64,000 nucleotides of DNA from Fusobacterium varium (GTDB taxonomy: Bacteria; Fusobacteriota; Fusobacteriia; Fusobacteriales; Fusobacteriaceae). The notes under the pieces are model-generated. The model searched no databases. It was given only the letters and a program-made list of their open reading frames with translations, and was not told the DNA's origin. The stretch's first letter is position 1, and every line of letters begins with the position of its first letter. A program made the translations under genes and the position numbers. Location of the stretch: the NCBI GenBank assembly GCA_002356455.1, contig AP017968.1, positions 62,001-126,000 of the forward strand, in the 5' to 3' direction. This document shows positions 1-64,000 of this stretch, piece by piece.

Positions 1-719
1 GCCGCATTACCCTGCGGGTATTCCAGTCAGCTGAAGGTAATGACATTTTGACGACCTATCAGGTAGAGGATACTGGCTGTGGCATCAGCAAGGAGTTTCA
101 GCAGAAGATATTTGATCCATTCAGCCAGGAACACAGTGGCAATGCCAAGAGCAGACAGGGAACTGGGCTTGGCATGTCCATCAGTTCCTTGCTGGCAAAA
201 GAAATGGGGGGCACATTGGCTGTGACGAGCCAGCTGGGCGAGGGAAGCTGCTTTACCTTTTCTGTGGCAATGGAGATTGCCCAGAAAGAATTAGACAAGG
301 TTACTGTTGAAGACAACATTCTTCAAGACTGCAACAGCAGAAAAAGGCTGCATATTCTGGTGGCCGAAGACAATGAGTTAAATGCGGAAATTCTTATAGA
401 AATTTTAAATGCGGCTGGCTTTACTACAGTTCGCGCGGCGGATGGTGGTGAAGTTGTCGAATTGTTTGAAAAATCAGCACTATATGAGTTCGATGTTATC
501 CTAATGGATGTGCAAATGCCAATTCGAAACGGCTTTGAAGCGACAAAACTGATCCGCAAACTGAATCGCCCTGATGTGAAAACGGTTATCATTTATGCCT
601 GTACAGCTAATACATTTAGAGAGGATCAGGACAAGGCTCAGGAAGTCGGAATGAATGGGTTTATTGCAAAACCAATTGATGTAAACAAGCTGATGAAGAT
701 GCTTGGAATGGAAAAGTAG
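1..719 (+). CDS. Hybrid sensor histidine kinase, C-terminal part (5' end outside window)
   Basis: The open frame (codons from base 3) is already open at the window edge, so the sensor, HisKA and first half of the ATPase domain are missing. What remains is the end of a HATPase_c domain, with a G1 box (DTGCGIS) and G2 box (GTGLGMS), then a receiver domain. The receiver has the acidic pair in VAEDNE, phospho-acceptor Asp in VILMDVQMP and conserved Lys in IAKPID. Such hybrid kinases autophosphorylate and pass phosphate to their own receiver. The next gene, 12 bp on, is a solute-binding lipoprotein, so the pair probably senses a bound ligand. Base composition is clearly richer in G+C than the rest of the window, suggesting transfer from a Firmicutes-like donor. 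The TTG at 48 is not a credible start because the ATPase fold continues upstream of it. Confidence 0.88.
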   Translation, partial: RITLRVFQSAEGNDILTTYQVEDTGCGISKEFQQKIFDPFSQEHSGNAKSRQGTGLGMSISSLLAKEMGGTLAVTSQLGEGSCFTFSVAMEIAQKELDKVTVEDNILQDCNSRKRLHILVAEDNELNAEILIEILNAAGFTTVRAADGGEVVELFEKSALYEFDVILMDVQMPIRNGFEATKLIRKLNRPDVKTVIIYACTANTFREDQDKAQEVGMNGFIAKPIDVNKLMKMLGMEK

Positions 720-731
720 AGGAGAATAAAA

Positions 732-2060
732 ATGAAACGTTGGAGAAAGATTCTTGTGGGAGGGATCTCCCTTATCATGTTCTTAGGAGCGCTGACCAGC
801 TGTGCAACCCAAAAAACTGAAAAAAAACAGATCACACTTAGAATAAAACTACCTCCATTGACGGTAGCCAATGCCAACACAGGCATTACCGATTTCTATG
901 ATGTATTGACTCAGGCAGGTAAGGAATTTGCTGCACAGCATGAGGATTATGATGTCACAGTCGAGGTTGTGAAATTCAACTACACAGAGGAAGACGACTA
1001 TATCACAGGCTGTTTTGATACAGACAACGCTGTGGACATTTTATTTGAAGGGTATTTCAACATGGCAGGATATATTCATACAGGCCGTGTGGTGCCGCTG
1101 GACGACATTATTACAGCTGAAATGCGTTCCGACGTTGATGGAACATTATGGAGAATGAGCCAAATGGATGGCAAGACCTATATGCTGCCATATTACAGTC
1201 TTCAAAATACACTGATCTATAACAAGGACCTGTTCCGCCAGTGTGGGCTGGCGCAATATATTGGAGAAGATGAAACGATCCAGAGCTGGACACCAGAAGA
1301 GTGGCAATACATTCTATCTACACTGGCGAAAAATCTGCCTGAGATGACCTATCCCATGCTGATGTATGCCAAGAACGACCAGGGTGATACCCATATTATG
1401 ACTCTGCTGCGCAGCAAGGGCAGCTCTTTTTTTGATGGGAATGGCCGATTTAACCTCAATACAGAGGAGGGGGTTGCTGCTCTGCAATGGCTCGTAGATT
1501 CCTACCAGGCTGGATATTTTCCAGCAGGCTGTGAGAATATGGAGATTATTGACTGCAGTGCACTGTTTGAAAATAATCAGCTTGCCATTTATATGGCGAA
1601 CAGAGCTATGATGCTCAATATGAATACGACTTCGACAGGGGCTGTCAATTTTCCTAGTCTGGACGGGAAAGGATATAATACATCATTTGTCACTGGTTTT
1701 GAGGTTTTTGACAATGGGAACCCAGATAAAGTACAAGTCGCTAAGGATTTTTTGCGATATTTTATGTCCAAAGAGGAGTTTATGAATTATGCTCAGATTG
1801 GTATCCCTGCAAGCAACACTACAGCGGAGCGTGTGAGCAAATATATTTTTATGCAGGAAGCCTATACTGCCAATGCAGCTAATACTGTGGATTTTACGGC
1901 CAACAATCCCAACTGGCGTGGTGTGCGTGATGTGTTTTATCCGCATATACATGAGTTACTTGCTGGAACTAAAACACCACAGGAGGTCGCCAAGGAGCTT
2001 GATATAGATTGTAATGCGGCGATTGAGGCAGGTTGGGAAAACAGTAAGCTGCATGAGTAA
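732..2060 (+). CDS. Extracellular solute-binding lipoprotein (family 1-like), partner of the upstream kinase
   Basis: A 442-residue protein with a lipoprotein signal peptide: basic n-region, hydrophobic stretch and lipobox LTSC near residue 23, giving a lipid-anchored Cys. The body has the two-lobe layout of ABC-type periplasmic binding proteins, with a helix rich in Gln/Glu, the typical DILFEGYF and LPYYSLQNTLIYNKD segments, and a length typical of sugar-binding proteins. SD GAGGAG lies 8 nt before the ATG. No permease or ATPase follows; the neighbour is a hybrid kinase, so it may serve as a sensor subunit rather than for import. Codon use matches the upstream kinase and differs from the AT-rich genes that follow. 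The ligand is unknown. Confidence 0.85.
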   Translation: MKRWRKILVGGISLIMFLGALTSCATQKTEKKQITLRIKLPPLTVANANTGITDFYDVLTQAGKEFAAQHEDYDVTVEVVKFNYTEEDDYITGCFDTDNAVDILFEGYFNMAGYIHTGRVVPLDDIITAEMRSDVDGTLWRMSQMDGKTYMLPYYSLQNTLIYNKDLFRQCGLAQYIGEDETIQSWTPEEWQYILSTLAKNLPEMTYPMLMYAKNDQGDTHIMTLLRSKGSSFFDGNGRFNLNTEEGVAALQWLVDSYQAGYFPAGCENMEIIDCSALFENNQLAIYMANRAMMLNMNTTSTGAVNFPSLDGKGYNTSFVTGFEVFDNGNPDKVQVAKDFLRYFMSKEEFMNYAQIGIPASNTTAERVSKYIFMQEAYTANAANTVDFTANNPNWRGVRDVFYPHIHELLAGTKTPQEVAKELDIDCNAAIEAGWENSKLHE

Positions 2061-2094
2061 GCAGACTTCAAAAAAATCAGAAGACTACGCTTTG

Positions 2095-2321
2095 AAAATA
2101 AAAAGTTTATTAATGATCTTTGATAAGCATACAAATTTAAAATACAGGAACAGACATTTTTGGGGTAGAAGATATTATATTGATACAGTAGGAAGAAATA
2201 AAGAAAGTATCACATAATATAATAAGAGAACAGTTACAAGAAGATATAACAAATGACAATTAGCATTAAAAGAGTACATAGATCCTTTTGGAGAAAAAAC
2301 TAACTTAAGCACACTAGCTGC
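2095..2321 (+). pseudogene. IS200-type transposase TnpA, decayed C-terminal fragment
   Basis: Translated segments match the C-terminal part of IS200/IS605 Y1 (HUH) transposases in order: LMIFDKHTNLKY, then NRHFWGRRYYIDTVGRN, then in another frame REQLQEDITNDN, then LALKEYIDPFGEKTN. A stop after TVGRNKESIT and at least two frame changes break it, and the N-terminal HUH motif is absent. In intact relatives the catalytic Tyr follows the TVGRN block, just where the frame breaks. It is therefore an inactive remnant. It lies directly downstream of the GC-rich binding-protein gene, marking the boundary between the foreign segment and the AT-rich host DNA. Confidence 0.8.
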
Positions 2322-2400
2322 TTAAGTAGCTGAATGAAGAATTATGCAGTTGGCAACATTCAGTAAGGCTTATGCTTGCTATACTCTTATAGGGTGGAGC

Positions 2401-2425
2401 AAACCACCGCTTCAAGTGGTGGTTT
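2401..2425 (+). repeat. Hairpin of the probable right end of the IS200/IS605-type relic
   Basis: AAACCACCGCTT and AAGTGGTGGTTT form a 12-bp stem around a single C, with one G-T wobble. Subterminal hairpins of this kind mark the ends of IS200/IS605 elements, and this one lies ~80 bp downstream of the TnpA remnant, where the right end is expected. No matching left end was found upstream, so the element is truncated. It could also act as a weak terminator, but no good T-tract follows. Confidence 0.6.
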
Positions 2426-2470
2426 GTGGTTATATAAATATTTAATTAATTTAGAAAATATAATTAAAAA

Positions 2471-3136
2471 TTATTGGATATCATTTATAACTTTTAACAC
2501 TTTCCCAACAATAACAAATTTATCTTTTGGATTAATAAAAATAGGAGAATAATCATGATTATCACTAGTAAGAGCAGTATAATTTTTAGATATTTTTAAT
2601 CTTTTAATATAATATTTTCCATTTACCATAAAAACTCCTATTTCATTATTTTTAACTTCCATATATTTTCTGCAAATAATAAGAGAAGAATTTTTAATAA
2701 GAGGTTCCATTGAATCCCCTTCCATATCTATGGTAAAAAGAGTTTTAGTATTTTTCATTTCAGGCAGGGAAATAAAATTTAAATTGTTTTCTTTAGTAGA
2801 AGTTTCTGTTTTCATATTTATTTTTGAATAAAATTGAATATATTTACGTTCAGGAAGTTTTTTATTTTTTTGCATTGTTAGTTTTTTAAGCTTTTCCAGC
2901 ACTGGTGCAGGAGTTCTTTCTACTGCTACCAAATAGTTAAATTTAGTAATTTCTTTATCACTAAGTTTTAATATTTCTATCATTTTATTAAGTATTTTTT
3001 CACTTGGAGGATTTTTTATTTCTCCGTTTTCAAGAGCGTTATAGTAGGATTGAGTCATTTTGATTGTTTTAGCCAGTTTATTTTGACTATAACCCAATTC
3101 TTCTCTTTTGCTTTTTAAAAAATTTTTAAAATCCAT
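2471..3136 (-). CDS. XRE-family repressor with S24 (LexA/CI-like) peptidase domain
   Basis: This 221-residue protein has an N-terminal helix-turn-helix (about residues 6-60, with GYSQNKLAKTIKMTQSYYNALENG) and a C-terminal S24 signal-peptidase-like fold. The catalytic pair is visible: Ser142 in EGDSMEP and Lys178 in YYIKRL. Phage-type repressors of this family self-cleave or dimerise through the C-terminal domain. I do not see a clear Ala-Gly cleavage site in the linker (residues 90-135), so autocleavage is uncertain. No phage genes adjoin it; it may be a solitary repressor or a prophage leftover next to the IS200 relic. The upstream gap is short and AT-rich. Confidence 0.88.
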   Translation of the reverse strand: MDFKNFLKSKREELGYSQNKLAKTIKMTQSYYNALENGEIKNPPSEKILNKMIEILKLSDKEITKFNYLVAVERTPAPVLEKLKKLTMQKNKKLPERKYIQFYSKINMKTETSTKENNLNFISLPEMKNTKTLFTIDMEGDSMEPLIKNSSLIICRKYMEVKNNEIGVFMVNGKYYIKRLKISKNYTALTSDNHDYSPIFINPKDKFVIVGKVLKVINDIQ

Positions 3137-3236
3137 GTTACACCTCTTATTATCTATGTCTAGATAAATTGTATTACAAAAATTAAAATTTTACAACAAA
3201 GAAAAAAATAGGATTTTAGATATAAAACGGTAAAAT

Positions 3237-3267
3237 AAAAAACAGATAAAGAATTTATCTGTTTTTA
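3237..3267 (-). terminator. Rho-independent terminator (downstream of the C_GCAxxG_C_C gene)
   Basis: A-rich arm AAAAAACAGATAAA and arm TTTATCTGTTTTTA form a near-perfect stem with a 3-nt loop. Read leftward it follows the stop of the gene ending at 3321, and the A-tract gives a U-run on that strand. It also separates that gene from the repressor gene. Confidence 0.7.
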
Positions 3268-3320
3268 TTGTAATATTTATCATTAATTATTTTTTAATAA
3301 AATTTATTTTTTAGAATATA

Positions 3321-3752
3321 CTAGTTCAGAAATAGTTGAATTTTCTCTTTAGAAAATAATTCTTCTAGTTTTTTAGCAATTTCTTCAACTAATGCATGGC
3401 AAGGATTATCAAAACCACTAATTTCAAGCTGCTGTAGTTCTGCACAATGCAGAGTTGTGAAAAGACCTGTAAAAAAATCAGTAAGGTCACACACTATTTC
3501 ATAACCTTGCATATTATCATAATCCGTTTCTCCTTCTTTTGCTGTAACAAGTCCGATTATTCCCACTGCAACAGTAAATGCACCACAACATGATTTTTCT
3601 GTCTGCATTCCAATTCCCATTAAAGAAAACATTTTTCTAGTTTCCTCACTAAGATTTAAATGATAGTATTCATTACAAGCTTTAAACATTGCTTCAGCAC
3701 AGCTTAAATTTGTTCCAATATGATATTTATTTACCAGTTCATATAGTGTCAT
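3321..3752 (-). CDS. C_GCAxxG_C_C family probable redox protein
   Basis: A 143-residue protein with the Cys pattern of the C_GCAxxG_C_C family: LSCAEAMFKAC near the start, SCCGAFTVAVG in the middle, then single Cys in IVCDL, LHCAEL and NPCHALV. The family is thought to be redox active or to carry a metal/FeS group, but no biochemical role is established. An in-frame ATG lies two codons upstream (3758), but the SD AAGGA sits 6 nt before the ATG at 3752 and overlaps the upstream one, so 3752 is the better start. An extended -10 promoter lies at 3798-3806. Confidence 0.8.
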   Translation of the reverse strand: MTLYELVNKYHIGTNLSCAEAMFKACNEYYHLNLSEETRKMFSLMGIGMQTEKSCCGAFTVAVGIIGLVTAKEGETDYDNMQGYEIVCDLTDFFTGLFTTLHCAELQQLEISGFDNPCHALVEEIAKKLEELFSKEKIQLFLN

Positions 3753-4128
3753 AAACATTCCTTTCTAAATATTTCAATTTATTATTCTATTTCTTTTATT
3801 ATAGCACAATTCCAAAGGTATGAAAATGATAGCTTTTTCAATATAGTTTTGTATATATCTGCTTTTTATAATAATAAAAATATTGAAAAATAATTAATTG
3901 AAAAGGGAAAGATATTTAATGATTGCTGCCTTTATTTGCTTTTTTACAACTGATAAAGTATGATATTTTTCAAGAAATATGTTTAAATTAAAAAATAAAA
4001 GTTGTAAAAATAAAATAAATGTGTTATTTTAATTATATATATCTATAATTAAGCGAGGGGTGATAAAAGATAGCTACACAGAGATTAAATAAGAAGTAGA
4101 TTATAAATCATTTTGGGAGGATGAAAGA
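3753..4128. other. Intergenic region between divergent genes
   Basis: This 376-bp AT-rich gap holds the leftward extended -10 promoter at 3798-3806 and, for the rightward gene, a TATAAT at 4044-4049 without a convincing -35, followed by an ~80-nt leader. A 14-codon open frame from 3919 has only a distant SD-like AAGGGA and is not called. No RNA gene or repeat is visible. Confidence 0.4.
3798..3806 (-). promoter_or_regulatory. Extended -10 promoter for the C_GCAxxG_C_C gene
   Basis: On the minus strand the sequence reads TGC-TATAAT, a perfect -10 with an extended TGn. The -35 region (TTTTCA, 17 bp upstream) is weak, as expected for an extended -10 promoter. It lies ~45 bp before the chosen start codon. 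Confidence 0.5.
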
Positions 4129-4599
4129 ATGAATAATTATGAAGAAGCCATGAAATTGTTAGATAAACAAGTGGGGAACAAAGATGGACTGATAACTCTT
4201 TCGACTATTTCACAAGAAACAGGAATTGATGGAAGAAGTAAACCTGCTTCTCGTATTGTAGATGCATACTATGAGGATGGAGCTTTTTATATTGTTACTT
4301 ATGCAACTTCAAATAAGATGCTGGAATTATTAAAGAATCCTGAAGCAGCTATTTGTGTCATTGTAGAAAACTTTACAGCTGATGGTATTGGAGAAAACTT
4401 AGGTTGGGTATGTGATGAAAAAAATACAGAAATGATGGCAAAGTTAAGAGAAATATTTGCTGCTTGGTATTATGAAGCAAATAATGATGAAGATCAAAAT
4501 ACATGTTTACTACGTATTACTTTAACAAAAGGATTGTGGAATAATCCTCATGAAGGAACTAGAACTGAAATTGATTTTATTAATAAGAAAGTAAATTGA
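4129..4599 (+). CDS. Pyridoxamine 5'-phosphate oxidase-like (FMN-binding split barrel) protein
   Basis: A 156-residue protein with the split-barrel layout: LITLSTI, then SRIVDAYYEDGAFYIVTYATSNKMLELLKNP in short succession, and LLRITLTKGLW near the end. Small proteins of this family bind FMN or F420 and often act as reductases or nitroimidazole-resistance (Nim-like) proteins. The exact substrate cannot be told. A strong SD (GGGAGG) is 8 nt before the ATG. It stands alone, with a structured region downstream at 4674-4750. Confidence 0.78.
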   Translation: MNNYEEAMKLLDKQVGNKDGLITLSTISQETGIDGRSKPASRIVDAYYEDGAFYIVTYATSNKMLELLKNPEAAICVIVENFTADGIGENLGWVCDEKNTEMMAKLREIFAAWYYEANNDEDQNTCLLRITLTKGLWNNPHEGTRTEIDFINKKVN

Positions 4600-4673
4600 A
4601 GAATTTTTATGTTTTATAGATTGCTATTGTAAAAATTAAAAGCTTAAAAAGATATTGTTATAAAATTTATAAT

Positions 4674-4750
4674 AAAAAGCTGGTAAAATGTACAATCCTT
4701 TTGCTTTAGTTGGTAAAGAAAAAAGGATTACTGCAAAATCCAGCTTTTTT
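4674..4750 (+). terminator. Compound (two-tier) hairpin, probable terminator
   Basis: An outer stem pairs AAAAAGCTGG (4674-4683) with CCAGCTTTTT (4740-4749). An inner stem pairs AATCCTTTT (4694-4702) with AAAAGGATT (4721-4729), with ~10-nt internal loops and an 18-nt apical loop. The 3' T-run suits termination of the gene ending at 4599. The double stem is larger than an ordinary terminator, so a small RNA is an alternative. Confidence 0.5.
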
Positions 4751-4902
4751 AAGATGATTAGTTTTTCATTTTCAAATTTTATCATATATATTTTCCATTA
4801 TTTTTTCTTTTATTTTAAGTTATTTTTTTCTGCCTATTTATTTTTTAGAGTGTCTTAAAAGTATTTCAAAATAAATTTAGAGGTAAAATACCAAACTCTT
4901 TA

Positions 4903-5958
4903 CTATCCACCTATCAGCATTCTGCTTTTATTTTTAAAAAAAGTTTTAATTATATAGGAGAAAACTATTGATAAAGTAAGTGTAATTATAGTGAGAAAAA
5001 CTAATTCTATATAACCATTTCCCCTGCTCAGTCCAGTTGCTGGGTAAAGGAACTGAATCAAATAATTATGAATAAAAAATATAGGAAAGCTATATTTAGC
5101 TAATATTTCAAATAAAAAATTTACTTTATTTCCAAAATATTTATCTGTTTCATTAAAAAATAAAACTAAAAATAGACATAGAAAAAACTTTTGAAAAATC
5201 ATAAGATCAAAATGCTTAAACTCCAGCATATTTTTATGAGAGTTCATAAAATATCCTGTGGAGATTTGAACTGTTAAAATTATCATAGTTATTATGGCAA
5301 AAAACTTTTTTTGTCCTTTAAAATTTTCAAAAAAACTTTCTCTGTTCATAGAAATATATATTCCCAAACAATATATTGGAGCGAAATAAATTAATGCTTG
5401 AAATACGTTTATAGTTAAATTATGGATAGGTCTATGAACAATAGAAGCCATTAAAAGTAATCCAACTATTATTCTTTTATGATATTTTTTTATTTTTATA
5501 AATTTTATAAAAATTGGAGAAACTAAAAATAATAGAAAAGCAAAGGGAATATACCAAGTTGAAAGTAATAAAGTTCCAGAATAAAAATTTAAAGCTAATG
5601 TTTTAAGAAACTTTATTTTATTTTCATAAAAATTTAAATTTTTATGATTAAAAAATAAACGATATACTATAATTGGCGTTATTGAAAATAAATATGGGCA
5701 AAGAACATTTTTGACTTTATTTTTTAAAAACTCTTTTAAATTAAATCCTCGTGCATAAAAAATATGATGAAATAAAAATCCAGAAATAAATACAAATAAT
5801 GCTGTTCCTCCAGTTATAAGCGGAAAACAAATTTTTGTAAAAAGTGAATTTAACTGTGGGTTATTATAATCAAATACTTTTGTTATTTCAAAAAGATGTC
5901 CCATTACTATAAGCAAAATAGCAAATCCTCTAAAATAATTTATAAAATTTAAGTACAT
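4903..5958 (-). CDS. Membrane acyltransferase, acyltransferase-3 family
   Basis: The 351-residue protein opens with NFFRGFAILLIVMGHL-like sequence (residues 5-22), carrying the catalytic-type His of acyltransferase-3/OafA enzymes. About ten hydrophobic segments follow, ending in a lysine-rich tail. Members acetylate or succinylate surface sugars and lipids at the inner membrane. It is monocistronic here, with no polysaccharide genes beside it, so the acceptor is unknown. SD AAGGAG precedes the ATG. Confidence 0.85.
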   Translation of the reverse strand: MYLNFINYFRGFAILLIVMGHLFEITKVFDYNNPQLNSLFTKICFPLITGGTALFVFISGFLFHHIFYARGFNLKEFLKNKVKNVLCPYLFSITPIIVYRLFFNHKNLNFYENKIKFLKTLALNFYSGTLLLSTWYIPFAFLLFLVSPIFIKFIKIKKYHKRIIVGLLLMASIVHRPIHNLTINVFQALIYFAPIYCLGIYISMNRESFFENFKGQKKFFAIITMIILTVQISTGYFMNSHKNMLEFKHFDLMIFQKFFLCLFLVLFFNETDKYFGNKVNFLFEILAKYSFPIFFIHNYLIQFLYPATGLSRGNGYIELVFLTIITLTLSIVFSYIIKTFFKNKSRMLIGG

Positions 5959-6577
5959 ATTTCTCCTTTGATTAAAATTATTTTTAATAAATATAAACTG
6001 TTTGAAATTTTTATAAAATTATTTTCTTGAAACTTTGATAAGACTAGTTTAATTTTATCATACTTTTTCTGTTTTTGTTTCTTTAAAAATATTTTTTTAT
6101 CTTTAAATTATGTCTTCCAATTTTAATTTTTGTAAATTCAGAATATAAAGAGCTGTATTCATCCTAAAATTTATAAGCTTTAGAATAACAGATTTATTTT
6201 ATCTTTTAAAACTTCTCTTATTCTTTTCAAGCCCTTTTTTTATATATTTTAAAGACAGTACTGAATACCTAGTTTCAACTAAAGCTAAATATAAGAAATT
6301 GTCAATTCTGGAACGAATAAAAGAATTAGAAAACATTTATAGACAGAAAATATACTCATTCACAGCAGCCTCAAACTTTAGAAAGAATATTCGAAATTTA
6401 TTTTAATTACTTTAAAAGTAGAAGTTTTTCTTAAAATAAGATACTATATAAATAAAACATGTTAATCTTTAGGTGGGATTTATATTAAAAAAATTAATAT
6501 GTTTATATTTTGGCTTGGGAGCTGTGTATAATAAAAAATAGCTAAATCTATATTATAACAAGTGATGGGGAGGTATA
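5959..6577. other. Long intergenic region with a possible gene relic
   Basis: This 619-bp gap is AT-rich. On the plus strand a frame without a usable start runs to a stop at 6404-6406 and encodes a plausible protein tail (…TEYLVSTKAKYKKLSIL, then ERIKELENIYRQK). Hydrophobic residues precede it. It could be the end of a decayed gene, but I do not recognise a family. A TATAAT at 6527-6532, 45 bp before the next start, is a possible -10 for the DUF4139 gene; the -35 is poor. Nothing else is evident. Confidence 0.35.
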
Positions 6578-8593
6578 ATGAAATCAAAATTTTTATTAAT
6601 TTTAGCAGGTTTAATAGTGGGAGGAACAATGAATCTAGAAGCTAATAATACAGTAGAAAATGTAGATATACCAATAAAAAAAGTAACATTATATTCATCA
6701 GGTGTAGGATATTTTGAGCATAAAGGAACTATCGAAAATGCATCAAAATTAACTTTGCCATTTGAAACAAGTGCTTTAAATGATGTATTAAAATCTATTA
6801 TTATTTATGATCCTAATACTGCTTTGCCAGTAATAAATTATCCTTCTGAAGAAACTGTAAGAAGGACTCTTGCTAGTTTGAGCATTGATCTTAATAATAA
6901 TCCTTCTATTGAAGAAATATTAAATTCACTAAGAGGAGCAGAGGTAAAGATTGTGGCTACTAGAGAAATAACTGGGAAAATAATAGGAGCTAAAATTAAA
7001 AAAGTAAAAGTAGGAGATGAGATAGTAGAGCTGTCTAATCTTTCTATATTGAGTGAGGGTCAAATCCAAACTATAAAAACAGATGAAATTATATCTTATA
7101 GTTTTACAGATCCTAAGATAACAACTGATATGAATAGAGCACTTGATTTAATATTGGGTTCTAAAAATACTAATATAAAAAATATAAATATTAATCTTTC
7201 TGGAGATAAAAAAAGAGATATAGAATTTAGTTATGTAATAGCAAGTCCTGTATGGAAAGCTACTTATAGATTTGATTTGGCTGATAAAAAGCCATATCTT
7301 CAAGGATGGGCAATAGTGGATAATGTAGGTGAGATGGATTGGAATAATGTGGAGCTCTCTCTAGTGACAGGAAGACCTACATCATTTATACAAGAATTGT
7401 ATGCACCATATCATTTAGATAGACCTATTATTCCACTTTCAATTGCTGGATTTGCACAAGCCAGGACTTATGAAAGCGGAATATTAGATACATATTATGA
7501 AGAAAGTGCTGATATGAAAATGAGCAAAGAAGTTTTAGTTTCAGAAATTAATGTAAATAAAAAGAATATGATGAGGTCCTCTATGGCTTTTGGAGGAAAT
7601 GTTCAGCAAGAAGTGACTAATATTAGAAATGCTGGGGATATGTTTGTATTTACAGCACCAAAACCTGTTACTTTGGAGAGACAGCAAAGTGCAATGATTC
7701 CTCTTGTACAGACTGCTTTTGAAGCAAAAAAAGTATCTATATTTGATGGAAGAAATGCAGGATATGGTGTCAGTTCTAATCCGGCACTTGGAGTGAAATT
7801 TAAGAATAATTCTGGAATGAAATTACCAGCAGGTCCTGTTACAATATATGATGATGGAACATATGTGGGAGACGCACTTTTAGAGTTTTTACCTGAGAAT
7901 GAAGAAAGAATGATAGCTTATGGAGATGACCTTTCTGTAACTGGGATGATATCAGCTTCGGAAGCAGCTAAAACTGATGCTATAACTGTGTCTAAAGGAG
8001 TTCTAAATATAAGCGTAAAACATGTTTATGAAAAAGTTTATACATTTAAGAATACCAGCAGTAAAGAGAAGAATATTATAGTGGAGCATCCTATTATGAA
8101 TAATTCAAAATTAATAGAACCGCAAAAATATATAGAAAAAACAGGTGCTCTCTATCGTTTTGATATGAAAATAAAAAGTGAAAGCGAAGCAAAAGTTGTT
8201 GTAAAAGAAGAAGTGATAAAACTGAATAGCACAAGTATTGCAAGTTTTCCTAAAGATACATTGATATATTATTCAACAAATAAGGAAATATCTCCTAATG
8301 TTCAAGAGTTTTTTATAAAGGCTGCAGCTATGTATGGTGAAATGGAAGAAACACAAATAAAACTTAAAGAAATATCTGATTTACGTGAAAATTATATAAA
8401 AGAGCAAGATAGAATGAGAAGAAATATTGATACTGTTGGCAGTACTTCAGTACAAGGAAAAGAATATATTATAAAGTTGACATCGCTTGATAAAGAAATA
8501 GAAGACATTGATACAAAAATAAAAGAAACAAATCAAAAACTGCAGGATTTAAGAAAGCAATACAATGAATATATTAAAGGGTTAAATGGCTAG
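6578..8593 (+). CDS. Exported DUF4139 domain protein
   Basis: A 671-residue protein with a Sec signal peptide (hydrophobic residues 4-17, cleavage likely near LEANN). The N-terminal part (KKVTLYSSGVGYFEH) and the central block (WKATYRFDL, LQGWAIVDNVGEMDWNNVELSLVTG) are typical of DUF4139/DUF4140 proteins. The C-terminal ~90 residues are a charged coiled coil. The family is widespread and uncharacterised, often surface or periplasmic. SD GGGGAGG lies just before the ATG, and a strong terminator follows at 8641-8691, so it is a single-gene unit. Its function is not known. Confidence 0.85.
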   Translation: MKSKFLLILAGLIVGGTMNLEANNTVENVDIPIKKVTLYSSGVGYFEHKGTIENASKLTLPFETSALNDVLKSIIIYDPNTALPVINYPSEETVRRTLASLSIDLNNNPSIEEILNSLRGAEVKIVATREITGKIIGAKIKKVKVGDEIVELSNLSILSEGQIQTIKTDEIISYSFTDPKITTDMNRALDLILGSKNTNIKNININLSGDKKRDIEFSYVIASPVWKATYRFDLADKKPYLQGWAIVDNVGEMDWNNVELSLVTGRPTSFIQELYAPYHLDRPIIPLSIAGFAQARTYESGILDTYYEESADMKMSKEVLVSEINVNKKNMMRSSMAFGGNVQQEVTNIRNAGDMFVFTAPKPVTLERQQSAMIPLVQTAFEAKKVSIFDGRNAGYGVSSNPALGVKFKNNSGMKLPAGPVTIYDDGTYVGDALLEFLPENEERMIAYGDDLSVTGMISASEAAKTDAITVSKGVLNISVKHVYEKVYTFKNTSSKEKNIIVEHPIMNNSKLIEPQKYIEKTGALYRFDMKIKSESEAKVVVKEEVIKLNSTSIASFPKDTLIYYSTNKEISPNVQEFFIKAAAMYGEMEETQIKLKEISDLRENYIKEQDRMRRNIDTVGSTSVQGKEYIIKLTSLDKEIEDIDTKIKETNQKLQDLRKQYNEYIKGLNG

Positions 8594-8640
8594 GATTTAA
8601 CCAATAATATAATATTATTTTGATGATTGTAAAAAATTAA

Positions 8641-8691
8641 AAACCTTCTAGTTTGATAAGGATATATTATCAAATATTAGAAGGTTTTTTT
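8641..8691 (+). terminator. Rho-independent terminator after the DUF4139 gene
   Basis: AAACCTTCTA pairs with TAGAAGGTTT, extended by an inner TTTGATA/TATCAAA stem, and is followed by a T-run. Confidence 0.8.
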
Positions 8692-8860
8692 GAGTTTAGA
8701 GTAAAACAGTAATTTAAGAAACAATTTTTATAATTTTAACTAAATTTATTATAAAGTTTTACTCTTTTGATTTTAAGATATAAAATTTAGTAAATTACTA
8801 AATTATTTTTCATGGTTTAAGGTAAAAGGGTCGCTATTACCATTTTTTATATTTTTATAA

Positions 8861-9214
8861 TTAATTTTGGTTAGGAAGAGTTTTATTATATTCAAATCTG
8901 GCTTTCATTCCAGCAGTCCTCATTTTTCCTCTTTCGGTGCTTATTTCTGTGTTAAGTTTTTCAACTTTATTCCAGTCAGGGCTGTCTTTAAGCAGTTCTT
9001 TTTTTATTTCTAATCTTTTTTCTTCAATAAGAATACTGCTTTTTTCCATTTCAGGACTTCTCTTGAAATTCATATGATTTGAAGATGATTGACAGTAACC
9101 ATTTCCAGAGTGGTGCATTCCTCCATCAGTATCACTCCAGTTTCTATGTCCTCTTGCAAATGCAGTAGCTCCTAAAGCTAATAACATAACTCCAACAACA
9201 GCTAATTTTTTCAT
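8861..9214 (-). CDS. Small exported protein, Spy/CpxP-like in layout
   Basis: A 117-residue protein with a clear signal peptide (KKLAVVGVMLLALGATAFA, cleaved before RG). A short Gly/His/Ser-rich segment (HRNW, GGMHHSGNGY) is followed by a charged helical C-terminal half containing two blocks like those of periplasmic Spy/CpxP/ZraP chaperones (EEKRLEIKKELLKDSPDW, then RGKMRTAGMKARFEYNK). The His-rich part may bind metal. A GTG three codons upstream overlaps the SD (GGGAG), which is correctly spaced (8 nt) for the ATG at 9214. The LTxxQ motifs of the family are not obvious, so the assignment is tentative. Confidence 0.6.
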   Translation of the reverse strand: MKKLAVVGVMLLALGATAFARGHRNWSDTDGGMHHSGNGYCQSSSNHMNFKRSPEMEKSSILIEEKRLEIKKELLKDSPDWNKVEKLNTEISTERGKMRTAGMKARFEYNKTLPNQN

Positions 9215-9436
9215 ATTTATCACTCCCTTAAGTTTTTTCTTTATGTAATAATAATAACAGATAATTATGGCTTGAATATGTCAAAACCTATTTTAGAATT
9301 AAAGGATAAAAAAATTATATTCTCTCTTTATTGTTAGAAATAATTGAATAAGGTTTAAAATATAAAAAATTCATGTCCGAAAATAGCCAGATTTTTTTGG
9401 AAAAGAATGATATAATTATAAAAAAAGGAGGGTGGG

Positions 9437-10900
9437 ATGATGCTGAAAGATAAAAAATATGCATGGTATATGGCATTTAAAGCAAAAGATACAAGATTTG
9501 ATGGACGTTTTTTTGTAGGGGTATCTTCTACAAAAGTATATTGTCGTCCAGTATGTCGGGCAAAAATGCCGAAATTTGAAAATTGTACTTTTTTCTCTAC
9601 AGCAGCAGCGGCAGAACAGGCAGGATATCGCCCATGTCTGATATGCAGACCAGAACTTGCTCCAGGAACTTCTGTTACAGATGCTACAGCTTCTCTTGTC
9701 AGGCATGCAGCTAAAGTACTGGAAGAAGAATGTGGAAATGGTGATAGTATAGAGGAAACTGCCAGCCATCTTGGATGCACATCTCGCCATTTACGTAGGG
9801 TATTTGTATCAGAATATAATGTAACTTCAACACAGTATCTGCAAACCTGCAGGCTGCTTCTTGCTAAAAGTCTGCTCACTGATACAAATTTATCAGTTCT
9901 TGAAGTTGCAATGGCTGCTGGATTTGGAAGTTTACGACGTTTTAATGATGTCTTTAAAAAACAATATAAACTTGTACCTACTGCTTTGCGTAAGCAGGCT
10001 GGAAATGAAAAAAAGCAAACAGATGAAATAACCTTGGCATTAGGATATCGTCCTCCTTATCAATGGGAACATATGTTGACTTTTCTTGCTACACGTGCTA
10101 TTCCTGGGGTGGAAATAGTAAAGGATAATAAGTATTATCGTACTGTACATTTTATAAATGAAAAACAGCATATACATGGTTGTATACAGGTAGGGCATCA
10201 GCCTGTTGGAAACACTCTGAAAGTTACTATGTCAGCAGATCTTCTTCCTGTATTGTCACAGGTATTAGCTCGTGTAAGGCATCTGTTTGATTTGTCATGT
10301 GATCCATATGCAGTATACCAAGCTCTGGAATCAATGAATGAAATTAATCCTGAACTTTGTGTTTTAGGTATTCGTGTACCAGGGTGTTTCAATCCATTTG
10401 AGATGGCAGTAAGAGCAGTCTTAGGTCAGCAGATTACTATAAAAGCAGCAAGGACATTAGCAGCAAGACTTACAGAAAACTTTGGTACTCCAATTCAAAC
10501 TGGAACTGAAGGACTGACTCATATTTTTCCAGAACCAGAAGATATTTTGAATTTAAAGGATAAAATTAATGAACATCTTGGAAAAATAGGTATAATTCAA
10601 ACAAGATCAAAGACAATTTTAGAGCTTGCTCAAGTATTTCAAGAGAAAAGCATAGATTTTAATTCCTGCAATTCTCCAGAAAAAGAGATAAAAAAATTAA
10701 TGAATATTTCTGGAATAGGAAGCTGGACAGCTCAATATATTGCTATGCGTGCTATGGGGTGGACAGATGCTTTTCTGGAAACTGATTATGGAGTAAAAAA
10801 GGCATTGGCACCACGTACTTCAAAAGAAATACTGGCTTTAGCAGAAGCATGGCGCCCTTGGAGGAGCTATGCAACAGTTAACTTATGGAATCTGTTATAA
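9437..10900 (+). CDS. Ada-type methylphosphotriester sensor fused to AlkA-type DNA glycosylase
   Basis: The 487-residue protein joins three modules. Residues 10-75 form the Ada zinc domain, with ligands Cys36, Cys40, Cys67 and Cys70 (YCRPVC and RPCLIC); one Cys takes the methyl from phosphotriesters. Residues ~85-190 are an AraC-type helix-turn-helix pair. Residues ~195-487 are 3-methyladenine glycosylase, with a helix-hairpin-helix (ISGIGSWTAQYIAMRA) and catalytic Asp450 in LETDYG. It both activates the adaptive response and excises alkylated bases. A TATAAT at 9411-9416 is close to the start, and the SD is AAGGAGG. The Ogt gene follows 22 bp on, forming a two-gene repair operon. Confidence 0.92.
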   Translation: MMLKDKKYAWYMAFKAKDTRFDGRFFVGVSSTKVYCRPVCRAKMPKFENCTFFSTAAAAEQAGYRPCLICRPELAPGTSVTDATASLVRHAAKVLEEECGNGDSIEETASHLGCTSRHLRRVFVSEYNVTSTQYLQTCRLLLAKSLLTDTNLSVLEVAMAAGFGSLRRFNDVFKKQYKLVPTALRKQAGNEKKQTDEITLALGYRPPYQWEHMLTFLATRAIPGVEIVKDNKYYRTVHFINEKQHIHGCIQVGHQPVGNTLKVTMSADLLPVLSQVLARVRHLFDLSCDPYAVYQALESMNEINPELCVLGIRVPGCFNPFEMAVRAVLGQQITIKAARTLAARLTENFGTPIQTGTEGLTHIFPEPEDILNLKDKINEHLGKIGIIQTRSKTILELAQVFQEKSIDFNSCNSPEKEIKKLMNISGIGSWTAQYIAMRAMGWTDAFLETDYGVKKALAPRTSKEILALAEAWRPWRSYATVNLWNLL

Positions 10901-10922
10901 TAAGTGAATTAAGGAGGGGAAA

Positions 10923-11462
10923 ATGTATTATTCAACACACTACTCATCACCTTTAGGAGAAATATTACTGGCAAGTGATGGAGACAATCTCATTGGATTA
11001 TGGTATGAAGGACAAAAATATTATGCAGCTACTATTAAAGAGGAGATAGCTGATAAATCAGAACTTTCGGTATTTAAAATTACAAAAAAATGGCTGGATA
11101 GATATTTTAATGGAGAGAAGCCAGATATTTCAGAACTTCCTCTATCTCCAAATGGTGGAGAGTTTAGAAAAGCTGTATGGGATGTTTTATGTAAAATTCC
11201 TTATGGAAAAACTATTACTTATGGTGAAATTGCAGAAATTGTGGCTGGTAAAATGGGAAAAGAAAGAATGTCCAGTCAGGCAGTTGGGGGAGCAGTGGGG
11301 CATAATCCTATTGCTATCATCATTCCATGTCATCGTGTTGTAGGAAAAAATGGAAGTTTAACCGGATTTGCCAGCGGTATCAGTAAAAAGATTAAACTAT
11401 TGGAACTTGAAAAAGTTGATATGTCACATTTTTTTGTTCCTACTAAAGGTACAGCACTTTGA
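10923..11462 (+). CDS. ogt: Methylated-DNA--protein-cysteine methyltransferase (O6-alkylguanine repair)
   Basis: A 179-residue suicide methyltransferase. The active-site motif IPCHRVV places the acceptor Cys at residue 136, and the preceding helix-turn-helix contains YGEIAEIVAG and the arginine-finger region. It removes alkyl groups from O6-guanine irreversibly. SD AAGGAGG is 5 nt before the ATG. It follows the Ada-AlkA gene in one transcription unit, so its synthesis should rise on alkylation damage. The Ada fusion lacks its own MGMT domain, so this separate gene supplies that activity. Confidence 0.95.
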   Translation: MYYSTHYSSPLGEILLASDGDNLIGLWYEGQKYYAATIKEEIADKSELSVFKITKKWLDRYFNGEKPDISELPLSPNGGEFRKAVWDVLCKIPYGKTITYGEIAEIVAGKMGKERMSSQAVGGAVGHNPIAIIIPCHRVVGKNGSLTGFASGISKKIKLLELEKVDMSHFFVPTKGTAL

Positions 11463-11485
11463 AAATATCAGAGTATGGAGAAATT

Positions 11486-12277
11486 ATGAAAAGAATGAGA
11501 ATATTCCTTATTTTTAGTTTTCTGATTTTTTGCAGTTTTACTTTAAAAATTTATAGTAAAGATATAAATCAAGAAATCAAAACAATACATATCTTTGTAG
11601 CTCTTTGTGATAATAAGTATCAGGGAATAGTGAAGGTACCAGAAAAAATAGGAAATGGACAGGATCCAGAAAATAATCTTTACTGGGGCTGTGCTTATGG
11701 AATAAAAACATACTTTAAAAGAAGTAAAGAATGGAAACTTATAAAATCAGAAAAATTAAATTTCATAGTTCTTGAAAGAATTGTATTTAAACACATAACA
11801 GAGAAAGATACTTATATCATAGCAGATGCTTATGATGGAAGGTATATTAAAGAATGTACAAAGGATTTTTTAAGTGCCAGTTCTGGAATGGAAAAAGATA
11901 CAATAGAATTGAATGGAAAAACTATTGGAATAGGTGGAAATGCTGGTTTGATATCATATATTGGGCACAATGGACTTATGGACTTTAATATTAGAAACAA
12001 ATATGTAAATAAAGATAAGAAAAAAAGAGATATAATCATACTTGCCTGTTACAGCAAACTTTATTTTTCTAAACATTTAAACTCTGCAAATATCAATCCT
12101 TTGATATGGACAACAGGACGTATGGCACCAGAAAGCTATACTATTCATGAGGCAGTAAATGGTTATCTAAAAAAAGAGGATAATGAAAAAATTAGAGAAA
12201 GAGGAGTAGAAGCTTATTCAAAATATCAGAAATGCAGTAAAAAAGCGGCCAGAAATTTATTAGTTACAGGCTGGTAA
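11486..12277 (+). CDS. Exported protein of unknown function
   Basis: This 263-residue protein starts with a hydrophobic signal (MRIFLIFSFLIFCSFTL). It contains blocks that look conserved: HIFVALCDNKYQGIVKVP, IGNGQDPENNLYWGCAYG and GHNGLMDF, with Cys and His residues that could be catalytic. I do not recognise the family. A TTG at 11459 overlapping the ogt stop is a possible upstream start, but GGAG at 11477-11480 lies 5 nt before the ATG at 11486, which also gives a proper signal peptide. It closely follows ogt and ends at a strong terminator, so it probably belongs to the repair operon by transcription only. Confidence 0.65.
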   Translation: MKRMRIFLIFSFLIFCSFTLKIYSKDINQEIKTIHIFVALCDNKYQGIVKVPEKIGNGQDPENNLYWGCAYGIKTYFKRSKEWKLIKSEKLNFIVLERIVFKHITEKDTYIIADAYDGRYIKECTKDFLSASSGMEKDTIELNGKTIGIGGNAGLISYIGHNGLMDFNIRNKYVNKDKKKRDIIILACYSKLYFSKHLNSANINPLIWTTGRMAPESYTIHEAVNGYLKKEDNEKIRERGVEAYSKYQKCSKKAARNLLVTGW

Positions 12278-12301
12278 ATAAAAATAGTATAAAATTAATA
12301 T

Positions 12302-12335
12302 AAAAAGAGATTGATAAATATTTCAATCTCTTTTT
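12302..12335 (+). terminator. Rho-independent terminator
   Basis: AAAAAGAGATTGA pairs perfectly with TCAATCTCTTTTT around an 8-nt loop and ends in a T-run. It closes the ada-alkA/ogt unit. Confidence 0.85.
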
Positions 12336-12368
12336 ATATTTTGATTATTGATAAAATGTAAAATAACT

Positions 12369-12384
12369 GTAAAAAAGCTTTTAC
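12369..12384. promoter_or_regulatory. Possible operator upstream of the sugar ABC operon
   Basis: GTAAAA and TTTTAC are perfect 6-bp arms separated by AAGC, ~90 bp before the first gene of the importer. The spacing suits a dimeric LacI- or GntR-type repressor. No regulator gene is next to the operon. It is AT-rich, so chance occurrence is possible. Confidence 0.3.
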
Positions 12385-12471
12385 TTTTATTATACATTAA
12401 TTTTATATCCTATTTACATATGATTGCTAAAATTTCAATATAAAAATAATAAATATTGAGGAGAGATTTAG

Positions 12472-13353
12472 TTGAAAGTAAAAAAAGAAAACTACATGAT
12501 TGCACTTTTAATTCCAGCTATTGGTATTTTTACTACATTTGTTTTCTGGCCCATAGCAAGAACTGTTTATCTCAGTTTTTTTGACTGGAATATGATAAGT
12601 AAAAATAAAAAGTTTGTACTGCTGGATAATTATACAAGTATATTGAATGATTCAGTTATATATAAGTCACTGGGAAATACATTCTTATATATAATATTTT
12701 TGGGAATATTTAATTTTATACTTCCATATATATTTGCTTATGCATTGGCACTGCTTATCAGCAGATTAAAAAGCTTTTATAGGGCAATGATATTTTTTCC
12801 AAGTATAATTTCCCTTGTGGTAGCTTCTCTGGTATTTTTATGGCTTTTTAATCCCATGTCAGGTCCTATATCAAAAGTTTATGAATTATTTGGGATAGAA
12901 TCTCCATTTTGGCTGAAAACTAATGGGCTGGTAATTCTCTTGGTGAGTATTATAACAGCATGGAAAATATTTGGATATAATCTGATACTTCTTTTAGCAG
13001 GGGTGCTGGAAGTTCCATCAGAATTAATAGAAAGTGCAAAAATAGATAAACTTTCCAATCTTCAAATATTTATATATATAGTACTTCCTATGACATCTTC
13101 AACAGCTTTGTATGTATTGATAATGACAGTAGTATATGGGCTGCAGCAAGTATTTGTTCCTATAAATGTTCTTACCCAAGGAGGACCAAACAATGGAAGT
13201 ACAAACCTTGTATATAGTATATATCAGTATGCTTTCACATTTTTTCAGACAGGAAGAGCTTCAGCATTGGCTATAATCACTACTCTGTTTTTCTTTGTAT
13301 TGATAAGCTTGAAGATAAAAATACTGGAAAAAGGAGTTTATTATGAAAACTAG
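12472..13353 (+). CDS. Carbohydrate ABC transporter permease, UgpA/MalF-like
   Basis: A 293-residue protein with six predicted membrane helices. The EAA-type loop before helix 5 reads like family members: ELIESAKIDKLSNLQIFIYIVLPM. It forms the membrane channel with the next gene's product. It starts with TTG, with GAGGAG as SD 10 nt upstream; no better ATG exists. The stop overlaps the next start by 11 bp, indicating translational coupling. The order permease-permease-ATPase-binding protein recalls ugp-type operons, but the sugar cannot be read from sequence. Confidence 0.9.
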   Translation: MKVKKENYMIALLIPAIGIFTTFVFWPIARTVYLSFFDWNMISKNKKFVLLDNYTSILNDSVIYKSLGNTFLYIIFLGIFNFILPYIFAYALALLISRLKSFYRAMIFFPSIISLVVASLVFLWLFNPMSGPISKVYELFGIESPFWLKTNGLVILLVSIITAWKIFGYNLILLLAGVLEVPSELIESAKIDKLSNLQIFIYIVLPMTSSTALYVLIMTVVYGLQQVFVPINVLTQGGPNNGSTNLVYSIYQYAFTFFQTGRASALAIITTLFFFVLISLKIKILEKGVYYEN

Positions 13354-14161
13354 AGAAAGAAAATGGCATATATTATTTTTTATAATTATTTTATTGCAGA
13401 TATTTCCTTTGATATACATGCTTTCGATATCACTGAAAAGTATGGATCAGATATTTTCTGAACCTTTGAAGCTGATTCCATCAGTAATTACATTTGAAAA
13501 TTATAAGCATATATGGAATAATGTGCCGATAATCAGATATATATGGAATACTTTCTTTATTTCGGCAATGGTTACTTTGGGAAAAATAATTACAAGTATT
13601 ATGGCAGCTTATGTAATGACATATAAGGAATTTAAAGGGAAAAAAATAGTTTATTCAATGATATTAATTACCTTATTTGTCCCTTTTACAGTAACAATGA
13701 TACCAAACTATTTAACTACATCAAAGCTGGGAATACTGGATACAAGTTTTGGAGTCATTCTTCCGCAATTAGCAGATGCTTTAGGAATACTTTTAATGAT
13801 GCAGAATATGAGAGGAATACCAAAGTCTCTTTTAGAGGTAGCTAAAATAGATAACATATCTGAAACAAGAACATTGATACACCTTATAATACCTATGATA
13901 AAAAATTCTATAATAGCAATGGGAATATTGTTTTTTATTAATTCATGGAACGAATATTTCTGGCCGTTGATAATATTGAGCAGTAAGGAAAATTATACAT
14001 TATCTCTTGCACTTCAGATGTTCATAAGCTCAGAAGGGGGAAATAACTGGGGAATAACTATGGCAATAGCTGGAATGACTATAATATTTCCAATAATTCT
14101 ATACATATTTTGCCAGAGAATGATAATGACCAGTTTTGTTAAGTCAGGGATAAAAGGATAA
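13343..14161 (+). CDS. Carbohydrate ABC transporter permease, UgpE/MalG-like
   Basis: A 272-residue, six-helix permease. It shows the typical N-terminal FPLIYMLSISLKSMDQIF segment, the conserved Pro-rich FVPFTVTMIPNYL and an EAA loop (LLEVAKIDNISETRTLIHLIIPM). It pairs with the preceding permease as the second channel half. Translation probably couples through the 11-bp overlap. It follows the gene order of CUT1 importers and ends 16 bp before the ATPase gene. Confidence 0.9.
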   Translation: MKTRERKWHILFFIIILLQIFPLIYMLSISLKSMDQIFSEPLKLIPSVITFENYKHIWNNVPIIRYIWNTFFISAMVTLGKIITSIMAAYVMTYKEFKGKKIVYSMILITLFVPFTVTMIPNYLTTSKLGILDTSFGVILPQLADALGILLMMQNMRGIPKSLLEVAKIDNISETRTLIHLIIPMIKNSIIAMGILFFINSWNEYFWPLIILSSKENYTLSLALQMFISSEGGNNWGITMAIAGMTIIFPIILYIFCQRMIMTSFVKSGIKG

Positions 14162-14177
14162 TTTAAAAGGAGACGAA

Positions 14178-15257
14178 ATGAGCAGTATAATATTTAAAAA
14201 TGTGTGTAAAGACTATGGAAATACCCAAGTAGTAAAGAATCTTAATTTGGAAATTAATCCAGGAGAAAGACTTGTTCTCTTAGGTCCATCTGGATGTGGA
14301 AAAAGTACAACATTAAGAATGATAGCAGGGCTTGAAAAAATAACATCAGGGGAATTGTATTTTGGAGATAAATTAATGAATGATATAGAGGCTGGAGAAA
14401 GAAATGTAGCAATGGTATTTCAAAACTATGCTCTTTATCCTCATATGACTGTTTGGGATAATATAACATTTGGGCTCAGAATGAATAAGCTGGAAAGGGA
14501 AGAGATAGAGAAAAGAGCTAAAGAAGCATTGAAAATATTAAATCTTGAAGGATTGGAAAAAAGATACTCTAAAGAACTTTCAGGAGGGCAGAGACAGAGG
14601 GTTGCTCTATGCAGAGCTGTGGTAAAACAGTCACCTTTTTTTCTTCTAGATGAACCTTTATCAAATCTTGATGTACAGTTGAGGAATAGTTCAAGAGAGG
14701 AACTTGTGAAACTTCATAATTTGTATAGACCTACATTTGTATATGTAACTCATGATCAGATAGAGGCTATGACAATAGGACATAGAATAGCAGTATTAAA
14801 TAAAGGATATCTCCAGCAGATAGATACTCCAGAAAAAATATATAATAATCCTGTAAATATATTTGTAGCAAAATTTATAGGAATACCCCAAATAAATATA
14901 CTAAGAGTAAATATAAATGAAGGGGATATTCTGTTTAAAAATAATAGAATAAAACTATCTGATGAAAAAAGGAAACTTATTGAGAAAAGAAGTGAAGTAT
15001 ATCTGGGTATCAGACCTGAATATGTAAAGGTAAGCAGAGATGAAACAGAAAACAGTATGAAAGGAAACATAGCTAAAATAGAAAATTATGGAAGCCAGAA
15101 ATGCTTACTGATAACAGTAAATGGAGGAGAAAAAGTTATGGCTTCTGTACCAAATGACAGTGATTTTAAAAGATATGAAGATGTATATATAAAATTTTCA
15201 AAGAAAAATATGCTTTTCTTTGATATAGCTACTGAAAATAATATAGAAATGGAATAA
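14178..15257 (+). CDS. Sugar ABC importer ATPase, UgpC/MalK/MsmK-like
   Basis: A 359-residue ATPase. Walker A GPSGCGKST spans residues 36-44, the signature LSGGQ residues 134-138 and Walker B FFLLDE residues 154-159, with the D-loop and the switch His in VTHDQ. The C-terminal ~120 residues form an OB-fold regulatory domain (YLGIRPEYVKVS), typical of CUT1-class ATPases. It powers the permease pair encoded upstream. SD AAAGGAG lies just before the ATG. The operon has its own ATPase, so it need not share an MsmK-type subunit. Confidence 0.93.
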   Translation: MSSIIFKNVCKDYGNTQVVKNLNLEINPGERLVLLGPSGCGKSTTLRMIAGLEKITSGELYFGDKLMNDIEAGERNVAMVFQNYALYPHMTVWDNITFGLRMNKLEREEIEKRAKEALKILNLEGLEKRYSKELSGGQRQRVALCRAVVKQSPFFLLDEPLSNLDVQLRNSSREELVKLHNLYRPTFVYVTHDQIEAMTIGHRIAVLNKGYLQQIDTPEKIYNNPVNIFVAKFIGIPQINILRVNINEGDILFKNNRIKLSDEKRKLIEKRSEVYLGIRPEYVKVSRDETENSMKGNIAKIENYGSQKCLLITVNGGEKVMASVPNDSDFKRYEDVYIKFSKKNMLFFDIATENNIEME

Positions 15258-15294
15258 TAAAAATTTAAATAAATATTTAATAGGAGGAAAGAAA

Positions 15295-16599
15295 TTGAAA
15301 GTAAATTTGAAAAATGGAATGATATTAGGAACGATGATGTTTATGGCTGCATGTTCACAGGGAGAAAAAACATCAACTGAAAACACAGTGCAAGAGAAAA
15401 AACCAGTTCAAATAGAATACTGGCATGTAGCATCAGAAACATTTGGTGGAGGAGCTATAAAGGAGTTAATAAAGGAATTTAATGAACAAAATAAAGATAT
15501 TCAGGTAATTGAGAAATTCAATCCTGATATGTACAAAGGTCTTACTCAAAATCTTCAAGTATCAATAGCTTCTAAAAAATATCCTGCAATAGTTCAAATG
15601 GGATATTCATACCTAAACTATGCAAAGGATAATTTTGAATATACAGCAGCTCAGGATGTTATAAATAAATATTTTCCAGAGGATAAAGATTTCCTTGATA
15701 AAAATTTCCTTCCTAATATTCTTGAACTTGGGCAGGTAAATGGAGAACAGGTAGGAATACCATATTCTATAAGTAATCCTATTATGTATATCAATGCAGA
15801 TTTATTTAAAGAAGCAGGTCTTAATCCAGATACTCCACCAAAAACTTGGAAAGAAGTAGCGGAGGCAGCTATGACAATAAAAATGAAAACTGGAAATCCA
15901 GGGTTCTTCATGCAGGAATATGCTGATAACTGGGCTCAACAGGCTTTGTTAGAAGGAAATGGAGGACAGATGCTGAAAGTGGAAAATGGAGTTACAATAC
16001 CTACATTTTCATCAAAAGAGTCAGCAGAAGCATATCAGCTGACAGCAGATATGGTAAATAATAAATCAGCAATACATGCAAGCAATGATGAAGGATTCCA
16101 AACTTTTCTTAATGGAAAATTGGGAATGGTAGTGACAACAATTGGTAAAAGAGAAAATTTTGAATCAAGTGCCAAATTTGATTTGAGAGGAGCGAAATTT
16201 CCATTATTTGATGGAAAAGAAAGAAAACTTCCAGCTGGAGGGAATATGCTTATGATAATGGCAAAATCACCAGAGGAACAACAGGCAGCATGGAAATTTA
16301 TGAAATTCCTTTTAAGTGCTGATTCTACTGAGAAATGGACTAAAGGCACAGGATATCTTCCACCTACAATTGTGGAAAAAGGAACAGGAATAGATAAATT
16401 TCTTACTGAAAATAAATTAATGAGTGTAGCAGCAAGTCAAATGCCAGATATGGGGCAATGGGCAAGTTTTTCAGGAAGCAATGGATTAAAGGCAGAACAG
16501 ATACTTATAGATGCCAGAGATATTATATTGAGTGGAGAAAAACCAGCAGATGAAGCTCTTGAAGATGCACAAAATGAAATTATAAAACTTATGAAGTAA
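15295..16599 (+). CDS. Sugar-binding lipoprotein of the ABC importer (UgpB-like)
   Basis: A 434-residue binding protein. It has a lipobox FMAAC at about residues 16-20, then a Ser/Glu linker and the family-1 binding-protein fold with VQIEYWHVASETFGGGAI and IPYSISNPIMYINADLF. It captures the sugar outside the inner membrane and delivers it to the permeases. It starts with TTG 7 nt after a strong SD (AGGAGGAA); the frame has no earlier ATG. The layout and the WHVASE block resemble glycerol-3-phosphate/sugar-binding proteins, but the ligand is uncertain. Confidence 0.9.
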   Translation: MKVNLKNGMILGTMMFMAACSQGEKTSTENTVQEKKPVQIEYWHVASETFGGGAIKELIKEFNEQNKDIQVIEKFNPDMYKGLTQNLQVSIASKKYPAIVQMGYSYLNYAKDNFEYTAAQDVINKYFPEDKDFLDKNFLPNILELGQVNGEQVGIPYSISNPIMYINADLFKEAGLNPDTPPKTWKEVAEAAMTIKMKTGNPGFFMQEYADNWAQQALLEGNGGQMLKVENGVTIPTFSSKESAEAYQLTADMVNNKSAIHASNDEGFQTFLNGKLGMVVTTIGKRENFESSAKFDLRGAKFPLFDGKERKLPAGGNMLMIMAKSPEEQQAAWKFMKFLLSADSTEKWTKGTGYLPPTIVEKGTGIDKFLTENKLMSVAASQMPDMGQWASFSGSNGLKAEQILIDARDIILSGEKPADEALEDAQNEIIKLMK

Positions 16600-16619
16600 A
16601 TGAGATGAATGGAGATAAT

Positions 16620-17390
16620 ATGAATAAAGTATATGTGAGCGACCTTATATGTGCAGGTGACAGTTATGAAGATACAATAAATTTTTTTGAGAAAAACAGA
16701 ATAAAGAATATAGAATTTTTTATAGAATTTTCTGATAAGAAACATACTGAAAAGCTGAATAAAATTCTTGAAAACTATTCAGTGGCAAATATTTCATTTC
16801 ATGGACCATATAGATATTTTGAACTTACAATATCAGAAAATAAGTGGAAAGAAATGCTTGAAGATTTAAAAAAGGCTGTAGATATAACTAAAAAATATAA
16901 AGGGGAATTTCTGGTACTTCATACTAATGAAGTTTTAGAAAGTACAATTGATAAAAATATAGTTGAGAAAAGAATAAAAGAAATAGTAAAAATAGCTGAA
17001 GAAAAATCTATAAAGATAGCAGTGGAGAATGTAGGAATTGGAAAAAATATGCTGTATAACCAAGAAGAATATATTGAACTTATAAAAAAATATGGATTTT
17101 ATTCTCTTATAGATATAGGACATGCTCTGCTAAATAATTGGAATATAAAAATTTTAATAGAAATGCTGAAAGATTATATTATAGGATATCATCTGCATAA
17201 TAATAACGGAGAAAAGGATACACATCAGTCAATTTTTAATGGAAAATTTGATTTTAAAGAGATAATGAAAAATATTTATGAGAAAACACCAGACGCAAAT
17301 TTAGTATTAGAATACTCTGCTGTTACACCTAAAAGTGAACTCTTAGAAGATTTAAAAATATTAAGCAGTTTCAATAGAAATATAATATAA
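16620..17390 (+). CDS. Sugar-phosphate isomerase/epimerase-like TIM-barrel protein
   Basis: A 256-residue protein of the AP-endonuclease-2/xylose-isomerase-like barrel family. Metal-site segments are visible: ISFHGPY, LVLHTNE, IAVENVG, SLIDIGHALL, YHLHNNNG with the following D-T-H-Q, and LVLEYS. Such enzymes isomerise sugars or sugar phosphates or act on inositol. An ATG at 16605 is 5 codons upstream, but GGAG at 16611-16614 is well placed for 16620. It is the last gene of the importer operon, so it probably processes the imported compound. Confidence 0.85.
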   Translation: MNKVYVSDLICAGDSYEDTINFFEKNRIKNIEFFIEFSDKKHTEKLNKILENYSVANISFHGPYRYFELTISENKWKEMLEDLKKAVDITKKYKGEFLVLHTNEVLESTIDKNIVEKRIKEIVKIAEEKSIKIAVENVGIGKNMLYNQEEYIELIKKYGFYSLIDIGHALLNNWNIKILIEMLKDYIIGYHLHNNNGEKDTHQSIFNGKFDFKEIMKNIYEKTPDANLVLEYSAVTPKSELLEDLKILSSFNRNII

Positions 17391-17392
17391 TA

Positions 17393-17446
17393 AAAAAGAA
17401 CTAGTTGAAAGTGATATGAAAATTCATTTAAAACTAGTTCTTTTTA
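17393..17446. terminator. Bidirectional terminator between convergent genes
   Basis: AAAAAAGAACTAGTT pairs with AACTAGTTCTTTTT across a ~25-nt loop. The A- and T-tracts on both sides serve the sugar operon (plus) and the metallo-hydrolase gene (minus). Confidence 0.78.
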
Positions 17447-17455
17447 TAATTTTTT

Positions 17456-18445
17456 TTATTTTAACTTGTATTTGTATATATTATTATCTTTAAATTTTTC
17501 TATTTTGTTTTCATTAATTAAAAAATCTAAATGGGATAAAGTTTCTCCAACAGCAAACCATTTTTGATTATCTGGAAATTCTGACCATGATTTTCCTCTC
17601 ATATTCCATTTCATTAAACCAGCTATTTCATATGCAGTTAATTCACTAAAATTTCCTTTGATTACTTCAAGTGTATCTAACAGTCTGGATTTATGATGTT
17701 CTATTATTTCATCTATTCTGTTGTAAACATCTTCAGAATGTGCTCTATGTCCTGGAAAAGTTTTCTTTATTTCTAGTTTTTTTATTTTTTCTAAGCTGTT
17801 AATATAGTTTCTCAGAGAATCTTTTACTCTTAACCATGAAGTTATATTTGGAGTTATATCAAAAAGAATGTGATCTCCTGAAAACAGAAGTTTTTCTTTT
17901 TCTAAATACAGACAGGTATGGCCAGGTGTATGTCCTGGAGTAAAAATAACTGTAAATTCTAATTCATTCAAGAAAAATTTATCATTATCTTCAACTAAAA
18001 GTGATTCAAACATTTCATCTGGAGCAAAAATTTTTGCTTGATTTGTATTTTGAAGTCTTTCTATAATTTCATATGGAAATCCTTCTTCAGCAAATCTTTT
18101 TTCTGATTCTTCCCAGTTAAAACCTTCAAGATTTTCAAACATATACTCATAATCTATTTTTCCAATATAAATTCTGCTGTTTTTGTGAGCAATTTTGTTT
18201 ATAAGTCCAGTATGATCAGAGTGCAGATGGGTCAAAAAAATATCTGTTTTTTCCATATCCACATCTAATTTTTTTAAATTTTCAATGAGTGCTTCATAAC
18301 ATTCTGGGCGATTGAAACCAGTGTCAATAAGAAGATTTCTACTGTTTGATTTGATCAAATAGGAGTTTAGAGTTTTTAGAGGATTTTCTGGTAAAGGAAC
18401 AAGAATTCTATATATCTCTGGTTTTTGGTAAAGCAATTCTAGCAT
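17456..18445 (-). CDS. MBL-fold metallo-hydrolase
   Basis: A 329-residue beta-lactamase-fold protein. The zinc motif is THLHSDHTG, with further ligands in FTPGHTPGHTCLYL and SGDHILFD, and the final His in FPGHRAH. The C-terminal helical part (IDEIIEHHKSRLLDTLEVIKG) resembles the LACTB2/glyoxalase-II-like group. The substrate is unknown. SD AAGGAGG is 8 nt before the ATG. It is divergent from the AEC transporter gene, with 216 bp between starts. Confidence 0.88.
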   Translation of the reverse strand: MLELLYQKPEIYRILVPLPENPLKTLNSYLIKSNSRNLLIDTGFNRPECYEALIENLKKLDVDMEKTDIFLTHLHSDHTGLINKIAHKNSRIYIGKIDYEYMFENLEGFNWEESEKRFAEEGFPYEIIERLQNTNQAKIFAPDEMFESLLVEDNDKFFLNELEFTVIFTPGHTPGHTCLYLEKEKLLFSGDHILFDITPNITSWLRVKDSLRNYINSLEKIKKLEIKKTFPGHRAHSEDVYNRIDEIIEHHKSRLLDTLEVIKGNFSELTAYEIAGLMKWNMRGKSWSEFPDNQKWFAVGETLSHLDFLINENKIEKFKDNNIYKYKLK

Positions 18446-18661
18446 AATTTGATCCTCCTTATATAATTTTTTCTATTATACAAAGTATATACTTATTTTA
18501 ATTATTTTACAATTAAAACAATGGTTCATAAAAAAACATAAAGTATTTATTTTATATTACTTTAAAAGCTTTAAAAGTGTTTTTTACATAATTATAGTTA
18601 AATGAAGAAAAAAGGTATATAATATCAAATATTAAAAATCAGGTAACAGGGGGGAAGTCTT

Positions 18662-19582
18662 ATGGAACAGGTTTTGATGAAAGCTTCAGCTTTTGTCTTT
18701 ATCATAATAATGGGATATATATTAAAAAAAAGAAAGTTCTTTGCACCAGATGATTATAGAATAGTGACAAAAATAGTTATCAATATAACGCTTCCAGCAG
18801 CAATAATTAACAGTTTTGGAAGTTTTCAAAAAGATGACTCACTTTTTATACTTGTACTTCTTGGACTTGGATGTAATATGATAATGATATTTCTGGGATA
18901 TATTCTTTCAAAGAGAAAAGGAGATAAAATAAGAGCGTTATATATGCTTAATTTATCAGGATATAATATAGGAGCATTTACTCTGCCATTTGTTCAAAAT
19001 TTTCTAGGAGCATTTGGAGTAGTAGCAGTATGTATGTTTGATATAGGAAATTCTATAAGCTGTACTGGTGGTTCTTATGCAGTGACATCAGCAGTGATAA
19101 GAAGCGGAGAAAAAGCTTCTTTTATACAGTCTGTAAAAAAACTTTTTTCTTCAGTTCCTTTTGTAACATATACAGGTATGCTAGTATTGGCTCTGCTGAA
19201 TATTCATATTCCAAAAGAGGTAATTTCTATAACCTCAGTCATAGGAGCTGCAAATGGATTTGTTTCTATGCTTATGATAGGAATGATGTTTGAGATAAAA
19301 TTCAGATATGATTATCTTTCAAAGGCTGGTTTTATACTGGCAGTAAGGTATATAGCTTCTGGAATAATGGCATTTCTATTTTATAAATTTCTGCCTTTTC
19401 CATTGGAAATACGTCAGGTATTGGTAATAGCAGTATTTGCTCCAGTTTCAGCATTATCAGCAGTATTTACTGAAAGGTGTGATGGTGATGTTGGAATAGC
19501 AGGTTTTACGAGTTCAGCTTCAATAATTATAAGTATAACAATAATAACCTTTCTTCTGGTATCTATGGGAATAGGGATATAA
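18662..19582 (+). CDS. AEC-family transporter (auxin efflux carrier-like)
   Basis: A 306-residue membrane protein with about ten helices in two inverted halves. Typical blocks are IIMGYILKKRKFF at the N-terminus, NITLPAAIINSFGSF and the C-terminal APVSALSAVFTERCDGD. Bacterial members carry organic acids such as malate or malonate, or amino acids. A TATAAT lies at 18618-18623, and a G-rich SD (GGGGGG) is 7 nt before the ATG. It is a single-gene unit ending in a terminator. Confidence 0.85.
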   Translation: MEQVLMKASAFVFIIIMGYILKKRKFFAPDDYRIVTKIVINITLPAAIINSFGSFQKDDSLFILVLLGLGCNMIMIFLGYILSKRKGDKIRALYMLNLSGYNIGAFTLPFVQNFLGAFGVVAVCMFDIGNSISCTGGSYAVTSAVIRSGEKASFIQSVKKLFSSVPFVTYTGMLVLALLNIHIPKEVISITSVIGAANGFVSMLMIGMMFEIKFRYDYLSKAGFILAVRYIASGIMAFLFYKFLPFPLEIRQVLVIAVFAPVSALSAVFTERCDGDVGIAGFTSSASIIISITIITFLLVSMGIGI

Positions 19583-19584
19583 AT

Positions 19585-19616
19585 ATAAAAGGACACTCGT
19601 TAGAGTGTCCTTTTAT
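19585..19616. terminator. Bidirectional terminator
   Basis: ATAAAAGGACACTC and GAGTGTCCTTTTAT form a perfect 14-bp stem with a GTTA loop. It lies between the convergent AEC transporter and cupin genes. Confidence 0.9.
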
Positions 19617-19626
19617 ATTTAATTAA

Positions 19627-19971
19627 TTATTTTTGTGGAAAAACAACTGTAAGAAGCATTTTAAAGGCTTCCTTAGCAAAAACTGAATGAGGTTTTTCTG
19701 CAGGCATTACAAGAGTTTCTCCCTGATTTAAAATATATTCTTTTCCATCTACTGTAAAAGCTCCTGTTCCTTCTAAAACAGTAACCATAGCATCTCCAGA
19801 AGAATCATGTGTACTTATTTCTTCATCTTTATCAAAAGCAAATACGGTTAAACTCACTGCATTATTTTGAGCAAGAGTTTTGCTTACTATCTGTCCTGCC
19901 TGTATTGTTACTAAATCTTTTAAAGCAGTTATTTCTTCATGAGGAATGTTCTTTAAGATATTTTTTTCCAT
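19627..19971 (-). CDS. Small cupin-domain protein
   Basis: A 114-residue single-domain cupin. Motif 1 is changed: it reads EEISTHDSSGDAMVTVLEG. Motif 2 is LVMPAEKPHSVFA. The metal ligands are therefore partly replaced (Asp for a His). Related small cupins in anaerobes are of unknown role, some binding small molecules. SD AGGAGGG lies 7 nt before the ATG. A palindrome at 20055-20068 is placed where a Crp/Fnr activator would sit. Confidence 0.85.
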   Translation of the reverse strand: MEKNILKNIPHEEITALKDLVTIQAGQIVSKTLAQNNAVSLTVFAFDKDEEISTHDSSGDAMVTVLEGTGAFTVDGKEYILNQGETLVMPAEKPHSVFAKEAFKMLLTVVFPQK

Positions 19972-20026
19972 ATTTTTCCCTCCTAATTTTATACTATTAT
20001 CTTCATAATATTATTTCTATATAAAT

Positions 20027-20068
20027 ACTATAACAGAGACTTTCTAAGAAAACAGTAACATATGTTAC
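20027..20068 (-). promoter_or_regulatory. Promoter with Crp/Fnr-type palindrome for the cupin gene
   Basis: On the minus strand a -10-like TATAGT occupies 20032-20027. GTAACATATGTTAC, a perfect 14-nt palindrome containing TAACA-N2-TGTTA, lies at 20055-20068. If transcription starts 7 nt after the -10 (20020), the palindrome centre is at -41.5, the class II activator position of Crp/Fnr proteins. The motif resembles PrfA/HcpR-type boxes. Confidence 0.5.
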
Positions 20069-20246
20069 CTTTTGCTTAAAGTAAATAGCAATTAATAACA
20101 CATAAGTTATTAATAATCTTTATAATGAAAAGTTAAACAAAAAATTACATATGTAGTTTTTAAAAAAATATACAAACCATTCTACAGTATAAATCTAAAT
20201 AAAAAAATATTGTTTAAAAATTACATAAGATATATATTCTTTTTAT

Positions 20247-20275
20247 TTGTATGTGATTTTTTTCTGTGTTACAAT
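20247..20275 (+). promoter_or_regulatory. Promoter of the FadA-like/autotransporter operon
   Basis: TTGTAT (20247-20252) and TACAAT (20270-20275) are separated by exactly 17 bp. The predicted start is near 20282, giving a ~128-nt leader to the ATG at 20410. The 20041-20240 stretch upstream is AT-rich and otherwise featureless. Confidence 0.5.
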
Positions 20276-20409
20276 AGATATATGAAAACAAAATAAGTAT
20301 GTATTTCATTGAAGAAGAATATATACTATATTTATCTAAAAACTTAGTTTTTAGTATTTTTGTTTGTCAAATATGTGGAAAGAGTTTGAACATAATTAAG
20401 GAGGGAAAG

Positions 20410-20991
20410 ATGAGAAAAATAGTGATGTTGTCTCTTTTTTTATCTTGTCTGGTTACAGCAGTTTATTCACAGGAAGTAAGTGAAAAAGAAGGAAGAAAAG
20501 TCCTTGAACAGATAAGAAGAGAAATAGAGGCTGAAGAAAAAGCTAAGCAGAAAGCTAGCAAAGATGCTGAAAAAGCTAAAGAAGTTGAAGAAAAAGCCAG
20601 AATTGCAGCTGAAAAGGCAGAGGAGAAAAAAGGAAAGAAAATAATTGAAGACATCAGAAGGGATATGAATGAATCTCTTGAGGAAAAAGTATTCAGAAGT
20701 GAAAATACTCCTGAAGGAAGAATTGCAGCAGCAGGAGCAGCTTTTGAAATAGGAAGGGAAAGAATGGCTTTCCTGAAAATGGAAGAAGAAGAAATTATGA
20801 AGCTTGAAGAAGTTTTGGGAATGGAAACAGATGAAAACAGAGTATTTTTAAGCCAGAAATTTGATGAAGTATATGATAAGTTCAAAACCAATAATAATGA
20901 AATTGAACTTTTATTACTTGAAAATGAGAAACTTAATGAATACTTGAGTAGATTAGATAGGATGGAACAGAAAGTAAAAGCAGGAAATTAA
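20410..20991 (+). CDS. FadA-like small exported coiled-coil protein
   Basis: A 193-residue protein with a signal peptide (KIVMLSLFLSCLVTAVYS, then QEVSEK). The mature part is almost all charged helix, including an Ala/Lys/Glu-rich heptad region (residues ~25-75) and a C-terminal coiled coil ending KVKAGN, like the RAGN end of FadA adhesin. In fusobacteria FadA-family genes lie just before large autotransporters, as here (16 bp gap). An in-frame ATG at 20299 is rejected: AAGGAGGG sits 4 nt before the ATG at 20410 and only that start gives a signal peptide. It may assist folding, display or adhesion of the autotransporter. It is longer than FadA (~130 residues), so homology needs checking. Confidence 0.65.
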   Translation: MRKIVMLSLFLSCLVTAVYSQEVSEKEGRKVLEQIRREIEAEEKAKQKASKDAEKAKEVEEKARIAAEKAEEKKGKKIIEDIRRDMNESLEEKVFRSENTPEGRIAAAGAAFEIGRERMAFLKMEEEEIMKLEEVLGMETDENRVFLSQKFDEVYDKFKTNNNEIELLLLENEKLNEYLSRLDRMEQKVKAGN

Positions 20992-21007
20992 TAAGGGGGA
21001 AGATTTT

Positions 21008-24000
21008 ATGAAAAGGGGAGAGATTGAAAAATCTTTGAAAAGATTTTTAAAAAGAAGAGTCAGTTATTCGTTTTCGTTATTGATAGCTTTTATGATAACT
21101 GGAGGAATATCTTTTGGAGCAGGAATAACAGCAGAGGATATTCAGGAAACTAAAAGTGATCTTTTAACTAGAATACAGCTGGAAAAAGAGGAAATTCAGC
21201 GAAAACTATTAGAAAATCAGGGAAGATTGAAGGCATTGAATTTGGACTCAAGAGTTCTATTGAAAGAGGCAGATTTTTATTCCAAACCAACGGAGCCGGC
21301 ATATGGTTTTACAATGATAGGAGGATATAAGAAAGCAGACAGTGTAGATAAGGACTGGAAAGGAAGTGTAAGAAATGATACTCCAATGGATAAGATGAGA
21401 AAGAGATTTAATGAAGTACATGGAAATTCATCAGAAGCAGGGGAAAAGGGAACACTTCTTGGGGCAGCACAATATACACATAATAGTAAAACTGGTGGAT
21501 ATATGTCAAGTGGCTGGGTAAATATGAACAGCAGCTATCATCTAAATACTAATGTATATGATGCAGAGGCTAAATTATTTATACTTCCAGTGGTAAAAGC
21601 ACCAGTAGTAATAGAGCCGACAGTGCCGAATGTAACATTTACAGTTCCAGCAGCACCAACAGTGATACCAGTGACATCTCCAGCAATAGCTTCAATAAAT
21701 GTAGGAGCAGTAAATGTAACAGCGCCAACAGTAGTGACGCCGACAGTTACACTTCCGACAGCACCAACAGCACCAGGAGATATAACAGTAACAGTAAATG
21801 AACCAAATATAAATGTAAGTATAGGGGCAATAAATGTGGCTGGACCAGGAGCGTTGAATATCCCTAATTTAGTTACGCCTAATATAGTAATATCTCTAAA
21901 TCCAGTAGCACCACCTTCAATTATACCCCCATCACCAAGTGTATCTACACCAATAGCACCTTCAGCTCCAACTTTTACTTCATATGTGGCTCCAGGTGGA
22001 ACTTGGCTGAATATGAGCGGAGAAGGAGGTCCAGTAGGACATGGATTGAGGGGATATAATAATTTTAATTCAAATGTCTTGGCAGCTTCAACTACAGCTT
22101 TACAATCAAATGGAACAGCAGGAAATCTTGCAATAGGACAAGTTAGAAGATTAACAGATACAGCTATGCCACTTTTTGGTGGAATGAACTTAAGTGGTAA
22201 TGGAGCAGTAAGGGGAGAAATATATGCCTATAGAGATGCAAGTGGTGCAAAAACTGGTTATAAAAATATAACAAGTACAACATCTGTAGCTGCATATACT
22301 CCATATTATTATAGTACAACACATGGAGGATCATTTTTAGCAATAACTGGAAGTGCTCAAAGACCTGGATATACACCTGGAACAGTATTGAGTGCAGAAA
22401 TAATAGGGCAGAAAAATAGATGGATAATGCACAATCATTGGGCAGGAACATTGGTACAAAATATAGATTTTAAAATAGGAGGAATAGATGGAGCACCTGG
22501 AGCTGTAGGAATGCAGCCAGGAGATGCAGCAAAGTATGGAGAAGCTGGAGTTCTGCTGATAAGAAATGACAGCAGTATGAAAATAAAAGATTCAACAATA
22601 GAACTTATGGGAAAAGCTACAATAAGTACAGATATTCTCCATTGGGGAGCAAATTATCTGACATCTTTAGAGTTAGAAAATGTTACTATAAAGATAACTG
22701 GAAATCAAAATACTCTTTTTAATAATGTACCTTATTCAGATCAAGGGACATGGTCTACTGTTGATATAAATTCTAAATTTGTAGATTGGGGAAGACCTAG
22801 ACAAGATAATGGGATAGGAAAATTGGGAGTATTTGGAAAAACTACAATGGGAATAGATACAAGTACTAATACTATTTATTATATTTCAGCCAGCAGTTCA
22901 TACAGATGGAACGGATATAATGGAGCTAATACTACTTTATCAGATGGAACTACAGCAAAGCATAGTCATATAGCTAATCCAGAGGCTTTGTTGGTATATA
23001 CTCCACTTATGGGAAGAGTAAGATATGAAAATAAAGATTCTGGTGGAAATAAAGGAACTTTCTATTTTAATGGTTCTGGAAATGTAGGAACATGGGTACA
23101 GAAATATGTTCCAGACAGAACTAAATATACATATGGATTACCAGCAACTGAAGCTCCTATTATAGATTTAGGTGAAGTATATATGACAGGAGATGGAAAT
23201 GTTGGAATTTATTTGGCAGAACATCAAGGCAGAACTAGACCTGATTATTATGGAATATTCCAAGGAACATTACCTATAGATTTTAAAATAGGAACTTCAT
23301 TAAATGGAGCTAGTGGAACTTCTCAGATAACTGCTGGAAATAAAGATGGAGATGCAACAAAATCAAGTGGAAATGTGGCTCTTTATGTTGCCTCAGGTCA
23401 GAGAAAAGAATTAACAGTAGCTAATGGATATTTTCCAGCAACAACTAATTTAAAAGCCCATTCAAGCACAAATATATATGGAACAGGAATTGGAACTCCA
23501 GCAGGGACAGAAGTAGGGTATCCAGAGTTAAAAGACCCAGCTCATGCTATACAAAACCTTAAAATAGATAAATATAGTGCAGTATTTGGCCAATATTCTA
23601 AAAATAATATAGCAATTGTGGCAAGAAATGGAAGTGTTGTTGAATTATCTACAGCTTCAGTAATAACAGATGGACAGAATGGATCTACACCAGAGGCTCA
23701 AAGGGCAGAGGGAACAATAATAGCTTTTGCAGAAGGAGTATGGTTCAATCCAAGACCAGCAGTAATTGGTGCTAATAATGGGGCAATAATAACAAGTTCT
23801 GGACAGCCAGTAGTAACAGATGGAAGAGCTGGACAGAAATATGTACCACAATATGGTTCTTCAGTATTAATATCACAAAATATGGCTTTAGGAAGTAAAA
23901 AAGCTGTGGCAGTATTTGCTAAAGATGGAGCAAAAATAGAAACAAAAAGTATAACTATTTATGGAGCTGAATCTACAGGAGCTTTTGCTTCTGGACATAA

Positions 24001-27000
24001 AAGATGGGCTACAGAAAACTTAGAGAGTTCTATAGCTTATGGTGGAGGGACAGCAGCTCCTTCAGTTATAAATATAGCTGGAGATATAGTTCTTACAAAT
24101 GGTGATAAAAATAAAGGTGTTGTTGCTATGAGTGGAACGACAGGAGATGGTGCTCAAATAACTGTAACAGGAAAGCTAAATGTAACAGGACTTGGGGCTT
24201 ATGTAGATGGAGCAAAATCAAAAATAGTAATAAATGGACCAGGAAGTACTCTTACATCAGGAGCAGATGGAGCTTTAGTAGCTTTAAATGGAGGGCAGCT
24301 TGAATTCAAAGGTGGAAGTATAGCTCATGGTGTAGATAACCAGCTGGCATTTTACTCTTCATCAACAGGTGCTTCAAGAATTACTTTTACAGGTGCAACA
24401 ACTTTAAATATAAGCAAAGGGGTAGTTTTCTATGGAGAAGCATCTGATTTTACTTCTGGAGCAGGAACTTCGTTATATAATGGAATGGGAAATCTGACAG
24501 TAAACTTAACAGGAAATGGAGTAAATCTAGGAGTATTTAAAAATGTAAATGCTATATGGGATGGAACAGCAAATTATTTAAACAATCCAACAAATGGACT
24601 GGTAAATATACCTAAAGTAGCAGCTATCAATCCTAACAGTTATTGGTATAAGAGCAGCCTGGATGGGGGAACACTTCTTGTAAGTACAAATGTTAACAGA
24701 GATAATATATCATCTGGTGGAACAGTTGGAGATGGATTCAATGACATAGTAATGGAAAGAAAAGCTGTTACTTTAGATACAGGAAATACTGTAAGTTCTG
24801 CTGGAGGAAGAGGATTGTATCTTGGTTCAAACACTACAGCAGCAGCTAATACTGAATCTGGTTACACTATCAAAGGAACAGTGGATATAGCAGATGGAAC
24901 AAATGAAGCAGTGGGAATATATACAAGCTATGGACATATAAATGTAGAAAATAATGGAGTTGTAAAAGTATCAAAGGGAGTAGGAGTATATGGAATCAAT
25001 GGAAGTAAGGTAGAAAATAAAGCTGGTGGGAAAATAGAGCTTGCAAGCTCAGATTCTACAAATCAATCTATTGGTATTTTGGCTCTGGCTACTAATAAAT
25101 CTGGAACACCAGATGCCTATGGAAAGAATGCAGGGAAAGCTGGACTATGGGGAGAAGTTGTCAATAAAGGAACTATTGATATAACTGGTACTCATGGAAT
25201 AGGTATCTATATGGAAAATAATCACAACAGTGCAGCTAAGGCTCAAATGACTGTACATAATGAAGCTCCTATTACATTGGGAGATAATGGAAAAGGTATA
25301 GTAATAAGAAGTACTAATACAACTGGGGCTGGAGGAACTCTTACTCTAAAGGATTCTGGAAGTGGAAGAGATATCAAAGTAGGTAAAAGCGGTATAGGAA
25401 TATATGCTCAAGGTTCTGATGTAAAAATGGATGGAGATTATGGAATAGAAATCCAAGAGGGAGGAGTAGCGCTTCAATCAGAAGGAAATAGTATAATATC
25501 TCGTACTAATGCAGCAGATAAACTTACAGTGGACTATACAGGAGCTTCAGGAACAGGAAAAACAGCTATAGGAATAGCTTTTAAAGGAGCAGCAGGAAAT
25601 ACTTTTAATAACAATATGAATATGGATGTATTGAATACTGGAGGAGCAGAAACTATAGTAGGTATTTATGGATCAGGAGCAGGAACCCTTACTAACAGTG
25701 GAAATATAACAGCAGAATCTACAGGTTCTTATGGAATAATTTCAGAGGGAGTAAATGTAGTAAATACAGGGCTTGTAACAGTTGGAGACAGTGTACTGCC
25801 AGTAAGCGGAGCAATAGGAATTTATGTGAAGGATGCCTCTGTTGAAACAGTAGGGAAAGATATAGTTATTCAGGGAAATGGAGACAGTTCAACAAGTACT
25901 CATCCTATTGGAATCTATGCAAAGAGCACAGCAGCAGGAAACAGAGATATAAAGGTTACTAATGGAGTATCACCAATGAGTGTTGCAGGAAAAGCAGGAA
26001 TAGGAATATATTTGGAGGATACAGTTGGAACAGCCTTAAAACTGAACAGCTCATCAGATATTTTTTTAGGAGATTCTTCAACAGCAGCAGACAGAAGATT
26101 TGGAATATTTATGACTAATGCTAAGAACACAGGAAATGAAACAAGTGGAGTAATAACTGTGGGAGAAAATAATATAGGAATCTATAGTAAGGATTCTGTA
26201 CTTAAAAACAGCGGAACTATAAATGTAACACATAATGCTTCTGGAACAGAGAATATAGGAGTACATAATGTAACAGACAATGGAAACTTTACATTCAGCA
26301 ACTCTGGAACTGTCACTGTAAATGGAGTATCAAATATAGGAATTTCTGCTAAAACAACAGGAAGTTATTCAGGAATGATTGAATTAAGTGGTGGAAGTAT
26401 AGCTGTAACAGCCTCAAGTCTTGCCAATGGAGATATACCATTGGGAATCTATGCATCTGGAAATAATATTACAGTATCTTCAATAACAGCAAGTACTATA
26501 ACAGCATCGCCTAATGCAGTTGGAGTATACTTGGATGGAGATAATACTTCAACAACAAGCGGACTTATGAATATTTCTCTTTCATCTGATACAGGTGGCA
26601 AGATGGGAATAGGAGCTTACTATAAAGGAGGCGCTTTTGCAGACAGTGGAACAATGAGTTTGACTAGTACAGCTACAGCGCTGAGTGGAGCAGATCCAGT
26701 AAGACCGATTGGAATATATTATGGAACAGGTTCTGTACAAAATAAAACTCATATAGAAATCACAGGGGTAAGTGATGAGATTATAGGAATGTATGGTTCA
26801 ACTCTGGCTCCATTTGCTAACAGTGGAAATATAACTTTAAATGCAAAGGGAATAGGGGCATACTTCATAGATACAGATGTAGCAAACAGCGGAAATGTAA
26901 CAGTAAACGCTGCTGATGGATATGGAATGTACTTTAAAGGAGGAGATTCTGCATCAACAGGAACTGTAACAGCAACAGGAAGTAACTCTGTAGGAGTTAT

Positions 27001-30000
27001 TGTAACTAAGGCAGGTTCTTCATTTACAAACAATGCAGGAGGAATAATAAATTCTGGTGGAACATCATCAATTGGAGTATATGCAGAAAATGGAGCAACA
27101 TTTACAAATGCAGGAACTCTTAATTCTACTCTTTCAGGAGGAAGTATAGGAGCATTTGCTAAAGGTTCTGTAATAGAAAACACAGGAACTATAAGTTCTC
27201 ATTATCTTGGACTGTATGGTAAGGATGCTTCAACTATAAACTATACATCTGGAATAATGACTATTAATAGTGGTGTAGGAATACTTGCTGATGGAGGAAC
27301 TTCAACAGTAAATCTTAATGGTGGAAGCATAACAGGAACTGCAGCAGGGACTACTTCAGTAGTTGGAAAAAATACAGGAATAATTAATCTTAATGGAACA
27401 AATATATCTCAAACTGGTGCAGGAACAATAGGAATAGTACTTGATAATGGAAGTTCTGTACTGACAGGCGGAAATATTTCTGTTGGTGCAGGAGGAACAG
27501 GACTGTATGCAGAAAACAGTACAGTAACTTTATCAGGATATGGTGGAAGCATTACTATGGGAAATCAGGGAATAGCTCTGTATTCTAAGGATTCAACGCT
27601 GTCTTCAGGAACATTGAATGTAAATTATACTAATACTGCTAAAGGAGTAGGTATATATTATGAAGGAACAAATTCAGTAATGAATAATATAACAGTAAAT
27701 CATACAGGAGATAATCTTGTAAGCATATTTGCTGATGGAATTTCTCTTACAAATACAGCAGCTCAAACCATTAATGATGATGGAATAGGAGTTTATGGAG
27801 ATAATGGAGCAGTAGTTTCTAATCAGGGAACACTTACTTTAAATGGAGATGATACTATAGGTATCTATCTAGATGGAGCAGCTTCACAAATAACAAATAT
27901 AGGAACTATAGCAGGAACTCTGTCAACTGTTGGAAATAAGATAGGAGTTTATGTAAACAGTGGAGATATAACAGGAAATACAGCATATAACTTTGATATT
28001 GATGGAGGAATAGGAATTTATCTGAAAAACAATGACATAAGTTATACAGGAACTATGACTGTAGCAGGAGATTCAAATTCAGTAAACAGAACAATAGGAA
28101 TATATGTAGATCCTTCTATTACAGGAACTCTTGGAACAAATATAAATATAACTGGAGAAAATGCAATAGGAATATATCTTGCTGAAAACTCAGGAGTGGC
28201 AGCAAATATAACATATAATGGAGAACTTAACATCACATCTGCAAGTACAGCAGACAGAGGAATAGGAGCTTTACTGGAACAGGGAAGTACATTCACTTTA
28301 GGTGCTGGAGGAAAAGTAGATATAGGAGGAACAAATAACATAGGATTTTATGTAAAAAGCGGAGCTAATCTTAATGTAACAGGAGGAACAGTAACAAATA
28401 CAGCATCTGGTGTATTTGCTTATCTGGATAATGGAAATCTTCACTTTACATCAGGTTCTCCTCTTAATATAAACTTTGCCAATGTAATTGTATCAGGTGC
28501 AGCAGGAAATCTGCTGAATGACACAGCAATAACTGTTGGAACAAGCGGACTGCAGGGAGATAGCGGAGCAACAATAGTTAACTCTAACCTTGGAACTATC
28601 AATGGAAATGTAGTAAATGCAAAAGCTATGGTAGGAACAGGAGCAGGAACTACTCTTACAAATGCAGGAACAATAAATCTGACAGGAGATACATCAATAG
28701 GAATGTATACTGAAGATTTTGCAATTGGAACATCAACAGGACATGTATCAGTAGGAGATAAATCAGCAGCATATTATGTTGGAACTGATGGAGTTATGAA
28801 TATAAGTGGAACAGCTTCAGTAGGGGAAGACTCAACTTTACTGTTTGGCGCAGGAGGATCAATCAACTATACAGGAGCAGATATAGTTATGAGCAATAAA
28901 AGTATAGCTCTTACACTTTCTGATACAGCCTCTACAGTAGACTTCAATAACAGAGAAGTTACAACAGGAACAGAGGGAACAGGAATATTCCTTACAGGAA
29001 CAGGAGATATCGCTAATGTAACAAATCTTGCTAAACTGAAAGTACAGAATAAGTCAACAGGAATATATATGGATAATAATACAGCAATGAATACAGGAAT
29101 AAACGTAGATTTAACAGGAACAGAAGCAATAGGAGTGTTCACTACAAATAATGGAAATATAAATTATTCAGGAAGTATGCTGTCAACAACTATAAAGAAC
29201 AAAGGAATAATCAATACAGGAACAGGAACTACTTTAAATAGCGGAAATATTCAGCTTACAGGAGATTCCAGCATAGGGATGTATGGTGAGAATGGAACAA
29301 TGATAAATAACTCATCAGTAGAAGTAGGAAATGGAGCATATACAGGATTGGTACTTAATTCAGCAGTAGCTATGTATGGTAAAAATGTAACTTCTGTATC
29401 AAACAATGGAAATATAAAAATAGGAACAGATGCAGTAGGAATATTTGGAGAAAATACTGTTGTAACAAATAGTAGCTCTATTCAAAGTACAGGAGCAAAA
29501 AGTACAGGAATATATGGACTTCAGGGAAGTGCATCAAATGCTGGAAATATAGTATTAGGAGATAGTTCCAATGGTATATTTGTAAAGAATGGAACTATGA
29601 TAATAAATACAGGAAATATAACAGTGGGAGATAATAATTCAGCTGGAATTTATGGAGCGGGAACTACTTCTGTACAGCATAACAGTGGAGTAATAACAGC
29701 TGGAAAAGAATCTGTTGGAATAGCTACAGAAACTGGAAATATATTAGTGGGAGCTGGAGCTGTTATCAATGCAGGAACAGATTCATCATATATATATTCT
29801 GCTTCAGGAACAGGAATAAATAATGCTAATTTATCATTAAGCGATCATAGTATAGGATTATATACAAAATCAGGAACTATGATAAATAATGCAAGTATAA
29901 CAGCAGGAAAATCAACTGTAATCTCAGGACTGCCACCAAAAATTTCAGTAGGAATGGCAGCAGAATCAGGAACTGTAGAAAACTCTGCCTCTGGATATAT

Positions 30001-31882
30001 ACATGTACCTGATGACCATGGAGTAGGAATAGTAGTAAATGATGGTGGAACGGGAATAAACAGAGGAACTGTTCAGGTAGATGGAAAACTTGCTTATGGA
30101 ATGCAGGCAACTAAAAATTCAACACTGGAAAACTATGGAACAATAACAGTAAAGGGAGCAAATTCAAGAGGAATGGCAGCTACTGATTATTCAACAGTTA
30201 AAAACCATGCTGGAGGAATTATTACAGTAAATGGAGCAGACAGTGAAGGAATCTATGTAGATTATGGGGCAACTGCTGAAAATTATGGAATAATAAATGT
30301 AAATGGTTCTGGAAGAACAGGAATATACCTAGGTAATGGAGGGGTTCTTCTTAATGCAGGAACAATAAATCTATCAGGAGGAGCAGATGGAGTTATAACA
30401 GGAAGCGGAAGTCTGGCAAATGTTGGAGATATAACTATCAATGGCCCAACAGCTTCAATAGATGGAATAACTATTACAAATACAGGGACAATAACAGTAA
30501 ATGGAGCTCTTGATTTTGGAACTATAACTTTAGGAAGTACAGCAGGGCATATAGGAACAATAAATGCTGAGTCATTCAATAAAGGACAGTTTATAGTTCT
30601 GCCGAATGTAACTCAGGGAAGCAACCATGATATGTATACAGTACAGTATCTAAATGGTATAACAAATGTACCAAATCATGGATCAATCACAGCAATATCT
30701 CATTCAGTTTCATTTATAGCAGATCTGCAGAAAGATGATACAGATCCTAACCTTATAAGAATAGTTATGGTAAAAATACCATATAAGAAACTTCTTTCAG
30801 GAACAGAAGCAATAGAGTTTGGAAATGGACTTGATGCGATTTATGCAAAAGCGGCAGATAAGGAACTGGAAATGTTTGATGCGCTGGATATGATATCAGA
30901 TAAAGATGAACTTGGAGCAACATTTGACAATGAGCTTAGAGGAAATGTATATGCAAATATTCAGACAAGAATGCTGGATATTAATGATGTATTTACAACA
31001 TCATATGAAAACCTGAAAAATAACAGACTTTATGCAAGAGAAACTCTGAAAATAGGAGCTATCATGACTGGAGGAGAAACAAAGAGCAAGAGAGCAGGAG
31101 TGGAGGATTATGAATCTAAATCTCTGGGAACAATGATCTTAAAAGAATATGACCATTCAAAATATGGAAGAGTATCTAACTGGAGTCTAGGATTTACACA
31201 AACTAAATTTGATTTTGATCCAGGATCAAAAGAAACAGTTTACTCACTAAATGCAGGAGTAGGATTTGAAGACTATATTAAAGACAATAAAAATCTGAAA
31301 TACTATACAAAAGGAGAGATAAGTGTAAATCACCATGAAACAGACAGAAAGATACATCTGAGCAGCGGAACGTATGAAAATACAGGAAAATTCTGGTCAG
31401 GAACAGTGGAGTGGAAAAATAAAATCAGATATGATATTCCATTGGATAGTGAAAAGATAAGACTTGGAGTATTTGGAACATTCAATTTAGGCTATGGAAA
31501 ATTTGAAGATTTCAAAGAAAGCGGAGATGGAATAGAACTGGATGTACAATCAAGAGATATGTATATAGTAAGACCGGGAGTAGGAGCAGATATATCATTC
31601 AATAAATATGCACAGTCAGGAAAATACAGTCTGATAGGAAAAGCAACAGCAGAATATGAACTGGGAAAAGTATATGATGGGGCAAATAAGGCAAAGATAA
31701 AGAATACAGATGCAGGGTATTACAAGCTTGAAAAGCCAAAGGAAGTAAAGGACATCATAAAAATAGGAGCGGAGCTTAAATATGAGACAAGAGAGGGTCA
31801 CAGCATAGGATTTGAAGTAACAAGACAAGAAGGAAGTGTAGATGCAACAAGGTATGGAGTAAACTTAATGTACAGATTTTAA
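21008..31882 (+). CDS. Giant type Va autotransporter adhesin (fusobacterial)
   Basis: A 3,624-residue autotransporter. Residues 1-38 hold the long basic signal region of fusobacterial autotransporters (LKRFLKRRVSYSFSLLI, MITGGISFG). A short coiled coil (~40-80) and a Pro/Val/Thr-rich linker (~195-325) follow. The passenger (~326-3300) is a beta-helix of dozens of degenerate modules with NSGNIT, GIGIY and TNAGTI signatures. The C-terminal ~285 residues are a 12-strand beta-barrel (start near LYARETLKIGA) ending YRF, the aromatic outer-membrane signature. I found no Cys in the whole protein, usual for secreted passengers. SD GGGGGAAG is 5-6 nt before the ATG. RadD- and Fap2-type relatives mediate coaggregation and host binding; the receptor is unknown. 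Confidence 0.93.
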   Translation: MKRGEIEKSLKRFLKRRVSYSFSLLIAFMITGGISFGAGITAEDIQETKSDLLTRIQLEKEEIQRKLLENQGRLKALNLDSRVLLKEADFYSKPTEPAYGFTMIGGYKKADSVDKDWKGSVRNDTPMDKMRKRFNEVHGNSSEAGEKGTLLGAAQYTHNSKTGGYMSSGWVNMNSSYHLNTNVYDAEAKLFILPVVKAPVVIEPTVPNVTFTVPAAPTVIPVTSPAIASINVGAVNVTAPTVVTPTVTLPTAPTAPGDITVTVNEPNINVSIGAINVAGPGALNIPNLVTPNIVISLNPVAPPSIIPPSPSVSTPIAPSAPTFTSYVAPGGTWLNMSGEGGPVGHGLRGYNNFNSNVLAASTTALQSNGTAGNLAIGQVRRLTDTAMPLFGGMNLSGNGAVRGEIYAYRDASGAKTGYKNITSTTSVAAYTPYYYSTTHGGSFLAITGSAQRPGYTPGTVLSAEIIGQKNRWIMHNHWAGTLVQNIDFKIGGIDGAPGAVGMQPGDAAKYGEAGVLLIRNDSSMKIKDSTIELMGKATISTDILHWGANYLTSLELENVTIKITGNQNTLFNNVPYSDQGTWSTVDINSKFVDWGRPRQDNGIGKLGVFGKTTMGIDTSTNTIYYISASSSYRWNGYNGANTTLSDGTTAKHSHIANPEALLVYTPLMGRVRYENKDSGGNKGTFYFNGSGNVGTWVQKYVPDRTKYTYGLPATEAPIIDLGEVYMTGDGNVGIYLAEHQGRTRPDYYGIFQGTLPIDFKIGTSLNGASGTSQITAGNKDGDATKSSGNVALYVASGQRKELTVANGYFPATTNLKAHSSTNIYGTGIGTPAGTEVGYPELKDPAHAIQNLKIDKYSAVFGQYSKNNIAIVARNGSVVELSTASVITDGQNGSTPEAQRAEGTIIAFAEGVWFNPRPAVIGANNGAIITSSGQPVVTDGRAGQKYVPQYGSSVLISQNMALGSKKAVAVFAKDGAKIETKSITIYGAESTGAFASGHKRWATENLESSIAYGGGTAAPSVINIAGDIVLTNGDKNKGVVAMSGTTGDGAQITVTGKLNVTGLGAYVDGAKSKIVINGPGSTLTSGADGALVALNGGQLEFKGGSIAHGVDNQLAFYSSSTGASRITFTGATTLNISKGVVFYGEASDFTSGAGTSLYNGMGNLTVNLTGNGVNLGVFKNVNAIWDGTANYLNNPTNGLVNIPKVAAINPNSYWYKSSLDGGTLLVSTNVNRDNISSGGTVGDGFNDIVMERKAVTLDTGNTVSSAGGRGLYLGSNTTAAANTESGYTIKGTVDIADGTNEAVGIYTSYGHINVENNGVVKVSKGVGVYGINGSKVENKAGGKIELASSDSTNQSIGILALATNKSGTPDAYGKNAGKAGLWGEVVNKGTIDITGTHGIGIYMENNHNSAAKAQMTVHNEAPITLGDNGKGIVIRSTNTTGAGGTLTLKDSGSGRDIKVGKSGIGIYAQGSDVKMDGDYGIEIQEGGVALQSEGNSIISRTNAADKLTVDYTGASGTGKTAIGIAFKGAAGNTFNNNMNMDVLNTGGAETIVGIYGSGAGTLTNSGNITAESTGSYGIISEGVNVVNTGLVTVGDSVLPVSGAIGIYVKDASVETVGKDIVIQGNGDSSTSTHPIGIYAKSTAAGNRDIKVTNGVSPMSVAGKAGIGIYLEDTVGTALKLNSSSDIFLGDSSTAADRRFGIFMTNAKNTGNETSGVITVGENNIGIYSKDSVLKNSGTINVTHNASGTENIGVHNVTDNGNFTFSNSGTVTVNGVSNIGISAKTTGSYSGMIELSGGSIAVTASSLANGDIPLGIYASGNNITVSSITASTITASPNAVGVYLDGDNTSTTSGLMNISLSSDTGGKMGIGAYYKGGAFADSGTMSLTSTATALSGADPVRPIGIYYGTGSVQNKTHIEITGVSDEIIGMYGSTLAPFANSGNITLNAKGIGAYFIDTDVANSGNVTVNAADGYGMYFKGGDSASTGTVTATGSNSVGVIVTKAGSSFTNNAGGIINSGGTSSIGVYAENGATFTNAGTLNSTLSGGSIGAFAKGSVIENTGTISSHYLGLYGKDASTINYTSGIMTINSGVGILADGGTSTVNLNGGSITGTAAGTTSVVGKNTGIINLNGTNISQTGAGTIGIVLDNGSSVLTGGNISVGAGGTGLYAENSTVTLSGYGGSITMGNQGIALYSKDSTLSSGTLNVNYTNTAKGVGIYYEGTNSVMNNITVNHTGDNLVSIFADGISLTNTAAQTINDDGIGVYGDNGAVVSNQGTLTLNGDDTIGIYLDGAASQITNIGTIAGTLSTVGNKIGVYVNSGDITGNTAYNFDIDGGIGIYLKNNDISYTGTMTVAGDSNSVNRTIGIYVDPSITGTLGTNINITGENAIGIYLAENSGVAANITYNGELNITSASTADRGIGALLEQGSTFTLGAGGKVDIGGTNNIGFYVKSGANLNVTGGTVTNTASGVFAYLDNGNLHFTSGSPLNINFANVIVSGAAGNLLNDTAITVGTSGLQGDSGATIVNSNLGTINGNVVNAKAMVGTGAGTTLTNAGTINLTGDTSIGMYTEDFAIGTSTGHVSVGDKSAAYYVGTDGVMNISGTASVGEDSTLLFGAGGSINYTGADIVMSNKSIALTLSDTASTVDFNNREVTTGTEGTGIFLTGTGDIANVTNLAKLKVQNKSTGIYMDNNTAMNTGINVDLTGTEAIGVFTTNNGNINYSGSMLSTTIKNKGIINTGTGTTLNSGNIQLTGDSSIGMYGENGTMINNSSVEVGNGAYTGLVLNSAVAMYGKNVTSVSNNGNIKIGTDAVGIFGENTVVTNSSSIQSTGAKSTGIYGLQGSASNAGNIVLGDSSNGIFVKNGTMIINTGNITVGDNNSAGIYGAGTTSVQHNSGVITAGKESVGIATETGNILVGAGAVINAGTDSSYIYSASGTGINNANLSLSDHSIGLYTKSGTMINNASITAGKSTVISGLPPKISVGMAAESGTVENSASGYIHVPDDHGVGIVVNDGGTGINRGTVQVDGKLAYGMQATKNSTLENYGTITVKGANSRGMAATDYSTVKNHAGGIITVNGADSEGIYVDYGATAENYGIINVNGSGRTGIYLGNGGVLLNAGTINLSGGADGVITGSGSLANVGDITINGPTASIDGITITNTGTITVNGALDFGTITLGSTAGHIGTINAESFNKGQFIVLPNVTQGSNHDMYTVQYLNGITNVPNHGSITAISHSVSFIADLQKDDTDPNLIRIVMVKIPYKKLLSGTEAIEFGNGLDAIYAKAADKELEMFDALDMISDKDELGATFDNELRGNVYANIQTRMLDINDVFTTSYENLKNNRLYARETLKIGAIMTGGETKSKRAGVEDYESKSLGTMILKEYDHSKYGRVSNWSLGFTQTKFDFDPGSKETVYSLNAGVGFEDYIKDNKNLKYYTKGEISVNHHETDRKIHLSSGTYENTGKFWSGTVEWKNKIRYDIPLDSEKIRLGVFGTFNLGYGKFEDFKESGDGIELDVQSRDMYIVRPGVGADISFNKYAQSGKYSLIGKATAEYELGKVYDGANKAKIKNTDAGYYKLEKPKEVKDIIKIGAELKYETREGHSIGFEVTRQEGSVDATRYGVNLMYRF
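24750..30420 (+). repeat. Degenerate beta-helix repeat region inside the autotransporter gene
   Basis: The coding strand is strongly purine-rich with recurrent GGAATA, ACAGGAA and AATATAAC words. They encode repeated glycine-centred turns (GIGIY, SGNITV, NTGTI) every ~25-60 residues. Copies are diverged at both DNA and protein level, so no exact tandem repeat unit can be stated. Antisense frames across this region are shadows of the low-complexity codon pattern. Confidence 0.7.
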
Positions 31883-31894
31883 AGTTAAAAAAGA

Positions 31895-31935
31895 ATGGGA
31901 GTAGATAAATTTAAAAATCTGCTCTCATCTTTCTG
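31895..31935 (+). terminator. Weak terminator after the autotransporter gene
   Basis: ATGGGAGTAGAT (31895-31906) pairs with ATCTGCTCTCAT (31917-31928) throughout if two G-U wobbles are allowed. The following T-run is interrupted (CTTTCTGG), so read-through to the next gene is likely. Confidence 0.45.
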
Positions 31936-31969
31936 GAATTTAAAGTAAATATGGAATCTTGGAGGAAAA

Positions 31970-32392
31970 ATGATAAAATTAACAAAAGAAGAATTGGAAG
32001 TCTTAGGAGAAAATAAAGATGCTATAGCTCAGTTATTAGTAAGAAAAGCTATTCTTAATGAGATGAAAACTAAAGAATATACTGAAGAAGAAAAAAAGTA
32101 TCTTGAAGAAATGAAAATTAATATGGAGATAGAATTCTATCTGAATTCAATAGCACAAAAAACAGTTCAAATATTTGATTATGAACTTTTGGAAGTTTAT
32201 AAGAATAATGCTGAATTATTAAAAGATAAAAATACTGTAGATGTATATCCACAACTTCAGCAAGCTTTATTCAATCAAAAACTTGGAGAAGAAAAAGTAA
32301 AAGTATTAAATGAACTTGTTGAAAAGTATAAAATAAATGATATTTTAAAAGAATACGTAAAAATAGAAGAACCAGAAGAAAGCAAGGAATAA
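31970..32392 (+). CDS. Small helical protein with SurA N-terminal-like pattern
   Basis: A 140-residue, all-helical, acidic protein without a signal peptide. Segments such as AIAQLLVRKAILNEMKTKEY, VQIFDYELLEVYKNNAELL and YPQLQQALFNQK follow the pattern of the N-terminal chaperone region of SurA/PpiC-type isomerases, but no isomerase domain follows. It may bind unfolded segments, or the similarity may only reflect helical composition. SD TTGGAGG is 6 nt before the ATG. It lies 88 bp after the autotransporter gene behind a weak terminator. Confidence 0.55.
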   Translation: MIKLTKEELEVLGENKDAIAQLLVRKAILNEMKTKEYTEEEKKYLEEMKINMEIEFYLNSIAQKTVQIFDYELLEVYKNNAELLKDKNTVDVYPQLQQALFNQKLGEEKVKVLNELVEKYKINDILKEYVKIEEPEESKE

Positions 32393-32434
32393 GAAAAGAG
32401 CAGTTAAGCTGATTGACTTAACTGCTCTTTTCTT
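32391..32434. terminator. Strong bidirectional terminator
   Basis: AAGAAAAGAGCAGTTAAG and CTTAACTGCTCTTTTCTT form a perfect 18-bp stem with an 8-nt loop, between the small helical protein gene and the convergent DUF3795 gene. Confidence 0.92.
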
Positions 32435-32445
32435 AATATATAAAG

Positions 32446-32703
32446 TTAAATTTTCCAGCATTTACATTGTTCTATACACTTTCCTTCATCTCCTTGCTCC
32501 TTATCATATGCAAATGATATAAGAAGTTCACATGGAAAAATACCACATTGTCCACAATGTTCAATATTTTTTTCTTCACAGCATGATTTTAATGGACAGC
32601 TGTCATCCCAAAAAGGTTTAGTAATATTAATACATCCTCTGCATCTTGCTTCTTCTTTGTAGTGACATTCTTCACAAAGTATTCCACATCTTGACTGAAT
32701 CAT
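32446..32703 (-). CDS. Cysteine-rich DUF3795 protein
   Basis: An 85-residue protein with 14 cysteines in the DUF3795 pattern: SRCGILCEEC, RCRGC, FWDDSCPLKSCC, EHCGQCGIFPCELL and the conserved FAYDKEQGDEG. The Cys clusters probably bind zinc or an iron-sulfur group. No function is established for the family. It is the last gene of the unit regulator-MBL-DUF3795, with 17 bp between it and the MBL gene. Confidence 0.88.
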   Translation of the reverse strand: MIQSRCGILCEECHYKEEARCRGCINITKPFWDDSCPLKSCCEEKNIEHCGQCGIFPCELLISFAYDKEQGDEGKCIEQCKCWKI

Positions 32704-32720
32704 AGTATCCTCTCTGTATA

Positions 32721-33548
32721 CTAATCTATAGTGATAGTATTCCCAGTGTTGTTGTATATAAAATTTTTTTTGCTTTCTTTAAGTATTTTAGTAACTTTTT
32801 CTCCAGTACAGTGTGAAACTCCAAAGAATTCAATATTACACTCATCAAAATAGTTAAGAACTTTTTCTATTCTCTCATCACTGGCTTTTGATAAATGAAG
32901 TCCTCCTATAATTCCATATATTTTCTTTTGAGTACGGCATTTTATATTTTCAACTATATTAGCTATTCCTATGTGAGAACATCCGCAAACTATCAACAAA
33001 CCTTTACTTGTATCAATTCCTAATACTAGCTCATCTTCCATATTATCAAGGATATAATTATCATATATTTTTCTGAAATAATATCTTGTAGGAACTTCAA
33101 AATTATTCAGAGATTTAAAATTTGTAAATAAGGTTATATTTTTAGAAAGTTTAAATTCATTGTTTTCTATATAATTTATTTTTATGCCTTTATCTAATAT
33201 ATATTTTTCATTGAAATTATTTCCAAGAAACTCATGTATAACACCAGTTATTCTATGCTTTTCTTCAAAGAATGTTTTAGCAATATGGAGTGTAAAGCTA
33301 TTATTGAAATGGTCTGAAAGCTTTTTTATACCTCCAGTATGATCAAAATGGCTATGACTTAATACTACATGTTTTATTTCATTTAATGGAATATGAAGTT
33401 TTTGGGCATTAAAAATAAAATCTCCACTTTTACCAGTGTCAAAAATTAAAGATATATCCTTATCCTCAATGAATAGAGATAAGCCAAATTCATTTTTTAA
33501 TTCTTTGTTGCAGCCAGCTTCGTTTTCTATTAGAGTAGTTATTTTCAA
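32721..33548 (-). CDS. MBL-fold metallo-hydrolase, dihydropterin-ribofuranosyl-aminobenzene-phosphate synthase-like group
   Basis: A 275-residue zinc hydrolase fold with LSHSHFDHTGG, VCGCSHIGIANIVE and IYGIIGGLHL, the set seen in the group often labelled as pterin/ribofuranosyl-aminobenzene phosphate synthases. The real reaction in bacteria is unknown. An ATG at 33596 is in frame, but it lies inside a near-perfect 30-nt palindrome and gives a leader peptide foreign to the family. The TTG at 33548 (followed by KITTLIEN) has GGTG 5 nt upstream and matches the usual N-terminus. It follows the XRE-cupin regulator. Confidence 0.78.
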   Translation of the reverse strand: MKITTLIENEAGCNKELKNEFGLSLFIEDKDISLIFDTGKSGDFIFNAQKLHIPLNEIKHVVLSHSHFDHTGGIKKLSDHFNNSFTLHIAKTFFEEKHRITGVIHEFLGNNFNEKYILDKGIKINYIENNEFKLSKNITLFTNFKSLNNFEVPTRYYFRKIYDNYILDNMEDELVLGIDTSKGLLIVCGCSHIGIANIVENIKCRTQKKIYGIIGGLHLSKASDERIEKVLNYFDECNIEFFGVSHCTGEKVTKILKESKKNFIYNNTGNTITID

Positions 33549-33575
33549 ATTAACACCATACCTTTTATAGTTAAA

Positions 33576-33605
33576 TTCATTATAGTGGAATTCCATTATA
33601 ATGAA
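33576..33605. promoter_or_regulatory. 30-nt near-perfect palindrome (operator A) between regulator and MBL gene
   Basis: The centre TGGAATTCCA (33586-33595) is flanked by arms TTCATTATA and TATAATGAA; only one base pair departs from perfect dyad symmetry. It begins right after the regulator's stop (33609) and precedes the TTG start of the MBL gene. A related core occurs upstream of the regulator (site B) and, weaker, in the divergent promoter (site C). It is a candidate binding site of the XRE-cupin regulator. Confidence 0.6.
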
Positions 33606-33608
33606 AGA

Positions 33609-34142
33609 TTATTTTTTTACAGAAAACCAGTAAACTACAGATGGACTGTTTTTAGGATTTTTATACCTATGTGGAGAACCATGTTTTATTACAATAGAAT
33701 CTCCTTCATAAAGATGAAAAAGTTCTTTGTCTATCTCTATTTCAAGTTCACCTTTGATTACAATTCCAATTTCATCATATAAATGTCCCCATGACATATC
33801 ACTGAAATTATCTCCTTTTTCAATAGTGATGGCAATACCATTAAGATTTGATTTTCCATTAAGAAGACTTTCTATTTTTACATGAACTTCAGAATTTTCT
33901 AGAATTTCTTCTCTTTCTTCCTTTCTTGTAACTGGCGAATGAGTATCAGCAGGATCTAAAATTTCCATTAGATTTACAGCAAGAGCCTGACATATCTGCT
34001 GTAGATTACTTATAGATGGACTATTTAGATCTCTTTCTATATTGCTTAAGAAACCTATTGAAAGTTTAGTCATATCTGATAGATCTTTTAATGTATAATT
34101 TTTTCTTTTTCTAATTGCTTTTATTTTTTCCCCTAGTGTCAT
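33609..34142 (-). CDS. XRE-family regulator with C-terminal cupin domain
   Basis: The 177-residue protein has a helix-turn-helix at residues 1-60 (LSIGFLSNIERDLNSPSI) and a cupin barrel at ~105-175 (YEGDSIVIKHGSPHRYKNP). This family senses small ligands such as amino acids, polyamines or sugars through the cupin. SD GGAGG is 9 nt before the ATG, and a TATAAT lies at 34180-34175. It heads an operon with the MBL and DUF3795 genes and is divergent from an EIIC permease/L-serine ammonia-lyase pair. Related palindromes suggest autoregulation and control of the pair. Confidence 0.87.
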   Translation of the reverse strand: MTLGEKIKAIRKRKNYTLKDLSDMTKLSIGFLSNIERDLNSPSISNLQQICQALAVNLMEILDPADTHSPVTRKEEREEILENSEVHVKIESLLNGKSNLNGIAITIEKGDNFSDMSWGHLYDEIGIVIKGELEIEIDKELFHLYEGDSIVIKHGSPHRYKNPKNSPSVVYWFSVKK

Positions 34143-34208
34143 TAACTGCAGCCTCCACCCTGATAATTTTATATATTATACCATAATAACAGAAAAAGTT
34201 GAAATAAT

Positions 34209-34232
34209 ATCACTATACTGGAATTTCACTTT
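34209..34232. promoter_or_regulatory. Operator-like site B upstream of the XRE-cupin gene
   Basis: The core TGGAATTTCA (34219-34228) and its left flank TCACTATAC match site A (TCATTATAG-TGGAATTCCA) at most positions. It is centred ~55 bp upstream of the start predicted from TATAAT at 34180-34175 and overlaps a weaker alternative -10 (TATAGT). Confidence 0.45.
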
Positions 34233-34360
34233 TTTATAAAATTTAATAAAAAAATACTAAAAAAATAGGCTTTAATTGAAAAAAGAAAGAAAAAATTACA
34301 AAATAAAACGTATACAATCATAAAAACCAGCTCTTTATTTCAAAATAATGAAAAAATTTA

Positions 34361-34389
34361 TTGAAATAATTCCACTGATATGTTATACT
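34361..34389 (+). promoter_or_regulatory. Promoter of the EIIC/serine ammonia-lyase operon with site C
   Basis: TTGAAA (34361-34366) and TATACT (34384-34389) are separated by exactly 17 bp. The spacer contains AATTCCAC, a half-match to operator core TGGAATTCCA. The predicted leader to the ATG at 34507 is ~110 nt. Confidence 0.55.
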
Positions 34390-34506
34390 TTTTTCATGTA
34401 TGTAAAAAAACAATAATATTCGTAAAGAGAACGAAAACTATTGTTAATTTATAATGAACAAATTGTGAAATTAAAATGTACAAAAAGAAAGAAGGAGATC
34501 TTTAAA

Positions 34507-35523
34507 ATGGAAATGATTAAAGGAATAGCATTATTACTTGTAGTTTTAGCAGGGTTTTCTCTATTTAGCTTAAAAATGCCAAAGGGTATGAAAGCAATGG
34601 GAGCATTGGCAGGAGCAGCAACAGCAAGCTTTCTTGTAGAAGCATTTCAACTTTATGTAGGTGGAGATTTATTAGGATTTGAATTCTTAAAAGGTGTAGG
34701 TCAGGCAGCAGGATCTATGGGTGGAGTAGCAGCTGGAGCATTAGTTCCAATAGCTCTTGGTGTGAATCCTACTTATGCTATACTGATAGGAGTATCTGTA
34801 GCTGGATATGGAATTTTACCTGGTTTTTTAGCAGGTTATATACTTTCATTTGTAGTACCTAAACTGGAAGAAAAAATACCTCAAGGAGTAGACCTTATAG
34901 TAATAATATGTTTCATCGCTCCATTGGCAAGACTTATAGCAACTGTTTCTAATCCAGTTGTTAACTCAACTCTTTTAAATATAGGTGGAATATTGGAAAG
35001 TGCTTCTCATTCTAACCCAATTCTTATGGGAATTATTCTTGGGGGAATAATTACAGTAGTAGCAACAGCTCCATTATCATCAATGGCACTTACAGCTATG
35101 CTTGGATTAACAGGAATACCAATGGCTATTGGGGCTCTTTCTGTAATGGGATCATCATTTATGAATGGAGTATTCTTTCATAGAATGGGATTTGGAGACA
35201 GAAAAACTACTATAGCAGTGGCAGTAGAACCTTTGACTCAAGCAGATATAATTTCTGCAAACCCTGTTCCTGTATATGTTACCAACTTCATTGGAGGAGC
35301 AGCAGCAGGAGTTATTGTATCATTATTTGGATTGGTAAATAATGCAACTGGAACAGCGACACCAATAGCAGGACTTATGGTAATGTATGGCTTTAATGAT
35401 GCAGTAGTAGTTACAAAAGTTGCACTTATGTGTGCAGCAGCAGGAGCAGCGGCAGGATACATAGGGTCATTGATATTTAAGAATTATAAAATCAAAACAG
35501 TTGATGAGATAAGAGGAAATTAA
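34507..35523 (+). CDS. Orphan PTS_EIIC_2-type membrane permease
   Basis: A 338-residue polytopic protein of the PTS_EIIC_2 family. Its Gly/Ala-rich helices include the blocks GVNPTYAILIGVSVAGYGILPGF, TAPLSSMALTAMLGLTGIPMAIGALS, the EPLTQADIISANP segment and YVTNFIGG. No EIIA, EIIB or HPr domain is encoded nearby, so phosphotransfer coupling is not evident; it may be a plain permease or use EIIA/EIIB from elsewhere. A TTG at 34441 is rejected because AAGGAG lies 9 nt before the ATG at 34507. The L-serine ammonia-lyase follows 19 bp on, suggesting the cargo feeds that enzyme. Confidence 0.8.
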   Translation: MEMIKGIALLLVVLAGFSLFSLKMPKGMKAMGALAGAATASFLVEAFQLYVGGDLLGFEFLKGVGQAAGSMGGVAAGALVPIALGVNPTYAILIGVSVAGYGILPGFLAGYILSFVVPKLEEKIPQGVDLIVIICFIAPLARLIATVSNPVVNSTLLNIGGILESASHSNPILMGIILGGIITVVATAPLSSMALTAMLGLTGIPMAIGALSVMGSSFMNGVFFHRMGFGDRKTTIAVAVEPLTQADIISANPVPVYVTNFIGGAAAGVIVSLFGLVNNATGTATPIAGLMVMYGFNDAVVVTKVALMCAAAGAAAGYIGSLIFKNYKIKTVDEIRGN

Positions 35524-35542
35524 TAATCGGAGGGAAGCAGTT

Positions 35543-36754
35543 TTGGACAGTTTAAAGGAATTATTTAAAATAGGCTGTGGTCCATCAAGTTCTCATACAA
35601 TGGGACCAGAGAGAGCAGCTAAAAGATTTAAAGCAGAAACAGAAAATGCACATTCATATAAAGTAGAACTTTATGGCAGTCTTGCAGCTACAGGAAAAGG
35701 ACATCTTACAGACTGGATAATAGAAGAAACTCTTAAACCTAAAAAAACAGAGATAATCTGGATGCCTGAATTTATTCATGAATATCATACTAATGGAATG
35801 AAGTTTGAAGCTCTTGATGAAAATGGAAATTTAATTAAAGACTGGCTTGTTTTTTCGGTAGGCGGAGGAGCAATAAAAGAGCTTTCTGATAAAAGAAATG
35901 GTGCAGGGCAGTGTTACAATCTTTCTAAAATGAATGATATTATAAAATGGTGTAAAGAAAATAATAAAGAGCTTTGGGAATATGTAGAACATTGTGAAGG
36001 AAAAGATATATGGAATCATTTAAAAGATATTCTTGATACTATGAATGCTGCTGTAAGCAGAGGCATTAAGAAAGATGGTATTCTTCCAGGAAAATTGAGA
36101 TATCCAAGAAAAGCTAAAGAAATATATGATAAAATAGATAAAAAGAAAAACTATCTTGTAATAACTAAAAAAATATTTGCCTATGCCTTAGCTGTGTCTG
36201 AAGAAAACAGCAGTGCAGGAACTATTGTTACAGCTCCAACATGTGGAGCAGCAGGAGTTATTCCAGGATTACTAAGAGCATTGATAGAGGAATATGAGCT
36301 GGATGAAACTACATCACTTAGAGCATTAGCAGTAGCAGGTTTGATAGGAAATCTTATTAAAGAAAATGCAACTATATCAGGGGCAGAAGCAGGATGTCAG
36401 GCAGAAATAGGATCAGCTTGCTCTATGGCAGCAGGAATGGCGGTATATATTCTTGGAGGAACTATTGACCAAATAGAGTATGCTGCAGAAATGGGAATGG
36501 AACATCATCTGGGAATGACTTGTGACCCCGTTGGTGGATATGTGCAGATACCATGTATAGAGAGAAATGCAATAGTAGCAGTAAGAGCTTTAAATACAGC
36601 AGATTATGCACTTTCAACAAATGGAGAACATACTATAAGTTTTGATCAGGTAGTTATAACTATGAAAGAAACAGGAAGTGATATGTGTTCTTCATATAAA
36701 GAAACTTCTACTGGTGGTTTGGCAAAGTATTATGATAAATTTTTAAAAGATTAA
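35543..36754 (+). CDS. sdaA: L-serine ammonia-lyase, iron-sulfur type, single chain
   Basis: A 403-residue enzyme in beta-alpha order. The N-terminal block is GCGPSSSHTMGPERAA, and the C-terminal catalytic domain has APTCGAAGVIPG, GCQAEIGSACSMAAG and CDPVGGYVQIPCIERN. The Cys residues fit ligands of the [4Fe-4S] cluster. It converts L-serine to pyruvate and ammonia, an energy route in amino-acid fermenters. It starts with TTG, with CGGAGGG 8 nt upstream. It is coupled to the EIIC gene and followed by a terminator. Action on a related hydroxy amino acid cannot be ruled out. Confidence 0.9.
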   Translation: MDSLKELFKIGCGPSSSHTMGPERAAKRFKAETENAHSYKVELYGSLAATGKGHLTDWIIEETLKPKKTEIIWMPEFIHEYHTNGMKFEALDENGNLIKDWLVFSVGGGAIKELSDKRNGAGQCYNLSKMNDIIKWCKENNKELWEYVEHCEGKDIWNHLKDILDTMNAAVSRGIKKDGILPGKLRYPRKAKEIYDKIDKKKNYLVITKKIFAYALAVSEENSSAGTIVTAPTCGAAGVIPGLLRALIEEYELDETTSLRALAVAGLIGNLIKENATISGAEAGCQAEIGSACSMAAGMAVYILGGTIDQIEYAAEMGMEHHLGMTCDPVGGYVQIPCIERNAIVAVRALNTADYALSTNGEHTISFDQVVITMKETGSDMCSSYKETSTGGLAKYYDKFLKD

Positions 36755-36786
36755 TAAGTCAACCCTTTAATTTAATATATATTTTA

Positions 36787-36816
36787 GAAAATCCTCTGAA
36801 TTATCAGGGGATTTTT
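36787..36816 (+). terminator. Rho-independent terminator
   Basis: AAAATCCTCTGA pairs with TCAGGGGATTTT (one wobble) around a short loop and ends in a T-run, after the serine ammonia-lyase gene. Confidence 0.82.
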
Positions 36817-37243
36817 ACTTTAAATTATTCCAATTTATATCAGTTAATTTTTGAAATGCAGGTATAGGCATAGGTTTATAAAAAAAATATTTTTGTGTCA
36901 AATTGCAATTTATTTTTTTGGGAAATTTAACTTTATTATAATATTTTTTAATGCAGCAAATATATTACCAGAAATTCTTCAGTTATTTTCTTTTTCTTTA
37001 GTATCTGGTTCGAGAAGTTATTGTATTGATGATTATAAAATTTTATGATTGTTATAATTGTATATTGTATACTATTTTTACAGTTTTTAAAAAAAATATG
37101 TGAAATAAAAATATTTTAAAGAGAATAATCAGAAAATAAAATAAAAACTTATATATAGAAAAGTATAAAAAATAGTGTTATAATGAAAAAAAGAATAAAT
37201 ATATAATTTAAAAATATTCTATATATAAATATCAAAATATGAA

Positions 37244-37268
37244 GGGAGTAATATGATCTAGAGATCAT
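37244..37268 (+). promoter_or_regulatory. Leader hairpin with two-codon upstream frame before the diguanylate cyclase
   Basis: A good SD (GGGAG, 37244-37248) is followed 5 nt later by ATG-ATC-TAG, a start, one codon and a stop, in the same frame as the cyclase. ATGATCT-AG-AGATCAT (37253-37268) is a perfect 7-bp stem. The cyclase ATG at 37280 has no SD of its own. This layout suggests translational control, reinitiation, or an SD brought closer by the hairpin. Confidence 0.45.
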
Positions 37269-37279
37269 AATAAATTACT

Positions 37280-38620
37280 ATGAAATATGATGAGTTAAGG
37301 GCTATTATTTTAAATGAAAGTGAAAATGTCATTTATATCTCAGATCTATTTACTTATGAGCTTATATATATGAATAGATATGGATTGAGTACTATAGGAG
37401 CAGATAATTTAGAGGAAGTAGTAGGCAAAAAATGTTATAAATTACTTCAATCTAAAGATGTCCCTTGTGAATTTTGCACAAATAATTTACTACAAAAAGA
37501 TAGTTTTTATACTTGGAAGCATTATAATAACAAATTAGATGAATATTTTATTATAAGTGATAAATTAATTGAACTGGAAGGAAGAAAACTTCGTTTAGAA
37601 ATAGCAATCAATATTACTAAAAATGAAATAGAAAAACAAAAATTAAAATTTGAATTATCTAAGGAACAAACTTTAGTTAAGTGTGTACAGACATTAGCTG
37701 AATATAATGATATAGAAATAGCTATAAATAAGCTATTAAATATAATTGCTGAATTTTATAAAGGAGAACGAGCATATATATTTGAAATAGACCATATTCA
37801 ACAAATTATTTCTAATACCTATGAGTGGTGTACAAAGGGTATCAGTACAGAGATAAATAATCTTCAAAATATACCATTATGTTCAATAGAAAACTGGATG
37901 AGAGAATTTAAAATAAAAGGAGGATTTTATTTAACATCTGTTGGAAAAACGGTGGAAAAAGAAAGTTTGGAATATGAAATATTAGTTAATCAAGGAATAG
38001 AAAGTCTTGTAGCAGCTCCTTTGATAGAAAATAATGAAATAGTTGGATTTATAGGAGTAGATAATCCTTTTGCTAATATGAATGATTTAACTTTATTAAA
38101 ATCAGTAACTTTTTTTGTTGTAGATGATATACGCAAACGTAAACTTATGACCAGATTAGAAGAAATGAGTTTTACAGATATTCTTACTGGTTTAAATAAT
38201 AGAAATAAATATATAAAAACCCTTGAAGAAATTGAAAGAACTCCTCCAAAAGCTTTAGGAATAGTTTATGTTGATTTAAATGGATTAAAAATAATGAATG
38301 ATACTCAAGGGCATACATATGGGGATAAGATGTTGAAGCATATTTCACAAATACTATTGGATATATTTAAGAGTGATGTCTTTCGTATAGGAGGAGATGA
38401 ATTTGTGGTACTTTGCAGAAATATTAAAAAAGATAAATTTGAGTCAAGTATAGTTAATTTTAGGAAAATAATGGAGTTAGATAAGGAAATAAGTGTATCT
38501 ATTGGCAGTGTTTGGAATACAGGTAAAATACTAATAGATGAACAGATTGCTCATGCAGAAAAACTTATGTATATAGAAAAAAAAGAATATCATAAACGTG
38601 TAAAAAACCAGTTAAAATAA
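37280..38620 (+). CDS. Diguanylate cyclase with PAS and GAF sensor domains
   Basis: A 446-residue protein. It has an N-terminal PAS-like domain with a Cys cluster (KKCYKLLQSKDVPCEFC), a GAF domain (~135-285) and a C-terminal GGDEF domain. The active-site loop RIGGDEF is intact (GGDEF at 371-375), so cyclic-di-GMP synthesis is likely. The inhibitory RxxD site upstream of the loop reads FKSD, so product inhibition is probably absent. No membrane helix is seen, so it should be cytoplasmic. It is a single-gene unit; the terminator overlaps its stop codon. Confidence 0.9.
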   Translation: MKYDELRAIILNESENVIYISDLFTYELIYMNRYGLSTIGADNLEEVVGKKCYKLLQSKDVPCEFCTNNLLQKDSFYTWKHYNNKLDEYFIISDKLIELEGRKLRLEIAINITKNEIEKQKLKFELSKEQTLVKCVQTLAEYNDIEIAINKLLNIIAEFYKGERAYIFEIDHIQQIISNTYEWCTKGISTEINNLQNIPLCSIENWMREFKIKGGFYLTSVGKTVEKESLEYEILVNQGIESLVAAPLIENNEIVGFIGVDNPFANMNDLTLLKSVTFFVVDDIRKRKLMTRLEEMSFTDILTGLNNRNKYIKTLEEIERTPPKALGIVYVDLNGLKIMNDTQGHTYGDKMLKHISQILLDIFKSDVFRIGGDEFVVLCRNIKKDKFESSIVNFRKIMELDKEISVSIGSVWNTGKILIDEQIAHAEKLMYIEKKEYHKRVKNQLK

Positions 38621-38630
38621 CTGGTTTTTT
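38602..38630 (+). terminator. Rho-independent terminator overlapping the cyclase stop
   Basis: AAAAAACCAGTTA and TAACTGGTTTTTT form a 13-bp stem with a 3-nt loop. The TAA stop (38618-38620) is within the descending arm. Confidence 0.85.
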
Positions 38631-38713
38631 ATATTGAAATTATTTTAAAAAAAATTATATATCGAATGATGTATGGATTATAAAATAAACTTTCTAAGTT
38701 TTATATATTAATT

Positions 38714-39340
38714 TTAAAATCCTATATTTTTATTAATAATAATAACTTTAATTCTATTTTTTGTAAACTGACCTTCAATAGTAACAAAAGAATTACATAT
38801 TCTTTCAGGATGGCGACAGTCTATACAATATCCAAGTTTTACACAAGGGGTATTCTTCTTGAGCCGCACAGCATCAAGTGGAGCAGCAGTCTGCCTTGCT
38901 CGATGTACAGCATGGTCTAAATCAGGAACTATTTTATTTATTCCAGCAACTATTATTACTTGTTTAGGTCCATAAATAATAGGAGCAACTCTGCTTCCAT
39001 TTCCATCTATATTAAATATTTTACCATCTTCAGTTATTGCATTAGCACTGCTTATAAAAGTATCAGCAGAAAAATTTTTGATATAGATTTCTCTCTTTTC
39101 CTCTTTTGTTAAATTTTCTTTATATTTGTCAAGAAAAAGGAAATTATTATTTCTAAAAAAACTATATAGTCCTGTTTCTTCAAGAGTTATTGAATCACCA
39201 CATCCAACAACTGAATTTTCAGGAATTAATTCTTTTATTAAATTGATTAATTGAGGTATATCTTCAGCAAAATATCCTTTCATATTTCTTTTTTCAAGAT
39301 TAGAAATTATATTATTAAGTACAGTTTGAGAAATATTCAT
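38714..39340 (-). CDS. LUD-domain protein (LutC/DUF162-like)
   Basis: A 208-residue protein with the LUD fold: VVGCGDSITLEETGLYSFF, FISSANAITEDGKIFNIDGNGSRVAPIIYGPKQVI given here in part, and a C-terminal Cys motif (CVKLGYCIDCRHPERIC) that may bind iron-sulfur or zinc. LUD proteins act in lactate utilisation and related oxidation of hydroxy acids. It follows the IclR regulator and the broken MBL gene on the same strand, so it may belong to the sugar-acid regulon. Confidence 0.85.
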   Translation of the reverse strand: MNISQTVLNNIISNLEKRNMKGYFAEDIPQLINLIKELIPENSVVGCGDSITLEETGLYSFFRNNNFLFLDKYKENLTKEEKREIYIKNFSADTFISSANAITEDGKIFNIDGNGSRVAPIIYGPKQVIIVAGINKIVPDLDHAVHRARQTAAPLDAVRLKKNTPCVKLGYCIDCRHPERICNSFVTIEGQFTKNRIKVIIINKNIGF

Positions 39341-39351
39341 AATACCTCCTG

Positions 39352-40084
39352 CTATTTATTCAAAAGTTTTTTTATTTTATAAGTAATATCTCCTTTAATT
39401 ATACCACCATGATAACATATTAGCTGTTGGATATCATACTCTAAAAATTTTCTTATAGAATTTATTGCTTCTTCCATATCCAGAGTATACTGAGGATTAG
39501 CTAAAAAAAGCTTTTCATTTTCTATTACCATAGCATCTCCAGTAATAAGTGTTTTAAACTTTTTAGAATAAATAGAGATATGACCAGGCATATGTCCAGG
39601 AGTAGAAATTATTTTTATTCCACCACACCAATCTATTTCATAATCTCCATCTATTGTAATATCAACAGGAACATATTTTATAGATTTTAGTATATTATGG
39701 AAATAGTCAGCATTTACCTTTTCATTCTCAGAAAGAGTTGTATATATTTTTTCAGCTTGCTCCAGCCTTAAAGATTTTTTTGTCCCTTCAATATTATGGC
39801 TTTTCCAGTAAAGAGGAAACTATCTGTATATGAGGATATTTTTCTTTTATTTCATAAAGAGCACCCATATGATCGTGATCATGGTGGGTTATTATTAATT
39901 TTGTAAGTTTTGAAAAATCGAAATTATTTTTTTGAGCTTCTTTTTTTAAAAGAGAAAGAGAAGCAGGAGTTCCACAATCTATGAGAATATTTTCTTTATC
40001 ACTTTGAATGATAACAGGATGAATGAAACTGTTGTTTCCTGTTCCTGAAATAAAATCAATATTCAAAGATATTAATCTATCCAT
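39352..40084 (-). pseudogene. MBL-fold metallo-hydrolase interrupted by a single frameshift
   Basis: The N-terminal frame (from ATG 40084) encodes ILIDCGTPASLSLL and the zinc motif ITHHDHDHMGAL, then stops at 39794 after SSLLEKP. The remainder continues without a break in a neighbouring frame: NIEGTKKSLRLEQAEKIY, DITIDGDYEIDW, STPGHMPGHISIYS, LITGDAMVIEN and the C-terminal YHGG. Deleting one base near 39795-39800 would restore ~243 residues. The site is not a homopolymer, so sequencing error is less likely but not excluded. It sits 15 bp after the IclR gene and 11 bp before the LUD gene. Confidence 0.82.
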
Positions 40085-40099
40085 ATTTATTCTCCTTTA

Positions 40100-40888
40100 T
40101 TAATTAGAAAGAGTAAGTTGTGTGCTGTCTATATCATGTTCACGGAAGAATGTTTCAATTTTAGTTTTAGTTTCTAAAAGCATTGATTTAATAAGTTCCA
40201 TTTTCTCTTCTGTCATTCTAAATGAAGGAACACTTACACTGATAGCAGCAAGTATGTCATCTCCTTTAAAAAGAGGGACACTGATACAATCAGATTGTTC
40301 GTTTACTTCTCCATTTTCAGTTGCAATCATAGTTTGTTTTACTTCTTTAAGCTGATCTGCAAGTACTTCAAAGTCAGTTATGGTATTGGGAGTATATTTT
40401 TTTAATCCATCTGGGTAGAGTTCTTTTAGTTCTTTGATATTTTTCTGGCAGAGCAGAGCTTTACCTAGAGCAGTACAATAGGCAGGAAGTCTTTTTCCTA
40501 CATATGAAATAATACGAATAGGATCATCAGAATCTACTTTTGCTACATATAATACCTGTCCTCTATCAAATATACCCATTTGGCAGATTTCATTAGTTTT
40601 TTTCACAATATATTTCATCTCTGATTTTATGAATTGAAGAGCATTCATGTTGCTTGTATAAGCTGATCCAACACAAAAAGAACCTATACCTATACTATAC
40701 TTATAAGTATGTACATCTAAAAATATAAATTTACGTTGAGCCATAGTATGAATTAAAGGCAGTATACTGCTTTTAGGTGCATCGATAGCCTCAGCGATTT
40801 CTGTCAAAGTCAGACCTTCTTGATTAGCAGCCAATAATTCAAGTATATTAAGCACACGGGCTGTAGGTCTATGTTCAGTCTTTGCCAT
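40100..40888 (-). CDS. IclR-family transcriptional regulator
   Basis: A 262-residue regulator with a winged helix at residues ~8-65 (VLNILELLAANQEGLTLTEIAEAID) and a GAF-like effector domain (GKRLPAYCTALGKALL and DCISVPLF). IclR/KdgR-type proteins respond to sugar acids and usually repress. An upstream ATG at 40957 is rejected because AGGAGGT lies 9 nt before the ATG at 40888. It is divergent from the sugar-acid operon starting with kdgT, and inverted repeats lie at both promoters. Confidence 0.92.
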   Translation of the reverse strand: MAKTEHRPTARVLNILELLAANQEGLTLTEIAEAIDAPKSSILPLIHTMAQRKFIFLDVHTYKYSIGIGSFCVGSAYTSNMNALQFIKSEMKYIVKKTNEICQMGIFDRGQVLYVAKVDSDDPIRIISYVGKRLPAYCTALGKALLCQKNIKELKELYPDGLKKYTPNTITDFEVLADQLKEVKQTMIATENGEVNEQSDCISVPLFKGDDILAAISVSVPSFRMTEEKMELIKSMLLETKTKIETFFREHDIDSTQLTLSN

Positions 40889-40919
40889 GAAAAGGCACCT
40901 CCTAAATATTAATAATTTG

Positions 40920-40957
40920 ATTATACCAGATTTTAAACAGTTTGTATATACATACAA
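40920..40957 (-). promoter_or_regulatory. iclR promoter overlapped by an inverted repeat
   Basis: On the minus strand a TATAAT (40925-40920) is preceded at 17 bp by TATACA (40948-40943). TTGTAT-ATAC-ATACAA (40942-40957), with perfect 6-bp arms, covers that -35. This is the layout of an autorepressed regulator. The string AGTTTGTATATAC recurs at 41131-41143 beside kdgT. Confidence 0.5.
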
Positions 40958-41071
40958 GACTTAGATATAAAAAAAGTATAATTAATAAAACTGTAAAAAA
41001 AAATTTTTTCTATAAAATCTGCTTAAAAATGGTGATTGAAAATAATGATAAAAATTTTTTAATAGAACATA

Positions 41072-41147
41072 TTGACTTATATATAAAAGAATGCTATTAT
41101 TACTTTATAATAATTCGTATATAAAAACTTAGTTTGTATATACGAAT
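41072..41147 (+). promoter_or_regulatory. kdgT-operon promoter with downstream inverted repeat
   Basis: TTGACT (41072-41077) and TATTAT (41095-41100) are 17 bp apart, so transcription should start near 41107. A perfect 11-bp inverted repeat follows: ATTCGTATATA (41113-41123) and TATATACGAAT (41137-41147), spaced by 13 nt. Its position just after the start suits repression by the divergent IclR protein. Confidence 0.55.
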
Positions 41148-41217
41148 ATAAGTGAAAAAGCTGAGTTGGAAGGCCACCAAATATAGCAAAAAATAAAATG
41201 TCAGGAGGAAAAAAATT

Positions 41218-42195
41218 ATGATTATGAGATTTTTAAAAAGAGTACCTGCTGGTATGATGATTGTTCCTTTACTTATAGGAGCTTTTATGAATACTTTTTT
41301 CCCAGCAGCATTAAAAATAGGGTCATTTACAACAGCAACATTTTCTAGTGCAGGGGCAGCAACAGCTATGGGGATACAATTATTCTGTCTTGGAACTACT
41401 TTACAATTGAGAGATATGCCTAAAGTAGTAAAACGTGGAGGAATTCTTCTTATTTCTAAATTTATAATTGGAGCAGCTATTGGAATAGCAGTTGGAAAGA
41501 TATTTGGTTTTGCAGGGGTATGTGGACTGACAACATTAGCCATCATCAGTGCAGTAACTAATAGTAATGGAAGTGTATATTTAGCTCTTATGAAAACTTA
41601 TGGAGATACTACTGACTGTGCTGCTATGGCTCTTCTGGCTTTAAATGATGGGCCACTTTTTACACTTATAGCTCTTGGAGCCTCAGGACTTGCAAATGTA
41701 CCATTTATGGCACTTGTAGCAACAGTTATACCTATCATAGTTGGTATGATAATTGGAAATCTTGATAAAGAAATGCAGACTTTCCTAGAACCAGCTGGAA
41801 ATATTTTGATTCCATTTGTTGGACTTACTCTTGGAGCAGGGATCAATTTAAGCAATGTGGTAAAAGGTGGAGTTCCAGGAATTATTTTAGGACTTATAAC
41901 AGTATTTGTAGGTGGATGTTTCATAGTTTTCTGTGATAAAATCATAGGAAGAAGACCTGGATATGCAGGTTGGGCAGTTGCAACAACAGCTGGAAATGCA
42001 GTTGCAGTACCAGCAGCAGTAGGGCTTATTGACCCAGCTTGGGCTCCATATGTAGGAGAAGCTACAACTCAGGTAGCAGCATCAGTAGTAGTTACAGCTA
42101 TAATTGTGCCATTGATGACTAACTGGTGGGCAAAAAAATATGGATGTCCGCAATCAGAAGCTTTGGAAGCTGCAAAATTAGAAACAGCAAAATAA
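41218..42195 (+). CDS. kdgT: 2-keto-3-deoxygluconate permease
   Basis: A 325-residue, ~10-helix transporter of the KdgT family, with RVPAGMMIVPLLIGAFMNT at the N-terminus, ISAVTNSNGSVYLALM, ALNDGPLFTLIALG and the GWAVATTAGNAVAVPAA segment. It imports 2-keto-3-deoxygluconate or a close sugar acid with protons. SD AGGAGG is 10 nt before the ATG. It heads an operon with a split UxaA-type dehydratase, a FAH-family enzyme and a DapA-type aldolase, which together fit sugar-acid catabolism. Tryptophan-rich and charged residues close the C-terminus (NWWAKKYG). Confidence 0.92.
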   Translation: MIMRFLKRVPAGMMIVPLLIGAFMNTFFPAALKIGSFTTATFSSAGAATAMGIQLFCLGTTLQLRDMPKVVKRGGILLISKFIIGAAIGIAVGKIFGFAGVCGLTTLAIISAVTNSNGSVYLALMKTYGDTTDCAAMALLALNDGPLFTLIALGASGLANVPFMALVATVIPIIVGMIIGNLDKEMQTFLEPAGNILIPFVGLTLGAGINLSNVVKGGVPGIILGLITVFVGGCFIVFCDKIIGRRPGYAGWAVATTAGNAVAVPAAVGLIDPAWAPYVGEATTQVAASVVVTAIIVPLMTNWWAKKYGCPQSEALEAAKLETAK

Positions 42196-42241
42196 AAACT
42201 TTTAAAATACAGAAATACTAAAATCTTTAAGGAGGAACGTT

Positions 42242-42520
42242 ATGATCAATGCTTTAATAATTGATGTGAAAGACAATGTAGCAGTAGCTATTGAGCAAGT
42301 TGCTAAAGGAACAGAAATAAGCTATAAAGCAGGAGATAAAGTTTTTACACTTACTGCTCTTGGTGATATTCAAATATACCATAAATTTGCTACTAGAGAT
42401 ATAGCTAAAGGAGAACCAGTAGTTAAATATGGAGAGCATATAGGAATTGCAGCTCAGGATATAAAAGCAGGGGCACATGTACATACTCATAATGTAGAAA
42501 GTCATAGAGAGAACTTATAG
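42242..42520 (+). CDS. UxaA-family dehydratase, small (SAF-domain) subunit
   Basis: A 92-residue SAF-domain protein: DNVAVAIEQVAKGTEI, HKFATRDIAKGEPVVKYGEHIG and the C-terminal AHVHTHNVES with its His pair. In one-chain altronate and galactarate dehydratases this is the N-terminal domain; here it is a separate subunit for the next gene (20 bp on). Split forms also include sulfolactate sulfo-lyase (SuyA), so the substrate is not certain, but the neighbours point to a sugar acid. SD AAGGAGGAA precedes the ATG. Confidence 0.88.
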   Translation: MINALIIDVKDNVAVAIEQVAKGTEISYKAGDKVFTLTALGDIQIYHKFATRDIAKGEPVVKYGEHIGIAAQDIKAGAHVHTHNVESHRENL

Positions 42521-42540
42521 GATAAAGGAGGGAATGTAAT

Positions 42541-43701
42541 ATGAATTTTTTAGGATATAGAAGACCAGATGGAAGAGTTGGAGTAAGAAATAAAATATTT
42601 ATTCTGCCAGCAAGTGTTTGTGCATCAGACACTACTAGAATAATAGCTTCTCAAATAGAGGGAGCAGTAACATTTAATAACCAAAATGGATGTTCACAAG
42701 TAGCAGGAGATCAGCAGCTTACTATGGATGTTATGGCTGGAATGGCAGCTAATCCCAATGTATATGGAATAATTGTTGTTTCTCTTGGGTGTGAAAACTG
42801 CCAAATGGATTTAGTTGTAGATGCTATAAGAGAAAGAACTAATAAACCAATGGAAACATTTATTATTCAAGAAAATGGTGGAACAATAACAACAATAGAA
42901 AGAGCAGTTCGTGCAGGAAGAAAAATGGCTCAAGAAGCTTCAAGACTTCAAAGAGAAGAATTTCCAATATCTGAATTGATAGTAGGAACTGAATGTGGAG
43001 GATCAGACCCAACAAGCGGACTTGCTTCAAATGTACTTATTGGAGAATTGAGTGATCGTCTAGTAGCATTAGGAGCAACATCAATTCTTTCTGAAACTAC
43101 AGAATTTATAGGAGCAGAACATATACTTGCAAATCGTGCTAAAACACCAGAAATAAAAGAAAGAATATATGAAATTGTACATAGATACGAAAAAGCACTT
43201 CAATTAGTAGGAGAAGAAGTAAGAGATGGTAATCCGTCACCAGGAAATATAGCTGGAGGAATTACTACTCTTGAGGAAAAATCATTGGGATGTATTCATA
43301 AAGGTGGACATACAGAAGTTACAGCAGTATATGATTATGGAAAACAGGTAGAGGAGAAAGGGCTTGTAATAATGGACACTCCAGGAAATGACCCTTCATC
43401 AGTAGCAGGAATGGTAGCTGGAGGAGCTCAAGTCATTGTATTCTCTACTGGAAGAGGAACTCCTACAGGAAATCCTATTTCACCAGTGATAAAAATTACT
43501 GGAAATAAAATAACATTTGCAAATATGTCAGATAATATAGATATAGATGCAAGTCCAGTTATATATGGACCTCAAACACTTAAAGAACTTGGAGAAGAAT
43601 TTTTACAGGAATTAGTAGAAGTAGCTAATGGAAAACAAACTAAAGCAGAAACTTTAGGGTACACTGAAATGGCTATTGCAAGACTATGTAATTATGTGTA
43701 A
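42541..43701 (+). CDS. UxaA-family dehydratase, large subunit
   Basis: A 386-residue catalytic subunit of the altronate/galactarate dehydratase family. Blocks include GYRRPDGRVGVRNKIFILP, VVSLGCENCQ, LIVGTECGGSDPTSGLASN, ILSETTEFIGAEHIL and FSTGRGTPTGNPISPVIKI. The Cys in SLGCENC and TECGG probably take part in metal binding. It removes water from an aldonic or aldaric acid to give a 2-keto-3-deoxy acid. Together with the small subunit it should make the substrate for the downstream FAH and DapA enzymes. An intra-operon hairpin follows. Confidence 0.9.
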   Translation: MNFLGYRRPDGRVGVRNKIFILPASVCASDTTRIIASQIEGAVTFNNQNGCSQVAGDQQLTMDVMAGMAANPNVYGIIVVSLGCENCQMDLVVDAIRERTNKPMETFIIQENGGTITTIERAVRAGRKMAQEASRLQREEFPISELIVGTECGGSDPTSGLASNVLIGELSDRLVALGATSILSETTEFIGAEHILANRAKTPEIKERIYEIVHRYEKALQLVGEEVRDGNPSPGNIAGGITTLEEKSLGCIHKGGHTEVTAVYDYGKQVEEKGLVIMDTPGNDPSSVAGMVAGGAQVIVFSTGRGTPTGNPISPVIKITGNKITFANMSDNIDIDASPVIYGPQTLKELGEEFLQELVEVANGKQTKAETLGYTEMAIARLCNYV

Positions 43702-43724
43702 AATAAAGATATAAAGATAAGTTT

Positions 43725-43770
43725 AGTAAGCGGAGAAAAAACTGTTTCTCTGCTTACTGATTTTATATAA
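43725..43770 (+). terminator. Intra-operon hairpin after the dehydratase genes
   Basis: AGTAAGCGGAGAAA (43725-43738) pairs with TTTCTCTGCTTACT (43745-43758) with one G-U wobble and a 6-nt loop, followed by GATTTTAT. It may reduce expression of the downstream FAH and aldolase genes, or protect the 3' end of a processed transcript. Confidence 0.6.
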
Positions 43771-43794
43771 GCCTAGATTTCAGAAGGTGATGAA

Positions 43795-44685
43795 GTGAAA
43801 TTTGTAAGATTTAAGAATGAAAATAATGAAAAATTAGGTATTTTTAATAAGGACGAATCAAAGCTCATAGAAATATCTTCTGTATTAGGCAGAGAATTTG
43901 CTTCAATGACTGACCTTATAGAAAATATCAATGAAGAAGAAATAGAACAGCTTCAGAAAACTTTTGGGGGAAAGATTTCTGAGTGTGTTCAGTATGATGT
44001 TTCAAGAGTAAAAATATGTTCACCAATTAAAAGACCTATTCATGATATTATATGTGTGGGAGTGAATTATAAAGATCATTTAGAAGAAACAAAAGAAAGT
44101 TTTAAGGATGATTTTACTGAACCAGCAAAAACTGTATATTTTTCAAAAAGAGCTTCTGAAATAATAGGGGCAGGAGATGCAGTAAAAAGCAGAATGGATT
44201 TGGATACACATTTAGATTATGAAGTAGAATTGGCAGTTATTATAGGAAAAAAAGGAACAGACATAGCCAGAGAAGATGTCGAAAAATATATTTTTGGATA
44301 TTCAATATTCAATGATATATCTGCTAGAGTGCTGCAGCAATCTCATCTTCAATGGTATAGGGGGAAAAGTCTGGACACTTATTCATCTATGGGACCAAGT
44401 ATACTGCATAAAACAGCTCTTCCATTTCCAATAGAAGTAGATGTAAAAAGTTATGTTAATAGTGAATTGAGACAATCTTCAAATACAAAATTATTTTTAG
44501 CTGATATTTCTCAAATAATATCTGAAATATCAGCAGGAATAACTCTTGAACCTGGAGATATAATAATAACTGGAACACCATCTGGAGTAGGAATGGGAAT
44601 GAAACCTCAAGGATTTATGAAAAAGGGAGATATAGTAATTTGTGAAATTCCAGAGATAGGAAAACTTATCAATACTATAGAATAA
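43795..44685 (+). CDS. Fumarylacetoacetate hydrolase (FAH)-family enzyme
   Basis: A 296-residue FAH-fold enzyme with the core motifs ICVGVNYKDHLEE, VYFSKRASEIIG, LDYEVELAVIIG (acidic metal ligands) and ITGTPSGVG. Family members cleave or dehydrate 2-keto acids, for example acylpyruvate hydrolases and 2-keto-3-deoxy-pentonate dehydratases. In this operon it may handle a 2-keto-3-deoxy sugar acid. It starts with GTG, with a GAAGGTG SD 5 nt upstream. It lies between the dehydratase pair and the aldolase. Confidence 0.87.
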   Translation: MKFVRFKNENNEKLGIFNKDESKLIEISSVLGREFASMTDLIENINEEEIEQLQKTFGGKISECVQYDVSRVKICSPIKRPIHDIICVGVNYKDHLEETKESFKDDFTEPAKTVYFSKRASEIIGAGDAVKSRMDLDTHLDYEVELAVIIGKKGTDIAREDVEKYIFGYSIFNDISARVLQQSHLQWYRGKSLDTYSSMGPSILHKTALPFPIEVDVKSYVNSELRQSSNTKLFLADISQIISEISAGITLEPGDIIITGTPSGVGMGMKPQGFMKKGDIVICEIPEIGKLINTIE

Positions 44686-44717
44686 AACTATTTTAAATAT
44701 ATAAAAGGAGAATAATT

Positions 44718-45614
44718 ATGAAAAAAGCAAATTTTCTGACTCCAGTAGTAACTGCATTTGATGCAAATGGAAATCTGGATATTCAGGCTAATAAAAATGT
44801 ATGGGATCATCTTATTAAAGGTGGAGTAGATGGACTTGTAATTATGGGAAGTACAGGAGAATTTTTCTCTATGACTACTGAACAAAAAAAGGAACTTATT
44901 AAATTAGTAGTAGAACATGTAAATAAAAGAATAAAAGTATATATTGGAACTAGCTGTATGACAGTAGAAGATACAGTTGAGCTTTCAAATTTTGCAATAG
45001 AAGCTGGAGCAGATGCAGTAATGATTATCAGTCCATACTATTTTACTCTTTCTGATGAAAGTGTAGAGTTCTTCTATGATAAAGTAGCAGAAGCTATAAA
45101 AGGAGATATTTATTTATATAATTTCCCTGATAGAACAGGACATGACTTAACTCCAGAAGTTACATTAAATCTTCTTAGAAAACATAAAAATATAGTAGGA
45201 TTTAAAGATACTGTAAGTGAAATGGGACATACTAGAAAACTTATGACAACAGTATTGAAAGAATTTCCTGATTTTATAGTATTATCAGGATTTGATGAAA
45301 ATTTTGTTCATAATATTTTATGTGGTGGAAGTGGATGTATTGGAGGGCTTTCAAATCTATGTCCAGAACTTTTTGCTGATTGGGTAAAAGCTATAAATGC
45401 AAAAAATATGGTTGAGGTTGCTAGAATCCAAAAAATAGTAGATAAATTAATGGATCTTTATCCAATAGGAACACCATTTATCCCTATCATGAAAAAAGCT
45501 ATGATGATTCGTGGAGTTGAAATGCAGGATTATTGTACAAAACCTTTCCTACAAGCAACTGAAGAACAAACAGAACAAATAAAAGCAGTGATGAAAGAAG
45601 CTGGACTTTTATAA
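44718..45614 (+). CDS. DapA-family aldolase, probably for a 2-keto-3-deoxy sugar acid
   Basis: A 298-residue class I aldolase with the GSTGEFFSMT substrate-binding loop, Tyr in LYNFPDRTG, and the Schiff-base Lys in IVGFKDT. These features are shared by dihydrodipicolinate synthase, N-acetylneuraminate lyase and KDG aldolase. The operon context favours cleavage of a 2-keto-3-deoxy acid to pyruvate and an aldehyde, without a kinase step. SD AAAGGAG precedes the ATG. An IS1182 element begins 35 bp after the stop. Confidence 0.88.
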   Translation: MKKANFLTPVVTAFDANGNLDIQANKNVWDHLIKGGVDGLVIMGSTGEFFSMTTEQKKELIKLVVEHVNKRIKVYIGTSCMTVEDTVELSNFAIEAGADAVMIISPYYFTLSDESVEFFYDKVAEAIKGDIYLYNFPDRTGHDLTPEVTLNLLRKHKNIVGFKDTVSEMGHTRKLMTTVLKEFPDFIVLSGFDENFVHNILCGGSGCIGGLSNLCPELFADWVKAINAKNMVEVARIQKIVDKLMDLYPIGTPFIPIMKKAMMIRGVEMQDYCTKPFLQATEEQTEQIKAVMKEAGLL

Positions 45615-45648
45615 GAATAAAAAAGTATAGAAATTTTTAAATAAGAAC

Positions 45649-47419
45649 GGGGCTGTTGCAAATTTAAAACAGCCCAATTATCAAAAAAGCTGACTTGAAG
45701 TTTTCTTCCTGTCAGCTTTTTCTTTTTAAATAAAAAAAGGTATAAAATACTAAAAATTTTTTCAAATTTCTAATATAATATACCTATGCAAAAACCAACT
45801 AATAATAACATTTTTTTTCAATTAAATCAACCTAAACTTTTTAACTTTTTACAATATGAAATTTCTGATAATGATCCTGTAAGAAAACTTAGCTCAATAT
45901 TGGAGGGATTAGATTTTAGTAGTTTAATGCAAGTATTTTCTTACAAAACAAAGGTACATCCTATCAGAATGTTTTCTATCATTGTTTATGCCTATTCGCG
46001 CAATTTAACTTCTACTAGAGATATAGAAATGGCTTGCCATGAAAATATTAAATTCAGGTTTCTTTTACAAGATTCTAAAATTCCTGATCACTCTACTATT
46101 TCTAGATTCTTAGTAAAAACTGAAGATATTCTTCCAGATCTATTTGAACAATTCGTTGAAAAAATTTTTGAAATGGAAAATATTTCCACTGAAACAATAT
46201 ATATTGATGGCACTAAAATTGAAGCATATGCTAATAAATATACATTTGTTTGGAAAAAATCTATTGAGAAATATAGAACTAGATTAGATGAAAAAATTCT
46301 TGAATTAATTTCAAATTTTAATGATGATTTCAACTTACAATATGACAACTTCCTTGAAATATATTCATATCTTTCTAATTTGAATTTTCAAATAGTCAAA
46401 GGTAGAGGAAAGAGAAAATCTAAAGAGCAAAAGTATTTAGAATTATGCGCAGAATACTTAGAAAAGTATCAAAAATATTCTAATCATTTTAAAAATCTTA
46501 ATGGTAGAAATAGCTATTCAAAAACTGATATAGATGCTACTTTTATGAGAATGAAAGATGACCATATGAGAAATGGTCAATTAAAACCTGGATATAATCT
46601 GCAAATAGGAGTGATTAGTGAATATATTTCTTCATATGAAATTTTTTCTAACCCTTCTGATTCTAAAACTTTGATTCCATTTTTAGAGAAAATTTCATCT
46701 CAAAATTTAAAAATTAAAAATATTGTAGCTGATGCAGGATATGAAAGTATTTCAAATTATGAATATTTGGAAAAAATGGACTATACTTCATATATAAAAC
46801 CAATATATTTTGAAAAATCTAAAATCAGAAAGTTTAAAAATGATTTAAACAGAGTAGAAAATTTAATATATAATCATTCTGAAAATAAGCTATTTAGAAA
46901 AGATGGATTAGAATTAGAATTTCTATACTCTAACAAAAATAATACAGTTCAATATTTTTGGAATCCTGAAACTAACAAAAAAATTAAGTACAATGCGAGA
47001 TTTAGAATTTTATCAAATAAATCAAAAGAGAATGTATCAAGCAATTATGGAAAACAATTAAGAATGAACAGAAGTATTCAAGTAGAAGGTGCTTTTGCAG
47101 TTTTGAAAGAAGATATGAAATTGCGAAAATTAAAAGTTCGAAGTAAAAAAAGTGTTTTAAGAGAAATATGTTTGTTTTGTATCGCTTACAACTTCAACAG
47201 ATATCTAAGCAGAAATATAAATAATCGCTTAGGAACAACACTTCACTCATTAAAAGTAGCTTAGATAAATAAAAAATCATCTACTTCTTTTTTTGATACT
47301 TAAAAATAAATATAAAAATATAAATTAGCAGAAATCTATTTTATAGATTTCTATTTTTTTATGAAAAATAAGAGAGGCTGCACAAATTAGTTTATCAATC
47401 ACTAATTTGCAACAGCCCC
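45649..47419 (+). mobile_element. IS1182-type insertion sequence, copy 1 (intact)
   Basis: The 1,771-bp element has 16-bp terminal inverted repeats, GGGGCTGTTGCAAATT at the left and its complement at 47404-47419. It carries one transposase gene. A hairpin at the left tip (GGGCTGTT/AACAGCCC) and a terminator-like stem at 45683-45721 lie before the gene, and another terminator at 47330-47359 after it. A TATAAT at 45774-45779 would start transcription close to the ATG. The right end is 6 bp from the stop of the convergent kinase gene. No direct target duplication is visible; instead the flanks (AAATAAGAAC and GTTTTCTTATTT) are inverted copies of each other. Confidence 0.9.
45786..47264 (+). CDS. 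IS1182-family transposase
   Basis: A 492-residue DDE transposase. The N-terminal region has PDHSTISRF. Catalytic acidic residues are plausible in YIDGTKIEA (Asp), VADAGYES (Asp) and VEGAFAVLKED (Glu). No SD precedes the ATG, and the TATAAT at 45774-45779 would place the 5' end of the mRNA almost at the start codon. That predicts a leaderless, weakly translated message, a common restraint on transposition. A second copy with a frameshift lies at 56394-57871. Confidence 0.92.
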   Translation: MQKPTNNNIFFQLNQPKLFNFLQYEISDNDPVRKLSSILEGLDFSSLMQVFSYKTKVHPIRMFSIIVYAYSRNLTSTRDIEMACHENIKFRFLLQDSKIPDHSTISRFLVKTEDILPDLFEQFVEKIFEMENISTETIYIDGTKIEAYANKYTFVWKKSIEKYRTRLDEKILELISNFNDDFNLQYDNFLEIYSYLSNLNFQIVKGRGKRKSKEQKYLELCAEYLEKYQKYSNHFKNLNGRNSYSKTDIDATFMRMKDDHMRNGQLKPGYNLQIGVISEYISSYEIFSNPSDSKTLIPFLEKISSQNLKIKNIVADAGYESISNYEYLEKMDYTSYIKPIYFEKSKIRKFKNDLNRVENLIYNHSENKLFRKDGLELEFLYSNKNNTVQYFWNPETNKKIKYNARFRILSNKSKENVSSNYGKQLRMNRSIQVEGAFAVLKEDMKLRKLKVRSKKSVLREICLFCIAYNFNRYLSRNINNRLGTTLHSLKVA

Positions 47420-47425
47420 GTTTTC

Positions 47426-49945
47426 TTATTTAAGGTATCGTTGTATTTCTCGTAACATAACTGGAATATCTAAAGGTTTAGCTAAATGACTATTCATTCC
47501 AGCTTGTTTTGCTGCTTCAATATCTTCTGAAAAAGCATTAGCTGTAACAGCAATAATTGGTATTGTAGCAGCGTCTAAGCGATTTAGAGCTCTTATATTT
47601 TTTGTAGCTTCATAACCATTCATAATTGGCATATGAACATCCATAAGAATAAGGTCAAAATATCCAGGAGTTGATTTTTCAAATTTTTCAAGACAGACTA
47701 TTCCATTTTCTGCAATTTCAATTTGAGCACCTATATCTTCTAATAATTCTTGAATAATTTCCTGATTAATTTTATTATCTTCTGCTACTAATATTCTTAC
47801 ACCTGAAAGATCAGTTTTTTTATTTTGATTTTCCACTGAAGTATTATTATGTAAAACATATTGTTTAATACAATTGTAAAGCACAGATTTAAAAAATGGT
47901 TTTTGAATAAAACCTGCAACACCTGCTTCAATAGCTTTTGTTTCAATATTTTCAAGACTGTACATAGAAGAAATTATAATTGGTATTGAATTATTTGAAT
48001 ATTCTTTTATTGCATATATTCTTTGTAAGTTATTTTGACTTGAAAATTTCCAGTCAAATATAATTAAACTGTAATTTTCTTTTTGTTTATGTGCTGTTAT
48101 TATATCTTTTATAACTGTTTGATTATTATTAATAATATCAGCTTCAATTCTAATTTCCTTTAATATTTTTTTAGTTGATTCATAATTTTGTAAATTGTCA
48201 TCTATAATAAGTAACCGCATATATGGTAATGTTAAGTTTTCTTGCTGTAAATTAGAAGGCAACAGTAAATCAATATCAACTGTAAATGTTGTTCCTTTAC
48301 CTAATTGACTTTCAATTGAAATATTTCCTTTCATCATATCAATAATCATTTTAGTAATGGCCATTCCAAGCCCACTGCCTTCAATTTTATCAACTTTGCT
48401 GTCTTGTTCACGCGCAAAAGAATCAAAGATATGTTCTAAAAATTCTGGCTTCATTCCAATTCCTGTATCAGATATACAAAATGTAAAATGAGTATATCCT
48501 TCACATTCAGCAAGACATTCTTCTATATTTAAAGTTATAGTACCACCTTCAGGAGTAAATTTAATTGCATTCGAAAGAAGATTAAGCAAAACTTGATTTA
48601 AACGTACTGTATCAATAAAAAGAAGATCATGCTCAATTTTATGCAATTCTACATAAAATTGTTGATTTTTTTTCTCAAACATTGGTCGAATAATATTTAT
48701 AAGATTAGTTAAGATAGTTTCAAGGGAAGTAACATCATTGTTCAATGTCATTTTACCACTTTCAATTTTTGACATATCTAAAATATTATTTATTAGTCCA
48801 ATTAAAAGCTGTCCAGAAAGTTCAATATTTTTCAAATATTTTTTTATCTTTCTTTGATTGTCAATATGGTCTGTAGCTAGTTTAGTCATACTGATAATAG
48901 CATTCATAGGAGTACGAATATCATGAGACATATTAGATAAAAAATGACTTTTAGCAGTATTAGCACTTTCTGCTGCTTTACGAGCATTTTCTTCTGCTTG
49001 AAGTACTTGATACATAGAATTTTGATATATCATAAAAATAGTAACTATTAATAAGATACTGATTAAAATAAGAACAAGTAATATTTGTGAATATTGAATA
49101 ATATTATTTGCCTGCTCCATGATGATTCTATTTGGAATAATGGAGACTACATACCAGTCAGAAACAGTTTTCAATGGAACATAACAGAATACATAACCTT
49201 CTTCTTGATATTGAAAACGTACTGCACCCTTTTCTCCATTTTTTAGCGACTCTCTAAAAGAATTAACTTCTTTTATATTATTATTCTGTAAATCTATAAT
49301 ATCAAATAAATTATGAAAAGTACGATTACTATTGCGATGTTGAGAGCGAATTAAAATATCCCCTGTCTGATTAACTACATAAGAAAAACCAGTATTATTA
49401 TAAAATGAAAGTGAAAAACAATCTGCAAATTTTGTAAGAGGCTGTGATTTCTGTACATATCCTTCAATACCATCAGCAAAATTAAAGCGTTCATAAATAC
49501 CAATTGTCCATATTCCTGTATGACTATCAAGAAATGGTTTGCGAATACCACTTCCTTGTAATTCTTCAAAAACATTTAATTGTATTTTAGATAATGTAAA
49601 TTTTTTTTGATGTAAATTTGTATTAAAAGTACCAGTATTCAAATTAGCGCAGATATAAGTAATTTTATTTTCATTGAATAATTGAAGTTTGTTTTGTAAA
49701 ACTGAAGAATCATAAGAATTTACATTTTTTAATTCAGATGCCAGAAAATGTAGAATTTCTTTATCTTTTTTGAGGTAAGTATCAAGTGCATGACGCCCTT
49801 GATCAGTAACCTCTAAAATATCCATTACAGTTTTATTCCATAAAGCACTTTGAACACTGCAAATATAATAATTTCCACCTGTAAAAATTGCTATGATTGA
49901 CAAAAACACTAAAAATACAATACTGCAATTATATTTTGATTTCAT
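47426..49945 (-). CDS. Hybrid sensor histidine kinase with Cache-like sensor and two receivers
   Basis: The 839-residue membrane kinase has TM1 at ~8-24, an extracytoplasmic Cache-like sensor at ~30-280 and TM2 at ~284-306. HisKA follows with phospho-acceptor His341 in SNMSHDIRTP, then HATPase_c with ISDTGIGM and GSGLGMAITK. Receiver 1 (~575-700) has Asp in LIIFDWKF and is degenerate in its acidic pair (IIDDN). Receiver 2 (~716-836) is canonical: VAEDN, LMDVHMP, LAKPLD. The start overlaps the stop of the lipoprotein gene by 4 bp, so the two are co-translated. No output protein is encoded nearby. The architecture matches the partial kinase at 1-719, at host-like base composition. Confidence 0.93.
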   Translation of the reverse strand: MKSKYNCSIVFLVFLSIIAIFTGGNYYICSVQSALWNKTVMDILEVTDQGRHALDTYLKKDKEILHFLASELKNVNSYDSSVLQNKLQLFNENKITYICANLNTGTFNTNLHQKKFTLSKIQLNVFEELQGSGIRKPFLDSHTGIWTIGIYERFNFADGIEGYVQKSQPLTKFADCFSLSFYNNTGFSYVVNQTGDILIRSQHRNSNRTFHNLFDIIDLQNNNIKEVNSFRESLKNGEKGAVRFQYQEEGYVFCYVPLKTVSDWYVVSIIPNRIIMEQANNIIQYSQILLVLILISILLIVTIFMIYQNSMYQVLQAEENARKAAESANTAKSHFLSNMSHDIRTPMNAIISMTKLATDHIDNQRKIKKYLKNIELSGQLLIGLINNILDMSKIESGKMTLNNDVTSLETILTNLINIIRPMFEKKNQQFYVELHKIEHDLLFIDTVRLNQVLLNLLSNAIKFTPEGGTITLNIEECLAECEGYTHFTFCISDTGIGMKPEFLEHIFDSFAREQDSKVDKIEGSGLGMAITKMIIDMMKGNISIESQLGKGTTFTVDIDLLLPSNLQQENLTLPYMRLLIIDDNLQNYESTKKILKEIRIEADIINNNQTVIKDIITAHKQKENYSLIIFDWKFSSQNNLQRIYAIKEYSNNSIPIIISSMYSLENIETKAIEAGVAGFIQKPFFKSVLYNCIKQYVLHNNTSVENQNKKTDLSGVRILVAEDNKINQEIIQELLEDIGAQIEIAENGIVCLEKFEKSTPGYFDLILMDVHMPIMNGYEATKNIRALNRLDAATIPIIAVTANAFSEDIEAAKQAGMNSHLAKPLDIPVMLREIQRYLK

Positions 49946-51249
49946 AGATTTTCATCTTCTTGTTTTATTGTCTTTTTGTACCATGTATTAATCTGATTTT
50001 TCATATTAAAGATGGCTGCTTGAGCATTATCACCCTTCAACATTCCAATAATACATGAATGTGTCATATCCCATATTGGAAATTCAAAATTATCATCTGA
50101 TCCTAATACACTATAACCATTTGTAAGATAAGAACCTATCGATTGAATTGATGTATCTTCTGCTAATTTATTTTGTTTTAATGGACTAAATGAACTTTGG
50201 CTATCAACAAATTTCCATAGAATATCTTTTTGTGTGAGATATTCTGCAAATTGCTTAGCTTCTTTTAAATGTTGACTATCAGCATTTATACTAATACGAG
50301 TATCTATATTAATTACCAAAACATTTCCATTTTTTAAAATAGGGTAGGGATGAACTTCAAATTTAAATTTTGGTTTTAAGTTTCGTAAACGTGGAACAGC
50401 CCATACACCAGTTAACATAAAAGGTTGATTTCCCTTAGAGAATAAAACTATATCATCTTTAGTTTTGGTTATATTGATTGCTTCATTTGAGTTAACCCAG
50501 CCATATTTTAACATTTTTTCTACTAATTCAAAACCAGGACGGAGAGTTTCAGCTAAGTCAGCATTTCCAGTGTTAAAGTTTTCAATTTCATGGGCAGTAT
50601 TATCTTTTTGATAGAGAGGAAGTAAAGATTTTGCTAGAACAATTGTCTTTAAGGAAATATCATTGTTGGCAATTATTGGTGTAATTCCTTGTGCAACAAA
50701 ATAATTACAGATTTTTTCAAATTCCATAATATTTTCTGGTATTTTTTGTCCATGTTTTTTTAAAAGATCTAAATTGCAATATAGACCGAAAGCGGATATA
50801 GAAGTAGGTAAATAATCTATTATCCCATTTGCAGACATTTGGCTCTTTGCAAGATTACTAAAATTTTTTAATGTAGATAAATCTGAAAGATCTGCTAATT
50901 TTTTTTGACTTCTAAATTCAAGAGTTCTTTCATGGTCTACCATAAAAATATCATCTCCATTACCTGTTTTCATTCTTTTTTCTAAAATATCAAAATATTC
51001 AGGGCTTTTAATACCATCATAAGAGATTAATATATTTGGATATTTATCCATATAACCATGAAGAGCTTCTTCAATTGCAGTTACATTAAGAGCTTCATAT
51101 TTAAAACCAAAAAAAGTTAGGTTAATTTTAGGCTGAATCTCTTTTGAATTTTTATTAAAAGTAGCTTTTTTTTCAGAGCATCCATTTAATATTCCCATTG
51201 CTAAAATAGAGATGATGAAAATTAAGATGATATATTTTTGTTTTTTCAT
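49942..51249 (-). CDS. Extracellular solute-binding lipoprotein coupled to the hybrid kinase
   Basis: A 435-residue binding protein. The lipobox is ILNGC (Cys at about residue 24), after a basic n-region and hydrophobic core. The mature part has the family-1 two-lobe pattern (PTSISAFGLYCNLDLLKKHG and MLTGVWAVPRLRN). It overlaps the kinase start by 4 bp and no permease or ATPase is present, so it probably hands a ligand signal to the kinase. SD GAGAGGAAA precedes the ATG. The ligand is unknown, but sugar is likely from the family. Confidence 0.88.
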   Translation of the reverse strand: MKKQKYIILIFIISILAMGILNGCSEKKATFNKNSKEIQPKINLTFFGFKYEALNVTAIEEALHGYMDKYPNILISYDGIKSPEYFDILEKRMKTGNGDDIFMVDHERTLEFRSQKKLADLSDLSTLKNFSNLAKSQMSANGIIDYLPTSISAFGLYCNLDLLKKHGQKIPENIMEFEKICNYFVAQGITPIIANNDISLKTIVLAKSLLPLYQKDNTAHEIENFNTGNADLAETLRPGFELVEKMLKYGWVNSNEAINITKTKDDIVLFSKGNQPFMLTGVWAVPRLRNLKPKFKFEVHPYPILKNGNVLVINIDTRISINADSQHLKEAKQFAEYLTQKDILWKFVDSQSSFSPLKQNKLAEDTSIQSIGSYLTNGYSVLGSDDNFEFPIWDMTHSCIIGMLKGDNAQAAIFNMKNQINTWYKKTIKQEDENL

Positions 51250-51438
51250 GCTACTTTCCTCTCTTTAAGATTATTTAGTAAAAAGTGAATTTTTTATGCC
51301 ATATTTCAGTTTTTATTGAGTTAAAATTGATTTTGATACTATTCATATTTTATCATAGTCTAATAACACTGTCTATTTTATTTTGATTTTATTATAGATG
51401 TTTTATACCTTAATATCTAAATAATAGTGAGTATTGAT

Positions 51439-51467
51439 TTGACAGTTTTTAGAATTAACAATATGAT
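51439..51467 (+). promoter_or_regulatory. Consensus promoter for a possible 30-codon gene
   Basis: TTGACA (perfect) at 51439-51444 and TATGAT at 51462-51467, spaced by exactly 17 bp. Transcription should begin near 51474, 22 nt before an ATG with SD-like AGGA. It is the best -35/-10 pair I saw in an otherwise gene-free gap (51250-51607). Confidence 0.6.
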
Positions 51468-51495
51468 AAAAGAAAATAAAAATAGGAAAAATATT

Positions 51496-51588
51496 ATGAA
51501 AAAAATATTTATAATAAACTTGTTAAAGATAATATTATTAAATCCATTTATAAGAAAAATAATAAATAAATTTGAAATAAAAAAATAA
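51496..51588 (+). CDS. Possible 30-residue basic hydrophobic peptide
   Basis: A 30-codon frame (MKKIFIINLLKIILL, then NPFIRKIINKFEIKK) lies 29 bp after a consensus promoter. AGGA is 8 nt before the ATG, and a hairpin GGAGT-ATTA-ACTCC (51589-51602) starts at the stop codon. The peptide has eight Lys/Arg against one Glu and a central hydrophobic run, as in type I toxins and small membrane peptides. I see no antisense RNA promoter. AT-rich DNA produces such frames by chance, but the complete promoter-SD-frame-hairpin set is unusual. Confidence 0.4.
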   Translation: MKKIFIINLLKIILLNPFIRKIINKFEIKK

Positions 51589-51602
51589 GGAGTATTAACT
51601 CC
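51589..51602. terminator. Short hairpin between the peptide frame and the GNAT gene
   Basis: GGAGT and ACTCC form a 5-bp stem with an ATTA loop. On the minus strand it is followed by TTATTTTTTTATTT, a good U-tract for terminating the GNAT gene; on the plus strand the T-run is weaker. Confidence 0.5.
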
Positions 51603-51607
51603 CTATT

Positions 51608-52051
51608 TTATATTTTCTTTTCTAAATAAATCATATCTATACATTGTACTCCATCATCATAGATTGGAATATCATAGTTATCAATAAAGAAATTTTTTAT
51701 TTTATGAGATATTTTAAATCCACATTTTTCATAAAATTCTATTCCATTATCAGCAGTTCCTACTAATATAGAAAGGTATTTTTCTTTATAATATTCGCAG
51801 ATAAGGGCAATGAGCTTTTTCCCATAACCTTTTCTATGCATAGTTTCACAAACTGCCAGATTTTTTATTTCACATTTATGTTTATCTATTTCAATGACAG
51901 CACATTGACCTAAGACTTTTTCATTTTCAGTAAGATAAAATACTTCACAATCATTGAGATATTTATCTATAGCTTTTTCTTCTGGATCAGCCAACAGCAG
52001 GAGATCAATATATTTTTTCTTATTATCTGTTAGCTTTTTTAATTGCAGCAT
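51608..52051 (-). CDS. GNAT-family N-acetyltransferase
   Basis: A 147-residue acetyltransferase with the core motif AVCETMHRKGYGKKLI (acetyl-CoA pyrophosphate loop, R/QxxGxG/A variant) and the C-terminal GIEFYEKCGFKISHKI strand typical of GNAT enzymes. The substrate is unknown. It is 42 bp downstream of the SUFU-domain gene on the same strand and may be cotranscribed. Confidence 0.86.
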   Translation of the reverse strand: MLQLKKLTDNKKKYIDLLLLADPEEKAIDKYLNDCEVFYLTENEKVLGQCAVIEIDKHKCEIKNLAVCETMHRKGYGKKLIALICEYYKEKYLSILVGTADNGIEFYEKCGFKISHKIKNFFIDNYDIPIYDDGVQCIDMIYLEKKI

Positions 52052-52093
52052 TATATATCACCTGAACATAGATTATTATTGATAGTATACATA

Positions 52094-52714
52094 TTAAACC
52101 AGACTTTTTCTTTTGAAATCAGTCATAGTATGACCAAGTTTTTCTATCATTTCTTCAACACTATTTTTTTTATCAACAATAGCTTTAAGTTCTGCATCAG
52201 TCATACCTACAAGTTGTACAAATTGTAATAATCCATTAGGAGTATTTATCTCTCCAACTTCATCTGGAACAGTTACAAAACCTGTAATATTAGATATTGA
52301 TTTAGAATCCATACCAGTTTTCTGCCCAGTATAGATATATTCAAAAGGCTGAAATATATCTCCATTTTCAAAAGTTATTCTTCCAAGAGTTTGTAAGATT
52401 CCACATATGCAATTTAATTCTTCTTCTTTATTTTTTAGAGAAGCTTTTTTTAATTTTAATGTAAGTTCAAAGCCATATCCACTATAATCGAAGTCTTCAG
52501 ATTCTTTATCATACAGTTCAGAAAGCCCATAAGTGACAAAATGGTAGTAATCTCCTCCATCATAGATACTTATACCATCTAAAGGATCTTCTCCTCCTAG
52601 GCGCCAAGATATCATAGGGGCATAGTGAAGGGGATCAGTTTGCTCAGGATAAAGTTTTTCAAAGGCTCTAGTAATAGCATCCCATCCAGAAGTCTCTATA
52701 TATTCTTTTTTCAT
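52094..52714 (-). CDS. SUFU (Suppressor of fused)-domain protein
   Basis: A 206-residue protein with the bacterial SUFU pattern: GWDAITRAFEKLYPEQTDPLHYAP at the N-terminus, LDGISIYDGGDYYHFVTYGLSELY, GYGFELTLKLKK and ITGFVTVPDEVGEINTPNG. Bacterial SUFU proteins are often immunity or polymorphic-toxin-associated proteins, but many are solitary. No toxin gene is seen beside it. SD GGAGGGAAG precedes the ATG. The conserved GLSELY segment argues for a functional fold. Confidence 0.8.
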   Translation of the reverse strand: MKKEYIETSGWDAITRAFEKLYPEQTDPLHYAPMISWRLGGEDPLDGISIYDGGDYYHFVTYGLSELYDKESEDFDYSGYGFELTLKLKKASLKNKEEELNCICGILQTLGRITFENGDIFQPFEYIYTGQKTGMDSKSISNITGFVTVPDEVGEINTPNGLLQFVQLVGMTDAELKAIVDKKNSVEEMIEKLGHTMTDFKRKSLV

Positions 52715-52814
52715 TTTCTTCCCTCCTGTAAAAATATATATTAAATAGTTTTTTCTATATTTTGATTATTCTACCAAAGTATACCATGTATACTGTATTT
52801 GAGCAAAATATTTA

Positions 52815-53477
52815 TTACCAGTTTATTATTAAAGGTAAATCAGGTCTAAAATCTTTTTCTTTTTTGTATGCTCCTTTGTCAAAAGTAAGTTTGAGATAAT
52901 TTTCATTGTCTTTTATTAAAAGAAGATTATCTATATTATTTATTATTTTAGCTGCTTCAGAAAATTCATTTTTCTGGTTAATATATACTTCTATATTAGT
53001 TACTTCTTTCAATGGAAGTTTATGTTTCATATTTTCTTTATTTTCTATAGGATATTTATCCTGCCTTTCAACGAAAGAAAGATAAAAAAACATAGGTTCA
53101 CTAAGAGGAGTATTATCAGCAACCTGTATTTTTAAAAAATTAGGAAGGTATAAAGGATGATAATCCCATACAGGAAAAGTAACTTTTATATTTTTTTCTT
53201 TTGTAGGCCTGAGTCCAATTCCAAAAGGGGATATATTTGCATCGAATTTACTGCATCTTTCAAAAAGTCTCATAGGTTTAGTAAGGGCACTCTTTACTTC
53301 ATCTAAGTTTTCTATCCATAATAATTCAAGCATAAAATTATGAAAGAAAAATCTTCTATTAGCAGTTCCCTGCCCAGGATGAGTATTTGAAGTTCCTTCT
53401 GTCAAACCAAATTCTTTTAATAATCCACCAGCAGGTGCTTTGTAATCGGTACAAATATAGATATGGTCAACTTCCAT
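52815..53477 (-). CDS. VOC/glyoxalase-like protein
   Basis: A 220-residue protein of the glyoxalase-like (VOC) group. It starts MEVDHIYICTDYKAPAG, with a metal-ligand-type His, and continues with NRRFFFHNFMLELLWI, which holds a second candidate ligand (Glu). The C-terminal half is less conserved. Such proteins form small metal-dependent lyases, dioxygenases or binding proteins, and the reaction here is unknown. SD GGAGG precedes the start. It is 15 bp after the DUF2271 gene on the same strand, so the two form a unit. Confidence 0.75.
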   Translation of the reverse strand: MEVDHIYICTDYKAPAGGLLKEFGLTEGTSNTHPGQGTANRRFFFHNFMLELLWIENLDEVKSALTKPMRLFERCSKFDANISPFGIGLRPTKEKNIKVTFPVWDYHPLYLPNFLKIQVADNTPLSEPMFFYLSFVERQDKYPIENKENMKHKLPLKEVTNIEVYINQKNEFSEAAKIINNIDNLLLIKDNENYLKLTFDKGAYKKEKDFRPDLPLIINW

Positions 53478-53492
53478 TCCTGTTACCTCCTT

Positions 53493-54038
53493 TTATTTTA
53501 CTTCAGCACTTAAATCTGTTATCATTTTGCTATTGAGTGCTTCTCTTGTAAAATCCTCTATAAATGGTCCAACTATATATGAATGTTCTCCTAAGGTAAC
53601 AGTTCCGCTAAAGAGAATTTTATCCTTCCAATGGGTACTTCCCTCGACAAAAAATCTATATGTTCCATCTGAAACAGGATTTTCGTTTTGATCAGTACAA
53701 TCCCAAAGATATGTAAGAAAACTGCTTTTAGGAGTAGCTCCAGAAATGGAGTCTATCTTTTCTTTAGAATAATTCTTTACATTTGAACGTTCTACCCAAG
53801 TTGAGAGGGCTTCTTTTCTCTTTGAATAACCATCAACAGCAGTAAATCTTGTAACAAAGATATTTTTTATCAATTCTCCATTTTCATTTTCAATCCATAT
53901 AGCAAATTGGTTTGAAGCAAGTTTAAATTGTTTTTCATATTTAAAGGAGATAAGAACTTTTTTTTGTTGAATATTTTCAGAAAAAATATTAGTAAAAATA
54001 AATAAAAAAGCTAATATAAAAAACAATTTTAAATTCAT
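53493..54038 (-). CDS. Exported DUF2271 protein
   Basis: A 181-residue protein with a signal peptide (LKLFFILAFLFIFTNIFS). The DUF2271 core is clear: FAIWIENENGELIKNIFVTRF, STWVERS, IDSISGATPKSSFLTYLWDCTDQN and DGTYRFFVEG. Periplasmic DUF2271 proteins often accompany flavin or ferric-reductase-like FMN proteins, but none is adjacent here. SD AGGAG is 8 nt before the ATG. It leads the VOC gene in a short operon. Confidence 0.86.
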   Translation of the reverse strand: MNLKLFFILAFLFIFTNIFSENIQQKKVLISFKYEKQFKLASNQFAIWIENENGELIKNIFVTRFTAVDGYSKRKEALSTWVERSNVKNYSKEKIDSISGATPKSSFLTYLWDCTDQNENPVSDGTYRFFVEGSTHWKDKILFSGTVTLGEHSYIVGPFIEDFTREALNSKMITDLSAEVK

Positions 54039-54127
54039 TGAGTATCTCCTTTTTATGTAAGTATTCTTAATTGTATATTAAAGTATATACTGTATAAAAA
54101 TATTTTACAAACTATTTTTAAATAAAA

Positions 54128-54154
54128 AAATGCCTCATAATTTATGAGACATTT
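54128..54154 (-). terminator. Terminator after the cysteine desulfidase gene
   Basis: On the minus strand AAATGTCTCATAA pairs with TTATGAGGCATTT (one U-G wobble) and is followed by a run of T. It follows the stop at 54176. Confidence 0.78.
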
Positions 54155-54175
54155 CTCTTATTAAATTTAAATTAA

Positions 54176-55465
54176 TTATTTGTTTTTTATCATGATATCA
54201 AGGATAACATCATCAGTTATTTTCATACCAACTTGTCCAAGAGTTCCTACATTTTTAATAGTAGCCTCAATATTTCTTCCAACAATTCCTTCACCAAATT
54301 CAAATTTTCTATTTTTGCTTGAAGCATAATAACCATCAAATGCAGCAGCAACACCACTTGCTATTTTAGTAGCACAAGAACTCTTTGCTCCATCACATAC
54401 TACTCCAGAAAGAGTTGCAAGAGTTGTTTCAATAGCAGAATCTATTTGAGCTGGAGAGAATCCAGAAAGGAAAGATATAGCTCCTGCTACTCCTCCGCTT
54501 GCACATACAGCTCCACAGTAAGCAGATAATCTTCCTATATTGCTTTTAATATGTATAGTTGTCATATGAGAGAAGAAAAGACCTCTGATTAATTGTTCAT
54601 ATGGAATATTTTTCAATTCACAGAATTTTATAACAGGAAGAGAACAAGTCATTCCTTGGTTTCCACTTCCACTTGTAGTCATAACAGGAAGAGAACAACC
54701 ATTCATTCTAGCATCACTTCCAGCACTGGCAAAACTTGCCATATTGTTTCTTAAATCATTTCCATAAACTCCTTCTTCCATACCTTCTTTCATTAATTTA
54801 CCAATAGAAAGACCATAATAGTTTGAAAGACCTTCTTTAGCTATAGCAGTATTGTAATCTATAACCTGTTTGAAGATTGGCTCTATGAGAGAAAGCTCAA
54901 TATTTTTAGCTAAATCATGGATAAGTTCTACACTAAGAAAAGTTCTGTCAGTCATAACATCTGCTGAAGTACAGTCATCACAAAGACAACCTTTTACCTC
55001 TTCTCCATTTTTTGTAATTTTTGTGATATTAGTATGATAATTTTGAATTTCAACAGAAGCAGAATCATTTCCATAAGTACCTTCTAATCTAATGTAAAGT
55101 TTTACATCACTATCATTAAGAAAAACATTTATTCTATTTTCATCAAGATATTTTTGAACTTCAGGAAGACGGGCAGTATCAACATGAGATATTACCATAA
55201 GTTCTCTTTCACATTGTCCTAAAATTGCTCCCATAGCAACAGAAGCCTCTATTCCTACCATTCCATTAGAATTAGGAATTTTTACACTTTTAACATTTTT
55301 TACAATATTTCCAGAAAGATAAGCATTTATTTTTTCAGGTATATTTCCTAATACACTTGTAAGTTTGCTAGCTGCGTAAGCTATTGCTATTGGTTCAGTA
55401 CAACCTTCAGCAGGAACTATTTCCTCTGCTAAAATACTCATTATTTTTTCAATTGTTTTTTCCAT
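54176..55465 (-). CDS. L-cysteine desulfidase family protein (UPF0597/CyuA-like)
   Basis: A 429-residue enzyme of the UPF0597 family: PAEGCTEPIAIAYAASKL at the N-terminus, GNDLRNNMASFASAGSDARMNG in the middle, then SGSGNQGMTCSLPV, LSAYCGAVCASGGVAGA and GVVCDGAKSSCATKIASG. The conserved Cys residues fit an iron-sulfur site. CyuA-type enzymes break L-cysteine to pyruvate, ammonia and sulfide, a known fermentative route in gut anaerobes. SD GGAGG precedes the start. Together with the serine ammonia-lyase it fits amino-acid fermentation. Its own promoter region lies at 55466-55610. Confidence 0.9.
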   Translation of the reverse strand: MEKTIEKIMSILAEEIVPAEGCTEPIAIAYAASKLTSVLGNIPEKINAYLSGNIVKNVKSVKIPNSNGMVGIEASVAMGAILGQCERELMVISHVDTARLPEVQKYLDENRINVFLNDSDVKLYIRLEGTYGNDSASVEIQNYHTNITKITKNGEEVKGCLCDDCTSADVMTDRTFLSVELIHDLAKNIELSLIEPIFKQVIDYNTAIAKEGLSNYYGLSIGKLMKEGMEEGVYGNDLRNNMASFASAGSDARMNGCSLPVMTTSGSGNQGMTCSLPVIKFCELKNIPYEQLIRGLFFSHMTTIHIKSNIGRLSAYCGAVCASGGVAGAISFLSGFSPAQIDSAIETTLATLSGVVCDGAKSSCATKIASGVAAAFDGYYASSKNRKFEFGEGIVGRNIEATIKNVGTLGQVGMKITDDVILDIMIKNK

Positions 55466-55656
55466 GATTTTTTCCTCCCATGATAATTTTAAATTTAATT
55501 AAAATAATATATCCTAAGTTTAATTTATATATATCTAACTTTGCTTCCTACTTTTAAATTAGGCAGACTTTTCTCACTATCATAATAAGCAAAAATTATG
55601 CCAATAAAAAAATCTCTCAATTAGTATTATAGCTATAAAATGAGAGAATTTTATTT

Positions 55657-55741
55657 TTTTCAAAATGAAAAAATTTTCAAAATGAAAATAAAATATATGC
55701 ATTTTTTTCATTTTGAAAAAAATAAAAAATGAGAGTATAAT
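55657..55741 (+). promoter_or_regulatory. Promoter with three exact 15-nt operator-like repeats
   Basis: TTGAAA (55713-55718) and TATAAT (55736-55741) are 17 bp apart, a near-consensus promoter. TTTTCAAAATGAAAA occurs exactly at 55657-55671 and 55674-55688, and its exact complement TTTTCATTTTGAAAA at 55705-55719, covering the -35. AAAATGAGAG is also repeated, at 55637-55646 and in the spacer at 55726-55735. The layout suggests a multi-site repressor. Confidence 0.6.
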
Positions 55742-55769
55742 AACTACATTAGAAAAAAGGAGGAATAAA

Positions 55770-56231
55770 ATGAAAGAAAAAATTTTAGAGAGTATATGGG
55801 GAGCTATTTATTTAACAGTTTTAATTTTGCCATTATTTTGTTTTGCAGGAAATGTTGTAATTATATTAATAGATGAATTAAAATTTACAAAAATTTTAAG
55901 AGTAACAAGGATAAAAAATTTATTGTTTATTCTTAATTATAATAGATCAAAAGCTGTAAAGAATACTATAATTTATTATGGATTCTTTATATGTATGTTT
56001 TTTTATTTGATGATTTGTTTAAAGATGAAGAGCTATCCTTATATTGCAATTATTGAATTTATTTGGATTAATTCTAAAATATTATATAAAATTTTTCCTG
56101 ATATTGATAAAAAAGTAATACAATTAATTTTATTAGTATCATTAATAGTATTAATAATATTAGGAACAGGAAGTTCTAATACAGGAGAAATATTAAAGTT
56201 ATTTTTTGAATCTTTAAAAATAATAAAATAG
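55770..56231 (+). CDS. Small membrane protein of unknown function
   Basis: A 153-residue protein with three predicted membrane segments: around residues 10-32 (TVLILPLFCFAGNVVIILI), ~65-85 and ~118-138 (IQLILLVSLIVLIIL). It has Lys-rich loops between them. I recognise no family. The frame opens earlier (55713), but that lies inside the promoter; AAGGAGG is 6 nt before the ATG at 55770. An IS1182 copy starts 7 bp after its stop, so its own terminator has been disrupted or replaced by the IS end. Strong, apparently regulated transcription argues for a real function. Confidence 0.65.
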   Translation: MKEKILESIWGAIYLTVLILPLFCFAGNVVIILIDELKFTKILRVTRIKNLLFILNYNRSKAVKNTIIYYGFFICMFFYLMICLKMKSYPYIAIIEFIWINSKILYKIFPDIDKKVIQLILLVSLIVLIILGTGSSNTGEILKLFFESLKIIK

Positions 56232-56238
56232 AAAAAAA

Positions 56239-58008
56239 GGGGCTGTTGCAAATTAGTGATTGATAAACTAATTTGTGCAGCCTCTCTTATTTTTCATAAA
56301 AAAATAGAAATCTATTTTATAGATTTCTGCTAATTTATATTTTTATATTTATTTTTAAGTATCAAAAAAAGAAGTAGATGATTTTTTATTTATCTAAGCT
56401 ACTTTTAATGAGTGAAGTGTTGTTCCTAAGCGATTATTTATATTTCTGCTTAGATATCTGTTGAAGTTGTAAGCGATACAAAACAAACATATTTCTCTTA
56501 AAACACTTTTTTTACTTCGAACTTTTAATTTTCGCAATTTCATATCTTCTTTCAAAACTGCAAAAGCACCTTCTACTTGAATACTTCTGTTCATTCTTAA
56601 TTGTTTTCCATAATTGCTTGATACATTCTCTTTTGATTTATATGATAAAATTCTAAATCTTGCATTGTACTTAATTTTTTTGTTAGTTTCAGGATTCCAA
56701 AAATATTGAACTGTATTATTTTTATTAGAGTATAGAAATACTAATTCTAATCCGTCTTTTCTAAATAGCTTATTTTCAGAATTATTATATATTAAATTTT
56801 CTACTCTGTTTAAATCATTTTTAAACTTTCTGGTTTTAGCTTTTTCAAAATATATTGGTTTTATATATGAAGTATAGCTCATTTTTTCCAAATATTCATA
56901 ATTTAAAATACTTTCATATCCTGCATCAGCTACAATATTTTTAACTTCTAAATTTTGAGATGAAATTTTCTCTAAAAATGGAATCAAAGTTTTAGAATCA
57001 GAAGGGTTAGAAAAAATTTCATATGAAGAAATATATTCACTAATCACTCCTATTTGTAGATTATATCCAGGTTTTAATTGACCATTTCTCATATGGTCAT
57101 CTTTCATTCTCATAAAAGTAGCATCTATATCAGTTTTTGAATAGCTATTTCTACCATTAAGATTTTTAAAATGATTAGAATATTTTTGATACTTTTCTAA
57201 GTATTCTGCGCATAATTCTAAATACTTTTGCTCTTTAGATTTTCTCTTTCCTCTACCTTTGACTATTTGAAAATTCAAATTAGAAAGATATGAATATATT
57301 TCAAGGAAGTTGTCATATTGTAAGTTGAAATCATCATTAAAATTTGAAATTAATTCAAGAATTTTTTCATCTAATCTAGTTCTATATTTCTCAATAGATT
57401 TTTTCCAAACAAATGTATATTTATTAGCATATGCTTCAATTTTAGTGCCATCAATATATATTGTTTCAGTGGAAATATTTTCCATTTCAAAAATTTTTTC
57501 AACGAATTGTTCAAATAGATCTGGAAGAATATCTTCAGTTTTTACTAAGAATCTAGAAATAGTAGAGTGATCAGGAATTTTAGAATCTTGTAAAAGAAAC
57601 CTAAATTTAATATTTTCATGGCAAGCCATTTCTATATCTCTAGTAGAAGTTAAATTGCGCGAATAGGCATAAACAATGATAGAAAACATCTGATAGGATG
57701 TACCTTTGTTTTGTAAGAAAATACTTGCATTAAACTACTAAAATCTAATCCCTCCAATATTGAGCTAAGTTTTCTTACAGGATCATTATCAGAAATTTCA
57801 TATTGTAAAAAGTTAAAAAGTTTAGGTTGATTTAATTGAAAAAAAATGTTATTATTAGTTGGTTTTTGCATAGGTATATTATATTAGAAATTTGAAAAAA
57901 TTTTTAGTATTTTATACCTTTTTTTATTTTAAAAGAAAAAGCTGACAAGAAGAAAACTTCAAGTCAGATTTTTGGGTAATTGGGCTGTTTTAAATTTGCA
58001 ACAGCCCC
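56239..58008 (-). mobile_element. IS1182-type insertion sequence, copy 2 (transposase frameshifted)
   Basis: This 1,770-bp copy, in reverse orientation to copy 1, has the same terminal GGGGCTGTTGCAAATT repeats. Its ends lie 7 bp from the stop of the membrane-protein gene (plus) and 7 bp from the stop of the ABC-F gene (minus). Flanks are an A-tract on the left and a T-tract on the right, with no obvious direct duplication. The sequence is very close to copy 1, with several amino-acid differences and one lost base in the transposase gene. Confidence 0.9.
56394..57871 (-). pseudogene. IS1182-family transposase, disrupted by a 1-nt deletion
   Basis: Compared with copy 1, one A is missing in the CCTATCAGAATG segment (here CCTATCAGATG), near 57690. 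This splits the gene into a 73-codon N-terminal frame from 57871 and a 431-codon frame from an internal ATG (57689) starting MFSIIVYAYSRNL. The larger product keeps all putative catalytic residues but lacks the N-terminal ~62 residues. Point differences such as ISNYEYLEKMDY versus ILNYEYLEKMSY show it has been diverging from copy 1. Confidence 0.9.
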
Positions 58009-58015
58009 TTTTTAG

Positions 58016-59569
58016 TTATACTATCTTAGTTGTCCAGTCTTCTACATTCCATATATCAGTGACTACATCCATATAAAAATCAGGTTCATGACTTACTAAA
58101 AGTACAGTTCCTTTAAATTCTTTTATAGCTTTTTTCAATTCTTCTTTAGCATCTATATCCAGATGATTAGTAGGCTCATCCATTACCAATAGATTTATAT
58201 CTCTAAGCATCAGCTTACATATTCGAACTTTTGCATTTTCTCCTCCAGAAAGTACCTGCATCTGACTTGTAATATGATCAGTAGTCAGCCCGCATCTGGC
58301 AAGAGCAGCCCTTACTTCTCTATTTGTCATACTTGGGTATTCATTCCATATTTCATCTAAAGCAGTAACATTAGTAGATTTTTCCTCCTGTTCAAAATAT
58401 CCTATTTCAAGGAATTGCCCATGTTCAACTTCTCCAGATACTGGTTTTATAATACCCAGAAGTGTTTTTAATAGAGTAGATTTTCCCAGTCCATTAACTC
58501 CTTTTATAGCTATTTTTTGGTTGCGCTCTACTGTAAAATTTAGAGGTTTTGTCAAAGGCTCATCATAACCTATTACAAGATTTACAGCAGTAATAACCTC
58601 ACGGCTTGGAGTACGAGCAGGTAAAAATTCAAATGAAGGTTTTATTTTTTCTTTAGCTATTTCAATTATATCCATTTTATCTAATTTTTTCTGACGATCT
58701 TTTGCCAGATTTGTAGTAGCTACTCTAGCTTTATTTCGTGCAATAAAATCTTTAAGATGAGCTATTTCTTTCTGCTGTTTTTTAAATGCCTGTTCTATCT
58801 GTCTTTTTTTCAATTCATACATTTCTCTGAATTGATAATAATCTCCAGAATAACGAGTAAGTACAGCGTTTTCAACATGATATATTACATTTACAACATC
58901 ATTTAAAAATGGAATATCATGAGAAACAAGAATAAAAGCATTTTCATAGTTTTGAAGAAAGTTTTTTAACCAGATAATATGGTTTTCATCAAGGAAATTG
59001 GTAGGCTCATCCAATATTAATATCATTGGATTTTCCAATAAAACTTTTGCAAGAAGTATTTTTGCTCTCTGCCCACCAGATAACTCAGAAACATCACGAT
59101 CAAGACCAATATCAACAAGTCCAAGACCACTTGCATACTCTTCTATTTTAGAGTCTAATGAATAAAAATCACCACTTTCCAATATACTTTGAATTTCTCC
59201 AGCATCTTCTATAAGAACTTCCATTTCTTCAGGGGTACAGTCAGTCATTTTATCATAAGCAGCTATCATTTCTTTTTCTAGTTCATACATATGAGAAAAA
59301 GCTGAACGAAGAATATCACGAATAGTTTTACCTTTTTCAAGGGTACTGTATTGATCAAGATATCCAGTTGTAATATGGTTGCACCAAGTTATTTTTCCCT
59401 CATCAGGAAGAAGTTTTCCAGTAATTATATTTAAAAAAGTAGTTTTTCCCTCTCCATTGGCTCCTACCAGTCCAATATGCTCTCCTTTTAGAAGACGAAA
59501 AGAGGCATCTTCAAGGATTTTCCTTGATCCAAATCCATGACTAACATTGCTTACATCTAAGATACTCAT
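58016..59569 (-). CDS. ABC-F family ATPase (ribosome-associated type)
   Basis: A 517-residue soluble protein with two ABC cassettes and no membrane domain. Cassette 1 has GANGEGKTT and LSGGQRAKI; cassette 2 has GVNGLGKST and LSGGENAKV. Walker B glutamates are present in LILDEPTNFLD and LVMDEPTNHLD, and the linker (~240-310) is a charged helical hairpin. ABC-F proteins act on the ribosome as translation factors or antibiotic-resistance factors; the subtype cannot be told by eye. The frame extends 42 codons upstream, but ATG at 59569 (MSILDVSNVSHGFG) fits the family and follows AAGGAG. Confidence 0.9.
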   Translation of the reverse strand: MSILDVSNVSHGFGSRKILEDASFRLLKGEHIGLVGANGEGKTTFLNIITGKLLPDEGKITWCNHITTGYLDQYSTLEKGKTIRDILRSAFSHMYELEKEMIAAYDKMTDCTPEEMEVLIEDAGEIQSILESGDFYSLDSKIEEYASGLGLVDIGLDRDVSELSGGQRAKILLAKVLLENPMILILDEPTNFLDENHIIWLKNFLQNYENAFILVSHDIPFLNDVVNVIYHVENAVLTRYSGDYYQFREMYELKKRQIEQAFKKQQKEIAHLKDFIARNKARVATTNLAKDRQKKLDKMDIIEIAKEKIKPSFEFLPARTPSREVITAVNLVIGYDEPLTKPLNFTVERNQKIAIKGVNGLGKSTLLKTLLGIIKPVSGEVEHGQFLEIGYFEQEEKSTNVTALDEIWNEYPSMTNREVRAALARCGLTTDHITSQMQVLSGGENAKVRICKLMLRDINLLVMDEPTNHLDIDAKEELKKAIKEFKGTVLLVSHEPDFYMDVVTDIWNVEDWTTKIV

Positions 59570-59700
59570 AAAAATTAATTTCTCCTTTATATATAAATTT
59601 TTTATTTTTAATATCAATATTATTAGTATATCAGAAAAAATATATTTGATATAGAGAAAAAAGAAAATATATGCACTATTTTTTAATTTTATCAATATAA

Positions 59701-59728
59701 AGAGAGATCCTTCACAAAGGATCTCTCT
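59701..59728 (-). terminator. Terminator downstream of the radical SAM gene
   Basis: AGAGAGATCCTT and AAGGATCTCTCT form a 12-bp perfect stem around CACA. On the minus strand it is followed by TTTATATT. It separates the maturase gene from the ABC-F leader. Confidence 0.78.
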
Positions 59729-59732
59729 ATTT

Positions 59733-60845
59733 CTATTGATTTTTTAAAATAAATTCAGCTATTTTAATAAGTTTTGAGCTATTTTTATCAAAAAAGTATG
59801 TATAGCTGGAGCAAAATCTATTTTCTAAAATTCCTTGTTCACTTATTTGCTTATGTCTTCTGCATCCACCTCGACATAATTTCAAGTATCTGCATATTTT
59901 ACATTTATCATTTGTATTTATAGAAGTTTTTAAAAACTCTTTTTCTATATCAGTTTTGAATAATTCTTCAATAGAAGTATCATTTATATTTCCAAGTCTA
60001 TATTCATCTAAGACATAAAAATCACAGGGATACATACTTCCATCTGCTTCTATGATACCATTTAAATTACAGTGTCCCACCATGTCACAAGCTTCTGGTT
60101 CCTGTCCAAGAACCATTCTTATGAGGTTATCAAAATATCTTACACTTACTTTTTTACCCGAGATGATATCTTTATACCATTCATCAAAAGTTTCGTCAAG
60201 AAATTTTCCATAGTCATTAGCAGTCAGAGAGAAATTCTCTTCTCCACCTTCAAAGCTATCTAAGCAAGGAATAAATTGGAAATATCTGAATCCATTATTT
60301 TTAAAGAAGTTATAGATAAGTCTTCCGTTTTCAGCAGCAGCCTTATTAACTACACATAAAATATTAAATTCCACTCCATATTTTGAGAAATCTTTGGCAG
60401 TTTTTAAAACTTTTCTGAAAGTTCCATTTCCTTGAGCATCAAGTCGGAATTTATCATGAATTTCTTTATTTCCATCAATTGATAAACCTATAAGATAATT
60501 ATATTTTTTAAATAATGATATCCAGTCCTTGTTTATCAGAGTACCATTTGTTTGAAGAGAAAAATTTACATTTATATTATTGATATTATATTTTTCAACA
60601 AAATTATGAAATTTTCTAAAAAAATCAATACCTGAACAAGTAGGTTCTCCACCTTGAAAAGCAAAATTAAGAGAATTTTCAGCAGTCTGAAAAGCATTTT
60701 TAACCATATTTTCAAGAGTAGTATCATTCATTATTCCATAATTTGGTATCTTCCTGTTATCTGCTACATCGTGGTAAAAGCAATATCTGCATCTAAGATT
60801 ACAGCTGCTTGAAGCAGGTTTTATTAGAAGATTTAGATTTTTCAT
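59733..60845 (-). CDS. Anaerobic sulfatase-maturase-type radical SAM enzyme
   Basis: A 370-residue radical SAM protein. The cluster motif CNLRCRYCFY (Cx3Cx2C) is near the N-terminus, with FAFQGGEPTCSG and IGLSIDGNKEIHDKFR after it. The C-terminal SPASM region supplies auxiliary-cluster Cys (CNLNGIIEADGSMYPCDF and CKICRYLKLCRGGCRRH). These enzymes oxidise a Cys or Ser of sulfatases to formylglycine. No sulfatase is encoded in the window, so the target is elsewhere. An ATG 4 codons upstream overlaps the previous stop, but GGAGG lies 5 nt before 60845. It follows the sigma54-type activator and is probably cotranscribed. Confidence 0.88.
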   Translation of the reverse strand: MKNLNLLIKPASSSCNLRCRYCFYHDVADNRKIPNYGIMNDTTLENMVKNAFQTAENSLNFAFQGGEPTCSGIDFFRKFHNFVEKYNINNINVNFSLQTNGTLINKDWISLFKKYNYLIGLSIDGNKEIHDKFRLDAQGNGTFRKVLKTAKDFSKYGVEFNILCVVNKAAAENGRLIYNFFKNNGFRYFQFIPCLDSFEGGEENFSLTANDYGKFLDETFDEWYKDIISGKKVSVRYFDNLIRMVLGQEPEACDMVGHCNLNGIIEADGSMYPCDFYVLDEYRLGNINDTSIEELFKTDIEKEFLKTSINTNDKCKICRYLKLCRGGCRRHKQISEQGILENRFCSSYTYFFDKNSSKLIKIAEFILKNQ

Positions 60846-60856
60846 AGATTCCTCCA

Positions 60857-62623
60857 TTACTTTATATTATATTTTTTCATTTTTCTATATAGAGTAGTAA
60901 GACCAATATTCATCTTATCAGCTATATATTTTTTACTTTCAGTATCATCACCATATTTTTTTAAAGATTTTTCTATATAGATTTTTTCTATTTTTTCAAA
61001 ATCTTCCAGTTCTGATTTATCATTAATCAGTAATTCATCTATAGATGAGGAAATATTGTCACAGTGATGAAGAATATTTTCAGGAAGAAGATCTGAAGAA
61101 ATCACTCCATTGCTTCCACTCATATTTATCATAAGCTCCATGACATTTTCCAGTTCTCTTACATTTCCAGGCCATTCATAGTTGATAAGAGCTCTTTTTA
61201 CATCCTCATCTATTGAATGAACATATTTGTCTGAAAGTCTGTTATATTTATCTATCAAGCTGTTGATAATAGGGAGGATATCTTCCTTTCTCTCTCTCAA
61301 TGGAAGAAGCTTGATAGGAATTACATTCAATCTATAGTATAAATCTCCTCTGAATTTCTGTTCCATTATTTTTTTTTCTAAATCTATATTAGTAGCAGCA
61401 ATTATTTTTATATCTAAATCAATACTTTTGTTTGATCCTATACGTTCTATCTTCTTTTCTTGAATTACTCTTAATATTTTAGCTTGAAGGTAAAGGGGCA
61501 TATCCCCTATTTCATCGAGGAAAATGACTCCAGTATTGGCCAGTTCAAATTTTCCCATACGTCCATTTTGACTGGCTCCAGTAAATGCTCCTTTTACATA
61601 TCCAAAAAGTTCACTTTCCAGAAGAGTATCTGGAATAGCAGAACAATTTATCACAACAAAAGGTTTGTTTCTTCTGTTGCCATGTGAATGCAGAGAACGA
61701 GCCACCAGTTCTTTACCAGTTCCGCTTTCTCCTGTAATAAGGACAGTGGAATTTGTATTAGCTATTTTTTGAATATTTTCTTTGAGAGATTGAGTAGCAG
61801 CAGAGGTTCCATAAATATTTTCTAAAGTAATCATATTGTCACTGCTTGTCATTTCAAGAATATTTCTACTGATTTTTTTTACATCTTCAAAAACAAAAGC
61901 GTTACTTCTTGTTTTATTGAAAGACTTTAAAGGGATAATTTTTCCAGCAACATTATATTCTTCATTTTCTATTACCATATTGAAAACTTCTTCATTCATA
62001 AGATAGTCATTCTGACTGACAAGTTTCATAGTTTTTCCTAAAACATCTGATTTAAGTTTTAATTTGGCTGAGGCGATATTGTTTATTTTAATAATAACAT
62101 CATTACAGTCACTGATTATAACACCTTTGCTGATATTGTCAATTATTGTATTTAAAGTAGATTCTCTGTCTTTCTGCATAAGATTTTCTTGATATTCATA
62201 GAATTTTATTCCTATAAATTCAGCAATTTGTTTTGTAAAATTCAGATAAGAATCAATATCAGAAAGTATCTTTTTTTTCTGCTCATCATTGAAACAGACA
62301 AGTCCAATGACACCTACTATCTCATCACGACAATAAATAGGAGTAGCTATTTCAAGTTTTTCCCTGCATTTATTTTTATCCAGACATTCAGTGCATAAAT
62401 CATGTTGTCTTGGGTTTTCAATTATATTTGTTTTTCCAGTTTCAAGTGAGTTCTTATATACACTTCCTAAAGCATATACACCTTCAATATTTTTATAAAG
62501 GCCAGTTCCAGTAACCCTTACCATATTTTTATCAACTATACCAACATCAACATTTATAAGGCTTGATATAGCACTGGCATATTTTTTTACATGTTCTTTT
62601 ATATCTAACAGGGATATTTCCAT
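60857..62623 (-). CDS. Sigma54-dependent transcriptional activator with GAF-like sensor
   Basis: A 588-residue activator. The N-terminal GAF-like domain carries Cys77, Cys80 and Cys86 (CTECLDKNKC, C-x2-C-x5-C), a possible iron-sulfur or redox site. A PAS-like segment follows (~155-245). The AAA+ domain has Walker A GESGTGKE (298-305) and GAFTGA (345-350), which contacts sigma54. The C-terminal Fis-type helix-turn-helix includes IADKMNIGLTTLYRKMKKY. It should activate -24/-12 promoters; I found no convincing one in the window. It lies just upstream of the radical SAM gene. Confidence 0.93.
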   Translation of the reverse strand: MEISLLDIKEHVKKYASAISSLINVDVGIVDKNMVRVTGTGLYKNIEGVYALGSVYKNSLETGKTNIIENPRQHDLCTECLDKNKCREKLEIATPIYCRDEIVGVIGLVCFNDEQKKKILSDIDSYLNFTKQIAEFIGIKFYEYQENLMQKDRESTLNTIIDNISKGVIISDCNDVIIKINNIASAKLKLKSDVLGKTMKLVSQNDYLMNEEVFNMVIENEEYNVAGKIIPLKSFNKTRSNAFVFEDVKKISRNILEMTSSDNMITLENIYGTSAATQSLKENIQKIANTNSTVLITGESGTGKELVARSLHSHGNRRNKPFVVINCSAIPDTLLESELFGYVKGAFTGASQNGRMGKFELANTGVIFLDEIGDMPLYLQAKILRVIQEKKIERIGSNKSIDLDIKIIAATNIDLEKKIMEQKFRGDLYYRLNVIPIKLLPLRERKEDILPIINSLIDKYNRLSDKYVHSIDEDVKRALINYEWPGNVRELENVMELMINMSGSNGVISSDLLPENILHHCDNISSSIDELLINDKSELEDFEKIEKIYIEKSLKKYGDDTESKKYIADKMNIGLTTLYRKMKKYNIK

Positions 62624-62638
62624 AACTCCCCCTTTCTT

Positions 62639-63106
62639 TTATAAATCATATACATAAACTTCAATATTTTTAGAAATAATTGTTTTAAGAATAATATCTT
62701 CAATAACTTTCCAACTTCCTCCTGCAAAACCACATCCTATTCTCGGCATATGTATAGAAGCATCTAATTCAACAGCTTTTTGTGCTGTTTTTTCTAAACA
62801 TATTTCAAGAGCCTCATATCTGATAGGAGGTACACCGCTTTTTGATATGATATCATGCTGGGCAATCATATTGGCCACTGCTATAGTAGGAGTAACTTTT
62901 ACAAACTGGACATTGCCAAGAGAAAAGTCATTTCCTTCTTTACGCCATATGAGATATTCAATTTCAGGGGCCATCCATCTGGCAGAAAGAGCGACAACAA
63001 AACCTCTTCCCCATACTCCTATGTCATTACATATATGAGTGATGATAATATTTCCTCTTGCCTGAGGATATACCGCATCTCCTTTTAAATAATGTATTTT
63101 ATTCAT
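62639..63106 (-). CDS. Macro-domain protein (ADP-ribose-binding)
   Basis: A 155-residue single macro domain. Typical blocks are HYLKGDAVYPQARGNIIITHICNDIG, the WGRGFVVALS loop and IHMPRIGCGFAGGSW near the end. Such proteins bind ADP-ribose and often remove it from proteins or process ADP-ribose-1''-phosphate. An ATG 16 codons upstream is rejected because AAGGAG lies 5 nt before 63106. It is 15 bp upstream of the sigma54 activator on the same strand, so it may be cotranscribed. Confidence 0.85.
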   Translation of the reverse strand: MNKIHYLKGDAVYPQARGNIIITHICNDIGVWGRGFVVALSARWMAPEIEYLIWRKEGNDFSLGNVQFVKVTPTIAVANMIAQHDIISKSGVPPIRYEALEICLEKTAQKAVELDASIHMPRIGCGFAGGSWKVIEDIILKTIISKNIEVYVYDL

Positions 63107-63214
63107 AATCTCTCCTTGTGATGGATATTGTTGAAAATTCTGTACTTTATTCAATATCTATATTATAATTCAAATATGAGGAAAATGCAAAAAATAAAGA
63201 GCAGGAGGTAGCAT

Positions 63215-63727
63215 ATGAAAAATTTTAAAGAAATCAAAGCTGAAGAAATAAACGAAAATACTTTTGAGATAATAGGCAAGAAGTGGATGCTCATAACTGC
63301 TAAGAAAAAAAGTGGGGAAGTAAATACTATGACAGCTTCATGGGGAGGGCTTGGAGTTCTTTGGAGAAAGAATGTAGCCTTTATTTTTATTCGTCCTCAA
63401 CGTTTTACTAAAGGTTTTGTAGATGAAGCTGAAAGATTTTCACTTACTTTTTTTGATGAAAGTTACAGAAAACAGTTAGGTTATTTAGGAACAGTTTCTG
63501 GTAAAAATGAAAATAAAATAGAAAAAGCAGGATTAACTATAGAACATGAAAAGGAAACCCCTATATTTAAAGAAGCTGAAACAGTTATTGTATGTAGAAA
63601 ACTTTATGCTCAACCTTTAGAAGAACAATTTTTTATAGATAAAGATTCAGATAAAGAGTGTTATCCAGATAAGGATTACCATATAATGTATGTAGGTGAA
63701 ATAGAAAAAGTACTTGTAAAAGAATAA
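63215..63727 (+). CDS. Flavin reductase-like FMN-binding protein
   Basis: A 170-residue protein of the flavin reductase (DIM6/NTAB) group: WMLITAKKKSGEVNTMTASWGGLGVLW is its flavin-binding core, and the RPQRFTKGFVDEAERFSLTFF block follows. Members reduce or bind FMN. The partner is unknown. SD AGGAGG is 6 nt before the ATG. It is divergent from the macro-domain gene, with a 108-bp gap for both promoters, and ends at a strong terminator. Confidence 0.87.
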   Translation: MKNFKEIKAEEINENTFEIIGKKWMLITAKKKSGEVNTMTASWGGLGVLWRKNVAFIFIRPQRFTKGFVDEAERFSLTFFDESYRKQLGYLGTVSGKNENKIEKAGLTIEHEKETPIFKEAETVIVCRKLYAQPLEEQFFIDKDSDKECYPDKDYHIMYVGEIEKVLVKE

Positions 63728-63742
63728 TGGGCGATAAATAAT

Positions 63743-63775
63743 AAAGAGAACAGCATTTGAAGCTGTTCTCTTTTA
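63743..63775. terminator. Bidirectional terminator
   Basis: AAAGAGAACAGC pairs with GCTGTTCTCTTT around a 7-nt loop, followed by a T-run, between the flavin reductase gene and the convergent ABC-2 permease gene. Confidence 0.82.
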
Positions 63776-63822
63776 TTTTAAATTAAAATCTTATTTTTTA
63801 TAATTATTGACACAATTTATTA

Positions 63823-64000
63823 TTAAGTTAATTTATTTCTAAATAACCAGACAGCAAGAGGTAAAGTCACTGCTGCAACTATAGCCATAGGTATAAAATT
63901 GTGAGCAATCTGAGCTAAGCTGCTGCCTTCCAGATAGATTCTTCTTATAGCTTCTACTCCAAAACGCATTGGATTGGCATAAGTAGCAATTTGAAGAATT
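63823..64000 (-). CDS. ABC-2 type transporter permease, C-terminal end (runs off the window)
   Basis: The minus-strand frame is open at the window edge and ends at a stop at 63825-63823. The 58 visible residues (ATYANPMRFGVEAIRRIYLEG, then the final membrane helix IPMAIVAAVTLPLAVWLFRNKL) match the end of ABC-2 drug or lipid export permeases of the YhhJ/DrrB type: the N-P-hydrophobic segment, a re-entrant helix and one last membrane helix. The gene is too short in this window for an ORF call, but the match and the stop position support it. Confidence 0.72.
   Translation of the reverse strand, partial: ILQIATYANPMRFGVEAIRRIYLEGSSLAQIAHNFIPMAIVAAVTLPLAVWLFRNKLT

Follow-up and report, generated by a model that had tools for sequence, protein, structure and literature searches.

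What controls the divergent serine locus of Fusobacterium varium, and which DNA element is read by the regulator encoded within it? In the window, by which we mean the whole 64-kb stretch of DNA analysed here, genes for a DUF3795 protein, an MBL-fold metallohydrolase (MBL) and an XRE-cupin regulator lie on the minus strand, and genes for a PTS_EIIC_2 family membrane protein (EIIC) and an L-serine ammonia-lyase diverge from them (genome size 4.12 Mb; Table 1). An earlier, sequence-only reading of the region had proposed that TGGAATT palindromes outline a compact regulon of these five genes. Our results give good support to a local regulon under the XRE-cupin regulator, with sites that track the regulator across genera and phyla, but the recognition element had been wrong in detail. 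From sequence comparison, the functional unit appears to be the 16-bp inverted repeat TTTCA-N6-TGAAA and not a 30-nt palindrome, the latter being two such units side by side.

Table 1. Genes and predicted regulatory elements of the serine locus (window coordinates; operator scores are matches to the ten consensus bases of the unit).
Feature	Position	Strand	Remarks
DUF3795 gene	32446..32703	-	Pfam PF12675
MBL-fold metallohydrolase gene	32721..33548	-	275 aa, probable TTG start; Lactamase_B; PDB relative TM1679, E 4.1e-30
Predicted operator unit ATTCATTATAGTGGAA	33575..33590		8/10; first palindrome half
Predicted operator unit TTCCATTATAATGAAA	33591..33606		9/10; second palindrome half
XRE-cupin regulator gene (REG)	33609..34142	-	177 aa; N-terminal HTH, C-terminal cupin
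Likely extended -10 of regulator promoter (TGGTATAAT)	34175..34183	-	Read from sequence
Predicted operator unit TATCACTATACTGGAA	34208..34223		8/10; upstream of regulator promoter
Weaker predicted unit TTTCACTTTTTTATAA	34224..34239		8/10; abuts the preceding unit
Predicted operator O1 TTTCAAAATAATGAAA	34338..34353		10/10; centre at about -50
-35 box TTGAAA, EIIC-serine ammonia-lyase promoter	34361..34366	+	7 bp after O1
-10 box TATACT, same promoter	34384..34389	+	TG before; 17-bp spacer from -35
Predicted operator O2 TTTCATGTATGTAAAA	34392..34407		9/10; over predicted start site, 54 bp from O1
Hairpin, 5' leader of EIIC mRNA	34409..34445	+	z-score -3.54; 7-nt loop AAAGAGA
PTS_EIIC_2 family membrane protein gene	34507..35523	+	Pfam PF13303, E 2e-60
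L-serine ammonia-lyase gene	35543..36754	+	TIGR00720, 402.9 bits (cut-off 345.1)

Two members of the locus are lineage-restricted: MBL is present in 6/15 loci and DUF3795, which is probably co-transcribed with it, in 3/15. The PTS_EIIC_2 protein is a candidate serine importer, and a candidate amino-acid rather than sugar transporter; a sequence search found no solved relative of it, and none of the five genes scanned at the locus encodes an EIIA or EIIB. Just upstream of the serine locus, positions 21008–31882 hold a 3624-aa open frame with repeats that resembles a giant autotransporter adhesin.

The unit was defined by counting inverted repeats, with no motif set in advance, in 16 representative intervals between regulator and EIIC. 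TTCA-N6-TGAA ranked first, with 16/16, and TTTCA-N6-TGAAA was first among repeats with 5-base halves (12/16); over 200 shuffles the best values reached by any motif were 13 and 7, respectively. Near-duplicate loci were left out of this count (L035, L036, L043, L056, L058), as were those in which the divergent EIIC is missing or not covered (L049–L052, L055, L060–L066). A motif search in related genomes, the check that the sequence-only reading had called for, found the unit at all 15 syntenic EIIC promoters. Pairs of units 52–54 bp apart were counted 13 times over 30 regions, whereas 100 shuffles gave a mean of 0.38 and a maximum of 3, the loci being related by descent and the shuffle statistics ignoring kinship; spacings of 16 bp and 22 bp were found in 5 and 4 regions.

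A genome-wide regulon was rejected, the exact unit occurring at 28 places versus 32 for the reversed control. As the exact unit by itself shows no enrichment, specificity must require pairing or context. Both composite arrangements, the EIIC promoter and the zero-mismatch tandem described below, occur at a single locus in their own genome, as is typical of a local repressor with few targets beside its own gene, and the predicted regulon is therefore local: regulator, MBL (with DUF3795), EIIC and serine ammonia-lyase. A model of the EIIC promoter (76 positions, 14 loci) scored 43–63 bits in 15/61 family genomes, each of which has the divergent pair, and the next best score was 26.8 bits (19.4 in its own genome); 14 of the 15 high-scoring loci had been used in the model, so that it is the lack of hits in other places that carries the information.

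The arrangement is clearest at the EIIC promoter, where positions were aligned on TTGAAA-17-TATACT in the two closest genera (15 loci) and start sites are predicted ones. O1, which had gone unnoticed in the sequence-only reading, is by its match to the consensus the strongest predicted site of the locus. Centred at -50.5/-49.5, it scores at least 8 in 15/15 loci and at least 9 in 14 (8 in L040). O2 scores at least 8 between +0.5 and +3.5 in 13/15 loci and is absent from the remaining two (L039, L048). A half-match had been reported within the 17-bp spacer and AATTCCA is indeed present at 34368–34374; however, TGGAATT/AATTCCA stands there in only one of the 15 orthologous promoters, that of the window itself, and the half-site was dropped as not conserved. 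It is more likely that the EIIC operon is controlled through the unit pair flanking its promoter.

We consider it quite probable, on the evidence of the sequence comparisons, that the regulator is an XRE-cupin repressor of serine catabolism that brackets this promoter with two units, controls its own gene and MBL, and is released by an effector. The comparisons themselves establish the unit, where it lies, that it is conserved, its tie to this regulator and the local extent of the regulon; the mechanism that we infer comprises binding, repression, cooperativity and effector release. A regulator dimer would bind the 16-bp inverted repeat, and units occupied shortly before the -35 box and over the start site would exclude RNA polymerase from the EIIC-serine ammonia-lyase promoter; the positions of the sites agree with repression. 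Abutting pairs with a 16-bp offset, upstream of the regulator and between the regulator and MBL, would provide autoregulation and control of MBL-DUF3795. The cupin pocket is probably occupied by a small molecule from serine catabolism, which may be serine or one of its products (2-aminoacrylate or pyruvate, for example), and this would lead to derepression.

The same geometry could be read in the opposite sense, with the regulator as an activator: in the presence of serine it would sit on O1 at -50 and bring RNA polymerase to the EIIC promoter. Of all the elements O1 is conserved best; it ends a short distance before the -35 box (7 bp in the window), clear of the promoter core, and a centre at -50 is also a customary position for activators. 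Nevertheless we regard activation as unlikely, given that the promoter already comes close to consensus at its -35 box and has a 17-bp spacer with TG ahead of the -10 box, that the start site is covered by a second unit in all but two loci, and that the unit pair on the MBL side (33575–33606), upstream of MBL, contains TATAAT sequences that read on the minus strand. Moreover, the P. aeruginosa XRE-cupin regulators characterised in the consulted part of PMC7901475 repress.

Does the unit follow the regulator? Relatives of the regulator (E ≤ 1e-20) are encoded in 42/61 family genomes. The unit is absent from readable EIIC promoters where EIIC is not beside the regulator (L098, L104–L109), and Cetobacterium EIIC genes unlinked to a regulator are without sites. 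In this comparison L098, L106 and L109 were judged by eye, L097 was read through L178, L110 and L111 were not counted, and L092 is the same locus as L045. In Propionigenium maris (G052) the regulator and EIIC genes are found on separate contigs, yet a perfect unit lies 6 bp ahead of the EIIC -35 box and a second unit 53 bp upstream. The Cetobacterium regulator faces a LysE gene with an array of the TTCA...TGAA type, and in a Psychrilyobacter-like genus the units are 22 bp apart and reach the -35 box. In genera g8 and g13 (L049–L052) no unit was found next to the regulator gene, which adjoins a tRNA cluster.

The association extends beyond the Fusobacteriota. The fusobacterial regulator shares the recognition helix S-x-GF[LI]SN[IL]ER with relatives from Treponema and Saccharofermentans (33–37% identity), and units were found in 4/4 of these relatives that were scanned. 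Three of the four loci have promoters between units 52 bp apart, the full spacings in Treponema being 41/52/39 bp (L129), 49/52/52 bp (L130) and 40/52/39/52 bp (L132). The 52-bp pair brackets the RidA promoters of all three, as well as the regulator promoter of L132, and the -35 box follows the first unit by 6–7 bp, which is the Fusobacterium geometry. Across 13 genomes, zero-mismatch 52-bp pairs occur at four places, all of them at these three Treponema loci; one mismatch adds five places (one at L129, four elsewhere) versus 3 for the reversed control. The Tepidibacter relatives (55%) had no canonical unit, their best sites being TTTCA...TCGAAA or none, and this argues against a uniform operator.

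Could the sites belong to another transcription factor, with the regulator as a bystander? The g8 and g13 regulators, with no unit beside their own genes, are what such an explanation would expect; however, the motif stays with the regulator family in two phyla even as the partner gene changes (EIIC, RidA), and among readable unlinked EIIC promoters it is found solely in Propionigenium, whose regulator is elsewhere. We therefore judge this explanation to be very improbable.

The palindrome between the regulator and MBL, with which the sequence-only reading began, is real: TTCATTATAGTGGAATTCCATTATAATGAA at 33576–33605 has two 15-nt arms and 14/15 pairs. It is the sole spacerless palindrome with 15-nt arms and at least 14 pairs in the window, and 30 dinucleotide shuffles of the window contained none. 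Its centre, TGGAATTCCA, is the meeting point of the units (A)TTCATTATAGTGGAA and TTCCATTATAATGAA(A), so that TGGAATT is the junction of two abutting units and was rejected as a recognition core. The abutting tandem, with its 16-bp offset, is found in 5/15 loci (the window, L035, L036, L039 and L048). In all five, both units hold 8–10 of the 10 consensus bases, and the pairing of the long palindrome falls from 14 to 10–13 of 16. At zero mismatches the tandem pattern occurs in 4/12 same-genus genomes, exclusively between regulator and MBL; at one mismatch it has three extra places (in G020, G021 and G026). It is absent at the MBL loci L041 and L046. The first-listed MBL start, 33596, falls inside the palindrome, but orthologue starts in L041 and L046 indicate TTG 33548 as the real start, and the palindrome is consequently intergenic. 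Upstream of the regulator a close variant had also been claimed; TGGAATTTCA can be read directly at 34219–34228, although it is weaker than the palindrome.

That the palindrome is no protein site at all, and instead acts in the regulator transcript as a hairpin or intrinsic terminator, is barely credible: a terminator scan does score it (13 pairs, T-rich tail), but on the plus strand only, whereas regulator and MBL are on the minus strand, where the sequence past the stem is TTTAACTATAAAAGG and no T-run follows, and the long pairing is what decays in relatives while both 16-bp units persist.

An RNA element may nonetheless exist downstream of O2. In single folds, 8/10 orthologous EIIC leaders reach z-scores of -2.5 or lower, and a hand-anchored comparison of 6 leaders revealed double compensatory changes in L045 and L046. 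No Rfam family matched the hairpin, and RNAalifold returned no consensus structure for leader alignment A3, which counts against a simple shared fold, although poor alignment is suspected. A cis-acting RNA or an mRNA stabiliser is possible.

The genes that face the regulator in distant relatives bear on the effector of the proposed repressor. The gene that diverges from the regulator encodes serine ammonia-lyase in L123 (Vallitaleaceae) and L127 (Mediterraneibacter), and RidA in L130 and, by sequence resemblance, in L128, L129 and L132; as judged from these assignments, the neighbours share a serine/2-aminoacrylate theme. RidA clears the 2-aminoacrylate produced by serine/threonine dehydratases, and together with the RidA neighbours this makes a serine-derived effector a reasonable inference. 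More tentatively, and with the chances somewhat against it, these relatives may form an XRE-cupin repressor sub-family common to Fusobacteriota, Spirochaetota and Bacillota. Its members would sense a metabolite of serine dehydration, their dimers, bound to units separated by about five turns of the helix, would bridge or bend promoter DNA, and the lock would have been kept while the target was switched (serine ammonia-lyase/EIIC, RidA, LysE exporter).

The presented data supply a concrete predicted operator, a target list and a regulator for fusobacterial serine catabolism. They make the role of the EIIC_2 protein, so far a Pfam name only, and the ligand of the regulator directly testable, and the operator pair, being conserved across phyla, can serve as a starting point for target prediction in other XRE-cupin regulators that share this recognition helix. 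A search of open PMC text, with subscription papers outside its reach, found no paper on this TTTCA-N6-TGAAA operator or on this regulon.

With HTH_3 (residues 7–60) and Cupin_2 (residues 106–172) both above the gathering score, the regulator has the XRE-cupin architecture. Its cupin retains H120, E124 and H158, and W118 occupies what we take to be the position of the first metal-binding histidine. E. coli PuuR, of the same architecture and with an A/T-rich site that contains TGAAC, is its best NCBIfam match (NF007408), but the 63.3 bits are far under the equivalog cut-off of 211. The targets also differ, as they are not putrescine genes here. The P. aeruginosa XRE-cupin factors are, in the portion of PMC7901475 consulted, local repressors with palindromic core-promoter sites beside their own genes. 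Our regulator resembles PsdR, PauR and ErfA of Pseudomonas, as described there, in combining HTH and cupin and in having adjacent metabolic targets with core-promoter palindromes; by comparison alone, TTTCA-N6-TGAAA in the adjacent promoter region is a palindromic site of this kind. The consensus motifs of the three are said to differ mutually (same partial source), and our unit can be set beside them by description only. Unlike theirs, the targets here are serine ammonia-lyase and EIIC_2, and paired units about 52 bp apart that bracket a promoter do not feature in the descriptions of PsdR, PauR and ErfA in those parts of PMC7901475. In conclusion, this is a probable local repressor of a common type whose layout is unusually well conserved, and the promoter bracket is its most interesting feature.
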